From the NCBI RefSeq assembly GCF_001311845.1, contig NZ_BBCC01000011.1:1-64000 (forward strand): a stretch of DNA of 64,000 nt, in the 5' to 3' direction. Under the pieces are notes generated by a model, which did no database searches, was not told where the DNA came from, and worked only from the letters and a program-made list of their open reading frames with translations. Position 1 is the first letter of the stretch; every line of letters starts with the position of its first letter. Position numbers and translations under genes: made by a program. This document shows, piece by piece, positions 1 through 64,000 of the stretch. This stretch comes from Desulfosarcina cetonica JCM 12296. GTDB taxonomy: Bacteria; Desulfobacterota; Desulfobacteria; Desulfobacterales; Desulfosarcinaceae.

Positions 1-244
1 CTGGTTCAGTTTCGGATAATTCCGTAAAAAGAGCCTCAACCCAAATCTGCAACTCAGCATTACCATTCCAAAACGTTTCCTCATCAACTTTTGTCGTTGA
101 AGGGTTAAACAAAAAATCCAAGGCTCTAATAATCGAAGATTTACCAGCATTATTAGCCCCAACGAGTGCTTGAATTGGGCCGATGTCTATTCGTACGTCT
201 TTGCAAGAACGGTAATTCTTAATGTGAACCCATTTGAGCTTCAT
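1..244 (-). CDS. OLD-family/AAA ATPase-endonuclease, N-terminal fragment
   Basis: The first 81 codons of a gene running off the left edge. The start reads MKLKWVHIKNYRSCKDV, followed by a Walker A motif GANNAGKS at about residues 31-38 and then SSIIRALDFLF, the usual opening of OLD-type ATPases (RecF/SMC-like ATPase with, in full-length members, a C-terminal TOPRIM nuclease). The ATG at 244 is preceded by a GAGGGAA ribosome site. Full-length relatives act in phage defence (OLD, Gabija GajA) or DNA repair, but nothing past the P-loop is visible, so the subtype is unknown. The DNA here is more AT-rich than the genes after 2.3 kb. Confidence 0.75.
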   Translation of the reverse strand, partial: MKLKWVHIKNYRSCKDVRIDIGPIQALVGANNAGKSSIIRALDFLFNPSTTKVDEETFWNGNAELQIWVEALFTELSETEP

Positions 245-387
245 TTTTGGTTCCCTCGTTTGATAATTTCAGCAACGGTTGTGTATTAGCCGAAAACCCA
301 AACTAACCAGCGGCGGTTAGACACCCACGACCTGACGGAAACTTGCTGAAAATGTTGACAACTTCAGGTTTTCAGACCGCCCCGCAT

Positions 388-888
388 TTAGCCGTCTGAG
401 TTAAGTTTATTGTTGGCAATTTTCCTGCGCCGAGGCACATATGGAGTGCCATTTCTAAATTTTGCTAATCCCTTGCCTTCTTCAGTTATTGGAGATGACC
501 AACTATGTTCTCTGCTTCCTTTTACCCTATGGGCACTCATGAACATTTCTTGTTTTTTTCTCCATGCTATATTGCATTTTTTCCCAAAATCAATTTCTGA
601 AAATGAGTTTACAACCTTTAGAAAAGTCTTTATTCCGACACATCGTAAATCAAGCATTTTGGTTATTAGGTATCCAGTGCGTGGGTCCTTTTCACTCGAT
701 ATAACAACCTCGAATACATCTTCCAAAGTCACGGTTTCTTTATCCCCCCAGTACCATTCACATATGCTGTTCCTTATAGTTTCCGTAAATCCAAGAGAAA
801 AAAGAATGTCATATTTCGGCCATGACTTTTTCATGTCATCTGTTTTGGACAATTCTTTTAGAATGTTTTGTAAATTGTTTTTCTTCAT
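388..888 (-). CDS. hypothetical protein, 166 aa
   Basis: I do not recognise this protein. It is soluble, with Lys-rich ends (MKKNN..., ...RRRKIANNK) and no membrane segment or signal peptide. The stretch DLRCVGIKTFLKVV at about residues 80-93 resembles the helix-hairpin-helix of the RNA polymerase alpha C-terminal domain (pattern L...VG.KTL), a weak hint of nucleic-acid binding. There is no strong ribosome site before the ATG. Codon use is AT-rich, like the neighbouring OLD-like fragment, so the two may be recent acquisitions. An opposite-strand frame over nearly the same span (410-892) looks less protein-like. Confidence 0.5.
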   Translation of the reverse strand: MKKNNLQNILKELSKTDDMKKSWPKYDILFSLGFTETIRNSICEWYWGDKETVTLEDVFEVVISSEKDPRTGYLITKMLDLRCVGIKTFLKVVNSFSEIDFGKKCNIAWRKKQEMFMSAHRVKGSREHSWSSPITEEGKGLAKFRNGTPYVPRRRKIANNKLNSDG

Positions 889-967
889 ATGAAATCACAT
901 CTTTGCCATCATGGATTAGACGACCGAACAGTCGCCTTATAATACGTCTCTTTAGCGGACGAAATCG

Positions 968-995
968 TATTATTGGCCTGATGAGTCCAATAATA
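968..995. promoter_or_regulatory. imperfect palindrome, operator-like site 1
   Basis: A dyad of about 28 bp centred near 981.5. Its core TTGGCCTGATGAGTCCAA and flanks TATTA/TAATA pair except near the centre. It shares its half-sites with a perfect palindrome 49 bp downstream. A pair of matching dyads in an AT-rich spacer resembles a double operator for a dimeric repressor. No adjacent regulator gene is seen. Confidence 0.5.
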
Positions 996-1017
996 AATAA
1001 TACCCCTTATTTCCGGT

Positions 1018-1043
1018 GTTATTGGCCTCATGAGGCCAATAAC
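1018..1043. promoter_or_regulatory. perfect 26-bp palindrome, operator-like site 2
   Basis: The core TTGGCCTCATGAGGCCAA extends to a perfect inverted repeat over 1018-1043. Centre-to-centre distance from the first dyad is 49 bp. There is no T-tract on either side, so a transcription terminator is less likely than a protein-binding site. Confidence 0.55.
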
Positions 1044-1850
1044 AAATTGATCTTTCGTAAAAAGCGGGGTATCACATGAACAAGTGTTCACTTATAGCCT
1101 TTTCAAACGAAGCACCAGCAACGGTGCGAAGGAAACGATGAACTAAGATTTTTCGACAATCGTCACTGCGGCGTACGCCAAGTACGCCTCCTTCCTTAAG
1201 GATTCGCAAGCCTTGATCTCGGGCTTTTTTACGAATTCGTCGGAAATGCAACTTTTTACGAGTTCATCAATCTTGGGCTTATCGTTATTCAGCAAAAAAA
1301 TACCGAGACGAACCCATGGGAGGAAGGCAAGGAAGTGGGAAAGTTGGGATGGATCGTCAACATGAAAAAAGCGTCACTTCTTTCCCGTTTGTTTGGTTCT
1401 TTTTCTCTGTCTTTTTTTTAACGCGCTCCCGTTCAGATCTCAGTAGGCGCCCACCCAACCCATGTTTCCGCTCAGTTTCCTTGTTCTCCAACAGTATCTC
1501 TTTGAAGATTTTCGTTTTTAGTAAAGGCCTGACCCTCTAATAATTCCATCCATCTCAACGTCCGTTGGTGATAAAAGCGTGCCAAAAATTTAGAACACTT
1601 AAGCAAATATAATACCATATTCTATATTATACTCATTCCGACGAAACCATATGAATTAACAGTTGGTTAAGAATGACGATGCGCAGCGGTTCAATTCTGA
1701 CTGTGAAAAGATGTTACGCTTTTTAATAAAACGGAGGGATATAGCTGTGTAGATTTTACTCGCTATGCGTTTTGGCAAATTCGGTTCTCCAGAAAGCTCC
1801 AGTGATTTTTGATTAAGCAAGTATCGCATAAACCAAATCGTCGGAGGATT
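1044..1850. other. non-coding stretch with dispersed repeats
   Basis: I see no convincing gene here. Short frames (for example 1316-1540 plus) are low-complexity and match no family I know. The stretch holds a 7-bp hairpin at 1170-1188 (GGCGTAC, loop GCCAA, GTACGCC) and two degenerate copies of a repeat seen elsewhere in the window, at 1225-1242 and 1252-1275. Confidence 0.6.
1225..1275 (+). repeat. two copies of dispersed intergenic repeat
   Basis: Copy A at 1225-1242 reads TTTTTTACGAATTCGTCG. Copy B at 1252-1275 begins CTTTTTACGAGTTCATCA and continues AATCTTG-like sequence. Copy B matches 21 of 24 bases of the copy at 40507-40530. A third location, inverted, is 51420-51437. All copies are intergenic. 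Confidence 0.55.
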
Positions 1851-1956
1851 AGTGTTAAGTGTAAAGTTTAAAGTGTTAAGGAAAGGAATACTGCCAATTT
1901 GTTAACCAAACGGATCCGATCCACCGCTTAATACTTAAAACTTAAAACTTAACACT
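1851..1956. repeat. 30-nt imperfect inverted repeat
   Basis: Arms at 1851-1880 and 1927-1956 are built from TTAAGTGT/TTAAAACT-like units and pair over roughly 24 of 30 positions with a 46-nt spacer. The arms are themselves made of short, imperfect tandem units. No transposase or other gene lies between them. The function is unknown. Confidence 0.5.
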
Positions 1957-2069
1957 ATCTTGAAATGTTTTTGGACGCGTTCAAGCCCCCCATAACTTGA
2001 GCTTTGTAGATAACCGCATTGGCAAAACTGGGACAGCCATCGAAACTTTTTCATGTAGGAAAAAGTGGG

Positions 2070-2222
2070 CATGAAGTTCAGGTCTTGGTCGACCTGATAA
2101 AGGAAATCGCTGCAGGCAGGAACGCTACCCCGGCCCAAACTGCGTTGGCCTGGGAGGGTGCTCGGAAACCATGGATCGTTCCGATCAGTAACCGGCGATA
2201 TCGTCAATTTGCCGGTCGGTAA
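2070..2222 (+). pseudogene. remnant of an aldo/keto reductase C-terminus
   Basis: The translated segment VDLIKEIAAGRNATPAQTAL followed by AW...KPWIVPI is the conserved C-terminal helix and loop of aldo/keto reductases (family pattern IA...ATPAQIALAW...PWIVPIPGT). The frame then runs into unrelated sequence and stops. There is no catalytic Asp-Tyr-Lys-His core upstream, so this is a decayed fragment. On the opposite strand 2198-2255 encodes a tail-like stretch, TLRHYGVTDRQIDDIAGY then stop, possibly another gene remnant. Confidence 0.6.
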
Positions 2223-2357
2223 CACCGTAGTGGCGCAGAGTGTCAACGAGAGTTCAATGGAAGCCCGGATTCCTATATACCAGAACGCCCTTGAAGCGGG
2301 TAACCGGTGCAGGCTACCCTTATTTTTCCTGCTCGAAGACGCGGCTGGGATAGCGGA

Positions 2358-2771
2358 TCAATTCCTGGACCTTGGCGTCACGGATCTTTTTGTCGTGGGC
2401 GTTTTTTTCTCAAAGGCCTGGGCCATCTTGGTCAGCAGTTCGTCGAATTTCATGGGTTTTAGCAGATAATCGAAGGCACCCTGCTTCATGCCCTCGATGC
2501 TGGTCTCCACCGAGGCATGGCCCGTCAGCAGAATCACCTCCACGCGGGGCTGGATGCGTTTGATTTCCCTTAGGGTCTCGATGCCGTCCATGCCGCCGGG
2601 CATCTTGATGTCCAAAAGCACCACATCGTAGAGTTCCTGCTTGAGGATATCGATGGCGGCCTCTCCGCTGGCGGCCCCCCTGGCGTCCAGCTTGCGTCTG
2701 TTGAGGCGATTGACGATGGTCTCCAGAAAATCGGTCTCGTCGTCCACAACCAGGATTCTGAACGGTTGCAT
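2358..2771 (-). CDS. single-domain response regulator (receiver only)
   Basis: A 137-aa protein that is one CheY-like receiver domain. The acidic pair is in VVDDE (about residues 8-12), the phospho-acceptor Asp in LLDIKMP (about 54), the switch Thr in LLTGHAS and the Lys in LLKPMKF. About 20 extra residues follow with no DNA-binding or enzymatic output. It lies 14 bp downstream of a dCache histidine kinase and after a DASS transporter, in the same direction, so it is probably the kinase's partner. With no output domain, it presumably acts by protein contact or as a phosphate sink. Confidence 0.9.
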   Translation of the reverse strand: MQPFRILVVDDETDFLETIVNRLNRRKLDARGAASGEAAIDILKQELYDVVLLDIKMPGGMDGIETLREIKRIQPRVEVILLTGHASVETSIEGMKQGAFDYLLKPMKFDELLTKMAQAFEKKTPTTKRSVTPRSRN

Positions 2772-2785
2772 AACGTATCTTCTCC

Positions 2786-4468
2786 CTATTTTTTTTCGGG
2801 TAGCACCAGCGGGAGGTGGACAACGAAGGTGGTTCCTTCACCCTCGTGGCTCTCCAGGGTGATGTGCCCCCCCAGTTTCTCGATAATGGTATAGCTGATG
2901 GAAAGTCCCAGGCCGGTTCCCTTGCCGTTCATTTTGGTGGTGAAGAACGGATCGAATATCTTTTTTTGAATCGCTTCGGGGATCCCCGGGCCGTTGTCAT
3001 GGACGCTGACGGTAATGTGATCTTTTTCCAATTGGGTGGAAATATCGATCGTGCCGTTGTTGCCGATGGCGTCGATGGCATTGTTGATCAGGTTCATGAA
3101 GATCTGCTGCAGCTGCGACTGGTCGTTGGCGATGACCGGCAGGTGATCGGTGAAGTGCTTGAGGATCTCGATGTCGTTGATGCGCGCATGGTTGGACAGG
3201 ATATCGATGGTCTGATCCAGCACGCGGTTGACATCCACGTCGTCCAGGTGAGGTTCCATGCGACGGGCAAAGCCCAGCATATTGTGGGTGATCTTCCTGG
3301 CCCGGTCCACATGCTCCTGGATTTTGGTGATGGATGAGAAAAACTCCTTGTAGTTCTCGCTGTTCTGAAACTCCTCTTCGTCCAGAAGGTCTTCCATCCA
3401 GCCGGCCTTTTCGCCGATGACCGCCAGCGGGTTGTTGATTTCATGGGCGATGCCGGCGGCCATTTTACCTAAAGCGGCCAACTTGTCCTGCTGCATCAGT
3501 TGGCTGTTGAGTTCGTTGATTTCCCGATCGGTTTGCTCCAGGTGGCGCACCAGGGTGTTTGAAATCATCACGATGGCGATCACGATGACCAGACAGCCGA
3601 TGGCAATGATCATGATCTCCGTATTGCGGGCATTGCTCATCCAGCCATGCTCCTGACCGGCGATCTGGCTGATCACCAGCATCCACTCCCGGTTTTTGAG
3701 CCAGACACCGCCGATATAGCGGGTGTCGCCGGTTTCATCCCGTTTGGCGATGACGGTCGAGTCTTCGCCGAAGCGCTGGGTCTGAATTCCCGAATTGCCC
3801 AGAATCACGCCGTCAAATCGCGGTGTGGTCTGGAAAACACCTTCCCGATTGACGATGAAGGCGTCACCGGTGGTGCCGACCTGGGCGTTTCGGACCATCC
3901 GGTTGAAGACTTCCGAATCGATGGTGGCCCGCAGGATCCAGGGATCGTTCCCGGTGATGCCCTTGACGGCAATAATGACATGGGGCACCTGGCGGAATCC
4001 CATGAAGACGTTGCTGATGAATTTTCCCCGGCGCAAGACTTCGTCGAACCAGGGCTGTTGGTAGTAATTGAGCCCCTTGAGGTTATACGGGCCGGAATAG
4101 GCCAGTTGGTAGCCGTGCTTGTCGATCACGCCGATATCCACCAACCCCAGGTCGTCGGCGCGCTGGTTGATCTGCGTGAACAGCCGTGCGAGATTGTCCT
4201 GCTTGCTGAGCGTCTCGAAGGGCTGGGTTTCGACGATCATGGCTAAAATGGTGGTCCGTTCGCGCAGAAAAACATCCACGGCATTGCTTTGCGAGCGTGC
4301 CAGGGTGCGAATTTGGTCCTCGATGCGGTCCTTGTAGAGGTTTCCGAATTGGTAGTAGATGGCCATGCCCAGCAGGATCAGGGGACCGATGGAGACGGCC
4401 AGGGTAATGGCGATCAACTTCAAGCGCAGGTTTCGATAAAGGATTTCTTTCATTTCGGGCTCCCGCAA
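2786..4468 (-). CDS. membrane histidine kinase, dCache sensor
   Basis: A 560-aa kinase. TM1 at about residues 17-38 is followed by a large periplasmic dCache-type sensor (about 40-280; WFDEVLRRGKFISNVFMG and DPWILRATID are typical). Then come TM2 (about 285-305), a coiled linker, a HisKA domain with the phospho-His in GIAHEINNP, and a HATPase_c domain with N (NLINNAIDA), G1 (DNGPGIP), F (DPFFTTK) and G2 (GTGLGLS) boxes. It sits between the transporter at 4548-6226 and the receiver at 2358-2771, all co-directional, so it likely senses a small organic or anionic ligand related to the transported substrate. It is a paralogue of the kinase at 10814-12583. Confidence 0.92.
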   Translation of the reverse strand: MREPEMKEILYRNLRLKLIAITLAVSIGPLILLGMAIYYQFGNLYKDRIEDQIRTLARSQSNAVDVFLRERTTILAMIVETQPFETLSKQDNLARLFTQINQRADDLGLVDIGVIDKHGYQLAYSGPYNLKGLNYYQQPWFDEVLRRGKFISNVFMGFRQVPHVIIAVKGITGNDPWILRATIDSEVFNRMVRNAQVGTTGDAFIVNREGVFQTTPRFDGVILGNSGIQTQRFGEDSTVIAKRDETGDTRYIGGVWLKNREWMLVISQIAGQEHGWMSNARNTEIMIIAIGCLVIVIAIVMISNTLVRHLEQTDREINELNSQLMQQDKLAALGKMAAGIAHEINNPLAVIGEKAGWMEDLLDEEEFQNSENYKEFFSSITKIQEHVDRARKITHNMLGFARRMEPHLDDVDVNRVLDQTIDILSNHARINDIEILKHFTDHLPVIANDQSQLQQIFMNLINNAIDAIGNNGTIDISTQLEKDHITVSVHDNGPGIPEAIQKKIFDPFFTTKMNGKGTGLGLSISYTIIEKLGGHITLESHEGEGTTFVVHLPLVLPEKK

Positions 4469-4547
4469 TAAGGCTCATCCGATTCATTTTCCATCCGTCA
4501 CGCCGCGATGCATCCCTTCGGGCAATCTTCGATTGGCTCCGGCAAGG

Positions 4548-6226
4548 TTATTTCCAGGGCAGGAAATGCCAATACCCATGGATCGTCCATAACCAGAGGA
4601 TCAGCCAGGCCAGGAGGGTGATGGGCAGTCCGAAGATGACGAAATCCATGACATTTAAAAGACGTTCACCGGTTTCCGGATCCTTGCCCATGCCGAAGCA
4701 GATGGCGTTGTTGGGCGTGCCGATAACCAGGATATTGGCGAAAGCGGCGGAGAACGAGGTGACCAGCCCCACTTTCCAGACGCTGACCTCGGCCAGGCTC
4801 GCCATGGGCAGCACGATGGGGCCCAGGGCCGCCAGGGTGGCGCCGTCGCTCATGAAGTTGGTCAGGGTCCCGGCCAATAGGCTGACTCCGATCACCAGGC
4901 CATCGCCCTGGGTGAGCATGTCGGGCAGGATACTGACGAAGGCCGACGCCAGCCACAGGCGCCGCCGGTGAACTTGAGGGCCGCACCCATGGCGCAGGCG
5001 GCGGCGTAAAGCCCGACCACGTCGAAGGCCACGCCGTCTTGAACATCTTTCCAGGTGATGATGTGCAGCAGGAACATGGCCATCACCGCGTAAAGGGTGA
5101 TGCCGCCCAGGCCGACATGGGCGCCGAACAGCACCCAGGCAAGCACCAGGAGCACCAGGATAACCGCCATGATCGCTTCGCGCCCGCCAAACTTGGGCAT
5201 GCCCGCCATTTCAGCGCGGATCGCCTGGCTGGGATTGATCCCCTTGACCTGGAATTTGGGTTTGAGGCGCAGGTACATGTAGAGGCCGATGGCCCAGGAC
5301 ATGACCGGCACAAAGGGAATGCCGGCTTTCATCCACGCGAGGAAGGTGATGGGGATGCCGTAGTCGGTCAGGTAGCCGACCATGATGGCGTTGCGGCCGG
5401 CGGCCGCCGGTGATCCCAGGCCGCCGTGGTTGGCGGCGAAGCAGACCCCCAGGAACAGGAAGATCGCCAGCGCCCGGTCGCGCTTGACCCCGTTGATTCT
5501 GCAAGTCACTTTGTAGATCCCCATCAGCACGGGGATCAGTAGGGCCACCAGGGCATGTCCGGAAAGAAACCCGGCCGACAGGGCCAGCATGGGCAAAAAG
5601 ACCAGGGCGAAGGATCGGGCGCTTTTGATACGACCGAGCAAAATCAGGCCGATGCGCCTGTCCAGGCCGGTCTTGGCCACACCCACGGCCACGGCGAGGA
5701 TCCCGAAGATGAAGACGACCGCGTCGGTCATGTAGGCCTTGGAAATTTCATCGATCGGCAAAATGGAAAAGAGGTAGAGCATGACGCCCACCATGATATC
5801 GGTGGCCCCCAGGGGAAGCGCTTCGGTGCCCCACAGGAAAACGGCCAAAAAGAGAATGCAGATGGTCATTTTGGCCATCTGGGCAACCTGGTAGTTGCTT
5901 AACAGCGGTTTCATGGCCGCCTGGGCCGTCTGCTTGTCAGCGGCCTGACCGGCGGCAAAGGCTTGGGGACGAAGTTTTTGGTTGACCGTATCGGTGATGC
6001 TTTTCGTCCCAGGGGCTAATTCATAGCCCGCGGGTGCCTCCCTTTTTACCATGTCGAGCATGCCCTGGGTGGGCGGCATCAAGACGGCAAAGGTAAAGAT
6101 CACGGCGGCCAGAATAAAAAAGATGGGCTTATAGCCCGGCCTGTTTTTCCAGGTGCAATGGCGCCCAATGACGCTATCGGTCAAAAATGACTCGAAACGT
6201 GGGTCCACTGCGGTTGGATACGGCAT
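4548..6226 (-). CDS. SLC13/DASS-family anion:Na+ symporter 1 (frame break)
   Basis: A polytopic membrane protein of about 559 aa in the divalent anion:sodium symporter family (dicarboxylates or sulfate). Typical family segments are FLWGTEALPLGATDI, AANHGGLGSPAAAGRNAIMV (first SNT-like substrate motif region) and VIGTPNNAICFGMG (second). After TM1 there is an unusual soluble insert of about 75 residues. The start is set by GGGGAGG six bases before the ATG at 6226; longer frames lack this. A frame break at about 4958 is repaired by one extra C (GGCGCC to GGCGCCC), giving TGGALWLASAF. It is the first gene of a sigma-54-type unit with the kinase and receiver downstream. Confidence 0.85.
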
Positions 6227-6328
6227 CCAAAACCTCCCCATATCATAATTTAACCGGCGCCCCCCATGCCCCATGGTTGCCTACCAACGGAAGGGTAGGG
6301 AGCCGGTTTTCCCGTTCGTGATTGCCAG

Positions 6329-6344
6329 AGCAATGCATATGCCA
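6329..6344 (-). promoter_or_regulatory. sigma-54 promoter of the DASS1-kinase-receiver unit
   Basis: Minus-strand TGGCATATGCATTGCT matches the -24/-12 consensus TGGCAYR-N4-TTGCW at every defined position. It points at the DASS1 start about 100 bp away. Transcription should therefore need a sigma-54 activator (AAA+ enhancer-binding protein); none is encoded in the window. Confidence 0.75.
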
Positions 6345-6440
6345 GTCGGAAGCGAGCCTCGACTTATGTTGAAGAGATTGATATTAATCGATAAACATAA
6401 TAAATAAAAAGCGAGCTGACACCTTGTGGCAAAGAAAAAC

Positions 6441-6470
6441 GTCAGACTTTTTTACAGGTTGTAAAGAGGG
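6441..6470. promoter_or_regulatory. putative enhancer site for sigma-54 activator (copy 1)
   Basis: Contains a perfect dyad TTTACA-GGT-TGTAAA (6451-6465). Across the 30-bp block, 24 positions match the block at 18295-18324. In both places the block starts exactly 97 bp upstream of a sigma-54 promoter, which strongly suggests a shared activator-binding site. Confidence 0.65.
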
Positions 6471-6534
6471 GTGACACGTCATTGCCGGCTTGAGCAGCAA
6501 AACGGGGACGCAGAAGTTTGATGTCTGTGCACCG

Positions 6535-6587
6535 AAAAAAGGCCCGGAGACGGCGGTCGTGTCTGGGTGCGGTGCCGTCTCCGGGCC
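6535..6587 (-). terminator. intrinsic terminator after the receiver-CBS gene
   Basis: A perfect 14-bp stem (GGCCCGGAGACGGC at 6541-6554 with its complement at 6574-6587) is followed on the minus strand by six Ts (6540-6535). It separates the gene at 6606 from the sigma-54 promoter of DASS1. Confidence 0.85.
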
Positions 6588-6605
6588 TGGGGGAGGTTGG
6601 GACTC

Positions 6606-7511
6606 TTAACGCAAGACCCGTTCCAATTCGAAGAAAAGATCCTGCTCGCGAATCACGCCGACCACTTCGCCGTCCTTGAACACCACCATGCGGCGGCAGT
6701 GGTGATGCACCATCATGTAGGCGGCTTCCATGAGGTTGGCCATGGCATCGATGCTCGGCGGCGTGGGCGACATGAGGTCACCGACGATGGTATCGGCCAG
6801 GCGACGCGCCTCAACGGTGAACAGGCCGGTCCAGAACATGGGCGAGTATTGCAGGCTGTCGGCCATGGAGGGCTTGGGGGCGCTGAGGTACCCGGGCATG
6901 ATGCCTTCCAAAAGATCCATGATCGACAGGATGCCTTTCAGCTGACCGGCATTATCGAAAACCAGCAGGCTGCGATGACCGGTCTCCATGATCCGGCTGG
7001 TGTGGATCTGGGGGGCGAAGGATTTTTTCAGCTCCTGAATCCCTTCGGCCACGGTTTTGTTTTCGTTTAGGGTCGTGTATTCGGCGATGGGGATCATCAC
7101 TTCCTCGACGAGGCGTTCGTGTGATGCATCCGGCGGCTCGGCTTGCCTGTGGCGCATGGCGTCGGCGATGCGTGAAGCCAAAAGGTCGATATCGCACGGT
7201 TTGGACAGGTAGTCCACGGCACCGTGAGTCAGGGCATCCCTGGCGCTATCGTCGGCGCCGTGACCGGTGAGCATGATCACCGGCAAACCGGGAACCCGTT
7301 TTTGGATTTCCGCCAGGGTTTCGTTGCCGTCCATGTCCGGCATGCGGATATCCAGCACCACCACGTCCGGATGATTGGCCAGCTGATCCAGGGCTTCGCG
7401 GCCGTTGGCGGCCATAAGGGTTTTGAAACCTTTCTTCTCCAACAGTTTCCGGGAGGTTTCGCGGAACTGGGCCTCATCGTCTACCATCAACACTTTGGTT
7501 TTATGGGTCAT
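6606..7511 (-). CDS. receiver domain fused to a CBS-domain pair
   Basis: A 301-aa protein. The N-terminal receiver (residues 1-125) has VDDE, phospho-Asp in VLDIRMP, Thr in LTGHGAD and Lys in LSKPCDI. The C-terminal half (about 140-300) carries two CBS-like segments (VEEVMIPIAEYTTL..., IVGDLMSPTPPSIDAM...MVVFKDGEVVGVIREQDLF). CBS pairs bind adenine nucleotides, so this may combine phospho-signal and energy status. The CBS part resembles the stand-alone CBS proteins at 20003-20557 and 20978-21556 (MIPIAEYTT versus MVPLSEYAT, MVPISEYAT). It closes the long operon that begins at 18110 and is followed by a strong terminator. Confidence 0.85.
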   Translation of the reverse strand: MTHKTKVLMVDDEAQFRETSRKLLEKKGFKTLMAANGREALDQLANHPDVVVLDIRMPDMDGNETLAEIQKRVPGLPVIMLTGHGADDSARDALTHGAVDYLSKPCDIDLLASRIADAMRHRQAEPPDASHERLVEEVMIPIAEYTTLNENKTVAEGIQELKKSFAPQIHTSRIMETGHRSLLVFDNAGQLKGILSIMDLLEGIMPGYLSAPKPSMADSLQYSPMFWTGLFTVEARRLADTIVGDLMSPTPPSIDAMANLMEAAYMMVHHHCRRMVVFKDGEVVGVIREQDLFFELERVLR

Positions 7512-7589
7512 GTTGCCTGCCTCCTTTAAGGCGTTAGGTCGATTGTCATTTTTGTCGCGTGCACGGCTGGATGATCGCCGCGTTTGGGA

Positions 7590-8126
7590 TTATCCCACAA
7601 GGCTTCTGCAAAATTGAACCACGGGCAATAATGCATAGATGAACATTACCGTGGTACCGAAGGTAAACAGCACCGTGATGACCGCCCGTGTTGTGCTCAT
7701 GCCCAATCCTCTGACCAACCCGATCCCGATCAGCCACCATTTCCAAGGCTCGGTAAACAAGAACGCCGACGGTACCCAGGCGATGAGCAGAACCGTTCCC
7801 GAGCTGAGCGAAAAGATCCGCCAAAAATGGGCGAAGGAATAGCGCCGGCCGGCCGTCGTGGTAACGGTCGCGGCGATGAAACCGATGACGGCGCCGATGG
7901 CGGCCATGCCGATGGCATTGATCAGGCAGATGAGCCCCACGCCCAGGGGGGCACCGTTATGATTCAGCAACATGCCACTGGCCGCGCTGAAAAGTGCCGA
8001 CACCAAAAGGATGCTCGACGCCTGGGGGCTGGAAATGGCCCCGAATCCGGTGGCGAAAAATACCCGTGGGCGGGTCAACAGCGCCATCAGGGTCTGAACA
8101 TACAGGGTTGGCCATCGATTCTGCAT
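7590..8126 (-). CDS. Yip1-like integral membrane protein
   Basis: A 178-aa protein with about five hydrophobic segments. The pattern (RPRVFFATGF..., aromatic and Gly-rich membrane helices, ...FAHFWRIFSLSSGTVLLIAW) resembles bacterial Yip1/YIF1-domain membrane proteins, whose role is not established. The start follows the stop of the 52-aa protein upstream by one base, so the two are translated together as part of the DASS2 unit. An accessory role to the transporter is possible but is inferred from context only. Confidence 0.6.
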   Translation of the reverse strand: MQNRWPTLYVQTLMALLTRPRVFFATGFGAISSPQASSILLVSALFSAASGMLLNHNGAPLGVGLICLINAIGMAAIGAVIGFIAATVTTTAGRRYSFAHFWRIFSLSSGTVLLIAWVPSAFLFTEPWKWWLIGIGLVRGLGMSTTRAVITVLFTFGTTVMFIYALLPVVQFCRSLVG

Positions 8127-8127
8127 T

Positions 8128-8286
8128 TTACAATACTCCTGCTTTGTAGAGAATGCCGAAGCCCAGCATGAGCAGGGTCAGGATGAAGTAAAAGCGCCGT
8201 TCCGCCTCACGGGTGAACCAGAAGCGGCCGTCCCGGAAGCACACCATCGGTTTTCTGGACGATGAATTCTCGATGGTTGTTTTCAT
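8128..8286 (-). CDS. small single-span membrane protein, 52 aa
   Basis: A short gene between DASS2 and the Yip1-like gene. The N-terminal half is polar (MKTTIENSSSRKP, then CFRDGRFWFTREAERR) and the C-terminal half is one membrane helix (FYFILTLLMLGFGILYKAG). A good ribosome site AAGGAAGGAGC precedes the ATG at 8286, which lies 14 bp after the transporter stop. It resembles the small auxiliary subunits often missed next to transporters. I know of no named family. Confidence 0.7.
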   Translation of the reverse strand: MKTTIENSSSRKPMVCFRDGRFWFTREAERRFYFILTLLMLGFGILYKAGVL

Positions 8287-8300
8287 GTTCGCTCCTTCCT

Positions 8301-10146
8301 TTAGAAGCCCGGCAGTCCGCCAAAGCCACGGAACACCCAGTACCCCGCCGACAGAAGCAGCAGGACAATATTACCCATGAACCAAAGCGGCACACCAACC
8401 CGCAGGTAATCCTTGGGCTCGAGGTAGCCGCTGGCGTAAACGATGGCGTTGGGCGGCGTGCCAATGATCAGGCAGTAGGCAAAGGACGAGGCCATGGCCG
8501 TGCTCATGGCCATGAAAGGCAAGAAGGTCGTGCCCGGATGCACCAAGCCGGCCATGTTGAGGGCGATCGGGCCTACTGCGGCGGCGGCCGGTCCGTCGGC
8601 CATGAGGTTGGTCAAAATGGCGGTCAGACCGTTGCTGGTGACCATCAGGGCAACCCGGAATCCATTCCCAGGGGCGCCAGGGCGTCGATGGCGCTACGGG
8701 CCAGCCAGTAGGCCGCGCCAGTCTCGTCCAGGGTCCGGCCAAAGATGATGGCGCCGGCATAGAGCCAGACCACGCCCCAGTCGACCTTTTCCTGGTAGTC
8801 ACGCCAGTTGACGATGCCGGCCAAGAGATAGGCGACCGCACCGGCGATGGCGATGACGCCGATCCCCAGGCGAACCGGGTAGATGCCCATGTTGTAGAAT
8901 TCTTTTTCCGTGAACCAGCCGAACACCATTACCAGGAAGATGATCATGCCACGATCTGCTGGCGATTCCACTTGCCCATGCGGTTGATCTCGGTCTGCAG
9001 GTGGTTCATGGCCGGGGCCAGGGAGGTGATGGTGGCTTGAAGCGCCAGTTGATCATGAGCCAGGTGACCGGGATCATGAGGAACAGATAGGGGAAACAGT
9101 AGGTGATCCACTGGAAATAGCCGATGTCCATGCCGAACATGTCGGCCAGGTAGGTCATCATGATGACGTTGCGGGCGCCGCCCGACGGGGCGCCGGGGCC
9201 GCCGATGTTACAGGCCATGGCAATGGAAATCATCAGCATCTTACCCAATTCGGGATCGCTGGGCGTATCCCGGGTAAGGCTGTTCTGGTAAAGCAGCATG
9301 CCGATGGGCAGGAACATGGCCGCCAGGGCGTGGTCGGAAATAAAGGCCGCCAGGGGCGCGATGATCACAATGAAAATCAGCGTGATCCAGCGTACGTTGG
9401 GAACGGCCAGTTTTTTGAACATCATCAGGCAGGCACGTTTGTCCACCCCGGTTTTCACAAAGGCGGCGGCAAACATCAGGCTGCCCATGATGAACCAGCA
9501 GGCGTCATCCCAATAGAGCATGGCCACTTGCTTGCGGGAGGTAACCCCGGTGAACACGAGGATCAGGCCGATACAGAAGGAGACGCCGGGCAACGGGATG
9601 CACTCGGTGAGAAAACAGAGCACCACGAAGACGCCCATGGCCACCGATACCTTGATGAACCAGGCGCCCTTGTCGGCTTCGGCCCGATCCTTGTCCGACA
9701 ACTCCTCGTATTTGAGGCCATCCTTGCGCAGGGAGAGCGCGGCCTGCATCACCTTGAGATAGTTCTCGTCATCCGTTTGGGTGTCGATAAACGTGTAAGC
9801 CTTCTCGAAATTCGATTTATCGGCCTTGATCTTGTTCTGCTTGCACCACTTGAGATCCCGCTTGAGGTAACGATCGCGGGTCAAGGCGCCCATGTTCATG
9901 TTCTTTTCCATGATCTGGGCGGCCAACAGTTGCCACTGCGCGGCATCGCTGGTGGAGGTGTTGAAATAGGATTGGATAACATATCCAATCACCGCCTTGG
10001 GACCGATGCGATATTCGGTTCCCACGTCCTTCATCCCGTAGAGTGGGCATCAGCAGTAAAAGGAACAGCAAGATCACGGGGATGCTGAAGATCTTCCAGT
10101 CGACATATTTATCGTATCCGGTGACTTTCTTCTCTTTCTTGGCCAT
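8301..10146 (-). CDS. SLC13/DASS-family transporter 2 (multiple frame breaks)
   Basis: When joined, about 616 aa of a DASS symporter. The start is MAKKEKKVTGYDKYVDW with TM1 IPVILLFLLLLMPTL, then a long soluble insert of about 120 residues, then family segments (FLTECIPLPGVSFCIGLIL, CNIGGPGAPSGGARNVIMM, LIIGTPPNAIVYASGYLEP). The frame breaks at about 10040, 9035, 8953 and 8655. Three are repaired by one base (AAGCC to AAGGCC, GTGGCATG to GTGGCCATG, GGGTTGCCC plus one). The first needs two bases. The conserved residues at every junction argue for assembly deletions rather than a dead gene. It lies downstream of a receiver-only gene and kinase. Confidence 0.75.
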
Positions 10147-10199
10147 TTATAAACCCCTCTATTTTTCACGTATTGGCAATTGCGGCAAACGCCTTCACC

Positions 10200-10646
10200 T
10201 CAAGCCTGCTCGAGCATTTCAGGAGGTGGTTCCTTCGATCCCTGCATGCGGGCAGCTTCGATTTTTTCCTCGATGTCTGCCCGGCGGTTATAGGCGCCAA
10301 CAGCCTTTTCGATGATTTCCTCCAGATTGGCCGGCTTCATCAGGTAGTCGACGGCACCGGATTTAAGACCATCCATAGCCGATTCCATCGTGGCATGACC
10401 GGTGAGCATGATAACCTCCACCATGGGGTACTGACGCTTGATTTCACGCAGTGTGGCCACACCGTCCATCCCCGGCATTTTGACATCCAGGATCACCACG
10501 TGAACCGGGTGGGTTCGTAAGAGATCCAGCGCCTCCTTGCCGCTGGAAGCCGTTTGAACTTCGAAACCCTTTCGCTCCAACAACTTTTTTGTCGTGGAGA
10601 GAAAGCGTTCCTCATCATCGACCAACATCATTTTCATCAATTCCAT
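10200..10646 (-). CDS. single-domain response regulator (receiver plus helix)
   Basis: A 148-aa receiver: MLVDDEE, phospho-Asp in ILDVKMPGMDG, Thr in MLTGHAT, Lys in LMKPANL, followed by a charged helical tail (YNRRADIEEKIEAAR...) with no DNA-binding domain. It lies between the kinase at 10814 and the DASS2 transporter, mirroring the receiver-kinase arrangement beside DASS1. Its closest relative in the window is the receiver at 2358-2771. A 21-bp tandem repeat sits just upstream of its start. Confidence 0.88.
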   Translation of the reverse strand: MELMKMMLVDDEERFLSTTKKLLERKGFEVQTASSGKEALDLLRTHPVHVVILDVKMPGMDGVATLREIKRQYPMVEVIMLTGHATMESAMDGLKSGAVDYLMKPANLEEIIEKAVGAYNRRADIEEKIEAARMQGSKEPPPEMLEQA

Positions 10647-10659
10647 CGATTTACTCCTG

Positions 10660-10701
10660 TTCTAGATGACAAGGCACACCTTCTAAATGACAAGGCACAC
10701 C
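10660..10701. repeat. 21-bp direct tandem repeat in the leader of the receiver gene
   Basis: Two adjacent units at 10660-10680 and 10681-10701 differ at one base (TTCTAGATGACAAGGCACAC versus TTCTAAATGACAAGGCACAC, each followed by C). The repeat ends 14 bp before the receiver start codon at 10646. Its spacing of two helical turns would suit a DNA-binding protein, or it could be a slipped duplication. Confidence 0.7.
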
Positions 10702-10813
10702 CGCCGACCCAGCGATTGCACCGTTAAGGATGATTCCCATGGGCCTTGAACCTTGGGAAAGAACAAACGTCATTTGCAAAGCAGCCATCCATTGTCGTTG
10801 ATGAAACCCGGCT

Positions 10814-12583
10814 TCATTCACCCGCCTTCAAGATCGGCAGGGTAATGGAGAACGTGGTGCCTTTGCCCACCCGGCTTTCCACCTCCATTTGGCCGCCCAT
10901 CTGCTGGACAATCCCGTAACAGACCGACAGCCCCAGACCGGTACCTTTACCCACCGGTTTGGTGGTGAAAAAGGGAGAAAAGATCTTCTCCATGTCTTCC
11001 TGCTTGATGCCCGAGCCGTTATCCCGAACGCGGATCGTGGCCGAGCCGTTATCGTTATGGAGCAGTGACACCCGGATGAACCCGCCGGTACTGCCCTGTT
11101 GCTCGATGATGGCATCCGTGGCATTGTTCAACAGATTCAAGATCACCTGTTGGAGTCGAGAGGCGTCGGCACGCACGCGCAAGGGAACCTGGGGGATGTC
11201 GCGCAACAGGGAAATCCCGTTGACTTCGGCTTTTTTCTGGACCATCTGGGTGATTTCGGGAATGAGGACGGCAAGGTCCAACTCCTCTTCCCGGGATTCG
11301 CTCTGACGACCGAATTTGAGGATCGATGCGGTAATTCGGGAGCAACGTTCCAGTTGGGTGATGATCTGGTTGACGCTCTCGTTGACCTGATCGAGGGATT
11401 CGCCGGGGGTCAACTGGCCGGCTTCGACCATCTCGTCCAAAAGAACCTGGATCATGGACCGTTCGCTGCTGATGATTTGTAGCGGGTTGTTGATTTCGTG
11501 GGCGAATCCGGCAGCCATCTCGCCAAGTTCAGCCAATCGTGAAGCCCCGATGAGCTGCTGGTTGAGGAGGGCTTTTTCCGTATCGGACTGCTCCATTTTG
11601 CGCACGATCGCCCCGGTCAGGGTGAATGCGGCGGCCACAATACAGAGGCCGCCGATGACGCAGATGAACAGGATCGGCAAACGCGTGCTTTCCAGCGCCA
11701 TGAAGGCATCGGATTTTTCCTGGCGAATCACCAAAATCCAGCTGTTGTCCTTGAGCCAGCAGGTCGCATAAAGGAAGGGGTCCGCGCCGGCGTCATTGTG
11801 CATGAAGGTATCGATCCCCTTAAGCAGGGGGTCGGTGCCCGCGCTGTTGTGGATGAAGGTATCGATCTCCCTGCCCGGGGCCGGCAGGGGGATTTTTTCG
11901 GCAGGCGTTTCCATGAGGTTGCCGCCGCTACGGCGGTCGGTCTGCAGCACCCCCTGACGGTTGATCAGGTAGGCCTCGCCGGTTTTGCCGATGCGAATCT
12001 GCCGTACCAGGTTGTTGAAGCGCTGGGAGTCGACCGTCGCGCGGATTACCCATTTGCGGCCGACTTCCTTTTTCATCACGGCGATGACGAAATGCGGGAT
12101 GTTGCGGACCCCCAGAAAGACATCGCTGATGTAAACGCCATTTTCGAGGGTATGCTGAAACCACTCGGCATCATGGTAGTTCTTGCCGGTCAGATCGAAC
12201 GGGCCGTGATAGGCCACATGAACGCCATTTTCATCAAAAATTCCCAAATCCGCGAATGCGGATGCCGTGCGCTGCAAATTGGAGAAAACCGACATCAGAC
12301 GTCCGGGCTGGGTGATCTCCTCGAAGCTGATCGTATTCACGATCATGACCAGATCGTTCTTGCGCTCCAACAGAAAGGACTCGATCATCTGCCGATGGTC
12401 GGCGGCGATCCGCTTCATCGAATTGATGGTGCCGTCTTTGATGGAGCGGGAAAAGGAATGGTTGCCGATGATCAGAGCCAGCAGCAAGGGAATGAACGGA
12501 ACGACGATCATGTTGATCAGCACGAACCGCTTGACCCTGGCGTAAAGGTCCTGGGAACGTTGATGAGGCGTGGATGTGGTCAT
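10814..12583 (-). CDS. membrane histidine kinase, dCache sensor, with internal duplication
   Basis: A 589-aa kinase with the same plan as the one at 2786-4468: TM1 (about 22-42), dCache sensor, TM2 (about 308-330), HisKA with phospho-His in GFAHEINNP, and HATPase_c (NLLNNATDA, DNGSGIK, SPFFTTK, GTGLGLS). Within the sensor, the motif IDTFIHNSAGTDPLL is followed two residues later by IDTFMHNDAGADPFL, a 17-residue tandem duplication (about 11778-11880) absent from its paralogue. It is co-directional with the receiver and DASS2 genes downstream and presumably senses a ligand tied to that transporter. Confidence 0.9.
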   Translation of the reverse strand: MTTSTPHQRSQDLYARVKRFVLINMIVVPFIPLLLALIIGNHSFSRSIKDGTINSMKRIAADHRQMIESFLLERKNDLVMIVNTISFEEITQPGRLMSVFSNLQRTASAFADLGIFDENGVHVAYHGPFDLTGKNYHDAEWFQHTLENGVYISDVFLGVRNIPHFVIAVMKKEVGRKWVIRATVDSQRFNNLVRQIRIGKTGEAYLINRQGVLQTDRRSGGNLMETPAEKIPLPAPGREIDTFIHNSAGTDPLLKGIDTFMHNDAGADPFLYATCWLKDNSWILVIRQEKSDAFMALESTRLPILFICVIGGLCIVAAAFTLTGAIVRKMEQSDTEKALLNQQLIGASRLAELGEMAAGFAHEINNPLQIISSERSMIQVLLDEMVEAGQLTPGESLDQVNESVNQIITQLERCSRITASILKFGRQSESREEELDLAVLIPEITQMVQKKAEVNGISLLRDIPQVPLRVRADASRLQQVILNLLNNATDAIIEQQGSTGGFIRVSLLHNDNGSATIRVRDNGSGIKQEDMEKIFSPFFTTKPVGKGTGLGLSVCYGIVQQMGGQMEVESRVGKGTTFSITLPILKAGE

Positions 12584-12679
12584 GGTTTTCCCCGTCGATG
12601 TTTTATATATGCTTCACGATGGTGCCATTTGTGCCATTATCCGCGATGGGCGAGAATCCAGGCTTGCGCTCGGTTTCGT

Positions 12680-13069
12680 TTATCCGCCAGGTGGCGTTTT
12701 CTGCGCGGCCAACAGCATGACCACCGCTTTTTTCAGGCTTTCCACGCTGCACCCCTTCTTCTCGATCAGCTTGGCCCGTCGCAGGTGTGGAAAGCCCGTC
12801 TCCAGTTCGGTATCCAGGGTGTGCAGCACAACCGGCAGTTGCGGCACCCGGTCTTGAAGCTTTTTGCTCAACACGGTCGCTTCGGCATCCGGAAAGTCCG
12901 GGTCTACGATCAACAGGTCCAAGTGGGTCGGTCCATACAGAAGTTTAATGAGCTGCTTGCCATTTTCCGCCAGGTAGACGATATACCCCGCAGTGGTGAA
13001 TTCCCTTTTGAGGTAGTCACGGATACGGGGGTTGCGATCTGCAATGAGAAGTCGATATTGCTCCTTCAT
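12680..13069 (-). CDS. receiver-domain protein, atypical
   Basis: A 129-aa single receiver-like domain. It keeps an acidic residue in IADRN, the phospho-site Asp in IVDPDFP and a Lys in LIEKKG, but the usual DD pair, DxxMP and switch-Thr motifs are degenerate, so phosphorylation is uncertain. The start is the ATG at 13069 with AAAAGGC upstream; a longer frame to 13180 overlaps the preceding gene and lacks a ribosome site. It sits between the acyl-CoA synthetase-acetyltransferase gene and the dCache kinase. Confidence 0.75.
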   Translation of the reverse strand: MKEQYRLLIADRNPRIRDYLKREFTTAGYIVYLAENGKQLIKLLYGPTHLDLLIVDPDFPDAEATVLSKKLQDRVPQLPVVLHTLDTELETGFPHLRRAKLIEKKGCSVESLKKAVVMLLAAQKTPPGG

Positions 13070-13115
13070 CGGACTGCCTTTTACCTGTTTGAAGGACATC
13101 ACCGGATAGCCCCGG

Positions 13116-15839
13116 TCATGCTGGGGTGGCCAGCTGAGACCGGGGCTGCCGGGAGGTCGTAAGATCCAGGCGAAGTTCAAATTCTCCGCTGTGGGCGGAA
13201 CCTTTGATTTTAAAATTCAGTTTGCGTCCCATGGCCAGCATGCCCCTGTTTTCCGCCAGGACCATTCCCCAAATGCTGCCGAATCCCCGATCCCTGGCGA
13301 TGTCGATACAGGTTGCCAACAGATGCGCGCCAATGCCCATGCCGTGCCAGGGGTCTCCGATCAGCACGGAAAATTCCGAATCCCTGAGATTGTGCTGCAG
13401 GATGACCCGCGCCACGCCAACGATCTTCTCATGGGATTCCACTTCGTGAATCGCCGCCAGAGCGATTTCGCGGTCGTAGTCGATTTGGGTGAAGCGTGCC
13501 AGCATCGCGGTGGACATCTCTTTCATCGGAGAGAAGAACCGGTAGTAGACGCTTCGTGGTGAAAGTGTCTTGAACAGTTCCAGCAGCAATTCGGCGTCTT
13601 CCGGCCGAATCGGGCGGATGCGCAATTCACCCAGCTCGGGCAGTTCCAGGCGGGATTCATATTGGGCCGGATAAGGGCTGACCGACAGGTGCAGCGGCGC
13701 TTTCTGGCTGGTCGGTTTGACGATGATCCGGGCATCCACGGCCAGCGGCCGACCGTTTTTCACCATCAACGGGTTGATGTCCAGTTCCGCGATCTGGGGA
13801 AAATCGGTGACCAGCTGCGAGATACGGATGAGAATTTCGGCGATCTGATCCCGATCGGCCGGTAGCTGACCGCGGTAGCCCTTCAGAAAACGATCGACAC
13901 GGGTTCCTTCCATGAGTTGCCCGGCCAGCAGCCGGTTGAGCGGTGGCAGGGCGATGGCACGGTCGTTCAACAGCTCGGCCAGAATGCCCCCCATGCCGAA
14001 AAGGATCACCGGCCCGAAGTCCGGATCCATTTTCGCGCCCATGATCAATTCACATTCCGGCGCCGTGATCATCGGCTGGAGGGCCACGCCATCGATCCTG
14101 GCATGGGGTGCGGCCATGGCGGCCCGGTCCAGCATGGACGTAAAACCGTCGCGCACCGCTGCCTCGCTTCCGAGGTCGCGCTGCACGCCGCCGACATCGC
14201 TTTTATGCAGAATGTCCCGGGATAGAATTTTCATGACCACGGGATAACCGATTTCTTGGGCAAGGGCGGCGGCCGCGTCCGCCGATCGGGCGATGCGCGT
14301 GGGAATCACCGGAATGCCATAGGCGGCTAAAAGCGCGTTGGCTTCATCCAGGGTCATTCGACCGCTTGGCGTATGCAATGCCGCCTCGATCCAATGCCCG
14401 GCGATCTGTGGATCCACCTGGATACGCGCTGACGAACGCGAGGGGAGTTGCTGAAGCATCTCGATCCCCCGGCTGTGGCGGTACAGGTTCATGAAGGCCC
14501 GTACGGCCCGCTCGGGGGTATCGAAGGTGGCGATGCCGGCCTGGTTGAGGATTTCGCGGCCCTGATCGGCATCCCTGCCGCCCAGCCAGGAAGCGATTAC
14601 CGGTTTGCCGTGTTCATGGCATTGGTCGGCAATGGTTCGCGCGACCGCCTCACCATCCACCAGGGTCTGTGGGGCCAGCATGATCAACAGGGCCTGGACT
14701 TCCCTGGCCTGGGAAAGCGTCGTGATGACGCACCGGTACCGTTCGGGCGTGGCATCCCCCAGCATGTCGATGGGGTTGCCGCGGTTCCAATCGTCGGGCA
14801 GAACTTCGTCCAGCGCGCGAATCGTGTCCGGGGATAAAAGCACGGGCTCCAGACCGTAATCGGACAGTGCATCGGCGGCCATGACCCCCGGTCCGCCCGC
14901 GTTGGTGACCACGGCCAGTCCGGATCCCCTGAACCGGCACTTGCGTGAAAGAATTTCAGCGGTATCGAAGAGCTCTTCGAAAGTCTTCACCCGAACGATG
15001 CCGGCGCGTTGAAAGGCCGCCTCGTAAACCGCGTCCTCGCCGGCCAGGCTGCCGGTATGCGACGCCGCGGCAATGGCGCCGGCCCGACTGCGACCGGCCT
15101 TCAAGGCGATGATGGGCTTGATCCGGCTGACGGAACGGGCGGCACTCATGAAATTGTGATGGCGCACAAGATTCTCCACGTACATGACGATACTGCCGAC
15201 ATGCGGATCCGATCCCAGGTAGTCGATCATATCGCCGAAATCCACGTCCAGCATGGCGCCCAGACTGACAAAATGGCTGAATCCGATGCGTTCCCGGAGG
15301 GCGAAATCGAGGATCGCGGCACCGATGGCCCCACTTTGGGAGACAAAGGCCAAACGGCCGGCGGCGGGCAAGTGGGGGGTGAGACTGGCGTTGAGCCGTG
15401 CGGCCGTACAGATCATGCCCAGCGCACAGGGACCGATGATGCGCAGGCCGGTTTCACGGCTGATCGCTTGAACCCGGCGTTCTGCCTGACGATGGGCCTT
15501 GCTGCCTTTGGTCCAGCCGGTGGAGAGAATCACCGCGCCGGCAGCTTGAATCTCACTGCATTGACTGACGATGGCGGGAACCGCCGCCATGGGGGCGGCG
15601 ATGGCAACCAAGTCCACCGTTGTTCCGATGGCCGTCAAGGCTGGAAATGCCGGGAGCCCCATGATGCGGGCAGCGTTTTTATTGGCGCCGTCTTCATTGA
15701 CCGGGTAGATCTCGCCCGCAAATCCCCCTTGCACAAGATGCCGCATGACCGCTTCTCCCATGGTGGCGGTTCCTTCCGAGGCGCCGACGACGGCAATGCG
15801 CCGGGGATTAAAAAGCTTTTCCAACCGCTCAATGGGCAT
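13116..15839 (-). CDS. ADP-forming acyl-CoA synthetase-like protein fused to GNAT acetyltransferase (Pat-like)
   Basis: A 907-aa fusion. It has an N-terminal CoA-binding Rossmann domain (IAVVGASEGTATMGEAVMRH), a succinyl-CoA ligase-like alpha region (SQSGAIGAAI; AASHTGSLAGED keeps the His equivalent to the phospho-His of NDP-forming synthetases), an ATP-grasp domain (about 480-700; YPVVMKILSRDILHKSDVGG) and a C-terminal GNAT domain (about 740-900; IGDPWHGMGIGAHLL binds acetyl-CoA). This is the layout of protein lysine acetyltransferases Pat/PatZ that control acyl-CoA synthetases. Retention of His means ligase activity cannot be excluded. The start at 15839 has GGAGAAAG upstream; the longer frame intrudes into the USP gene. 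Confidence 0.85.
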   Translation of the reverse strand: MPIERLEKLFNPRRIAVVGASEGTATMGEAVMRHLVQGGFAGEIYPVNEDGANKNAARIMGLPAFPALTAIGTTVDLVAIAAPMAAVPAIVSQCSEIQAAGAVILSTGWTKGSKAHRQAERRVQAISRETGLRIIGPCALGMICTAARLNASLTPHLPAAGRLAFVSQSGAIGAAILDFALRERIGFSHFVSLGAMLDVDFGDMIDYLGSDPHVGSIVMYVENLVRHHNFMSAARSVSRIKPIIALKAGRSRAGAIAAASHTGSLAGEDAVYEAAFQRAGIVRVKTFEELFDTAEILSRKCRFRGSGLAVVTNAGGPGVMAADALSDYGLEPVLLSPDTIRALDEVLPDDWNRGNPIDMLGDATPERYRCVITTLSQAREVQALLIMLAPQTLVDGEAVARTIADQCHEHGKPVIASWLGGRDADQGREILNQAGIATFDTPERAVRAFMNLYRHSRGIEMLQQLPSRSSARIQVDPQIAGHWIEAALHTPSGRMTLDEANALLAAYGIPVIPTRIARSADAAAALAQEIGYPVVMKILSRDILHKSDVGGVQRDLGSEAAVRDGFTSMLDRAAMAAPHARIDGVALQPMITAPECELIMGAKMDPDFGPVILFGMGGILAELLNDRAIALPPLNRLLAGQLMEGTRVDRFLKGYRGQLPADRDQIAEILIRISQLVTDFPQIAELDINPLMVKNGRPLAVDARIIVKPTSQKAPLHLSVSPYPAQYESRLELPELGELRIRPIRPEDAELLLELFKTLSPRSVYYRFFSPMKEMSTAMLARFTQIDYDREIALAAIHEVESHEKIVGVARVILQHNLRDSEFSVLIGDPWHGMGIGAHLLATCIDIARDRGFGSIWGMVLAENRGMLAMGRKLNFKIKGSAHSGEFELRLDLTTSRQPRSQLATPA

Positions 15840-15943
15840 GTCTTTCTCCAACTGGGTCACAATTCCGGTATGACGGGCTGCGTCTTTCTTCTCCGGCCCG
15901 GTTGCCTGCCCGGGACCGGTCTGCATTCGGATCGGGTTTGACG

Positions 15944-16852
15944 TTACGGTACCACCCATACCGTTTGGGCGTCGCTGGCCTGGACGACTTTGTTGCCCAC
16001 CCGGCCCATGAAGAATTCGGCCATCCGGGACAATCCGCGGCGTCCCACCACAATGGTGCCGCACCCTTCGGCCGCGGCGGTCTCGATGATCGCACCGGCG
16101 CGGCTGGCGACACCGGTGATGGTGCGGGTTGCTAGATGTTCCGGTTTGCATCCCCCGCGGACCAGGATATCCCTGGCGCCATCGAAGACCGATTGATTGT
16201 CCACCAGTTCCTCCTCGAAAAAGGCTTCGATGTCGAAGGTCGGAACGTTGCGCAGTACGTGGACCAGCAGGAACCGATCGTCTTGCCGGGGACCGCGGGT
16301 ATCGGCAACGAATTGAACCGCCCGTTTGGCGCCCTCGGAACCATCCACGGCCAGGAGCAGCTTCCCATTGGCTGGCGTCTGCCCCGCAATCAGGATGGGG
16401 ATGGAAATTTTTTCCAGCAATTTTTGGGTCACGCTGCCGATGAGGATGGTCTCCAGCGCCGTGGCGCCCCGCCGGCAGGCCAGAACGGCGTGATAGCCTT
16501 TCTGGGCCTCGGCGATGATATCCCGGGCGGCACCCTTTTTGCGGTTGACGATGCGGGTTTCCACCGCTGCCTCGGCATGACCGGCATCCAAGAGGATTTT
16601 TTTCGCCTCCGCCATATAGGCCGTGATGGCCTTGCGCTGTTGGGCTTCCCAGCCGCGCACCTGACTGACGATCTTGACACTTTTCGGCTCTCGCTCCAGG
16701 TCGTAGTAGGTATCCGGAATGCTGTTAAAGACGTGGAACAGGACCAGCTGCATGCCGTCGAACGCGTTTTCCGAGGCCGCATAACGGACCGTTTGCATGG
16801 ACCGCGGGGATCCGTCGACGGCCAAGAGCAGGCGTTTGGGAGTGGTTGACAT
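15944..16852 (-). CDS. tandem universal stress protein
   Basis: A 302-aa protein with two UspA domains: residues 1-145 (LLLAVDGSPRSMQTVRYA ... RRGATALETILIGSVTQ) and 155-302 (LLLAVDGSEGAKRAVQFV ... VGRRGLSRMAEFFMG). Both carry the G-x2-G-x9-G-like ATP-binding loop, so nucleotide binding is likely. The ATG at 16852 has an AGGAGGAAAG ribosome site. It lies in the sigma-54-headed operon between a CBS-ACT protein and the Pat-like fusion, suggesting a stress or energy-signalling role. Confidence 0.88.
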   Translation of the reverse strand: MSTTPKRLLLAVDGSPRSMQTVRYAASENAFDGMQLVLFHVFNSIPDTYYDLEREPKSVKIVSQVRGWEAQQRKAITAYMAEAKKILLDAGHAEAAVETRIVNRKKGAARDIIAEAQKGYHAVLACRRGATALETILIGSVTQKLLEKISIPILIAGQTPANGKLLLAVDGSEGAKRAVQFVADTRGPRQDDRFLLVHVLRNVPTFDIEAFFEEELVDNQSVFDGARDILVRGGCKPEHLATRTITGVASRAGAIIETAAAEGCGTIVVGRRGLSRMAEFFMGRVGNKVVQASDAQTVWVVP

Positions 16853-16887
16853 GGGCTTTCCTCCTGTTGCCGGTCCCAAGGACCGGG

Positions 16888-17573
16888 TTAAAGTTTGTCA
16901 AAAACGATCCGTCGGTTTTCGCGATGATCCACCAGGTAGCGCAATTTGGCCTTTTGTCTGAGGACGTCGAGCATCTCTTCAATCCGGTCGCGCGAAACCT
17001 CATAGAACCGCAGATAGACGTTGCGGTAGCCGTTGGGGGCCCGTTCGTAGGTGGAGAGGATGCTGGCCATGCGGCCGCCGAATTGCCGGATCACGTTGAC
17101 GATCTCCATGATCGACCCCGGTGTGTCCTCAAGCACGAGGGCGATCTGAAAGCCCCTTTTCTTCAGACCGGTGAGATACAGGGTGGCCCTGAACATATCC
17201 GATTGGGTGATCACCCGACGATGGCGCCATCGTCGTCGATGACCGGTGCGCCGGAAATCTTATGATGCAGCATGAGGTCGGCGGCCTCTTCTATGGACCA
17301 GTCCTGATGGACCGTGATCACCTCACGTGTCATGATCTCCGAGACCTTGATTTTCGAGATCAGGAAGAGCAATTCGTGAACATCCAGGCTGGTGGCATCC
17401 GAGGCGGATGCGCGCTTCAAATCGCGGTCGCTGACAACGCCGCATAACTTTCCGGCGTCGGTTACGGGCAACAGACGGATGCGTTTCTCTTTGATCAGGG
17501 CAAGGGCCTGCTGCATGCTTTGGTCTTTCTCGATGGTGATGGCTGGTTTACTCATCCAGTATCTGATCAGCAT
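16888..17573 (-). CDS. CBS-pair plus ACT-domain protein (AcuB-like; frame break)
   Basis: When joined, 228 aa. Two CBS motifs come first (MLIRYWMSKPAITIEK...VSDRDLKRA; VSEIMTREVITVHQD...GAPVIDDDGAIVGVITQSD), then an ACT-like domain (GFQIALVLEDTPGSIMEIVN...). This is the acetoin-utilisation AcuB-like layout. CBS pairs bind AMP/ATP and ACT domains bind amino acids. A missing G at about 17213 (GTCGGGTGATC) splits the frame exactly inside the second CBS motif; one added base restores GAIVGVITQSDMF. AAAGGAG precedes the ATG at 17573. It sits between two USP genes. Confidence 0.82.
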
Positions 17574-17639
17574 GATGATTTCTCCTTTGACGGATATCGC
17601 CCTCAAGGGCGGGTATCTCCCCATCCGCGTCCCGCTGGA

Positions 17640-18110
17640 TCAGGGAATTTGCGTGTACCCGCTGGGGATCGTGATCAGCGGAATGGGACAGCGCCGGAAC
17701 AGTTTTCTGGCCGTCGAGCCGACAACCACATCGGCCAGATTGCTGCGCCCCTTGGTGCTCAAAATCAGAAGCATGGGTGCCTCGGCCTTGATCGCCTCGA
17801 GGATCTCGTAATAGGGAATGCCGTCCTTGACCAGGTAGCGGCAGTTGGTTCCCTTGGGGGGGATCCCCTCGAAAAGTTCCTTCATTTTCAACTGTCGGTC
17901 CTTGATCTGTTCATCGAGGTAATCGGGGAAAGAGAAAGTGTCGTAGCCGATCATGGCGCGCCTCACCATGTCCAGGTCACGCTGGTTGATCACATTGATG
18001 AGGATCAACTCCGAGCCGGTTTTCTCGGCCATCCAAGCGGCATAATGGACGGTCATTGCCGAGAAATCCGACAGGTCGATCGCGGCAAGGATTTTATTCT
18101 TCTCTGTCAT
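17640..18110 (-). CDS. universal stress protein, single domain
   Basis: A 156-aa UspA-type protein. It starts MTEKNKILAAIDLSDFSAMT and carries the C-terminal nucleotide loop STKGRSNLADVVVGSTARKL. AAAAAAGGAG precedes the ATG. It is the first gene after a near-perfect sigma-54 promoter (18183-18198) and heads the long unit usp / CBS-ACT / tandem usp / Pat-like / receiver / kinase / receiver / DASS2 / small membrane proteins / receiver-CBS. Confidence 0.9.
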   Translation of the reverse strand: MTEKNKILAAIDLSDFSAMTVHYAAWMAEKTGSELILINVINQRDLDMVRRAMIGYDTFSFPDYLDEQIKDRQLKMKELFEGIPPKGTNCRYLVKDGIPYYEILEAIKAEAPMLLILSTKGRSNLADVVVGSTARKLFRRCPIPLITIPSGYTQIP

Positions 18111-18182
18111 GGCAGACTCCTTTTTTCACGGGTCGTTAGGCTTTTTTTGGAAATTTTGAAGGGTTCCCCTAACGATGGCTTG

Positions 18183-18198
18183 AGCAATCGGTATGCCA
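18183..18198 (-). promoter_or_regulatory. sigma-54 promoter of the USP-led operon
   Basis: Minus-strand TGGCATACCGATTGCT fits TGGCAYR-N4-TTGCW at every defined position and reads toward the USP start at 18110, about 70 bp away. It has the same type and orientation as the site at 6329-6344. Confidence 0.78.
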
Positions 18199-18294
18199 CT
18201 TGAAAAAGATGGTCGGATATGAAAAATATAAAATAAAACCGGAATGTTATTGTACTACTGGAGAATGCGTGCCGTGATGGCGCAATCCCATGGT

Positions 18295-18324
18295 GTCGGA
18301 CCTTTTAACAGGGTGTAAAAAAGG
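18295..18324. promoter_or_regulatory. putative enhancer site for sigma-54 activator (copy 2)
   Basis: Contains the dyad TTAACA-GGG-TGTAAA (18305-18319). It aligns without gaps to the block at 6441-6470 (24 of 30 matches) and starts 97 bp upstream of its sigma-54 promoter, the same distance as the other copy. Confidence 0.65.
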
Positions 18325-18386
18325 AGGGGCGCAAAGTGTATCCGTGATGGGCAGGTGGACGCGGAGGGACGGCAGGCAAGGTAAAT

Positions 18387-18429
18387 CCTGCGTGGGCGGC
18401 GGGTCGGCGACCGACCGCGCCCACGCAGG
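18387..18429 (-). terminator. long stem-loop after the DASS3 gene
   Basis: A perfect 12-bp stem (CCTGCGTGGGCG at 18387-18398 with its complement at 18418-18429) contains an inner GGTCGG/CCGACC stem. It lies just past the DASS3 stop. There is no T-tract, so it may act as a processing or Rho-assisted signal rather than a classic terminator. Confidence 0.45.
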
Positions 18430-18450
18430 AGGAGGGCAATGGGATGATGC

Positions 18451-19931
18451 TTATTTCAGCAAAATCGGCATCCCCATCATGGGCCATAGGATGTAAACAC
18501 AAAAACCGGTGACGACCATCAACAGCACCGAGGCCGGGATGCCGTAGAGAAAAAACTCACCGGTCGTGAACTGTTTGGAATCGTAGGCAATGGCGTTGGG
18601 GGCCGCGCCCACCAGCAGCAGGAAGGGCATGCCGGCGGTAACCAGGGAAGCGAAGAGAATCACCTCACCGGCCACATTCAGGTAGGGGGCGATGACCAGT
18701 GCCACGGGCAGGGAGATGGCGATGGCGGCCACGTTCATGATGAAGTTGGTCATCACCAGGACGAAGAAGGCGATCCCCAGAACGAAAACGAACCAGTTGG
18801 CATTCTGGAACATGACCAGCCAGTTGATGGCCATCCATTCGGCCGCCCCGGTATCCCAAAGGCAGAAGCCGATGCTCATGGCTCCGGCGAAAAGCAGGAT
18901 GATGTTCCAGGGAACCGATTCCAGATCGTTGATATCCAGAATGCCGGTGATGAAAAAGAGGATCGTGGAGATCAGAATCAGGGCGGTCTTGTTCGGCGGC
19001 ACGAATCCGGGAATCATGGCTTTCAGAATCGCCGAGGCGGCCAATGCCAGGATACAGAGGCCGACGATGGTGGCAGCGGTGACTTCCTTGCGCGTGATTC
19101 CGCCCAGTTCGGTGTAAAGGCGCTTGGCCCGATCCCTCAATCCGGGGATGGTCTTTTTTCCGGCTTGCAGACGATCATGAAGAAGCCCCATAAAAGGAAG
19201 GTCATCAGCCAGCCGACGGGAAACATGTAGTAGGTCAGTTCGAAAAAGCCGACATCCTTGTGCATGATGTCCTTGAAAAAGCCGATGGCCACGGCACCGC
19301 GGGCGGCTCCCAGAAGGGTGACGATACTGCCGGCACCCGCCACGTAGGCCATGCCCATGAAAAGTCCCTTGCCGAACTTGGTCGGCTTGTCACCCTCTCC
19401 GTAAAGGGCATAAATGGCCACCAACAGGGGATAGATCGTGGCGGCCACGGCCGTGTGGGCCATGATGTGGGTCAGGGCCGAGGTGACGATGAAGCAGCCC
19501 AGGTAGATCATGCTGGTCTTCTCACCAACGATGGCGAGCATCTTGTAGGCCAGACGACGGGTCAGGCCGGTTTTGGTGAAGACCAGACCGATGACGATCG
19601 AGCCGAAGATGAACATCACCGAGGGGTCCATGAAATCCTTGAAGGCCACTTTGGCGGGACGGATCAAAAAGAGCGCCTGGAGCACGCCGATGGCCAGGCT
19701 GGTGATGCCGATGGGGACGACTTCAAATACCCACCAGGTGCCGGCCAAAAGGAAAACGGCGATGGCCCCCTTGCCCTCCTTGGAAAGGGCGAAGTGCTTG
19801 CCCGTGGGGTCAATGGCATCCGGCCACATGGGTGAGTAATAGGTCACCACGAACAAGGCGACACCCAAGAAAAGCCACATGAATTTTCTATAATTGATTC
19901 CCGTACCAGCGGTATCGACATTACTTGCCAT
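18451..19931 (-). CDS. SLC13/DASS-family transporter 3 (frame break)
   Basis: When joined, about 493 aa. It has an N-terminal TM (FMWLFLGVALFVVTYYSPMW), the DASS motif region TWWVFEVVPIGITSLAIGVL and signature loops GAGSIVTLLGAARGAVAIGF and LLLVGAAPNAIAYDSKQF. It lacks the large insert seen in DASS1 and DASS2. A single missing A at about 19146 in an A-run splits it; one added base gives CKPEKKTIPGLRDRAKRLY, a cytoplasmic loop. It lies 71 bp downstream of a CBS-domain gene, likely one transcript. The substrate (sulfate, dicarboxylate or other) cannot be told from sequence. Confidence 0.82.
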
Positions 19932-20002
19932 GCAACAACCTCCTCTATTGCCCGTTGTAACCGATCATGCGGCCAAAACCGTGATTGGCGGTAGGTGATC
20001 GA

Positions 20003-20557
20003 TCAACGACAGCAGCTTTTCATCACGTGGAACACTGCGGCAAAAACGTCGGTCAGCCGCAACACACCGACCACCTTGCCGGCTTTTCGGACCAGCAGGG
20101 ATTGATAATGCCCCATGACCAGCATGTGGATGGCTTTGTCCAGGGAGTCATCGATCTCGATGTATTCACCTTCGGTCAGTTTGGACATGAACGATTCAAC
20201 CTTGGTCTGGGCGGCTTTCTGGCAGATATTTTCCAGGGCGCCGTCCAGCAGGCTGTACTGATCCTGAAGGCCCTTCAGGAAATCGACGCTGAACCCGTAA
20301 TGCGAGACCGACGCGCTATCGGCCATTTTCAGGTACTGGGGTTCGAGGGCTTTCAGGGCGGTATGCTGGCTGATTTTGCCGACGACCTCGCCCTTTTTGT
20401 CCAGAACCAGAACGGCGCGATGAAGGTATTTGGTCTTGTCGAACTCCAACTGAGCCTTTTCCAGGGCCAACACCGCCTCAAAAAGCGTCGCGCCGATGGT
20501 GACCGTGGCGTATTCCGACAGCGGTACCATCAGGTCTTCAATTTTGTACGCTTTCAT
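20003..20557 (-). CDS. CBS-domain-pair protein A
   Basis: A 184-aa protein made of two CBS motifs (KIEDLMVPLSEYATVTIGAT ... VLDKKGEVVGKISQHTALKA; FMSKLTEGEYIEIDDSLDKA ... VVGVLRLTDVFAAVFHVMK). These modules usually bind AMP, ATP or related nucleotides. GAGGAGG precedes the ATG at 20557. It is divergent from a close paralogue at 20978-21556 and co-directional with DASS3, so it may gate or report on that transporter. Confidence 0.85.
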   Translation of the reverse strand: MKAYKIEDLMVPLSEYATVTIGATLFEAVLALEKAQLEFDKTKYLHRAVLVLDKKGEVVGKISQHTALKALEPQYLKMADSASVSHYGFSVDFLKGLQDQYSLLDGALENICQKAAQTKVESFMSKLTEGEYIEIDDSLDKAIHMLVMGHYQSLLVRKAGKVVGVLRLTDVFAAVFHVMKSCCR

Positions 20558-20977
20558 CACAAACCTCCTCTCTAAAATCATTTCGATAGGGCCTGTTGCC
20601 TGGATATGGATTTTTTTGTTGCGTGGGGAAAGATGACCATGAAGTCGAACAAGTGATCTACCATAGGGGGGGGTGAATATCAAGAGAATGGTGTTCGATT
20701 TCGATACGTTTGACAATGTTACGGTGGGCTGTTCGATAGGGGGCGCAATGCTGTTGCGAATTTTGTCACCCCTGCCATGGATCAGTCCAATTCTCAAACA
20801 GTTCCAATTGATTTGATTGCTGATTCATGTTAGGAAAACCAAAATTGCCCGACAGCCAAACCCAAAATACCAATATCCACCGCAGCGGCCTGAACGCTAT
20901 CGCTTTAACGCCTGGTTAGCGGACCTGATCCGGACTTTTCAAACAAGCCTCAAACTGTTCAGCGGGGAGGATTTTCA
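20558..20977. other. divergent intergenic region between the two CBS paralogues
   Basis: A 420-bp spacer that must hold promoters for both directions. I found no sigma-54 match and no convincing -35/-10 pair. A G-run (GGGGGGGG near 20668) and an AT-rich left half are the only notable features. No gene is seen. Confidence 0.4.
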
Positions 20978-21556
20978 GTGAAGAACCATATCGTCAAAGA
21001 CCTCATGGTACCGATTTCGGAATATGCCACCGTCCCGGAAGAGGCAACCCTTTTCGAGGCGGTGTTGGCCTTGGAAAAAGCCCAGGAGCAATACCAGCAG
21101 AACACATACTCCCATCGGGCCGTGTTGATCATGGATAAAAACAAGAAAGTGATCGGCAAGATCAGCCAGATGGACTTCTTGCGGGCCCTCGAACCCCAAG
21201 ATGAGAATCTCGAACAGATCCGGGAGGTCGTTCAATTCGGCTTTTCCCGCAAGGCCGTGGCGCTGATGCAGGAATCCTACCTCAAGGATTCGGCGCCGGT
21301 TCTGGATGTTCACGCCATCACGGCGCGCAGGAAAGCCACCGAATTCATGCAGCGGCTCACCGATGGGGAATATGTGGATGAGAACAGTTCCCTGGATATG
21401 GCCCTGCATCAACTGACGGCGGGTTCCAACCTTTCCCTTTTGGTTACCCGCGGAAAGGATATTGTCGGTGTGCTGCGACTGTCCGACGTGTTTGCCGCTG
21501 TCTATCATTCCATGAAAGAGACTGAACTGCGAAAAGCCGATGGAGCGACAGGATGA
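20978..21556 (+). CDS. CBS-domain-pair protein B
   Basis: A 192-aa paralogue of the protein at 20003-20557. The openings match closely (VKDLMVPISEYATVPEEATL) and both end in VGVLRLSDVFAAVYHSMK-type sequence. The start is a GTG at 20978 with GGGGAGG upstream. The stop overlaps the ATG of the next gene (ATGA), implying translational coupling to the hexapeptide-repeat protein. Confidence 0.85.
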   Translation: MKNHIVKDLMVPISEYATVPEEATLFEAVLALEKAQEQYQQNTYSHRAVLIMDKNKKVIGKISQMDFLRALEPQDENLEQIREVVQFGFSRKAVALMQESYLKDSAPVLDVHAITARRKATEFMQRLTDGEYVDENSSLDMALHQLTAGSNLSLLVTRGKDIVGVLRLSDVFAAVYHSMKETELRKADGATG

Positions 21557-22975
21557 AAGAACTAGAGAAACTCTTCGACCGGATTGTCCAACGCGTGAAC
21601 ATCAACCTGCGGGAGTTGGAATTCGACGTCCATCCCCTGATGAACAAACTGGTTCCCACCTCCCAGATGACCAAATTCTATGCCTTTTACGGCATCACGC
21701 CGCATCATCCCCTCAACCTTGTTTTCCGGCACAGCAACCTGTCGGGCAGCTACTTCCTGGGCAGGGTGCGGGTTACCAACTCACTGCTTTATAAGAGCGA
21801 TATCCGCGGCGATGAATTGAAACAAAGCGGGGACCTGTTCCAATACCAAGAGTTCAATATCCCCGTGGACCAGGATGAGGAGATCAGCATCGAGGACAGC
21901 TTTTTGATCAAAACCCTGGTGCACAATTACTCCCACGACCCGGAAACCCTGGAAACCTTTTTTATCAAGGACACCGTCTCGACCCACTACGCCAATATCC
22001 ACGGTTCCCCCTCGGACGGGTGTTTCCTGGGGCCCTTCTCCACCGTGGACCTGACTACCATCCGGGATTGCGTCATCGGCGCCTATTCATACGTGCAGGC
22101 TGGCGAGATCAGCCACCTGGAGGTCGATCCGGGAACGGTGTGGGTCCGCAAACCCGGCGACTTCAATTTCATGTACCGCTATCCGACGGATCTGTTGAAC
22201 AGTTACATCTACTTTGTCGGTGGCAGCCCCCCGCAGGGGATCTTCATGGATTTCGTCGAGGATCGCAAGGAGGCCTTTCAGAATATCTATAACGTGGTCA
22301 ATATCGACGTGCCGGTGGATGTGCCGCCCAATGCCTCCCTGGACCGCTTTGCCGTGATCAAGCCCAAAACCAGCATCGGCGAGAATGTTCTGGTGGCCCA
22401 GCGGGCCTTTTTGCAGAACGCCACCCTGGGCAAGGGCGCCAACGCCCAGGAAAACTGTTACATTATCAACGCCACCCTCGAGGCAACGATATTACCGCCC
22501 ATGGGGCCAAGATCATCGAGGCGAATCTGGGCAAGAATGTCTTCGTGGGATTCAACAGTTTCCTGCGTGGCCGCCCCAACGCCCGCTTGACCATCGGAGC
22601 GGACAGCATCATCATGCCCCATACGATCATCGATAGCCGCCAGCCGCTGACCCTTCCGCCGGGTCATATCGCCTGGGGGATGATTCGCGATGCCCGCGAC
22701 CTGGAATTCAACAGCATGTCCCTCAAGGCCTTTTCCCAGATCAACACGCGTTTTTGCCAGGGACGCATGCTCTTCGAGGGCAGCGGTGGCAGTTTCGTTT
22801 CCGCCTTTCAGGAGCGCATTCACCACATCCTCGAGGCCAACGGCGCCTTTTACAGCAGCAACAACAATCGAGGCATGCCCAGCGCAATCAGAATATCTCG
22901 ATCAACACCCTTCAACCCTATCCCAAGGGCGGGGACCAGGAGGGCTTGTACCCGACCATCATCATCCAGCCCTAA
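21553..22975 (+). CDS. left-handed beta-helix (hexapeptide-repeat) protein (frame breaks)
   Basis: When joined, about 474 aa. The C-terminal part has hexapeptide-like repeats (FLGPFSTVDLTTIRDCVIGA, SIGENVLVAQRAFLQNATLG, FVGFNSFLRG, LTIGADSIIMPHTII) that build a left-handed beta-helix, as in acyl- and nucleotidyl-transferases. No catalytic residue is assigned. Two single-base losses (about 22483 and 22867) break the frame; the repaired junctions read ATLEGNDITAHGAKIIEANL and ISINTLQPYPKGGDQEG. Overlap with the CBS gene suggests its activity is nucleotide-regulated. Full-length relatives are unknown to me. Confidence 0.65.
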
Positions 22976-22979
22976 ACGG

Positions 22980-23723
22980 CTATTTGAAAAAGGTGAGCAG
23001 GGCGTGCAGGTTGGTCATGGGATGGGGCGGGCACCCCGGGATGAAGAGATCCACCGGCAGGAGGCTGTCCAGTCCTTCGGTGATTTCGTTGCTTCCCCGG
23101 AAGGGGCCGCCCGACAGGGCGCAACTGCCCACGGCAATCACCACGCGCGGTTGCGGCGTGGCTTCGTAGGTTTGCATCAAGGCGGTCTTCATGTTGCGGG
23201 AGATCGGACCGGTGACGACGATGCCGTCGGCATGACGCGGGGAGGCCACGAAGTTGATCCCGAAGCGTGCCAGATCGAAAAAGGGGGTAGCCAGAACGTT
23301 CAGATCCGCCTCGCAGGCGTTACAACCCGCCGCCGATACCTGGCGGAGCTGCAGGGAACGGCCAAAGAGCCCCTTGAAGTGCTGCCGGGCGTGGGCCGCC
23401 AGATCCGGCAGATCGCCCTGGGTCACCAAATGCGCCTTTTCGGCCACACCGTTTTCAAAGTTCTGCGTGAAACGCACGAATTGACCGCCGGATATGCGCT
23501 CGCAATTGCCGCAAAACACACAGCGGCCCAGGTGAAGGGTTCTTGCCTTGGCATCGATGGCCTCCTGGGGGCAGGCGGCCGCACAGGCCTCGGCCAGATC
23601 GGCCGGCACATCCGCATTGACCACCGGCCGACCCCGGTAGCGCGACGGCAATTGGACATTCACCTTGGGATAGCGCGAGGTCCGGCACCCCTGTTCGAAT
23701 CGGTTTTTCAGCACACTCAACAT
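22980..23723 (-). CDS. Ehr/Hyf-type small subunit (NuoB-like) with ferredoxin segment
   Basis: A 247-aa soluble subunit. An N-terminal iron-sulfur segment (CPQEAID ... CVFCGNC) is followed by a NuoB/hydrogenase small-subunit domain with the cluster cysteines in AAGCNACEAD, AVGSCALSGGPF and PGCPPHPM. In complex I-like enzymes this subunit carries the terminal 4Fe-4S cluster next to the large subunit. The start at 23723 has AAGGAAG upstream. It lies 14 bp after the large-subunit gene and is the last gene of the operon. Confidence 0.85.
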   Translation of the reverse strand: MLSVLKNRFEQGCRTSRYPKVNVQLPSRYRGRPVVNADVPADLAEACAAACPQEAIDAKARTLHLGRCVFCGNCERISGGQFVRFTQNFENGVAEKAHLVTQGDLPDLAAHARQHFKGLFGRSLQLRQVSAAGCNACEADLNVLATPFFDLARFGINFVASPRHADGIVVTGPISRNMKTALMQTYEATPQPRVVIAVGSCALSGGPFRGSNEITEGLDSLLPVDLFIPGCPPHPMTNLHALLTFFK

Positions 23724-23737
23724 ATGGATAAACTTCC

Positions 23738-25243
23738 TTAAAGATCGAAGCCGCAATAGGAGAGATTGTAGCTCTTGTTATTCAGCGGGAAATCCGAAAT
23801 TCCCGTGTCGCGCAAGGACATGGAAAGCCCGTTCCAGTTGTGGAAAGAGGGGTCCTTGATCTTATAGCGCAAAATCCCGCCGTTTGCATCGGTCAGCACA
23901 CAGTGCGATACCTCACCGCGCCAGGCTTCGTTAACCGTGACGGCAAGGGCATCCGGTGCAAGGCGCAGCGGCGGCTGCTCGACGCAGGTGGTTTCGGGGC
24001 GGTCATCCAAGAGCGAATGGATGATGTCAATGGACTGCATCACCTCATCCCGTCGGACCTTGGCCCGGGCCCAGACATCGCCCGTGGATTCGGCGTTTTC
24101 GGGAATCTCGAGCTGGCCGTAGATTTCGGTCGGAAACACCCGCCGCGCATCGTAGGGAAGACCGCAGGCCCTGCCGGCCGGCCCTACCAGGCCCAGTTGA
24201 TCCGCATCACCGCGGCTGACCCGCCCGCAGCCTTCAAAACGGGCGCGGACGCCGGGGGTGTTCAACAAAAGGGCCAGGACGTGCTCGACCTGGGGGGCGA
24301 GCTCGGCGATGCGTCCTGCCAGATCCTGCCGAATCTCGTCGTCAAGGGCAAAACGGACGCCGCCCGGCCGGACGAGCCCCTTGCCGAAACGATTGCCGCA
24401 CAAAAGAAGGGTCATGTTGAGAAAATCGCCGCGCATGCGACCGCAATAGTTGGCCGGTGGGAGAAAGGCGACGTCGCCGCTCAGGGCGCCCAGGTCACCC
24501 ACGTGATTGGCAATGCGTTCAAGCTCCAGGGCCATTGCGCGAATGGCCGTGCGCCGGCATCGACGTTTAGGCCCGCCAGGCTTCCATGGCCTGGGCGTGA
24601 CACAGGCTGTGACCGATGGCCGTGTCGCCGGCAATGCTTTCGGCGATCACGGGCAGTCGCTGGGGGGCAGCCGTGAGCAGCAGGTCTTCAATGCCGCGGT
24701 GTTGGTAGCCCAACTGAATTTCCAGGTTGAGCACCCGTTCGCCGATGCAGTTGAAGCGAAAATGCCCCGGTTCGATGACACCGGCGTGCACCGGACCCAC
24801 GGCGACTTCGTGGATCTCCTCACCGGCAACCCGGTAGTAGTCGTAGCGGCCGGGAATGTCCTCGGTGTAGTCATTGCCGAAAACGTCCGGCACCCCACGA
24901 GCGTTGGCGTGATAGCGGACCATCTTGAGCCATGGATGGCCTTCGGGACGGATGCCGTACTGCTCGGCGATCTCACGCTCGAACAGGTGGAAAACGGCGG
25001 CCTGGGCCGTCAGGGACGGGTAGCTCGCCGGCGCGTCACAGGTGGCCGCGAGAAGCTGTGTGGTGCGCAGCACGGCCATCAGGCGAGTCGTGTCGTTTTG
25101 CGGATAGCAAAAAACTGAACTACCTTGCCGCCGCCGTCAATGATATCGAGGGCCTGGGCGGCAAAACCGTCAAAGGAAAGCCGCGGCACCGCCGAAAGGG
25201 CGATGGCCTGTCCGTTGGGGATGGGAGCGAAGCCAGTTGTCAT
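23738..25243 (-). CDS. Ehr/Hyf-type large subunit, NuoC-NuoD fusion lacking Ni ligands (frame breaks)
   Basis: When joined, about 502 aa: a NuoC-like domain (HLFEREIAEQYGIRPEGHPW) followed by a NuoD/hydrogenase-large-subunit domain (LEIQLGYQHRGIEDLLL ... MALELERIANHVGDLGALSG). The two CxxC motifs that hold NiFe are missing: the first reads SIAGDTAIGHSLCHA where RxCGxC is expected, and the C-terminus ends NKSYNLSYCGFDL rather than DPCxxC. This marks an energy-converting hydrogenase-related complex, not a hydrogenase. Three one-base losses (about 25083, 24577, 24557) break the frame; repaired sequence reads EAWRALNVDAGARAIRAMAL. Confidence 0.8.
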
Positions 25244-26661
25244 CATAAACCTCCGCCAATGGCGTTGACCGCATGCACAATGGTCTGCTGGAGGGACTCG
25301 GGCATCCAGAAGCAGAGCACCACGGACGTCGTCAGCAGGACATATTGCGGCCAGACCAGATTGGCGTGCTCGTCGATTCGCTCGGTGGCGCCCGACGGGT
25401 TGAACGAGATGCGCATGATATTGTTGGCCAGGCCGGCGAAGATCACGCACAGGGTGAAGATAAAGATGCCGCCGCTGATCAGGTGACCCGTGCGGAAGGC
25501 GGCGATCACGATCAGCACCTCACCGATAAAAATGCCGAAGGGCGGGAAGCCGGCGATGGCGGCAAAACCGCCGAAAAAGGCCACGAAGGTCCGGGGCATG
25601 CGCGCGGCCAGGTCGCCCGTTTTTTCGATCAGCCGGCTGCCGAACCCCATGAGGATATTGCCGGAGGTGAGAAAGAGACTGGATTTGATCAGGCTGTGGT
25701 GGATCAGGCAGATGATGGCCCCATAGGCGGCCATCCCGCCGATGCCGGTTCCCAGCGCGATGATGCCCATGTTTTCGATGCTGGAGTAGGCCAGCATGCG
25801 TTTGTACTCGGTCTGCTTGAGGATGAAGGTCGCCGCCGCCAGGATGGAGGCCAGACCGAAGACGATCAGGATGGGACCGGAAAACCCGGACAGGCCGGCG
25901 GCATGCATGATCTTGTTGGTCTTGAAAATGCCCAGGTAGGCGCAATTGAGCAGGACGCCGGAGAGCAGGGCCGAGGCCGGGCTGGGGGCCTCGCTGTGGG
26001 CATCGGGCAGCCAGGTGTGCATGGGGGCCAGCCCCATTTTGGTCCCATAGCCGACCAGGATGAACACGAAGCCGGCCTTGAGCCAGCGGGGATCCAGTTT
26101 ATCCGCCACGCTGGTCAGCGCGGAAAAGGAGATCGGCGCCTGAACATGGCCCGCGTCCATGGCGACCGTGACCAAAACGGATCCCAGAAGGGCCATGGCG
26201 ATGCCGACCGAACAGATCAGCACGTATTTCCAGGTCGCCTCCAGCGCCGCTGCGTCGCGGTGGGTGTAGATCAACGGCGCGCTGGCCAGGGTGGTGGCTT
26301 CGATGGCGATCCACATGATGATGATGTGATCCGACAGGGTGACCATGGTCATGGTGGCCAGAAAAAGCAGCATGGAACCGGTGAAGATATTCTCACGCTG
26401 GATGGACGCGGCCTTGAGATAGGTGCTGGTGTAGATGGAAATGAGAAAAAAGAGCAGTGAAATGACCAGCAGCGACAAGCACCCCTCGGGGGTCAGGGCA
26501 AAAAAATCAGGGAAATGGGGCGTCGGTTCAGCGATCCAGATGAACAGCGAATAGGCAAGGTGCACGACACCGGTCAAAACCAGCAGGATACGGCCCGCGG
26601 ATGGAAGCAGGAAGGCCATGGCACCGGCCACCAGGGGTATCAGAAAGACGATTTCAAGCAT
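25243..26661 (-). CDS. Ehr/Hyf membrane antiporter-like subunit (HyfF/NuoN type)
   Basis: A 472-aa integral membrane protein of the proton-conducting NuoL/M/N-MrpD family. The core helices carry MWIAIEATTLASAPLIY, LVGYGTKMGLAPMHTWLPDA and HHSLIKSSLFLTSGNI, including the conserved Glu, Lys and His of the ion path. It is frame-intact. The stop overlaps the start of the large-subunit gene. In the complex it should translocate H+ or Na+. Confidence 0.9.
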   Translation of the reverse strand: MLEIVFLIPLVAGAMAFLLPSAGRILLVLTGVVHLAYSLFIWIAEPTPHFPDFFALTPEGCLSLLVISLLFFLISIYTSTYLKAASIQRENIFTGSMLLFLATMTMVTLSDHIIIMWIAIEATTLASAPLIYTHRDAAALEATWKYVLICSVGIAMALLGSVLVTVAMDAGHVQAPISFSALTSVADKLDPRWLKAGFVFILVGYGTKMGLAPMHTWLPDAHSEAPSPASALLSGVLLNCAYLGIFKTNKIMHAAGLSGFSGPILIVFGLASILAAATFILKQTEYKRMLAYSSIENMGIIALGTGIGGMAAYGAIICLIHHSLIKSSLFLTSGNILMGFGSRLIEKTGDLAARMPRTFVAFFGGFAAIAGFPPFGIFIGEVLIVIAAFRTGHLISGGIFIFTLCVIFAGLANNIMRISFNPSGATERIDEHANLVWPQYVLLTTSVVLCFWMPESLQQTIVHAVNAIGGGL

Positions 26662-26672
26662 GAAATGATCAC

Positions 26673-27314
26673 CTATTCCTTGAGGGTCCGCAAGCGGGCC
26701 GTGTCCACATCGTCAAAGGTCTGCTTCATGTTTTGCAGGATAACGGCCATGATCATGACGCCGGCCAAAATATCCAGCAGAATGCCGAACTCCACGATAT
26801 GCCGGGCGCGCAGGGAGAAGGTGGTGCCGGCCAGGTAGATGCCGTTTTCCATCATCATATACCCCAGCACCATGGCGATGGCGTTCCGGCGGGCCATGAG
26901 CAGGAACATGCCGCCGCCCAGAAGGGCGATGGCCGTCGGCAGGAGAAGATCGCTGACTTCGCGGTAGGCGGTCTCGAAGTAGTTGCCGGCCAGGGTCGCG
27001 CCGACGATCAGCAGGAGACCGCAGAAGATCGACGCGTGAAATCCGACGATGGGTTCGACGGCCCTTTGGATGGCGACCTTGCGAATGGCCAGGTAGATCC
27101 AGCCGGGAATGATGATCCCGCGGATGGCCAGGGTGACAAGGGTGAAGGCGATGTTGCCGCCGGACATGACCTGGCCGACGAACAGCGGCACCACGCATAC
27201 GACGATTCCTTGGAAGGCCAGCATCTTGATCAGCGGCGACAAACGGCTCGAACCGAAGGAGAACAGAATCGAGAGCAGCACCAAGGATAAAATGGTATCA
27301 ACCGGGTGAATCAT
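26673..27314 (-). CDS. Ehr/Hyf membrane subunit HyfE-like (NuoK-like)
   Basis: A 213-aa polytopic protein with about six helices. The C-terminal half has the NuoK/MrpC-like pattern MARRNAIAMVLGYMMMENGIYL with a membrane Glu. The ATG overlaps the stop of the NuoH-like gene (TGATG). HyfE subunits combine a NuoK-like part with extra N-terminal helices, which fits the length here. Confidence 0.85.
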   Translation of the reverse strand: MIHPVDTILSLVLLSILFSFGSSRLSPLIKMLAFQGIVVCVVPLFVGQVMSGGNIAFTLVTLAIRGIIIPGWIYLAIRKVAIQRAVEPIVGFHASIFCGLLLIVGATLAGNYFETAYREVSDLLLPTAIALLGGGMFLLMARRNAIAMVLGYMMMENGIYLAGTTFSLRARHIVEFGILLDILAGVMIMAVILQNMKQTFDDVDTARLRTLKE

Positions 27315-28230
27315 CAGATGAACTCCAGGGTGACGATGGTTGCAAAAAAGGCCAGGGCAAAGGCGGTGAGCACGAATTTGGGAACCCGATCCATGCGATA
27401 GCGGGCCATGACCGATTCAGTGATGCCGACCGTCACGACCACGATCACCATCCGGCGGAGAAAAGCAGCAGGTTCAACAGCGGATGGGCCAGTTCGAAGG
27501 GCAGGATCAGCCGGGCGATCCAGGCGCTGTAAAAGAAGAGTTTGAGAAAGGCGCCCATCTCGATGAAGGCCAAATCAGGCCCGCTGTGATCCAGCACCAT
27601 GACCTCGTGAATCATGGTCAGCTCCAGGTGGGTGGCCGGGTCGTCCACCGGGACCCGGGCGTTTTCGGTCAACAGGATGATGAACAGGGCGATCACCACG
27701 AAGAGCAGCGGCGGACCGGCCGTCTGCCATAACCCGAAGGGCTGGCCGCCGGACAGAAAGGCGCCCAGTGTCAGGTCGCCGGTCAGGCGGTAGAACAGAA
27801 TCAGGATCATGAAGATACTGGCTTCGCAGATGATCGGGAAATAGGCCTCCCGGGCGGCGCCCATGCCTTCGAAAGGCGAGGCCGTATCCATGGCCGCGGC
27901 GATGGTGAAAAAACGCGCCAGGCCCAATAGATAAAGAACGAAAATCGCATCGCCGTTGAAGGACAAGACCGGGGCATGACCAGCAATGGGCAAAAAGAAG
28001 AGGGCGGTGACGATCGTCCCCAGGTTGACGACGGGACCCAGCTTGAAGACAAACGTCGTGCTGGAGCTGTACACCGAGCCTTTTTTGATCAGCTTGATCA
28101 GGGTGTAGTAGTTGATCAACAGGGGCGATCCCCGGCGTCCGCCGAAAAAGGCCTTGACCTTGAAAATGATCCCGGCGAACAGGGGGGCCGAAACCAGGGC
28201 AAACACCCAGAGCATTACAGATTCGATCAT
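27314..28230 (-). CDS. Ehr/Hyf membrane subunit HyfC-like (NuoH-like; frame break)
   Basis: When joined, about 305 aa. It shows the NuoH family signature in hydrogenase form: DTASPFEGMGAAREAYFPII and DDPATHLELTMIHEVMVLDH, with Glu/Asp residues that connect the redox arm to the membrane arm. A single missing base at about 27450 (GCCGGATGG) truncates the open frame; restoring it gives LLLFSAGMVIVVVTVGITES and a stop at 27314-27316 that overlaps the next ATG. Confidence 0.85.
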
Positions 28231-28310
28231 AATTCCTTCCTATGCAACCCATCCAAAAGCGCCATCGGGACCCGGTTTCCCGCAGACCGTCACCGACCAG
28301 ACAAAATTGA

Positions 28311-30264
28311 TCAGACGAAAAAGAGCAGCACCACGATAGCGAGCAGGATGTAGCCGATATACAGATGAATATCGCCATGCTGAATCCAGCGCAGGCGATC
28401 GAACAGGCGCACGATCGGCACCACGACCAAACAGTTCAGATGGCGTTCGACGATGTCATGAACGTGGCTGTGATAATGCGTCTCCCGGGGAAAGAGGCCG
28501 GCCACCGGCGGGTGGATCTCTTCCAGGGGGGCTGCCGGCCGGAAGAACGCCAGAATCGATGCGGCATAGGAGGACCCGGTGTACTGCATGCGGGCCGTCG
28601 GTTGGGTGAACCCGCAACCCCAGGTCCCGCCATGGCCGATGGGCTTTCCCTGGTAAAACATCCGCCGCAAGGCCAGCAGCAGCAGCGTGGCCGCCAGAAA
28701 AAGGGTCGCGCCCAGGGTGATGGCGGCGGAGTAGTGGGCAAAGGGCTCGAACGGAATCCGGCCATAATCCAGACCCAGGGCCGCCACGGCCTTGATCGCC
28801 AGGAACATGAAGCGCCGGGATAGATGCCGATGACCGCACAGGCGGCCGCCAGGACCACCATGGGCAGGAGCATGGTCGGGCCCTTTTCATCCACCGGTCG
28901 GGTTGTTTCACGTCTGGGCTCGCCCTGGAAGACCACGCCCACGACCTTGGTAAAACAAGCCAGGGCCAGGCCGCCGATCACGGCCAGGCCGACGATGGCC
29001 AACAGACTATAGGCAAATACCGTCGAACCGGCGGCAACCCCGCGGAAGCCTCCCAGGTAAATGAAAAATTCGCTGACGAATCCATTGAGGGGGGGCAGGC
29101 CGGAGATGGCCAGGGACCCGATGAGAAAGGTCACGCCGGTGATTTTCATCCGTTTCAACAAACCGCCCAAGGCGTCGATGGAAGCGGTTCCGGTTTTATG
29201 CAAGACCATGCCCGCGCCCATGAAAAGAAGGGACTTGAAGATGGCGTGATTGAGCACGTGCAAGAGGCGCCGGCAAAGCCGAGGACGGCCATGATGGGGT
29301 TCTGGGCCTCCACGCCGATCATGCCGATGCCCATGCCGATCAGGATGATGCCGATGTTCTCCACGCTGTGATAGGCCAGGAGGCGTTTCAGGTCGTGCTG
29401 GCCCAAGGCATAGACCACGCCGAGCACGCCGGCGAAAACACCGAAAACCAGCACCATGCCACCCACGGCCGGCGAATGCAGGTTCAGGACGCCGTAAATC
29501 CGTAAGATCCCGTAGATACCGGTCTTGATCATCACCCCGGACATGACCGCGGAGATGTGCGAGGGCGCCGCCGGGTGGGCGTGGGGCAGCCACACGTGGA
29601 AGGGGAAGACCCCGGCCTTGGAGCCAAAGCCGATGAAGGCAAAAACAAAGACCAGCCATTTTGCCGTCGTGTCGAGCCCGTTGGCATCCAAGGCGAAACT
29701 CCCCGTGTAGCGGTACATCAAAGCGAAGGCCACCAGAATGAACATGGCGCCCACCTGGGAGAAAATAAAGTAGAGCAGGCCGGCCTTGCGGTTTTGGGGG
29801 GCCTTGTAATCCAGAATGACCAGGAAAAAGGAGGTCAGGGACATGAGCTCCCAGGCCAGCATGAAGGTGATCAGGTTGGCGGCGGTGACCACCAGGGCCA
29901 TGGAAACGGCCAGCAGGCTGAAAAAGAGATAGCTGGCGGCGGTTCCCAACCCCTTGGGCGCATGGCGTAAATAATCAAAGCTGTATATGGCGGCCAGCAG
30001 ACAGATGCCGAAGATGGCGATCAGAAAAAAGGCCGCCAACGCGTCAATACTGAATTCAAGTGGAAAGGGACCCAGTCTGGCGGCACTGAAGGTGAGCGGG
30101 GTATCGTAAAGCAGCCGGGAAAAGGCATCGAGCATTCCCAGGCCAGCGCCGCCGGCGATTCCCAGAACGGCGACAAGTCGCATCAGGGTAAATTGCCGGG
30201 CGAGCAAGATGGCCAGAATGCCTCCGGCGGTGATGATCAGGACGGCGAGCAGAAACAGGTTCAT
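28311..30264 (-). CDS. Ehr/Hyf membrane antiporter-like subunit HyfB (NuoL type; frame breaks)
   Basis: When joined, about 651 aa. The NuoL/M core includes LAWELMSLTSFFLVILDYKA, GFGSKAGVFPFHVWLPHAHP and LLHVLNHAIFKSLLFMGAGM, followed by extra C-terminal helices. Breaks at about 29268 (GCCTCTTG, missing C) and 28815 (missing G) are repaired by single bases. It is the first gene of the complex, read from a 180-bp leader with no obvious regulator. A TTGACT hexamer lies far upstream (near 30446). Confidence 0.83.
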
Positions 30265-30497
30265 ACGCTTCCTTTCAGGCCGGTTGGCCGTGTTGCCGAA
30301 GATGATTGCGGCAGAGCATGGCGACCTGACGGGGGTTAAGGATCCCTAATCGATTGTTAATAAGGAAGTTGGGTGGATGCGGTCAAGGTGATCTTTGCCG
30401 AACAACCGCGTGAGCTTATTGCAATTACAGGGGATAAGTCAATATCCGATTTTACGCCGGTGTGAAACACCGTTTTAATGAAGGGGCTGCTGGCATG

Positions 30498-30535
30498 AAA
30501 AAGGCGGGCAGGGGGGTTAGCCGTGCCCGCCTTTT
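30498..30535 (-). terminator. intrinsic terminator of the branched-chain operon
   Basis: A 12-bp stem (AAAAGGCGGGCA at 30499-30510 with its complement at 30524-30535) is followed on the minus strand by a T-run (30502-30498). It lies 24 bp past the leuA stop. Confidence 0.85.
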
Positions 30536-30558
30536 GGATAGGCTTATTTGTGTTGCTT

Positions 30559-32095
30559 TTAGAAGGTCTGCGAAGCCTTCACCGGATGGGCCTTGAGGTA
30601 TTCCAGTCGGTTCAGTCCGTTGATGTAAGCCTTGGCGCTGGCCGTGATGATGTCCGGGTCGGAGCCGCGACCCAGGGCCACGAAACCGTTTTCCCGCAGG
30701 CGGACGGTCACTTCGCCCTGGGCATCGGTGCCGCCGGTCAGGGCGCTGACCGTGAACCGCAGCAGTTCGGCTTGGCATCGGTCAACTGCGCGATGGTGTT
30801 ATAGGCCGAATCAATGGGGCCGTTGCCATAACTCGCGCCCTTGACGGAGCGTCCGTTGATGGAGAGCTGGACACTGGCCATGGGCAAGACCGTGGTGCCG
30901 CAGGTCACATGCAGATACTCCAGGGAAAAGACTTCCGCCGAACGCAGGACGCCTTCGGTGACCAGGGCTTCCAGGTCCTCGTCCATGACATGTTTCTTCT
31001 TGTCGGCCAGGGCCTTGAACTGCTTGAAAACGATCTTGAGTTCTTCTTCCGACAGATCGTAGCCCAAACCTTGCAGATGGGTATGCAGGGCATGGCGGCC
31101 CGAGTGCTTGCCCAGCACCAGCTGGTTGCGGCTCAGGCCGATGGCCTCCGGTCGCATGATCTCGTAGGTCATGGGATTCTTCAGCATCCCGTCCTGATGG
31201 ATACCGGCCTCGTGGGCGAAGGCATTGGCTCCCACGATAGCTTGTTGGGTTGGACCATGATGCCGGTGATCATGCTCACCAGGCGGCTGGTGGGGTAGAT
31301 GTGTTCGGCCTGGATGCCCGTACCGAAAGGCATCAGGTTCTGGCGGGTCTGCAGCGCCATGACCACCTCTTCCAGGCTGGTGTTGCCGGCGCGTTCACCG
31401 ATGCCGTTGATGGTGACCTCGGCCTGACGGGCGCCGGCCTGGATGGCGGCGATGGTGTTGGCCGTGGCCAGCCCCAGGTCGTTGTGGCAATGCACGCTGA
31501 GTGTGGCCTTGTGCATGTTGGGGGTATTGGCCATCACATACTTGACCAGCTCGGCGAATTCCTGGGGAATGGCGTATCCGACCGTATCGGGCAGGTTGAC
31601 GACCGTCGCACCGGCCTCGATGGCCGCACCGAATACCTGGCACAGGTAGTCGCGGTCGCTGCGGGAGCCGTCTTCGGCGGAAAATTCCACATTGTCGGTC
31701 AAGCTCTTGGCGTATTTAACGGCCTCCACGGCGGCATTGATCACCTCTTCACGGGACATTTTCAACTTGTATTCCAGGTGGATGTCCGAAGTGGCGATGA
31801 AGGTGTGGATCCGCGGCTTGGCGGCGTGCTGAATGGCCCCCCAGGCCTGATCGATGTCATCTTTGTTGGCCCGTGCCAACCCGGCGATTTCGCTCTTCTT
31901 GACGCGCTTGGCAATTTCTGAAACCGCTTCGAAATCGCCTTCGGAGGCGGCGGGAAAGCCGGCCTCGATGATGTCGACGCCCAGTTTTTCAAGCTGGACG
32001 GCCAGCCGCATCTTCTCGTTGGTGTTCATGCTGGCACCGGGACTCTGTTCACCGTCCCGTAACGTGGTATCGAATATTTTGACCTGCTCGGTCAT
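30559..32095 (-). CDS. leuA: 2-isopropylmalate synthase (frame breaks)
   Basis: When joined, 512 aa. It condenses acetyl-CoA with 2-ketoisovalerate, the first step of leucine synthesis. The TIM-barrel motifs are [28 protein letters not shown] and NGIGERAGN, and the LeuA regulatory C-terminal domain is present ([20 protein letters not shown]). Losses of one G at about 31240 (AACAAGCTATC) and one G at about 30751 (GCCAAGCCG) split the frame; repaired text reads [20 protein letters not shown] and [14 protein letters not shown]. It is the last gene of the operon, with its terminator right behind. Confidence 0.93.
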
Positions 32096-32165
32096 GGTTT
32101 GTCTCCTTTGGATGGCGTGTCTGTTCCGATCGTCCTTGAATGTCTGTCAAAATTCGTTTGGAGGG

Positions 32166-32246
32166 TCAGACCTTGCCGAGCATGGGCCGCGGGATGTAGC
32201 TGTCGTCTGCTCCCGCGGCGTTAATCCCTGCCTTGATGAAGTCCAT
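32166..32246 (-). CDS. possible 26-aa ORF between cimA and leuA
   Basis: A short frame in the 169-bp gap, with AAGGAA upstream of its ATG. It begins MDFIKAGINAAGADD and ends YIPRPMLGKV. It is not enriched in Leu, so it is not an obvious leader peptide. I do not recognise it; it could equally be chance. Confidence 0.3.
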   Translation of the reverse strand: MDFIKAGINAAGADDSYIPRPMLGKV

Positions 32247-32264
32247 AAGGTTTTTGATTCCTTA

Positions 32265-33932
32265 TCACAAATTGCATGACATGGAGACCGCCGGCTTGGC
32301 CTTGCCGGTGCACATGTCCGCTGATGTTGTCGTTTGGGCTTGCCGGGTGGCCTCCTTGGCCAGCTTGAACTGAAAGCTGTCCGCCAGGGCATGCCAACTG
32401 GCCTCGATGATATCCTCGGATACGCCGATGGTGCTCCAGATCTGATCCTGATCGCGGGACTCGATGAAGACCCGTACCTTGGCGGCGGTTCCATCGCGGC
32501 CGTCCACCACGCGGACCTTGAAATCGACCAGCTTCATGGTGTCCAGGTCGGGATAGAAATTCCCCAGCGCCTTTCTCAGGGCGTTGTCCAGGGCGCTCAC
32601 GGGACCGTCTCCCTCGGCGGCGGTGATCTCATGGCTGTCGCCTACGGAAATCTTGATCGTCGCATGGGCCGAGCAGGGGAACTGCTTGTCTTTCTCGATG
32701 GTCACCCGAAACGATTCCAGGTCGAACAGGGGCTTGAACTGTTCGGTAAATTTTTCTAGCATGATCTGAAACGAACCGTCGGCCACGTCGAACTGATACC
32801 CCTCGTCCTCCATCTGCTTGATGGCGGCGACGATGGCCTTGCTGTCACAGCCGTTGGCGCACAGATCGACGCCCATCTCCTTGGCCTTGTACTCCACGTT
32901 GCTCTTGCCGGCCAAATCGGACATCAGCACACGCCGCTGGTTGCCCACCTGTTCGGGCTCCATGTGTTCATAGGCCCGCGGTTCCTTGATAATGGCACTG
33001 ACGTGGATGCCCCCCTTATGGGTGAAGGCGCTGCGTCCCACAAACGGACGGCTGTTGAGCGGAACGATATTGGCGGTTTCACTGACGAAACGGGAAAGAT
33101 TTTTCAGCCCGTCCAACTTCTCCGGCGGGATGCACCGACGGTTCATCTTGGCGCACAGGACCGGGATGATGGTCGTCAGATCCGCATTGCCGCAACGTTC
33201 GCCGTAACCGTTGATCGTTCCATGAACCATCACGGCCCCGCAATTGACCGCCGCGATGGCATTGGCTTCGGCCATGCCGCAGTCATTGTGGGTATGAATG
33301 CCCAGTCTCAGCGGCCGTGAATCACCGATGCGGGATTTCAGCGAGGCGTCCACCGCGCGGATGATCGTCTCCAGATCAAAGGGCAGGGTGCCGCCATTGG
33401 TGTCGCACAGGACGATGAAGTCCGCCCCGGCATCGATGGCCGCCACCAGGGTGTTGAGCGCGTATTCCGGATCATCCCGGTACCCGTCGAAAAAATGTTC
33501 GGCATCGTAGATCACCTCCCGGTCATGCGCCTTCAGGAAAGCGACGCTGTCGGCGATCATGGCCAGGTTTTCCGCCAGGGTGTTTTCCATGACGGCGGTG
33601 ACGTGCAGGGGCCAGGATTTGCCGAAGATGGCCGTTGCCGGTGTATCGCTGTCCAGGATGGCCTTGAGGTTGGGGTCATCGGCGGCGGCGATGCCGGGCT
33701 TGCGTGTCGAGCCGAAGGCCGTGATCCGGGCCGTGGTGAAGCATTCCCTTTTGGCCAGCTCGAAAAAGCGCATGTCCTTGGGGTTGGAGCCGGGCCATCC
33801 GCCCTCGATATATTGAATGCCGATTTCATCCAGGCGTTTGGCGATCTTGAGCTTCTCATCGGCCGTGAAGGTGATGTTTTCCCCCTGGGTGCCGTCTCGT
33901 AATGTGGTGTCGTAAATCAGGATTGGTTGCAT
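32265..33932 (-). CDS. cimA: (R)-citramalate synthase
   Basis: A 555-aa enzyme that condenses acetyl-CoA with pyruvate to citramalate, the pyruvate route to isoleucine that bypasses threonine. It has the HMGL-like barrel (IYDTTLRDGTQGENITF; IHTHNDCGMAEAN; GTINGYGERCGN) and a LeuA-dimer regulatory domain (about 400-520). The start chosen is the ATG at 33932 with AGGGAGAAG; a 38-residue upstream extension lacks homology. It is frame-intact. No threonine deaminase gene is in this operon, which fits isoleucine made from citramalate. Confidence 0.92.
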   Translation of the reverse strand: MQPILIYDTTLRDGTQGENITFTADEKLKIAKRLDEIGIQYIEGGWPGSNPKDMRFFELAKRECFTTARITAFGSTRKPGIAAADDPNLKAILDSDTPATAIFGKSWPLHVTAVMENTLAENLAMIADSVAFLKAHDREVIYDAEHFFDGYRDDPEYALNTLVAAIDAGADFIVLCDTNGGTLPFDLETIIRAVDASLKSRIGDSRPLRLGIHTHNDCGMAEANAIAAVNCGAVMVHGTINGYGERCGNADLTTIIPVLCAKMNRRCIPPEKLDGLKNLSRFVSETANIVPLNSRPFVGRSAFTHKGGIHVSAIIKEPRAYEHMEPEQVGNQRRVLMSDLAGKSNVEYKAKEMGVDLCANGCDSKAIVAAIKQMEDEGYQFDVADGSFQIMLEKFTEQFKPLFDLESFRVTIEKDKQFPCSAHATIKISVGDSHEITAAEGDGPVSALDNALRKALGNFYPDLDTMKLVDFKVRVVDGRDGTAAKVRVFIESRDQDQIWSTIGVSEDIIEASWHALADSFQFKLAKEATRQAQTTTSADMCTGKAKPAVSMSCNL

Positions 33933-34002
33933 GATTGCTTCTCCCTGGCGCAACGATCGGGGCGGGGGACGATCCGCCGGACGGATACGTCCCCCCGAGC
34001 CC

Positions 34003-35055
34003 TTATTTGCGTCGGTTTTCCGGCCGAAGCGCGCGTACCGCGGCACCGGCCTGCCACATTTCCGAGTTATGGATTACCGCCAATTCCTCGTTCAGCTTTT
34101 CACGGTAATCCGGTGCACTGTTACATGTCAGCGTGCGGCGGGTCTCCTCACCGGTAATCACGCTGTCATAAAGCTTCTCGAAAACCGGGGCCACGGCATC
34201 ACGGAAACGCGGTGCCCAGTCCAGTGCGCCCCGTTGGGCGGTGGTGCTGCAGTTGGCGTACATCCAGTCCATGCCGTTCTGGGCCACCAGGCGGATCAGG
34301 CTTTGGGTCAACTCCTCGACGGTTTCGTTGAATGCCTCGCTGGGGCTGTGGCCGTTTTTGCGCAAGACGGCGTACTGCGCTTCCATGACCCCGGCCAGGC
34401 AACCCATGAGCACGCCGCGTTCACCGGTAAGATCGCTGTAGACCTCTTTCTCGAAGGTGGTGGGGAAAAGATAGCCGGAGCCGATGACGATGCCCAGGGC
34501 GATGGTCCGCGTTCGGGCTCGGCCCGTGTAATCCTGGTGAATGGCGAAGCTGGAGTTGATGCCGCTGCCGTCCAGGAAGTTGGTCCGTACCGTGGTTCCG
34601 GATCCCTTGGGTGCCACCAGAATCACATCCACGTTTTCCGGTGGAACGATGCTGGTCTGATCGCGGTAGACGATGCCGAAGCCGTGGGAAAAATAGAGCG
34701 CATCGCCTTCGTTCAGGCATGCCTTGATGGTCGGCCACATGGCCACCTGACCGGCATCGGAGAGCAGGTACTGGATCACCGTGGCCTTGCGGGCGGCCTC
34801 CTCGATGGGCAAAAGGGTCTTTCCCGGAACGAATCCGTCGGCCACGGCCTTGTCCCAGGAGGCGGTGCCCTCACGCTGGCCGACGATCACCTCGATGCCG
34901 TTGTCGCGCATGTTCAGTGCCTGGCCCGGCCCCTGCACCCCGTATCCCAGAACGGCAACGACCTCTTTTTCCAGCACTTCACGGGCCTGCTGCAGGGTGA
35001 ACTCCTCGGATGTGACCACTTCCTCGACGGTTCCGCCAAAATCAATATTCGCCAT
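34003..35055 (-). CDS. ilvC: ketol-acid reductoisomerase
   Basis: A 350-aa NADPH-dependent isomeroreductase common to isoleucine and valine synthesis. The nucleotide motif is VLGYGVQGPGQALNMRDNG and the cofactor-phosphate loop is VGQREGTASW. The C-terminal knotted domain carries the Mg ligands (EVYSDLTGERGVLMG, SPSEAFNETVEELTQ). The GVQGPGQ form and about 350-aa length resemble the Bacteroidetes-type enzyme more than the common GSQGHAHA class, so the gene may have a different ancestry. AAGGAG precedes the ATG. A small stem-loop (35137-35155) lies in the gap before it. Confidence 0.95.
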   Translation of the reverse strand: MANIDFGGTVEEVVTSEEFTLQQAREVLEKEVVAVLGYGVQGPGQALNMRDNGIEVIVGQREGTASWDKAVADGFVPGKTLLPIEEAARKATVIQYLLSDAGQVAMWPTIKACLNEGDALYFSHGFGIVYRDQTSIVPPENVDVILVAPKGSGTTVRTNFLDGSGINSSFAIHQDYTGRARTRTIALGIVIGSGYLFPTTFEKEVYSDLTGERGVLMGCLAGVMEAQYAVLRKNGHSPSEAFNETVEELTQSLIRLVAQNGMDWMYANCSTTAQRGALDWAPRFRDAVAPVFEKLYDSVITGEETRRTLTCNSAPDYREKLNEELAVIHNSEMWQAGAAVRALRPENRRK

Positions 35056-35165
35056 CTATGACTCCTTGAATAAAATTCTTAAAATATCAGCCTGTTAATC
35101 GTTAACTAAGGCTGGATTGGATGAGATGCCGGCAGACCATGCCCCAATGGCATGGCAGCGGCCTT

Positions 35166-35653
35166 TCAATGGGGTTCCCGGAACAGGGCGATGGTTCCCG
35201 TGCGGGCAATTTTTTTGATCCCCATGGGTTTGAGCAGGTTCACCAGGGCCTCATCTTCTCTTCCGATCCGGTGGCCTCGATGATGTAATACTCCACCCCG
35301 ACATCGACGACTTTGCATCTGAAAATGTCCACGATCCGCAGGATTTCATCGCGGTTTTCCGGTTTGGCGCGTACACAGATCAGTGCCATTTCCCGCTGAA
35401 CCGATCCGGACCCGGTAAGGTCCCTGAGCTTGATGACGTTGATGAGTTTTCGAAGCTGCTTCTCGATCTGTTCAACCAGTGGTTCGTTGGCTTTGGTGAC
35501 AATGGTGATCCGGGAAACCTTGGGATCGATGGTTTCAGCCACGCAAAGGCTTTCAATATTGAATCCACGCCCGCTGAACAACCCCACGATGCGCGACAGC
35601 ACCCCGGGTTCGTTATCCACCAGCATGGTTAGAATATGTTTCTCTTCAGTCAT
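35166..35653 (-). CDS. ilvN: acetolactate synthase small (regulatory) subunit (frame break)
   Basis: When joined, 162 aa. The N-terminal ACT domain (LTMLVDNEPGVLSRIVGLFS) binds valine and relays feedback inhibition to IlvB, and the ALS_ss C-terminal domain follows. A missing G at about 35252 (GAGAAGATG) gives a false stop; one added base restores TGSEEEDEALVNLLKPMGIK and the natural end. The start at 35653 has AAGGACG upstream and lies 29 bp after ilvB. Confidence 0.93.
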
Positions 35654-35682
35654 GATCCGTCCTTTTGATAGGGGGATAAGAG

Positions 35683-37367
<1,685 letters not shown>

Positions 37368-37395
37368 GGGTTGTGCTCCTTTTTTAAATGAACGT

Positions 37396-39063
37396 TTACT
37401 TGACCACCGCCCCTTGGCTGGCCGAGGATACCTGACGGGCATACCGGGCCATGTAACCGGTTCGGATTTTCGGCTCCGGGGCCTGCCACTGGGCGAGACG
37501 TTGCTCGATTTCCGCATCCGGGATTTTCAGGGTGATGGTTTTTCCGGGAATGTCGATGGCGATCCGGTCACCCTCGTTGATGATGGCGATGGGGCCGCCC
37601 TGGGCCGCCTCGGGAGAGACGTGGCCAATGGCCGCCCCCCGTGATCCGCCCGAGAAGCGACCATCGGTGATCAGGGCCACCGTGGCGTCCAGGCCCATGC
37701 CGGCGATGGCCGAGGTGGGCGTGAGCATTTCACGCATGCCGGGTCCCCCCATGGGGCCTTCATAGCGCACGACGATGACATCCCCTGAATTGATGCGGGC
37801 GTCCATGATGGCGGCCGTGGCCGCCTCCTCGGAATCGAAAACCCGTGCCGGGCCTTCATGCTGCATCATTTCGTCGAGCACGGCCGATTGCTTGACCACG
37901 CAGCCTTCTGGCGCGAGGTTGCCGTAGAGCACGGCCAGGCCACCCTGCCGGTGGTAAGGGCGGTCCAAGGGCCGGATCACCTCGGGATCGCGGGTTGTCG
38001 TCCCGGTGATGTTTTCGGCAACGGTCTTGCCGGTGACGGTCAGGCAATCGGTATGGATCAACCCCGCATCAGCCAGTTCCTTGATCACGGCAGGAATGCC
38101 GCCGGCCCGGTTCAGGTCCTGGATATGGTGGACGCCACCGGGACTCAAGGAGCAGATATGCGGTGTTTTTTCACTAATTTGATTGATCATTCCCAAATCC
38201 AGGGGGACGCCGGCCTCGTTGGCGATGGCCGGCAGGTGCAGGACCGTGTTGGTCGAGCACCCCAGGGCCATGTCCACGGTCAGGGCATTCTGGAAAGCCG
38301 CCGGGGTCATGATTTGGCTGGGCGTGATCTGTCGCTGCCACAGATCGAGGATCTGCATGCCGGCCTGTTTGGCCAGGCGCACCCGCGCTGAAAAAACCGC
38401 CGGGATGGTGCCGTTTCCCGGCAGCCCCATGCCGATCACCTCGGTCAGGCAGTTCATGGAGTTGGCCGTAAACATGCCCGAACAGGATCCGCAGGTGGGG
38501 CAGGCGGCATCTTCGAAGGCGGTGAGCTGATCCGCATCCATCCTGCCGGCCTTGACCGCTCCCACGGCCTCGAAAACCGAGATCAGGTCAATCCGCTTGC
38601 CCGGAGCCTCCGGATGTTCCCCGGCCAGCATGGGACCCCCACTGACGAAAAGGGTCGGCAGGTCCAGGCGGGCCGCGGCCATCAGCATGCCGGGAACGAT
38701 TTTGTCGCAGTTGGGAATCATCACCAGGGCATCCAGCGCATGGCCCGTGGCCATCACCTCGACGGAATCGGCGATCAGTTCCCGACTGGCCAGGGAATAT
38801 TTCATGCCGGTGTGATTCATGGCGATGCCGTCGCAGACACCGATCGTGCCAAATTCCACCGGTGTACCGCCAGCCATGTAGATGCCGGCCTTGACGGCCT
38901 CGGCAATGGTGTTCAGGTGGACATGTCCGGGGATGGCCGTGTTGACCGCATTGGCGATGCCGATCAGTGGACGCTTGATTTCCGTGTCCGTATAGCCAAT
39001 GGCTTTGAATAGTGCCCTGTGTGGCGCCCGTTCGATCCCCTGTTTGGCGGCGTTGCTTTTCAT
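37396..39063 (-). CDS. ilvD: dihydroxy-acid dehydratase
   Basis: A 555-aa iron-sulfur dehydratase, the last shared step to ketoisovalerate and keto-methylvalerate. Cluster cysteines are in [11 protein letters not shown] and [10 protein letters not shown]. The C-terminal substrate loop is [20 protein letters not shown]. It is intact and is the first structural gene behind the attenuator. AGAAAGGAAA precedes the ATG at 39063. Confidence 0.96.
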
Positions 39064-39092
39064 TCCCGTGGTTTCCTTTCTGAAATAATCCC

Positions 39093-39133
39093 AAAAAAAA
39101 TCCGTTATCGCCTTGGGGCTGATAACGGATTTT
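39093..39133 (-). terminator. attenuator terminator of the ilv operon
   Basis: A perfect 13-bp stem (AAAATCCGTTATC with GATAACGGATTTT; 39097-39109 and 39121-39133) and 11-nt loop are followed on the minus strand by eight Ts (39100-39093). It lies between the leader peptide and ilvD, so it must be overcome for operon expression. Confidence 0.9.
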
Positions 39134-39156
39134 GCGCTTTGCTGTGCCGGCTGTGC

Positions 39157-39258
39157 TTAGGCCATTATCGCCCCTGTCTCCTCGTCGTGAAGGAGGACCT
39201 CCACTACGAGGATAAGAATAAGACCAATAAGGCTAATGAGGACGCGTAGGCTTTGCAT
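39157..39258 (-). CDS. ilvL: Ile/Leu/Val-rich leader peptide (ilvL-type)
   Basis: A 33-codon ORF upstream of ilvD. Residues 6-23 read VLISLIGLILILVVEVLL; 17 of 33 residues are Ile, Leu or Val, the three end products of the operon. It is followed by a hairpin-capable segment (GTCCTCC...GAGGAGAC) and the terminator at 39093-39133, the classic layout of ribosome-mediated attenuation. When branched-chain tRNAs are uncharged, ribosome stalling in the leader should block the terminator. The ribosome site is weak. The function is inferred from architecture and matches enterobacterial ilvL/ivbL. Confidence 0.88.
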   Translation of the reverse strand: MQSLRVLISLIGLILILVVEVLLHDEETGAIMA

Positions 39259-39287
39259 GAATTTCAGCTATTCGTTAATTTTGTTCA

Positions 39288-39316
39288 CCCCTAACAGCCT
39301 GTTTCTGTTAAGTCAA
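39288..39316 (-). promoter_or_regulatory. possible sigma-70 promoter of the ilv leader
   Basis: A TTGACT -35 hexamer (39311-39316, minus strand) lies 17 bp from TAGGGG, a poor -10, about 30 bp upstream of the leader ATG. The position suits the leader transcript, but the -10 is weak. Confidence 0.35.
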
Positions 39317-39402
39317 GCTTTTTCTTGCCTTTAGACGGGGAGGCCGGTAAGCTTGGATGATCGGAAGCTCACCCTAGGCGGGAAGAAGGAGAAACAGCGC
39401 AA

Positions 39403-39969
39403 ATGGATGATACCTGGCAATCGTTAAAAGGGCAATTTCTCATGGCCATGCCCAGCTTGAACGATCCGAACTTTTACCAGTCCGTGACCTGCATGGCCGA
39501 GCACAATGCCAAGGGGGCCATGGGAATCGTGATCAATCGTGTCCATCCGGAGATCAACGCCAAGATGATTTTCGACGAATTAAAAATCCCGGCCATGATT
39601 GATGCCGAGCAAATTCCCATTCATGTGGGCGGGCCGGTACACGCGAACGAAATTTTCGTGCTGCATGCGGCGCCTTTTACCTGGGAGGGCAGCATGATGA
39701 TCACCTCGGCGGTGGGACTGAGCAATTCCCGTGACATCCTTGAAGCCGTCGCGGCCGGGCGTCCACCCCGGGATTATCTCATTGCCCTGGGCTGCGCCGG
39801 CTGGGGGCCCGGACAACTGGAGAGTGAAATCCGTGGCAATGCCTGGATTACCGGCCCCTTTTCCCCGGAGATCACCTTTCGGCTGGCCATGGAGCAGCGC
39901 TGGGAGGCGGCCATGAAGAATATCGGTATCGATCTGGCCCTGCTTTCCGATACTGCCGGTCATGCCTGA
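39403..39969 (+). CDS. YqgE/AlgH-family protein (UPF0301)
   Basis: A 188-aa protein of the UPF0301 family: LKGQFLMAMPSLNDPNFYQS near the start, GAMGIVINR, VGGPV and LGCAGWGPGQLESEI are diagnostic. Some members are called AlgH, but the molecular role is not settled. It is transcribed away from the ilv operon across a 144-bp divergent region. Confidence 0.92.
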   Translation: MDDTWQSLKGQFLMAMPSLNDPNFYQSVTCMAEHNAKGAMGIVINRVHPEINAKMIFDELKIPAMIDAEQIPIHVGGPVHANEIFVLHAAPFTWEGSMMITSAVGLSNSRDILEAVAAGRPPRDYLIALGCAGWGPGQLESEIRGNAWITGPFSPEITFRLAMEQRWEAAMKNIGIDLALLSDTAGHA

Positions 39970-40106
39970 CGGGGAACGACGACCTTTATCTCGGGCTTGT
40001 TACAAATCCGTTGGGGATGCGACATTCGTTAACGCGAACTTCATGCTGAAGAAAAAGAGGGGTAGGTAGGATTGCGTGGAAGCGTCGGGAAGGGTGGGGC
40101 AACGCG

Positions 40107-40262
40107 TTATGCGTTGTCATTCTCCGGTTTGGGCTTTTGCTTGGGTTTCTTTTTTTTTAGGCAAACCTTGTCTTTTCTGACGAAGGCACAGAGCTTGGGG
40201 TTGTAGTACTCCTTGCAGTTCAGCGGGTTGTACAACGGGCATTCCGGATGCTTATCTGACAT
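40107..40262 (-). CDS. small Cys- and Lys-rich protein, 51 aa
   Basis: A short gene convergent with AlgH. It contains four cysteines in an ordered pattern (CPLYNPLNCKEYY, then LCAFVRKDKVC), followed by a very basic tail (KKKKPKQKPKP). The spacing C-x7-C-x8-C-x8-C could bind a metal or form a compact fold. AGAAGGA lies upstream of the ATG. I do not recognise the family. The regular cysteines and intact frame argue for a real gene. Confidence 0.6.
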   Translation of the reverse strand: MSDKHPECPLYNPLNCKEYYNPKLCAFVRKDKVCLKKKKPKQKPKPENDNA

Positions 40263-40584
40263 GGCTCTGCTATTCCTTCTGGGTGATTTAGCGCCGACGA
40301 GTCGCCCCAGGTTCTATTGCTTCCGCCTTGACCTATAACACTAAATCATAAGATTTACAAGCCATTGTGTTCATACCCGTCACCATTCGAGGCCATTTGC
40401 GATGGCCGCGAAGCCTTTGACAATCGATCCATTTAAAGGTAATAGCCTCCCCACAAACACCAACCGCCCGCTCCCGGGCGTGTAACCCCATCCCGGCGTT
40501 CGGGGACTTTTTACGAATCCGTCAATCTTGATCGATGAACCTTGCGGACTCGACAGCTGCTGCGTGGGATGAAAAGCGACCGAC
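40263..40584. other. intergenic region before the dynamin gene
   Basis: No gene is seen. It contains one copy of the dispersed repeat (40507-40530) and a short GC-rich inverted segment (GCCCGCTCCCGGGCG near 40467). The promoter for the dynamin-ParA pair should lie here, but none is obvious. Confidence 0.45.
40507..40530 (+). repeat. dispersed intergenic repeat copy
   Basis: The segment TTTTTACGAATCCGTCAA (40508-40525) is repeated exactly, inverted, at 51420-51437, and closely at 1225-1242 and 1252-1275. All copies sit between genes. Confidence 0.6.
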
Positions 40585-42824
40585 ATGGCTTTAAATGAAA
40601 CGCTGAGAGACCAGCTCGTCCAGCTGGGCCAAGATACGGCGATCTTGCTTGATGATGCCGCCACGATTGCCGAGAAACACGATGAAGAGCTTTCGCATTG
40701 GAAGACGACCTGCGAAACGCTTGGCGCACAGATCGGCGAAGAGACCATGCGCATCGCCGTGGTCGGTACCATCAAGTCCGGCAAGAGCACGTTCGTCAAT
40801 ACCTTGTTCGGAGGTGATTACCTGAAGCGCGGCGCCGGGGTGGTGACCTCCATCGTAACCCGCGTCAGGGCCGGCACCCGGTTGCGGGCCGAGCTTTTTT
40901 TCAAGAATTGGGCGGCGATCAACGGTGAAATCGCCCAGGCGGCCATGCTTTTACCTGCGCAGAACCGGTCGGGGGATGAGGCCGGCTTCGACCTTCGTGA
41001 GGAAGGGGATCGGCGAATTCTCGAACGGGCGCTGGGTGAACTGGCCACCGACCAATTGATCAGCAATGATACCCGCAGTCCCGGCAGCGTGCTGCTTTCC
41101 TCTTACCTTCAGGGCTACGACCGCGTTCGGCCCTATATTGACGAGGGTCACGCCACGGCTGTCTTTGAGGCGGAACGGTTCCCCGATCACCGCGCGTTTG
41201 TTGGTGATGACCGAATGGCCGTTTATCTGAACGACGTGCTTCTCGAGATCGATGGCGAGGGGTTCGGCGACGGTGTGGAAATCGCCGACTGCCAGGGCAG
41301 CGACTCCCCCAATCCATTGCATCTGGCCATGATCCAGGATTATTTGAGCATGGCCCACCTGACCGTCTATGTGATCAGCAGCCGTACCGGCGTCCGTCAG
41401 GCCGATATCCGTTTCCTGTCGATGATCCGCAATATGGGCATTCTGGAAACGGTGGTATTCGTGGTGAATTGCGATTTGGGCGAGCATGAATCCCTGGACG
41501 CCCTTCAGGAGGGGCTTGGCCGAATTGCGGCGGATTTACGGTTGATATGCTCCGATCCCCTGATCTTTTCATTTTCAGCGCTGTATCTGCTGCTGGACCG
41601 GATGGCGGACCAGCTTTCTTCACGAGATCGCGATCGCTTGGCGCAATGGCGCCGTGAAACCGCCATGGTCGACTTCTTTGACCGTCAATGGACCGAATTC
41701 CAGGAATTTCTGATCGTAAAATCAATCGTGAGCGCAGTGCCCTGCTTCTAAAAAACCACCTGGAACGAATGGAAATCGTTTCGGCCGGCATCACCAACTG
41801 GATCGGTTTTCACCAAGCCCTGTTGACCCAGGACACCGGTGGCGCCCAGGCGCTGGCCGATCGGCTGCACCATCAGCGCGGACGGCTGGACCGCCTGAAG
41901 CTTACGGTCAAGAACACCTTGGAGGGTGCGCTCAATCAGGTGAAAAACGATATGCGGCGGGCTGTGGATCATTTTTTCGATGCTTATGGCGACGGTGTCG
42001 TTGCCGCTCTGATCCAGTTCGTGCACACCTATCAGGTGGAAACACCGCATTATGCCGAAAGCCTGCGTACCGCCGGTTTCGCCCGGACCCTGTACCGGGT
42101 GTTCCAGGAATTCAAACAGGCAGTGGATACGCATATGGCGGAATCGGTCAATCCCAAGGTGATCCGATTTCTGCGGGAGCAGGAAAAATATCTCGTGGAT
42201 TACATGGATGAGATTGCCGGGCCTTATGGCAGTATTATCGACGATGCTCTGGCTCAGTATGCCGGTGCCATTGAAGGGGTCAAGATGGCCCACTGGGGTC
42301 AAGCGCCGGCCATCCACATCGGCAGCGAACTTTCCGCCATCCGCAAGCAGGCCGCTTTGTCTCCGCCTACTGCCACGGCAACCATGCACTACTCGGCCCA
42401 GATGAAAACCGAGGCAGTCATGCACCTGGGATTCCATAAACTGGTCAATTTGATTCGACAGGTTTTCAAACGCCCGGCGGAGAAGACGACGGAGCCCTAC
42501 CTGGCGCTCACCGCGGCGGTCAAACGGATGAAACGGGAGACGGAGCGGTCGATCCGTTTCCACCTGATGGATCACAAGGAGAATATCAAGTACCAATACC
42601 TGTTCAAACTAGCCGATGCGGTCACAAGCGCCCTTCAGCGGCAGATGTTGGAACGTTTTCAGCACCACGGTGCCGATTTGTCGCAGTTGGTGCAGCGCAT
42701 CGCCGAACAACGCCTCGACAAGGAGAAGGTGACCGCTTCTCTGGGACAGATGGAAACCGTGGCCCGGGAACTGACGACACGGATTGCTCGACTCAAGGCG
42801 GAAATTCAACGATTGAGCGCGTGA
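40585..42824 (+). CDS. bacterial dynamin-like GTPase (frame break)
   Basis: When joined, 746 aa. The GTPase domain holds the P-loop VVGTIKSGKSTFVNTLFGG (about residues 58-77), a switch Thr in GAGVVTSIVTRVR, a DxxG-like ADCQGSD and a G4-like VVNCDLGE. A long helical region follows, ending in a coiled coil (about 700-746), the stalk layout of membrane-remodelling dynamins. A missing base at about 41712 splits the frame; repair gives EFL.DRKINRERSALLLK. A ParA-type ATPase starts 34 bp downstream, so the two form an operon. Usually bacterial dynamins occur in pairs; only one is here. Confidence 0.8.
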
Positions 42825-42858
42825 TCGACGACTCATTATCCAACGGAAGGGAGGCAAA

Positions 42859-43650
42859 ATGGTCCAGCACAAGGCCAGAGCCATTGCCGTTGCCAACGAA
42901 AAGGGCGGCGTCGGTAAGACAGCCACGGTCATCAATCTCGCAGCCGCGTTCAGCCAGGCGGATCAATCGGTACTGGTGGTGGATATGGACCCCCAGGCCA
43001 ACGCCACCAAAGGCCTCGGAGTCGCGCTCGATGATAATGCCTTATCAGTATACGATCTGATCGTCGACAACGGTTCGCCGCCGGCTGCCGGTGCCGTTGT
43101 CCCCACGGCCTGGGATCGGCTGCATCTGATTCCCGCGCATGTTGATTTGTCCGGTGCCGAGGTGGAGCTGGTGGATGCCGAGGGACGCGAGAACCGATTG
43201 AAGGAGGCTTTGGCACCCCTGTTTGACGCGTACGATTTCATCCTTCTGGACACGCCCCCCAGTCTTTCCCTGCTGACGGTCAATGTGTTTACCTGTGCCA
43301 CGGAAGTGTTGGTCCCCTGCCAGACCCATCCCTATGCCTACGGGGCACTGGCCGAACTGTTCGATACCATCGATGCCGTGCGTGAGGAAATCAACCCGGA
43401 CCTCGCCATGTGCGGTATCGTTCCGACCATCGTGGATTTGCGCACCCGGGTGGCCAAGGTGATCCTGGGGCAGCTCAAAGGCGATGCCCGTTACCGCGAC
43501 CTTTTGTTCAATACCGCCATCCGCAGCAACGCCACCATTGCCGAGAGCGTCGATGCCGGCAAGCCCGTGGTCTTTTACCGCCGCAGCAGCTATGGCGCCA
43601 AGGACTACAAGGCACTGGCCGAGGAGATCATGGCCATGACAGGCGCATAA
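42859..43650 (+). CDS. ParA/Soj-family ATPase
   Basis: A 263-aa P-loop ATPase with the deviant Walker A NEKGGVGKTATVINLA, Walker A' VVDMDPQANAT and Walker B FILLDTPPSLSLL. Such proteins position DNA, chemoreceptor arrays or other cargo. No ParB and no parS-like repeats are found nearby, so a chromosome-partition role is unlikely. The dynamin partner upstream suggests membrane or cell-pole organisation. GGAAGGGAGG precedes the ATG. Confidence 0.88.
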   Translation: MVQHKARAIAVANEKGGVGKTATVINLAAAFSQADQSVLVVDMDPQANATKGLGVALDDNALSVYDLIVDNGSPPAAGAVVPTAWDRLHLIPAHVDLSGAEVELVDAEGRENRLKEALAPLFDAYDFILLDTPPSLSLLTVNVFTCATEVLVPCQTHPYAYGALAELFDTIDAVREEINPDLAMCGIVPTIVDLRTRVAKVILGQLKGDARYRDLLFNTAIRSNATIAESVDAGKPVVFYRRSSYGAKDYKALAEEIMAMTGA

Positions 43651-43669
43651 GAAAACACGCCCCCTGTCC

Positions 43670-43708
43670 AAAAAATGCATTCTCCACACGGGAATGAACG
43701 CATTTTTT
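43670..43708. terminator. bidirectional terminator between parA-like gene and copA
   Basis: Complementary arms AAAAAATGC (43670-43678) and GCATTTTTT (43700-43708), with inner ATTC/GAAT pairing, give A- and T-tracts on both strands between two convergent genes. Confidence 0.75.
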
Positions 43709-43737
43709 AGGCATAGGACCCGGTCGTGGGAATTCGG

Positions 43738-46185
43738 TTATTCAGTGGTTATTTTTGCCCGATACAGGCGCAGGCTGTTGGAAACCACGGTGATGCTGGA
43801 CAGGGCCATGGCCAGGGCCGCCAGCATGGGATGCAACTGACGCAGCAGCATGGGCAGGCTTTCCACCGGATAGAGGGCTCCGGCGGCCACGGGGATCAGC
43901 ACCGCGTTGTAGAAAAAAGCCCAGAAGAGGTTCTGACGAATCGTCGCCATGGTGGCGCGGCTCAGGCGGATGGCCCGCGGAACCCCGGCCAGGGATCCGG
44001 CCGCCAGGATCACATCGGCCGTTTCAATGGCCACGTCGGTGCCGCTGCCGATGGCAAATCCCACATCGGCCTGGGCCAGGGCCGGTGCATCGTTGATGCC
44101 GTCACCCACCATGGCCACGCGTTTTTCCGCCTGAAGGACCTTGACTTGGGCGGCCTTGTCCTCCGGCCGCACCTCGGCTTCGACCCGGTCCACACCGGCC
44201 TGCCGTCCGATGGTTTCGGCGGATTGACGGTTGTCTCCGGTGAGCATCACCGTCTTCAGGCCCATGGCCTTGAGTTTTTGGATCGCCGCCGGAGAGTCGG
44301 TCTTGATCCGGTCGGCAACGCCAATCAAGCCCAGCAGCCGCTTTTCCTGAATGGCCACCATGACGGTTTTTCCCTGGGCCTGAAAACGATCGATTTCCGC
44401 TTTTATTTGTTTGGGCAGCAAATCCGATTGATCGGCGAACCAGCCCGGCTTGCCGACCCTGACGACCCGACCGTCAACGGTTGCCCTTACGCCGTTGCCG
44501 CCTTGGGCCATGAAGGCGTCGGCCGGCCGAAGCGCCAAGGCAGCGGCCTCGGCCTTGTTGACGATCGCCCGTCCCAGGGGATGTTCGGAGCCCTTTTCCA
44601 CCGATGCCGCCAGACCGAGCAGTTCCTCTTCGGTCACGCCCTCGGATTCATTGGGGAAAAGATCCGTGACCACCGGTTTGCCCTCGGTAATGGTTCCGGT
44701 TTTATCCAGCACGATGGTTGACAAATGCGTGGCGGTCTCAAGCGCTCGGCTGGTTTTGAACAGGATGCCCTGCTCGGCACCCTTGCCGGTGCCAGCCATG
44801 ATGGCGGTGGGCGTGGCCAACCCCAAGGCACACGGGCAGGCAATCACCAGCACGGCCACCATGCGGATCATGGCCGTGACGAAATCGCCGCTGATCCACC
44901 ACCAGATGGCGAATACCACCAGTGCAATGACAATGATGGTCGGCACGAATACGGCGGCCACCCGATCGGCCAGGGCCTGGATGGGGGCCTTGCTGCCCTG
45001 GGCCTCTTGGACCAACCGGATGATCTGGGCCAAGGCGGTCTCGCGACCCACCCGGGTGGCCGTGAAAACCAGCGTCCCCTGGCCATTGATCGTTCCGGCC
45101 GTCACCGTGTCGCCGGGCTGTTTGTCAACGGGGAGGGATTCTCCAGTAAGCATGGATTCATCCACCGTCGATTCGCCGCGCTCAACAACACCATCGACGG
45201 GAATCCGCTCGCCGGGTCGGACCCGGACCTGATCCGCCTTGCGCACCTGTTCGATGGCGACTTCCATTTCCCGGTCGTCCCGGATGACGGTGGCGGTTTT
45301 GGGACGCAGCCCCATCAGTTTGCGGATAGCCATGCCCGTCTTGCCCTTGGACCGCGCTTCGAGCAGTTTTCCCATTTTGATCAGGGTGATGATGACCGCC
45401 GAGGTCTCGAAATAGACATGGTCGCCAACCGCCGGTAGCAGCAGAACGGCCAGGGAGTAAATATAGGCCGTCGATGAGCCCAAGGCCACCAGCACGTCCA
45501 TGTTGGCGCTTTTGTTGCGCAGGCTTTTCAGCCCGCTAACGTAGTAATCCCAACCCGTATAGAACTGGACCGGTGTCGCCAGAACCAGAAAAAGCCAATT
45601 CACCCACGCCTGGTGGCTCCATGGACCGGTGATGCCGAAATCCCTGGCCATACTGAGCAGAAACAAAGGCAGCGTAAAAGCCGCGCCCACCAGGAATTTG
45701 CGGGTCTGATCGGCAATTTCCCGCTGACGTGCCTCGGCTTCGGCATCGGAGGGCTCGCCCGCCTGTTGGGAGATGGCACCGAAACCGGCTTTTTCCACGG
45801 CGGCGATCAGATCGTCGGTGCCGAGCATGGCCGGCAGGTATTCGACAGACGCCCGTTCGGCGGCAAAATTGACTGCCGCGGAAACAACCCCCGGCGTTTT
45901 CTTGCCCAAGGCACGCTCCACATTCATGGCACAATTGGCGCAGGTCATTCCCGTGATGGCAAAGTCGGCCCGGGCAGTGGTTACCTTGAATCCCAGCTTC
46001 TCCACCTGCCCAATCACGTCATCCACGGTGACTGTTTTGGGATCAACGGTCACCGCCGCCCGTTCGGCGGCAAAGTTGACATTGGCATCGCTGACGCCGG
46101 GCAGTTTTTTTAACCTGCGGGAAATGTTCATGGCGCAGTTGGCGCAGGTCATCCCGGTGATGGGCAGGATCAGTGTCTTTTCCAT
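43738..46185 (-). CDS. copA: Cu+-exporting P1B-type ATPase
   Basis: An 815-aa copper pump in the inner membrane. Two N-terminal HMA domains each carry [10 protein letters not shown] (about residues 12-21 and 78-87). The membrane CPC motif is [13 protein letters not shown], the phosphorylated Asp is in [11 protein letters not shown], the hinge is [10 protein letters not shown], and the C-terminal helix carries [18 protein letters not shown], a Cu+-ATPase feature. The ATG overlaps the copZ stop (TAATG), so the chaperone and pump are translationally coupled. Confidence 0.96.
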
Positions 46186-46391
46186 TATGGCTCGGCCGGA
46201 TAGTTAATTTCCTGCAAGGTGGCCCGGATGCTTTCAATGGATGCCGGAGCCTCCCATTGAACCATCACGGTTTTTGACTCGGCATCACCCTTGACCGAGG
46301 TGACGCCGTCCACTTCGGAAAGCTCGGATTCGATGGACGACACGCAGTGACCGCAGGAAATGTTGGGAACGTTCAATATGATTTGAGACAT
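46185..46391 (-). CDS. copZ: copper chaperone CopZ-like
   Basis: A 68-aa single HMA domain with the metal site [10 protein letters not shown] (about residues 10-19). It should deliver Cu+ to the pump encoded next to it. An AAGGAGG ribosome site precedes the ATG at 46391; a longer upstream frame is not supported. No CueR or CsoR gene is adjacent. Confidence 0.92.
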
Positions 46392-46534
46392 GACCCGCCT
46401 CCTTGGTTGAAATGATTTTTCGGTTGGCCTAAAGTAAGGGGGATTGCGCGGGCTGGCAAGAAACCGAATCAAAAAAGCCCGCTGAAACCCCGCGTGCAGG
46501 TGAGAAAAAGAACGGTCCGGAAGAGAGATTAACG

Positions 46535-47281
46535 TTGACGATATCCCAGCAGGATCAAAAAGCGGGCCTTGCCGGCGTAACCGACGCATTGGTCACGCAT
46601 TTACGGCCATTGCGGTTTTCCGCACCGGTGACCCATATTTACAACCCGTTGATCTATGCCCGTAAGGGCTACGATTGCTATTTGCAACGTTTTGCAGGAA
46701 CGACCAAGGAGATCGTGTTGGTGGGGATGAATCCCGGTCCCTTCGGCATGGCGCAAACCGGCGTCCCCTTCGGCGATGTCGACAGGGTGACCCAATGGAT
46801 GAAGATTCAAGCGGTTATCGGTCAACCGGATACACCGCACCCCAAACGGCCGATTTCAGGCTTCGCCTGCCAGCGCGGAGAGGTCAGCGGTCGGCGTTTG
46901 TGGGGATGGGCGAATCGGCGTTTTGGAACGGCGGAAACCTTTTTCAGCCGTTTTTTCGTGCTCAATTACTGTCCATTGGTTTTCATGGAGGCGGGCGGGC
47001 GAAATCGAACGCCGGATAAACTGGCGTCGGGTGAGAAGAAAACACTGTTCCGCATCTGTGATCACGCCCTGAGACAATCAATCCTATTATTGCAGCCAAA
47101 ATGGGTCGTGGGGATCGGTAAATTCGCCGAGCAGCGAGCCTGCTCAGCGCTTAGCGGAATGGGGATCGCCATTGGCCGGATCACCCATCCCAGCCCCGCC
47201 AACCCCAAAGCCAACCACGATTGGGAATCGCTGGTGGAAGGCGAACTAAAAACCATGGGTATCGACTTGGCCGCCGGATAG
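46535..47281 (+). CDS. SMUG1-type uracil-DNA glycosylase family protein
   Basis: A 248-aa protein of the uracil-DNA glycosylase superfamily. Motif 1 is GMNPGPFGMAQTGVPFGDV and motif 2 is HPSPANPKAN, the SMUG1 pattern. It should remove uracil or oxidised uracil from DNA in base-excision repair. The start appears to be a TTG at 46535, with only a modest AGAGAG upstream, so the exact N-terminus is uncertain. It is divergent from copZA. Confidence 0.88.
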   Translation: MTISQQDQKAGLAGVTDALVTHLRPLRFSAPVTHIYNPLIYARKGYDCYLQRFAGTTKEIVLVGMNPGPFGMAQTGVPFGDVDRVTQWMKIQAVIGQPDTPHPKRPISGFACQRGEVSGRRLWGWANRRFGTAETFFSRFFVLNYCPLVFMEAGGRNRTPDKLASGEKKTLFRICDHALRQSILLLQPKWVVGIGKFAEQRACSALSGMGIAIGRITHPSPANPKANHDWESLVEGELKTMGIDLAAG

Positions 47282-47368
47282 GAACCCATCCCTATAGGAA
47301 CGGCGGCCTGAACGTCATCGTCGTGTGGTTTGATTTTCCATCCGGACCGGACAGATCCGTCAAATGCT

Positions 47369-47578
47369 TCAACCGCCTGCCGATGGCTTGCAGGCCGGTG
47401 GTGCAAACCCGCCTTTGCCGGTGGGAATCCCATTGGGCCGGAAGGCGCCGGCCGACATGAGTTTCTCAACATCCTTGCAATGACACGCCGGACATTCCAA
47501 CGGTTCATCCTCCGAGGAGAACACCAGGCGTTCAAACACGTGACAACAAGCCTTGCATTGGTACTCAAAAATCGGCAT
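47369..47578 (-). CDS. FmdB-type zinc-ribbon protein
   Basis: A 69-aa putative regulatory protein. The opening MPIFEYQCKACCHVFERLV and CPAC form the two knuckles of a rubredoxin-like zinc ribbon typical of FmdB/CxxC_CxxC_SSSS proteins. The tail is Gly/Pro-rich. An AAAGGAG site precedes the ATG at 47578. The cellular role is not known. Confidence 0.85.
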   Translation of the reverse strand: MPIFEYQCKACCHVFERLVFSSEDEPLECPACHCKDVEKLMSAGAFRPNGIPTGKGGFAPPACKPSAGG

Positions 47579-47712
47579 TTTTACGCTCCTTTGATTTGTG
47601 GACGAAAGAATAACCGCCACCATCAATAAGTCAAGTTTTTTGTCCCTAAAATTCCGGGATTCTCCGGCGGCTCACAATTATCCGGGATTCTTTTGGAAAA
47701 TTCAAAAAGCAG

Positions 47713-47741
47713 TTGACAAGGCAGAGCATGGATGGGATATG
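47713..47741 (+). promoter_or_regulatory. sigma-70-type promoter of the Trp-leader/DAHP synthase unit
   Basis: A perfect -35 TTGACA (47713-47718), a 17-bp spacer and GATATG as a partial -10 place the start near 47749, about 40 bp before the leader ATG. The next gene, on the other strand, is outside. Confidence 0.55.
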
Positions 47742-47787
47742 CATGAACAACCGGGTCATTCAAGTAAAACGGGAATTTGTAAAACCG

Positions 47788-47871
47788 ATGCGTATTTCAG
47801 TCATTACAACCTACTGGCGGTGGTGGTGGTATCCCCACGATGGGCATGCCTGTTGGGTTCCCTTTGCATGA
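47788..47871 (+). CDS. Trp/Tyr-rich leader peptide
   Basis: A 27-codon ORF holding the cluster TYWRWWWYPH (residues 8-17) and a fifth Trp at residue 23. Five Trp in 27 residues is far above chance. Just after it come a 6-bp hairpin (GAAACC/GGTTTC, 47870-47886), a terminator-like hairpin, and then, with nothing else between, the DAHP synthase gene. This is the architecture of ribosome-mediated attenuation responding to charged tRNA-Trp (and perhaps Tyr). It is known for trp operons; here it heads the first enzyme of the shikimate pathway. Confidence 0.85.
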   Translation: MRISVITTYWRWWWYPHDGHACWVPFA

Positions 47872-47897
47872 AACCGGCTTGGTTTCAACAACACATT

Positions 47898-47935
47898 AAC
47901 GGACCTTCGGGCAAGCCCCCGGCGGTCCGTTTTCG
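47898..47935 (+). terminator. attenuator terminator ahead of DAHP synthase
   Basis: An 8-bp outer stem (AACGGACC 47898-47905 with GGTCCGTT 47924-47931) has an inner GGGC/GCCC stem and a TTTTCGTTT tail. It lies between the Trp-rich leader and the gene start at 48025. Confidence 0.75.
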
Positions 47936-48024
47936 TTTGGAAGGACCGTGAGTGATCAGGGGCGTTGATGATCGTATCGCTGACGAGGCCATGAAAGGTT
48001 CCCATTTTCATAAGGAGGAAGACG

Positions 48025-49042
48025 ATGCTGGTAGTCATGGATGTTTCCGCAACGCCCGAACAGATCGAGCAGGTGGTCAATGTCATCGAGGCAAAGGGCT
48101 GCACGGCCCGCCCGATTCCCGGCGGTGACCGGGTATCCATCGGGGTGTTGAACAACGCGGGTCCCTGGACGCATCCCTGTTTATTGGGTTGCCCGGGGTC
48201 AAGGACGCGGTGCCGATCACCAAGCCGTACAAGCTGGTCAGCCGGGAGACCAAGGCGGACGACACCTTGATTCAGGTCGCGACGTCGTCATCGGTAATGG
48301 GAACCTGACCCTCATGGCCGGACCCTGTGCCATTGAAAGCGAAGACCAGGCCCTGACCATCGCCGGTCATGTTAAAAAATCCGGCGCCCACATGTTTCGC
48401 GGGGGGGCCTTCAAACCGCGCACCTCACCGTATACCTTTCAGGGACTTGGCGAGGCAGGGCTCAAGATCCTGGCCAAGGTCCGCGAAACCACCGGCATGC
48501 CGGTGGTGACGGAGGTGATGGACACCCAGGCCTTTGATCTGGTGGAGCACTATGCCGACATGCTCCAAATCGGAACCCGCAACATGCAGAACTTCAGCCT
48601 GCTCAAAAGAGCCGGCGAATCTTTCCGACCGATTCTGCTCAAACGCGGCTTGGCCGCCACCATCGAAGAATGGCTCATGGCCGCCGAATACATCATGGCC
48701 CAGGGCAACCATCAGGTGGTTTTGTGCGAGCGCGGTGTGCGGACGTTCGTGCATCACAGCCGGAACACCCTGGATCTGTCCGCCGTTCCGGTGGTAAGAA
48801 AGGAGAGCCATCTACCCATCATCGTCGATCCCAGCCATGCGGCGGGTCGACGGGACCAGGTGCTGCCCCTGTCCCGGGCGGCGGTGGCGGCCAATGCCCA
48901 TGGGCTGATGGTGGAGGTTCATCACCAGCCTGAGAAAGCCTTGAGTGACGGCGCACAAAGTCTCTATCCGGAGCAGTTCGATATCCTTTGCCGACAGGTG
49001 AAGGCCATTTTTAATGTTTCCGGTGGCCAGGAGCCTTTCTAA
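48025..49042 (+). CDS. aroF: DAHP synthase, type I-beta with N-terminal regulatory domain (frame breaks)
   Basis: When joined, 339 aa. It condenses PEP and erythrose-4-phosphate, opening aromatic amino acid synthesis. The N-terminal ferredoxin-like domain (MLVVMDVSATPEQIEQVV...) is the feedback module of Thermotoga-type enzymes; the barrel has MAGPCAIES, GGAFKPRTSPYTFQG, IGTRNMQNF and VDPSHAAGRR. Missing bases at about 48163 and 48277 (CAGGTCGCGACG) break it; repaired text reads VDASLFIGLPGVKDAVPITK and VGDVVIGNGNLTLMAGPC. TAAGGAGGAAG precedes the ATG. It may be doubly regulated, by attenuation and allostery. Confidence 0.92.
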
Positions 49043-49098
49043 AGCGACCGTCGCGAATCCGAATGAGAAGATGCACACATAACAGGGAGGGCCTAACG

Positions 49099-49440
49099 GT
49101 GAAGCGCGCCGTGGTGATCGGGGTGGGGATTGTTTTCTGCTTGCTGACCGGGTGTACGCAGGAATCGCAGAACAAGATCGGCCGGTCCATTCAGAACTGG
49201 ACCGGAACCAATGGTGTATTGGAAATCTATGCCGGTGATAAGCTGGTGCGCCGGTTCATCGGTATCGACAAGCTTTCCACGGCCTATGGCACTTCGGATA
49301 ACACCGCGCGGCCTTACCGTTATGGGTACGGGTACCTGGATGCCAACCTGAACATGGTCCGGGATGCGAACGAACGGAAAGTTTACTTCGAGTTCTCCGA
49401 TTACGCCACCAACTACATCTTTTTTGAAAATCCCCAGTAG
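49099..49440 (+). CDS. small lipoprotein
   Basis: A 113-aa protein. A GTG start at 49099 follows an AGGGAGGGCC ribosome site; the signal peptide KRAVVIGVGIVFCLLTGC ends in a lipobox (LLTGC), so the mature protein should be lipid-anchored at Cys. The rest (DKLVRRFIGIDKLSTAYGTS...) matches no family I know. It lies downstream of the DAHP synthase with 57 bp between and could share its transcript. Confidence 0.75.
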   Translation: MKRAVVIGVGIVFCLLTGCTQESQNKIGRSIQNWTGTNGVLEIYAGDKLVRRFIGIDKLSTAYGTSDNTARPYRYGYGYLDANLNMVRDANERKVYFEFSDYATNYIFFENPQ

Positions 49441-49450
49441 GGCAAGATAT

Positions 49451-49486
49451 CCTCCCCGACGGGACGGCAACCCATCGCCGGGGAGG
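49451..49486. terminator. stem-loop between convergent genes
   Basis: CCTCCCCG (49451-49458) pairs with CGGGGAGG (49479-49486). It lies between the lipoprotein and typA stops. There is no T-run, so it is a weak terminator candidate. Confidence 0.4.
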
Positions 49487-49509
49487 AGAGGAAGCGCACC
49501 TGAAACGGC

Positions 49510-51351
49510 TTATTTCTTGGTGCCGCGTTGCACATAACGGGCTTTGACCCCCAAGGTCACTTTACGCAAGCGGATCGATTTCGGGGTTATTTCCACGCGC
49601 TCGTCATCGCGGATAAAATTGATGGCCTGCTCCAGGGTCATGGGACGGATCGGTGCCAGGACCACGTTCTCGTCCTTTCCCGAGGCGCGCATATTGGTCA
49701 GCTTTTTCTCTTTGGTGGGATTGACGTTGATGTCCGATTCACGGTTGTGCTCGCCGATGACCATGCCTTCGTAGACCGGCTCCCCGGGAAGGATGAACAA
49801 CCGGCCCCGCGGTTCCAGATTGTAAAGGGCGTAGGGTACGGCACTGCCCTGGCGGTCGGACACGATGGAACCGGTGAAGCGGCTGGGAAAATCACCGCGA
49901 TAGGCCTCGTATCCCAGGAAGTAGGAATTCATGATTCCGGTCCCCCGGGTATCGGTGAGAAATTCGTCGCGGTAGCCGATCAAGGCCCGGGAGGGAATGG
50001 AAAACTCGATCCGTACTCGGCCGGTGCCGGTATTGATGAGGTTCATCATTTTTCCCTTGCGTACGGAGAGCTTCTCGGTGACCACCCCCATGAAGGCCTC
50101 GTCGCAATCCACAAAAAGCCGCTCGATGGGCTCCTTGACCACCCCGTCCTCGGTCTTGAGAATCACCTCCGGACGACCCACGCAGAACTCGAATCCCTCC
50201 CGACGCATGGTCTCGATAAGGATGGCCAGCTGAAATTCGCCGCGGCCCTTGACCACCACCGAATCCCGGTCACCGGTGGCGTCCACCTGGATGGCCACGT
50301 TGAGCAGCGTCTCCTTTTTCAGGCGCTCACGGATTTTGGCCGATTGGATATAGCGGCCTTCCCGGCCGGATAAGGGGCCGTCGTTGATGGTGAAGAGCAT
50401 GGAAACGGTGGGCGGATCGACGGTAATGCGCTCCAGGGCATGTGGGGCGTCTTCCGTACAGATGGTATCCCCGATGGTCACCTCGTCGATGCCCGAGAGA
50501 ATGGCGATCTCACCCGCGCCCACCCGGTCCACGGGGGTAATGTCCATGCCTTCGTAAACCTGCAGGCGGGTCACCTTCAACGGCCGGTGGTTGCCGTCGG
50601 CATCGATGCAGATCAGGCGATGCCTGGATTCGGCCACGCCGCCCACGACCCGGCCCACCGCCAGGCGGCCCAGGTAATCCGAGTACCCCAGATCGGAGAC
50701 CAGCATCTGAAAGGGCGCATCCGCGGCAAAGCGCGGAGGGGGGATTTCGCGCAAAATGGCGTCAAAAACATGATGCAGGTCGTCGGCCAAACGATCCGGC
50801 GCCGGGCCCGCCACCCCGTCCCGGCCAATGGCATAGAACAGCGGAAACTCGAGCTGATCCTCGTTGGCATCCAGATCGATCAAAAGATCATACACCTGGT
50901 CCAGGACCGCTGCTGCACGGGCGTCCTTGCGGTCGATCTTGTTGATCACGACGATGATTTTAAGCTTGGATTGAAGGGCCTTTTGCAGCACGAAGCGTGT
51001 TTGCGGCAGCGGCCCCTCGGAGGCGTCGACCAGCAGGATGGCACCATCGACCATGGAGAGGGCGCGCTCCACTTCCCCACCGAAGTCGGCGTGACCCGGA
51101 GTGTCGACGATGTTGATTTTTACCCCTTGATAGACCACGGAACAGTTTTTCGCGGCAATGGTGATGCCCCGTTCGCGCTCCAGATCCATGCGGTCCATGA
51201 CCCGTTCATCCATTTGCTGGCCTTGGCGGAAAAGGCCGCTTTGGCGGAACATGGCATCGACCAGGGTGGTTTTGCCATGGTCAACATGGGCAATGATGGC
51301 AATATTGCGAAGTTTGTCGTTGGTTGAAAAAGACATGCGGGTTCGTTTCAT
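49510..51351 (-). CDS. typA: translational GTPase TypA/BipA
   Basis: A 613-aa ribosome-associated GTPase. G1 is [11 protein letters not shown]3 is DTPGHADF, G4 is NKID, and the EF-G-like domains and BipA C-terminal domain follow ([20 protein letters not shown]). It acts in 50S assembly and in stress and low-temperature growth. An in-frame ATG at 51336 ([11 protein letters not shown]) may be the true start, because the AAAGG site abuts the first ATG. It is frame-intact. Confidence 0.96.
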
Positions 51352-51419
51352 CCTTTAAGATTAAATGGGCAATATAGCCATCTGCGGACTCAAAGCAAGG
51401 TTCGAAGTCGGATTTAATT

Positions 51420-51437
51420 TTGACGGATTCGTAAAAA
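51420..51437 (-). repeat. dispersed intergenic repeat copy (inverted)
   Basis: The minus strand reads TTTTTACGAATCCGTCAA, identical over 18 bp to 40508-40525. Confidence 0.6.
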
Positions 51438-51518
51438 ACCTGAAAAAGCGTCACGGCCGATTCAGTCGGCATTTTCCCTTGATCGGGTGTCCCGGTGATG
51501 AACCGGCGATCTCTTCCT

Positions 51519-52103
51519 TCAGCATCGGACTGATCGCCGGTCGAGGCCCTTGATTTTTTGCAGGGCGATGTAATCCCGTTGCTCAGCCATCAGCAGGGAG
51601 GGGGAAAGGGCGCAATGGAGCTTAAGGACCGTCACGTCGGTCGTCTCCCGGACGACGACGCCGTTGATCGGTGCACTACGGCCACTGTCGAAAATGATTT
51701 CTCCCAGTACGGACTGTCCCTTTCCATAAACACCGGAACTGGCCAGGCAGATACCATCCTCGGACACATCCAGCACCGGGCAGGTGAACACCGGCGCCGA
51801 CTGCGGATCGCCAATTTTCTGAACGAAGACAGGGGTGGGGGGCGTTTCATAGTGGATTCGGTAGGCCTGACGGTTTTCAGCGGCAAGGTCCCCATGGCGA
51901 TGGACACCATCGGCCGTCCGGGACCAAGGCCGTCGAATCAACCGCCACAGCGTGATCAGGGCAAGCATCGTACTGATTAAGAGGGTGGTGGTGAAGTAAT
52001 AGCGTCCATGGGCGGTCGTTCTGAAGTAGGATGCGCCCCGCAAAGACCACGTTGTCAGGATGATTGCCAAACTGAGCAAAAAGGTGAGGAGATGGGCTTT
52101 CAT
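51519..52103 (-). CDS. membrane-anchored PilZ-domain protein
   Basis: A 194-aa protein. Two N-terminal membrane helices (LLTFLLSLAIILTTW; FTTTLLISTMLALITLW) precede a PilZ-like domain (NRQAYRIHYETPP ... VLDVSEDGICLASSG). The c-di-GMP signature is RxxxR...D/NxSxxG; here NRQAYRI supplies one Arg cleanly and VSEDG replaces NxSxxG in part, so binding is possible but unproven. Its ATG overlaps the stop of the K+ channel gene upstream, implying joint function. Confidence 0.75.
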   Translation of the reverse strand: MKAHLLTFLLSLAIILTTWSLRGASYFRTTAHGRYYFTTTLLISTMLALITLWRLIRRPWSRTADGVHRHGDLAAENRQAYRIHYETPPTPVFVQKIGDPQSAPVFTCPVLDVSEDGICLASSGVYGKGQSVLGEIIFDSGRSAPINGVVVRETTDVTVLKLHCALSPSLLMAEQRDYIALQKIKGLDRRSVRC

Positions 52104-53454
52104 GATGGCTCTTCCGAAATGATGCGGATGACCGTATTGATCACCTCATGGGCATCCGGGCTTTTCACCACCACGGCATCGGCGCCGGCGGAAAGCGCCC
52201 GCTGGCGGGTGGCGTTGTTGTCATCGGCGGTAAACAAAATCAGTCGTGTATTCTTCAGTTCAGGGTTCTCGCGCACCCGCGTGCAGATGTCGATCCCCGA
52301 GAGAACCGGCAGCATAAAGTCAATCACGGCGACTGTCGGGCGGAGGCGGTGGATCAGTTCCAGCCCCGAGGTGCCATCGGCAGCCGTGTGGGGAATAAAC
52401 CCCGCTTTCTGGAACAAACGGGTATATAATTTGACAATCACCGGGTTGTCGTCGACGATGACCACCTGCCGGTTGGCGTCGGATGGTTGTTCGGCGGCAT
52501 CCGCCGCGTCAGCCGTGGCACGAATCACCAGCAACGCATCGCCGGACTTGAGCATCTCCTGGGCTTCGGGCATGAGACGGTCGTGGTTTCGCCGGCGCAA
52601 TCCCAGGACCGGCCCCGAGAGCTGTTCGGCGGCTTGGGCGACCGTGGCGCCGATCAAGGCACTGCCCGCATTCAGCGGGATCCAGCGAGGCGCGTTGACC
52701 GGGTTCGTTGTCAGGCAGACGTCATTCCGGTGACCGGTGGCCAGAAGCATTTCCCGGGCAATCTGGGTGCCTGCGGTGGTAAAAGGTGAGATCACCGTGT
52801 CCGCACCGGCTTTATGGAGTTTGCTTTCCACCTGGGGATCATTGGCGCGTGCGATAATACGCAGGGTGGGGTTCATTTCGCGGGCGGTGAGCACCAGAAA
52901 GACGTTTTCAGGATCGGAACCCAGCAGCGCCAGAAGCCCCCGGGCCTGTTTGATGCCGGCATCCAGGAGGATCTGCTCCCGCGTGGCGTCTCCTTCCAGG
53001 TAAAGATATTTCTGATCCTTTCCCAGATCGGCCGCAGGCACCTGATCCACGACCACGAAGGGTGCCCGTGCGGCGTTGAATTGGTCGGCTGCCGCGCGGC
53101 CCACGCGGCCAAAGCCGCAGATGATCTGGTGCCCTTTCAGCGATTGAATTTGACGCTGCATTTTTCTTTTCTCCGCACGTCCACTCCAGGTATTTTCGAG
53201 CAGGGATTCCCCCAATGCCCGGCCGGCAAGCGCAAGCCCCAGGATACTACAGAAGATCAGGCAATCGAGAATGCCTGCCCTTTGGGCGAAAGCGGTATCA
53301 CTTCACCGTAGCCGACCGTGGAGATGGTGATCGCCGACATGTAGAGCCCCTGGAAAAAAGTATATTTTTCCAGCAGCATGTAGCCAAACGTCCCACCCAA
53401 CAAAATGGTGAAAAAAATCCCAACCGCAAAAAAGATCCGTTTGCGCGTTCCCAT
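52100..53454 (-). CDS. 2-TM K+ channel fused to RCK (TrkA) and a C-terminal receiver domain (frame break)
   Basis: When joined, 451 aa. TM1 (RIFFAVGIFFTILLGGTFGY), a pore with the K+ selectivity filter TISTVGYGE, TM2 (IFCSILGLALAGRALG), an RCK/TrkA-N Rossmann domain (IICGFGRVGRAAADQF), a TrkA-C domain (LGLRRRNHDRLMPEAQ...), then a complete CheY-like receiver with VDDN, phospho-Asp in VIDFMLPVLSG, Thr in LFTADD and Lys in VVKSP. A missing C at about 53262 (ATTGCCTGATC) splits it. The start at 53454 (MGTRKRIFF) is preferred over longer frames. A receiver on an ion channel is unusual. Confidence 0.85.
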
Positions 53455-53633
53455 TTGCCTGCTCGTTAAATTATTCGGTTGTGAACCTTGAGTCAGTATC
53501 GGCGGAAAGGGGATTGTTCTTGAGGTGGGGAATCCGCAGATTGGTGGATGGAGATGCCAGATCCCGGTGTCCGATGATGTCAATCGTCACCGGGATTTGG
53601 CATTAACGCGCGATATTCAACCGTTGCCGGGCG

Positions 53634-54134
53634 TCAAGCCGCGGCAACAACCGATTCGATTTTCTCCCAGATGAACTGGGCCACTTCTTCGGCCGAGGTG
53701 GTTTCGATCACGGCCAGATCCTCGCAAAGGGCTTCTACGGTGTCTTCTTCAATCTCTGTTATTTTATTCACCAGGAAGGCATCCACCTCGCCATCCGCGG
53801 GCAGAAGACCGCATGCCCCCACGGCACCGATAAACTCGCCATCCATGATAATCGGAACCACGATTTTCATCAGGCCGGCATCGCAGGCCTCGATGACCGG
53901 TTTGCCTTCTTCCTTGGCTTGATGGGCCAAGTTCATGTGCGCCACGGCGCAGATGAAGGCCTGCCCCTTGTCCGTGGCCTTGATGGCCGGGCAGAGGCGG
54001 TTGACCCATACCTTGTTGTCGGTAATGCGGATGCCGTCGGTGTTGAATACATTGGATTCCAGGCCCGAACGGGCATGAATTTCCTTTTCCAGTTCGACCC
54101 ATTTTTCGAGGGGCAGCAGATCGGTCAGTTCCAC
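53634..54134 (-). CDS. PocR-domain sensory protein
   Basis: A 166-aa protein of one PocR-type ligand-binding domain (LEKWVELEKEIHARSGLESN, LCPAIKA, QAFICAVAHMNLA, CDAGLMKIVVPI). PocR domains bind small hydrophobic compounds and are usually fused to regulators; this one stands alone. The start is a GTG with AAGGAGTG upstream. Conserved cysteines (LCP, FIC, CDAG) may bind a metal or haem-like ligand. Confidence 0.85.
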   Translation of the reverse strand: MELTDLLPLEKWVELEKEIHARSGLESNVFNTDGIRITDNKVWVNRLCPAIKATDKGQAFICAVAHMNLAHQAKEEGKPVIEACDAGLMKIVVPIIMDGEFIGAVGACGLLPADGEVDAFLVNKITEIEEDTVEALCEDLAVIETTSAEEVAQFIWEKIESVVAAA

Positions 54135-54203
54135 GGTGTCACTCCTTGGGGTTGATGTCGCTCGGCGTCGGACAGGACGGCTTTCTTTGTTAGCATTGAT
54201 CCC

Positions 54204-55244
54204 CTACGAGGGAAAAGGGCTTTCCGCCAGCCAGGCCTTGAGACGCTGCATGCCGGTATCGATGGAGATGCCGGCGGTATAGCCCAGATCCCGTTTGGCC
54301 GCCGAAATGTCAAACCAATGGGCCGTGGCCAGTTCGCGGGCCACAAAGCGGGTCATGATCGGTTCATGACGGATGCCGAAAAGATGATAGGTCCCTTCCA
54401 GCAGCGTTCCGATAGCATAGGCCATAGCGGGCGAAAGGGTGCGTGTCACCGGCCCTTTGCCGCCGGCGGCCAAAATCCGGTTGACCATCTCCCACAAGGC
54501 AATGGGCGCATCGTCACTGATGAAATAAACCCGGCCGGACAATTCCGGATGATGCTGCAAGGCTTCCATGGCCAGCAGGTGGGCGTGGGCGGCGTTGTCG
54601 ATATAAATGGTATCCACCCGGTTGCGGCCGTCGCCCACCTGTCGCAGACGGTGGGATCGGGCGATGATGCGCGGTGCCAGATGATTGTCTCCCGGACCCC
54701 AGATCAGATGCGGCCTGAGCGTGATCGTGCGCAGTTGGTCATCGGCGGCAGCGCGCACCAGCTGTTCGGCCATGGCCTTGGTCCGTGGGTAGTGGGCATG
54801 GTAGCGGGTCGGGTAGGGGACCGACTCGTCAATCCCCGCCATGTCCTTGCCATTGAAAACCACGCTGGGACTGCTGGTGTAAATCAACATGGGGACCCGG
54901 CAGGAACGGCAGGCGGTGATCACATGGCGCGTGCCGGTGACGTTCACCGGGTAATAGGCGTCGGCCGGGCCCCAAACGCCGGCCTTGGCGGCCACATGGA
55001 AGACCGCATCCTTTTCGCGCACGGCGTCTTTAACCGCCCCGGCATTTACGATATCACCGCGCAACTGGCGCACGCCCAGGGCATCCAAATGCGGATGCGA
55101 GCGACGCGAAAAACTGGTCACGCGGTGCCCTTGGGCAACCAGTTGACGGATGATGGCGCTACCGAGGAAACCACCGCCACCGGTCACCAGGATGTTTTTG
55201 GATGAACCGGTACCGGGTGTACGAAATGCTCGCATACGGGTCAT
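54204..55244 (-). CDS. oleD: OleD-type NADPH-dependent 2-alkyl-3-keto acid reductase
   Basis: A 346-aa short-chain dehydrogenase of the 3-beta-HSD-like extended class. The nucleotide motif is VTGGGGFLGSAI and the catalytic Tyr-Lys is in YPRTKAMAEQLV. Downstream of OleC and OleB, it fits OleD, which reduces the beta-keto acid made by OleA. The ATG at 55244 overlaps the oleC stop (ATGA). Confidence 0.88.
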   Translation of the reverse strand: MTRMRAFRTPGTGSSKNILVTGGGGFLGSAIIRQLVAQGHRVTSFSRRSHPHLDALGVRQLRGDIVNAGAVKDAVREKDAVFHVAAKAGVWGPADAYYPVNVTGTRHVITACRSCRVPMLIYTSSPSVVFNGKDMAGIDESVPYPTRYHAHYPRTKAMAEQLVRAAADDQLRTITLRPHLIWGPGDNHLAPRIIARSHRLRQVGDGRNRVDTIYIDNAAHAHLLAMEALQHHPELSGRVYFISDDAPIALWEMVNRILAAGGKGPVTRTLSPAMAYAIGTLLEGTYHLFGIRHEPIMTRFVARELATAHWFDISAAKRDLGYTAGISIDTGMQRLKAWLAESPFPS

Positions 55245-56945
55245 GGTGAAGCCGTTTCGGTTCGAAGTTGCTTGGCGGCCCACACGGCCAGCTTTTCCCT
55301 GAAGATTTTCGAGTTGTGGCGGATGTCCACCGGAAAGGCGCGGTGAAACAAGATCGTTTGGATGTCTTCGGTGATCGGGCTGCCTTTGGCCAATTCCAGA
55401 AGCTCATTTTTCAGCTGGGTCTTGTTTTTGCCGTTGTCCCTGGGCTCCAGCTCGATGCAGATCACGGGATGCTGCCGGCCGTCTGTTCCCACACCGACCA
55501 GGGCACTGCGGAACACCCGGGGGTGGTTGTTGAAAATGGCCTCGCAAGGAATGGTGAAAAGGGTACGTTTTTCGGTCACGACGCGTTGGTTTTTACGTCC
55601 GCAGAACCAGATGCGTCCTTTTTTGTCCATCCAGCCCAGATCGCCCATGCGGTGCCAGAAACCGGTATCATCATCGTTGATCTTCGATAGGGTGTTATCC
55701 TTGGGCCGTTCATAGTACCCGCGGGTGACTTGGGCGCCGCGCACCGCGATCTCGCCGGTTTCCCCGTCGGGCACGGCCAAATCATCGGTCCAGGACGCGA
55801 TCGGACCATCACTGATGCGGATGATCCGGACGTCCACACCGCTGATCGGTCGCCCCACACACATCCCGAATCCCTGCTCACTGAGCTTGCGGGTTTCATT
55901 GAGGATTTCATGGCTGCCAAAGGCACTCACCGGCATGGCCTCGGTGGCACCATAGCCGGTATGGATCTGGGCTTCATCGGTCAACATGCTGCTAAACCGT
56001 TCGACGATCGCCGGGTTTGCCGCGCCCCGGCGGTGATGACCCGCTTCAGGGTCGGCAGTTTGATGCCTTTTTCCTGACCATAGCGTCCCACCCGGTTGAG
56101 CAGGGCCGGGGAGGCGAACATGTTAGTGACCCCATGGTTGCCGATGGCCTCGATGATTTTTTCCGGGTTGACCCGTGCCGGTTGGGTCGGGTCCATGTCC
56201 GGAATGATCGCGGTCATGCCCAATGCCGGATCGAAGAGAGCAAAAAGTGGAAAGGTCGGCAGATCGATGTCGTCGCTGCTGATGTCGAATTCGGCCTGAA
56301 TATTTCGGACTTGGGCATCGAAGATCCCATGGGTGTAGATCACCCCCTTGGCCGGTCCGGTGCTACCGGTGGTGAAAAGAACCGCGGCGATCTCATCCGC
56401 TCGCGTGTCGGCCATGGGATAGGGCTCCCATTGCGTTTGGCGCACCTGGCGCAGGGTCGTGCCGCCCCAGAACCAACGGCTTCCCACGGTGACCACCACG
56501 CTGACGCTTTTGAAAAAGCGGGGCGCCAGAACCCGCAGCACATGCGCTTGAGGAATGCCGACCAATGCCTGGGCCTTGCTTTCCGCCAGACAGTTCAGCA
56601 TGCGGGCGATGCCCATGCCAGGATCGACGATGACCGGTACGGCCCCCACTTTGAACAGGGCGAATACCAGGGCAAAAAATCGAGACTGGGCTTGACCATT
56701 AAAATCGTACGGATTCCCCGGCTGATTCCGATCTTGTCCAATCCCCAGGCGATGCAGTCCGATTCGATATCCAGCTGCCGGAAGGTCAGATGCGTATAGG
56801 CCACGCGTCCCTGGCGGTCCCTGCCACACGGACAAACGACCGCGCGTTTGTAGGGCTGGGTCCGTGCCATCTGGTGGAGATAGGTGGCCACATTGACGAT
56901 GGATCCGGTTGATGCGGCTTGCGGCGTTAAATCCATCTCAAACAT
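55241..56945 (-). CDS. oleC: OleC-type beta-lactone synthetase (frame breaks)
   Basis: When joined, about 568 aa of the AMP-forming ligase superfamily. The P-loop motif is VLFTTGSTGPAKGVIYTHG; TGYGATEAMPVS, MGDLGWMDKKGRIWF and the catalytic Lys region RHNSKIFREKL follow. OleC closes the beta-lactone from a beta-hydroxy acid. Frame breaks at about 56683 (missing T in a T-run) and about 56018 (missing C) are each repaired by one base (SLDFFALVFALFKVG; AGAAANPAIVERFSS). ATG at 56945, or 56936 (MDLTPQ) with a better-spaced GGGG. Confidence 0.9.
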
Positions 56946-56948
56946 CCC

Positions 56949-57860
56949 CTATCGCGGGTTTCGTTTCAAAAAATCCTGTACCCGTTCAATCACCATTTCG
57001 GGTAAGTCTTCATTCAGATAGTGTCCGGCATGATCGAACAGATGGTGCTCTGCCGAGGGAAACCGTCGGCACCACGCCTGATAATAATCCGTGTCAAACA
57101 CAAAATCGTGACGTCCCCAAAGAATCAGCATGGGCAGATGGGCCAGACGGGGCAATCGTTGTTCGGTGGCTTGAACGATTTCGAATCCGGCATCACGGGG
57201 TGACAGCGGGATATCCTGGACAAATCGCAGGGTCGCCAGACGATTGTGTGGACAATGATACGGTGCCAGCAGCCCCCGTCGGACGTCGGTGGAAAGCCTG
57301 GTGTAGGGTGCCATATGGATGGCTGCCCGGGCAAACAGGTTGCCATGCAACACGGCCGGTGTGGCAAACCAGCTCAGGTTGCGAATGAGCCACAGGCGCA
57401 GGGGAAGCCGCTTTTGCCCCGGCGGTGAAAAGGCTGCCGTGTTGGTGATGATCAGCCGGGCGACCCGCTGGGGATGGGCCGCGGCCCAGGCCATGGCGAT
57501 CATGCCGCCCCAGTCGTGAACCATCAGGGTGATCCCGGTCAGATCCAGGTGGTCCATCAAGGCGCCAAAATCCGCCAGGCGGTCCTTCAGCCGGAAGCCG
57601 TACCGGGTGGTGTCGGGTTTGGCCGACAGCCCGCAGCCCATATGGTCCGGGGCAATGGCACGATAGCACGGCGAGAGGGTTTGGATTACCCGGCGGAAAT
57701 AAAAAGACCAGGTGGGATTGCCATGCACCATGACCACCGGTTCGCCCTGACCCTCGTCCACGTAATGGTAGGCCAGCCCGTCGCGATCCAGGAAATGGGA
57801 CCGGAACGGGTAAAGGGGTGCATAGTTGCGTGGATCGACGGAATGGCTCAAGGTTTTCAT
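56949..57860 (-). CDS. oleB: OleB-type beta-lactone decarboxylase (haloalkane dehalogenase-like)
   Basis: A 303-aa alpha/beta hydrolase. The oxyanion loop HGNPTWSFYF, nucleophile Asp in MVHDWGGMIAMA, acid in GRHDFVFD and His in DHAGHYLNED match the haloalkane dehalogenase-like fold. In ole clusters this enzyme removes CO2 from the beta-lactone to give the alkene. The ATG overlaps the stop of the PUFA-synthase gene upstream, so it is coupled to it. Confidence 0.9.
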   Translation of the reverse strand: MKTLSHSVDPRNYAPLYPFRSHFLDRDGLAYHYVDEGQGEPVVMVHGNPTWSFYFRRVIQTLSPCYRAIAPDHMGCGLSAKPDTTRYGFRLKDRLADFGALMDHLDLTGITLMVHDWGGMIAMAWAAAHPQRVARLIITNTAAFSPPGQKRLPLRLWLIRNLSWFATPAVLHGNLFARAAIHMAPYTRLSTDVRRGLLAPYHCPHNRLATLRFVQDIPLSPRDAGFEIVQATEQRLPRLAHLPMLILWGRHDFVFDTDYYQAWCRRFPSAEHHLFDHAGHYLNEDLPEMVIERVQDFLKRNPR

Positions 57861-60800
57861 GATGGTGTATCTTCGGCCACGGGAACCAGGGCCAGTTCAA
57901 AATTTTCCATTTTGTAGATCGGCAGGCCATCCACCCAGAGCAAGCCGTCGGCCCGCATCACCGGGGCAACGCCATCCCGAATCGCGGTGATGACCGCTTC
58001 AACGGTGACCATTTTGTTTTTCTGGATAATCTGCCCGCGGTAACTCCAGTTGTGGCGGCTGTCTGGTGACAGGCAAAAGCGGTGGGTCGCGATCCGTTCG
58101 GGCCAACGCTTTATTGCCACAGTTTTAAGCAGTTGTAAAAAGGATTCGACGCCGAGGGAACCGGGGCACACCGGATCCTGGAAAAAATGAGCCTTGAAAA
58201 ACCACTCCTCGGGATCGACCTGTTTGCTGCCGCGAATGTATCCCAGGCCGGCAGCGCCGCCGTTCGGCAGATATGCATCGATGCGATCGACCATGAGCAA
58301 CGCCTTGCCGGGCAGCATCAGGCGGTCGGTGGTGGTCGGCAGCCTTCGGCATCCGCTGGCGTCAGCGGTGTAAGGCTGGGCAACGATTCTCCGCCCACGT
58401 CGGTGCCGGCGTAATCCGCCAACGCTTGAACCAAACGGTCGGCCCTGCCCAAGCCTTTTTGCTGGCCGAGGGCCTGGGCCGAGAAAAAGCCGAAATAGGT
58501 ATCACCCATGTAAACCGGATCGCCACTGGCGAGTACCTCGAATTCGAAATTCTCGATGATCATCTCGGCGGCTTCACTCACCTTGGTCATGCGACAGCGC
58601 ATGGTCAGGGCGCCGGTGCCGGGTGTTACCGACCGGTGCAGGATGCCGCTTCCGCCCAGATTGCGGAACTTCAGGTCCTGCTGACTGTGCAGGGCCGAGC
58701 CGGCATAGGCCGCCAGCCAGCCGCAGGGTTGCAGGGCGATTTCCAGCAGCACGCAAAAGGGCATCACCCCGCTATGGTCGGCGGCGAAGTACCATTCGCC
58801 CGGAGGGACGTCGTATTCGGCGGTCACCCATCCATCGGCCTTGAGTTCCCAGGGCGGCGGCTCCACGTGGCTTACCCGATCCATGAAACAGTACGGTGGG
58901 CCGGGCAGACGCGCGATGGTGCGCTGACGGTCGAACACGCGGTAGGGTTCGCCAAACGCCTCGGAGGGATTGCCCACGGCAAAGGCCAGGATGGAAGCCC
59001 GGTCATAAAGCCGCGTTGTGGACGGTGCCTTCGGCGGTTGTAAGGGTTGAGATGCCTGTCGCTGCCACAGGGCCTCGATTTCGGCCATGCTTACCCCGGT
59101 CATCTTCATGGACATGCCCTTGAAAAAGACGATGGGGCGCCCGTCGGCGGACATGTGCGCATCGGCGATCACATAGGGCTCGGGGGCCATCCCGATTTCG
59201 CTGATCTGGATCTCGTAATGCACGTGGGCGGTTTTGGGGGTCACCGGACCACGGCATTTGAGACGCGCCGGGCTGCCGATCACGGGTTCATAACAAACGC
59301 CGGCCTTGTCCGTCACCCATCCCATGCGTTGGAGGAAAACACGCAGGGTATGGGCGCAGCATTCGTACATGAGCGTACCCGGCATGACCATGTCGTCCAC
59401 GAAATGGCAGGTCAGGAACCAGTCGTCCGGATGGATGTCCGCCTCGGCGCGGATCAGCCCCAAACCATAACGCCCGCCCTGGGGATCCAGGTCGAGAATA
59501 CGATGGATCAAACGCATGCGCCCATCGGGAAGCCACAGGGAAGGGGCCAGGGCGATGCCGGCGAAGCGCTCGCCAAAACAGCCGGCCAAGTCACCGCGAC
59601 GTAGGGCTTCCACTTGGTCGTCGGTGTAGGCTTCACGGACCATGGGCACCATCGGCCGCCAGCCCGGCGGACAGGTGCCGGCGATGGGACGCCGTTCCGG
59701 CTCGGTGAGGATTATCCCCCCCGAGTTTTCCACCTCGGCTTCGGTGAAGAAACCGGCACACCCGTCGCGCATGGTGATCAGATGGTCATCGCCGATAACC
59801 CCTTCGAAACGGAAGAAAAACATCCAGGTATCGCCTTGACGCACGAAGCGGTCGATGGCGATGTCGTAGCGAATCGTCTCTCCCGGCCGGGGAAGCCCCC
59901 GGTGAAAGGTGATCTCGGCGTCCAGCAGGCGATAGGCCCGTTGCCCCTTCACCCGATGGTCGATGCCCAGGTAGGCGCTGAGAAAAAGATCGGCCTGACC
60001 GGCCTCGACGCTGATGCACACCGGTGCGCGATCGCCATCCAGGTACCAGGCGCCAGGCAGGACATCGTGTTCGGTAACCACCCGCCCCGACTCCATGGAA
60101 AGCATCTCGCCATCCACGGAAAGGATCCGATCCACCAGCATCAAGGGCTCGTCGGGCAGACGCACCCGCACCCGGTAGGTGTCCACCTCATCAAAGGCCG
60201 GTCCCAGCATGCGGCCCACGCTGCCGATGGCGAATTGCATGCACATCTCGCGATCAAAGGCCACGGCGGGTGTCGGGGGGGCCGGCGTTTCGGCAAAGGA
60301 CGGTGCTTCCGGTTGCTCACCGGGAGGCGGGACAATGCGTGCCATTGGCGGCATCACCACCGTTTGCGACCCGGGCACCCAGACCCAAGAGGCGGTTTTG
60401 CAAATCGAAGGCGTCGGCGAAACTGCGGGACAGCTGGCTGGACAAGTCCAGAAATTGCTCATGGGCACCGGCCGTGGCGGCCATGTTTTGCTCTGCCGTG
60501 TCCATGAGGGTCGCCCAAAGGGGGGCGTCGTGGCGGACTGGAGCAGTGTTTTCCGGTGGCGTCGGCGGTGCCGGTATCGGGTTCGTTTGCGGTGCCACCG
60601 CAGCCGATGTTTTTACTGATGACGACGGCGGAGAAGGTTTGGGTGCCCTGGGCAGTTGCGGCGCAATGGCCTGGCCTCCCACGGTCACGCTCACCGTGGC
60701 GGTGGTGCCATGAAGGGGGATCGGCGCTGTCGTCTCAGGGTCATCATAAAGCGGCTGCAGATCCAGCGGTACGCGCTCCACCGTCAAGCGGGCCAGGCAG

Positions 60801-63800
60801 CGCAAAAGCCCCGTCCATTCATCGTCGGCACGGTGGTTGGCGGCCACGGCCAGATGGGGGCTGTCGTCCAGAATGCGATCGATCATGCGCGAGCACGAGG
60901 CCCGCGGGCCGGCTTCGACAAAAATGCGGATGCCGTCTGCATAGGCCTGTTGAATGGTTTTGGGGAAATCAAAACCCGCAACCGCCTGGTGCTCGATGGA
61001 ATCGGCGATGGCGTCGGCCGTTACATCATAGGCTTTCGCCCAACTGCAGCTATAGACGGTCAGCCCCGGGCGGGGTGTTGTCGGGAAGTGGTGCAGATCC
61101 CGATAGGCCTTGGCCACCGGTCGGGCCGCGTCGCAATGCACCGTGACGACGCCGTCCAGAAAGACGGCCTGGCAATTCAGCACGGCAATGGCCTGCTCGA
61201 CCGCCACGCGCGTTCCTCCGATCACGCACTCATCCGGTGAATTGATGATCAACAGGCGCACACGGGGAGTGCTGTCAATGACGCGATGGACCTGATCGGC
61301 GGTACGGTTGACCACCGCCACAGTCCAGTCCACCGTTTCCCCGGCCGGGATTTGCCAGGCCTGGCGCAGGGCGTGGCAAGGACCGGCCAATTGGGTGGAA
61401 AACAGGTTCGTGGCCTGCATGCGGGCCAGCATATCGCCGCGATCGGCCCATACGCTATGGGCGAAGAGGGCGGCGGATTCGCCCAGGCTGTACCCGATGA
61501 TGGCGTTCGTGGGAACGGCAAAACGGTTGAGAATCTGAGTCATCAAGCCGCCGTACACCACCTGGCCGAAGATCATGTTGAGGATATCGTCTTTGAGTTG
61601 GCGTTCGGCACGCGGTTGCCATCCAGGGGACCAATCCCGACCCCAAGGCATCAGGTGCCAGGGACGCATCTGGGTCAACAGGCGTGCCGTACCTTGATCC
61701 ATGCCGGCCACGATATCGGGAAAACGCAAGGCCAGATCACGCCCCATGCCCAGGTAATGGTTGCCCGATCCCGGGTAGACCATGGCGATACGGGCCTTGG
61801 GCCCCAGGGGATCCTTGCGGTAAAAAACCTGTCTGTCCAACGGATCGGGTTGGCCGGACGTTACCGCCCGTCGTGCCCGGGATAGGATGGCGGCACGATC
61901 GCTTTCGTCTTTCAGCAACAGGGCCACGGCCCGGCCGTGGGCAGAGTCCGGTGCTTGCGCCTGGTACCATTGCCGGGCGGCGGCAGGGATCGACAACCGG
62001 TCGGCGGTTTTGAGATGGGTTTCCAGGCCACTCAATCCTGCCATCAGCTGCTCGGCGGAATCGCCAGTGACCACAAACAGCCCCACGGCGTCACGGTTCA
62101 CGGTCGGCAGGCAAAGTGCAGATAGGGCCGGATCAACGGTCTCCTCTTCCTGAAGCAGGACATGGGTGCAAGTGCCGTCCATGGTGATGGTGCTGGAGAG
62201 CGCCGTGCGGGGCCCCTCCTCACGGTTGCGATACCAGGGTTGGGATTGCCGGGGAATGTGAAACGGTATCTCGAAATCCATGGATGGGGCCGTCTGCGTA
62301 AAACCCGGCAGCGGAGGAAGCGTGCGGTGGTGCAGACAAAGGGCGGTCTTGGCCAGTGCCAGGAGACCGTCGGCGGCGCCGGTATGCCCGCAGATCGACT
62401 TGACGCTGCCAAGTGCAATGGCCCGTTCGGCACCGCGATAGGCAGGACCGCTGAAAAATGAGCCCAGGGCTTCTATTTCCATGCGATCCAGGTCGGGCTG
62501 GGCCGCACCATGGGCCTCGACATAGGCGATCGGCGTCGTGGTCAGGATGGCGGACCGGGCAAAACAGCGCCGCAGCGAGCGGGTATAGGTGGCCTTGCTG
62601 ACACGACCGCTGGCCGGCGAGTCACCACCGGCGCTGCCGATCCCCTGGATGATCGCGTAAATCCGGTCCCTTTGGGCGCGGGCAAGGGAAAGGGGCTTGA
62701 GTACCAGGCCACGGCCGCATCGCCGGGCAAACTGCCGTCGGCCGATGCATCGAAGGGGCGGACATGGTTTTGACGCGAAAGCGGCAGCATCGAATCCCGG
62801 CGAACGACGTTTCGGCCCTCGCCACCCAAATCCACGGCCGTTACCAGCATGGTTTCTGCGTCGCCCTGCTGAATCCGGTCCACGGCCACCTGAAGCGCTT
62901 GAATGCCCGAGGCGGCATCCGCGGAAACCACGAAACTCGGCCCTCCGAAACGAAATTCGCGGGCCATGCGGCTGGCCACGATGCCCCCCAGGCGCCCATG
63001 ACCCTTGGCGCGGTCAATGGCGGTCCACAGGCATCACGTAGCTCTTCCAGCCATCGATCCAGCGCCTCCCCAGACGTCGGCAGGGCATACCGATCGCGCC
63101 AGGCCTGGATGGCCGGGAAGAGTTGCCAGCGCAGATGAAAATTGGTCGCTTCGAAATCGAAGTTGATGCCGACCACCACCCCCATGGCTTCACGGGCCTC
63201 GCGCAGGGCCAGGCCGGCGTCGGTCAAGGCGGCAGCCCCGGTTTTAAGGGCCAGCAGTTGCTGGGGAAGGATGCGGTCGATTTCGTTGGGCGGTATCTGG
63301 AACTCGCCGATGCCCACCTGAAGCGCGTCGATGAAGGCCCCATGGGGATCTGCACCCTTCAATGCCGAGGTAAAGGTGGCATCGGTGCCTTTCCAGCGCC
63401 CCGATGGGCGCTGGCCAATGGCGCTCTGACCCTGGAAAACAGCCGTTTCGAATGCCTTTAAACTTTCAAGTGAACCGGCATGCACCGCCATTCCGACGAT
63501 GGCGACCGGTTCAGGCGGGTGTTGCGGCTGAATTTCATGCACACTGGCGGCTGTTTTCGTGGTTTTCGTTTCGGCCGGCCACTCCTCGAAAAGTGCATGG
63601 GCATTGATACCGCCGAAACCAAAGGCGCTGACGGCCGCCCGGCGTGGCAGACCCGCTTTCCGGGGTGTCCATGCAGCAGGGGCCGTTTGCACGCGGAAGG
63701 GGCTGCCGGTCAACGGACTATCCGCCGGCGCATGCTCAAAATGGATCGAGGGTGGCAGGGTCTGATGCCGCATGGCCAAAAGGATCTTGATCATGCCGGC

Positions 63801-64000
63801 AGCACCGGCGGCGGTCAAAAGGTGCCCGATCTGCGATTTCACCGAGCCGATGGAACAGCTTTGCGGCGCGGCCTCTTTTGATGCCCATAGCGCCAGCATG
63901 CTTTGGATTTCCGTGGTGTCGCCGGCCTTTGTTCCGGTGCCATGGCATTCGATCAGATCCACATCCGTCGGTTGCCAGTCGGCGGCACGGTAAGCCGCCT
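57857..64000 (-). CDS. pfaC: PUFA-synthase-type polyketide synthase, KS-CLF-AT-DH-DH (PfaC/Pfa3-like), 5' end outside window (frame breaks)
   Basis: At least 2,048 aa in the window. The end of a KS (IECHGTGTKAGDTTEIQ; GSVKSQIGHLLTAAGAAGM) is followed by a second KS-like domain lacking the active Cys (FVVSADAASGIQALQ, Ser at the Cys position; EAHGAAQ for EAHGTGT), that is, a chain-length factor. Then come an AT domain (YPGSGNHYLGMG; IIGYSLGESAALFA), a Pro/Ala-rich linker, and two FabA-like double-hotdog dehydratases (HFVDDMVMPGTLMYE and HFFQDPVCPGSLGVE). No AGPAT domain follows. Frame breaks at about 62992, 62705, 60350-60420 and 58345. The CLF and AT together recall myxobacterial Pfa3. Confidence 0.88.

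Follow-up and report, generated by a model that had tools for sequence, protein, structure and literature searches.

The RCK-REC fusion encoded in Desulfosarcina cetonica is probably a K+-selective 2TM-RCK channel of the MthK/GsuK type, which carries a phosphorylatable receiver (REC) on each subunit of its gating ring and is gated or tuned by two-component phosphorylation. This gating is supported because the fusion is intact in the same genus and in about 50 relatives, keeps the receiver chemistry, forms one clade and has phosphorelay genes as neighbours.

Domain organization of the locus

The window, the whole stretch of DNA analysed, comprises 64,000 nucleotides. On its minus strand, from 53454 to 52100, Pfam domains are arranged in the order Ion_trans_2 pore, TrkA_N, TrkA_C and Response_reg. 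The following features were located:

53634..54134, minus strand: stand-alone PocR sensory-domain protein directly upstream of the channel (PocR 3.1e-18; same order in genome G001)
53260..53454, minus strand: pore part with TM1, pore helix, filter TVGYGE and the start of TM2 (ORF from ATG at 53454; TGA at 53257-53259 inside TM2)
53257..53302, minus strand: overlap of two frames with a one-base frame change inside TM2 at about 53260-53275 (three-frame translation; tblastn and DNA alignment to G001)
52100..53302, minus strand: RCK-REC open frame with the rest of TM2, RCK-N, RCK-C and receiver (open from 53302 to TGA at 52102-52100)
53159..53174, minus strand: predicted internal start, ATG (53161-53159) with GGAG (53174-53171), for a soluble RCK-REC product
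52772..53128, minus strand: RCK-N (TrkA_N) with the nucleotide motif GFGRVG (2.1e-33; residues 60-173 of the frame starting at 53302)
52496..52684, minus strand: RCK-C (TrkA_C-like) without c-di-AMP signature, a weak match (21.3 bits against a cut-off of 27)
52133..52465, minus strand: receiver (Response_reg) with VVIVDDN, the acceptor Asp in VIDFMLP, LFT and VVKS (1.5e-21; residues 280-390)
51519..52103, minus strand: membrane PilZ gene with RQAYR and DVSEDG kept (PilZ 22.9 bits against a cut-off of 22.5)

The earlier note had placed channel, RCK domain and receiver in one polypeptide. The domains and their order stand; the pore and RCK-REC parts of the window lie in different frames. A receiver in a gene of its own, named there as the opposing case, was not found in intact orthologues, which carry a single ORF. 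The overlap of 4 bp between the channel end and the PilZ gene was confirmed: the latter starts in the ATGA that closes the channel frame, and the same neighbour occurs in G001, whose genome, from the same genus, is a single contig. Window and G001 have the neighbours SDR, PocR, channel, PilZ and bipA in common. The PocR protein is a possible ligand-sensing partner of the channel. A scan for promoters and terminators gave nothing useful.

Farther upstream, at 54204-57860 on the minus strand, a 3-beta-HSD-type SDR (Pfam-tested), an acyl-AMP ligase and an alpha/beta hydrolase stand in a row beside a dehydratase-type PUFA-synthase-like gene. We take this row to resemble the ole cluster for long-chain hydrocarbons.

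Pore and RCK domains

The window pore matches Ion_trans_2 with 46 bits (3.9e-12). The V, G and E of its filter TVGYGE are nearly invariant across the family. Ion_trans_2 is present in 39 of 40 members, the 40th row being the pore-less RCK-REC fragment of the window itself. TrkA_N was detected in all 40 and TrkA_C in 32; in the orthologues, RCK-N and RCK-C follow TM2 within one polypeptide, whereas the frame is broken in the window. For pore plus RCK, the best matches in structure and sequence are MthK and GsuK, and the window RCK-N was aligned with both. By the features tested, the pore-RCK part belongs to the MthK/GsuK type, except for the Ca2+ site. RCK-N has a GxGxxG motif and a terminal acidic residue, which together with the GsuK match suggests nucleotide binding by this domain.

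Distribution and descent of the fusion

A search of other genomes, proposed in the earlier note, returned about 50 relatives and an intact copy in the same genus. As sampled at this size, the RCK-REC fusion is classed as a conserved family. In profile searches, full fusions (E <1e-160) stood apart from the plain 2TM-RCK channels (1e-70 to 1e-93). Fusions were found by this means in 7 of 389 genomes of the window's order, in 7/395 of the phylum sample and in 47/258 genomes (15 of 69 genera) of the order of genome G714, being sporadic in the rest of the phylum. Scanning of genome contigs yielded about 48 fusion loci, mostly from Desulfobacterota; the remainder come from MAGs labelled Calditrichota, Planctomycetota, Cloacimonadota, Bacteroidetes and Lambdaproteobacteria. 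The fusion is also carried by cultured bacteria, among them Desulfogranum marinum, D. mediterraneum, Desulfopila sp. and Desulfosediminicola flagellatus.

A quick tree built on pore and RCK only groups all fusions in a single clade (SH-aLRT 100), separate from plain channels of the window's order, the only ones sampled. The distances of RCK and REC co-vary (r 0.82). The viral collection contained no relatives of the channel fusion, and plasmids held plain K+ channels only, at 52-68% coverage. None of the NCBIfam models shown reached the cut-off for the fusion, and none of the PDB matches listed spans both RCK and REC. No description of an RCK-REC channel was found in open-licence papers; the architecture may already be listed in domain databases.

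Receiver chemistry and phosphorelay neighbours

The catalytic set of the receiver comprises the acceptor Asp (51/51), the acidic pair (51/51 and 50/51), the Thr/Ser (51/51) and the Lys (50/50). The scan patterns sat in the DDN and alpha-1 regions, so only the other receiver positions are unbiased and the acidic pair is partly biased. Conservation of helix alpha-1 was left out as evidence, because one search pattern lies within it. Between window and G001, REC shows the lowest dN/dS of all domains (0.04; NG86, rough).

Several relatives carry phosphorelay genes next to the channel. Locus L048 comprises a hybrid kinase, HPt, REC-GGDEF and the channel on one strand with short gaps. At L055, the channel is followed by an HPt gene 31 bp downstream and then by a hybrid kinase. 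Channel, hybrid kinase and REC-GGDEF occur together at L044 and L049, and hybrid kinase, REC and channel at L046. In L053, from a Calditrichota MAG, and L169, from genome G445, the receiver is followed by a fused HPt domain that keeps the phospho-His motif AAHxxKG. L053, L055 and L169 lie within one supported five-member clade, in which HPt is thus encoded either within the channel gene or by the gene that follows it. This dual occurrence is the strongest evidence that the receiver takes part in phosphotransfer. No kinase adjoins the channel of the window, and >40 kb separate it from the closest HATPase_c domains of the contig; at least 150 such domains are encoded in the genome. Most relatives likewise have no adjacent kinase. 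By inference, phosphorelay gating, as proposed in the earlier note, has good support in the catalytic set, in kinase and/or HPt genes adjoining in five relatives and in the HPt fusion in two.

A receiver that is phosphorylated and acts as a phosphate sink or partner docking site, leaving the pore ungated, or one that serves unphosphorylated as a protein-protein module, is the rather unlikely alternative. In its favour, the linker between RCK-C and REC (12-18 residues) is flexible and poorly conserved. AlphaFold monomer models (pLDDT 86.7 and 87.6; pTM 0.49 and 0.47) give confident domains and no confident docking of REC on RCK, their contact not being fixed, and the scarcity of adjacent kinases points the same way. 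However, a phosphate sink would not have to be joined to a channel, the fusion has been kept under strong constraint across a deep clade, and the invariant catalytic set argues against an unphosphorylated module.

Links to cyclic dinucleotides

Input of c-di-GMP through the PilZ protein, also raised in the earlier note, is weakly favoured by the motifs RxxxR and D/NxSxxG, which read RQAYR and DVSEDG in the window and RSEYR and DVSETG in G001. Against it, PilZ adjoins the channel in these two genomes only. A general partnership with PilZ was rejected: L058, L060 and L066 have a different PilZ nearby, apparently in an mla-type operon. Other neighbours of c-di-GMP type are REC-GGDEF or GGDEF (L044, L048, L049 and L079) and REC-HD-GYP (L046).

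A second link concerns c-di-AMP. At 18 loci of one lineage (within L069-L090), the channel gene immediately precedes a cdaA-like gene, after which cdaR and glmM come in most cases. This suggests that the channel takes part in K+ and c-di-AMP homeostasis in that lineage. Among the genomes covered by both searches, channel and DAC are adjacent in four fusion genomes and not in fourteen; conversely, three of 30 DAC loci examined have the channel upstream. RCK_C domains that bind c-di-AMP have the signature (I/L)(I/L)X2DX1RX5N(I/L)(I/L) (PMC10117811). It was found in none of 51 fusion members, and c-di-AMP binding by RCK_C was rejected on this signature.

Main control of the channel by cyclic dinucleotides, either c-di-GMP via PilZ or c-di-AMP, with the receiver as a secondary element, is improbable. 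The PilZ overlap, the GGDEF and HD-GYP neighbours and the cdaA-cdaR-glmM linkage speak for it; against it stand the missing signature, the confinement of the PilZ linkage to this genus and that of the cdaA linkage to one lineage, with most other fusion genomes lacking it.

Predicted internal start and frame break

In 49 of 51 fusions, codon 99 reads ATG; in the alignment it adjoins M107, the internal start of MthK. A Shine-Dalgarno (SD)-like core lies about 5-15 nt upstream of codon 99 in 25 of 49 cases, as compared with 45/383 for other internal ATGs (Fisher 1e-9) and with 10 expected from codon shuffles. On account of the conserved ATG and the SD-like enrichment, a soluble RCK-REC product is predicted, which is probably made in addition to the full channel. 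In the plain cousins (L010-L035, L133-L155), the equivalent codon is TTG in 21/23, a matter of Leu codon choice, and an SD-like core is present in all 23. An internal start appears to be general in plain 2TM-RCK channels.

The break in TM2 is most likely an assembly error with the fusion itself being real, because the G001 orthologue is one intact 2TM-RCK-REC ORF (73% identical in the RCK-REC part) and further frameshifts occur in neighbouring genes of the window. In comparison with syntenic G001 genes, at least five of these apparent single-base shifts were counted within 14 kb, and the assembly is judged indel-prone at 46500-60500. Split genes in this region are an aroF-like gene (48025-49042), the 3' end of pilZ near 51550, the acyl-AMP ligase (55241-56945, twice) and the PUFA-synthase-like gene (57857-60468). 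The genome assembly consists of 558 contigs and is 87% complete. Downstream of the break, synonymous change greatly exceeds non-synonymous change (NG86 dN/dS 0.09 overall, a rough ratio as dS is >1.5). Programmed frameshifting was rejected, since the orthologue is in one frame and neighbouring genes are broken too. A genuine frameshift in D. cetonica, truncating the pore and leaving only soluble RCK-REC from the internal start, would agree with the break as assembled and with the ATG and GGAG downstream of it, but is very improbable in view of the five further frameshifts in neighbouring genes in so fragmented an assembly and of the strong purifying selection on the part behind the break.

Proposed mechanism and significance

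In the preferred reading, gating or tuning of the channel by phosphorylation, a hybrid histidine kinase would transfer phosphate to the Asp of REC, either through an HPt or without one. REC is suspended from RCK-C on a flexible linker (about 15 residues), and its change would alter the packing of RCK in the ring and thereby open or close the pore. Switching of the pore would allow K+ flux, turgor or membrane potential to be adjusted quickly. The soluble RCK-REC probably fills up an octameric ring, so that one channel would bear up to eight RECs, and RCK-N probably binds a nucleotide as well.

Two-component systems are known mostly for acting on transcription, enzymes or motors. On balance, the fusions would constitute a class of ion channels, not described before, that a two-component phosphorelay gates directly: a hybrid kinase and an HPt, the latter sometimes within the channel polypeptide, would set the phosphorylation of up to eight receivers per ring. 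If so, a kinase could alter K+ flux, turgor or membrane potential within seconds without gene expression, and structural biologists would gain an RCK ring switched by a covalent modification. The proposal is open to direct testing with the phosphorelay operons (L048, L055), the members with fused HPt (L053, L169) and the cultured carriers.

Comparison with known systems

MthK, a Ca2+-gated 2TM-RCK K+ channel (PDB 1lnq), shares with the fusion the 2TM pore, K+ filter, RCK-N and RCK-C over residues 10-321, and its internal start is at almost the same position as the one predicted here. In contrast to MthK, the fusion has an additional C-terminal receiver and replaced Ca2+ site residues (D184 by L, E210 by R). 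Across the family, the positions equivalent to D184, E210 and E212 are occupied by L/V, R (51/51) and E (40/51). MthK-like Ca2+ gating was rejected for the family, as the site is not conserved. GsuK, a multi-ligand RCK channel (PDB 4gx0), is the best PDB profile match (2.4e-45) and has a nucleotide-type RCK-N motif in common with the fusion; unlike the latter, it carries two RCK units in tandem and lacks a receiver. Plain 2TM-RCK channels of the same order, about 340 aa in length, are homologous to the fusion over the first 320 positions, lack the receiver and form a separate clade on the pore-RCK tree. RCK_C effectors of the KtrA/CpeA type have an RCK_C-like domain in common with the fusions, 18 of whose loci lie beside a c-di-AMP synthase operon, but their binding signature is missing in 51/51 fusion members. 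The fusion REC has the full receiver fold and catalytic set of single-domain and CheY/Spo0F/PhoP-type receivers and carries VVKS where many receivers have KP; it differs from them in its C-terminal position on a membrane channel.
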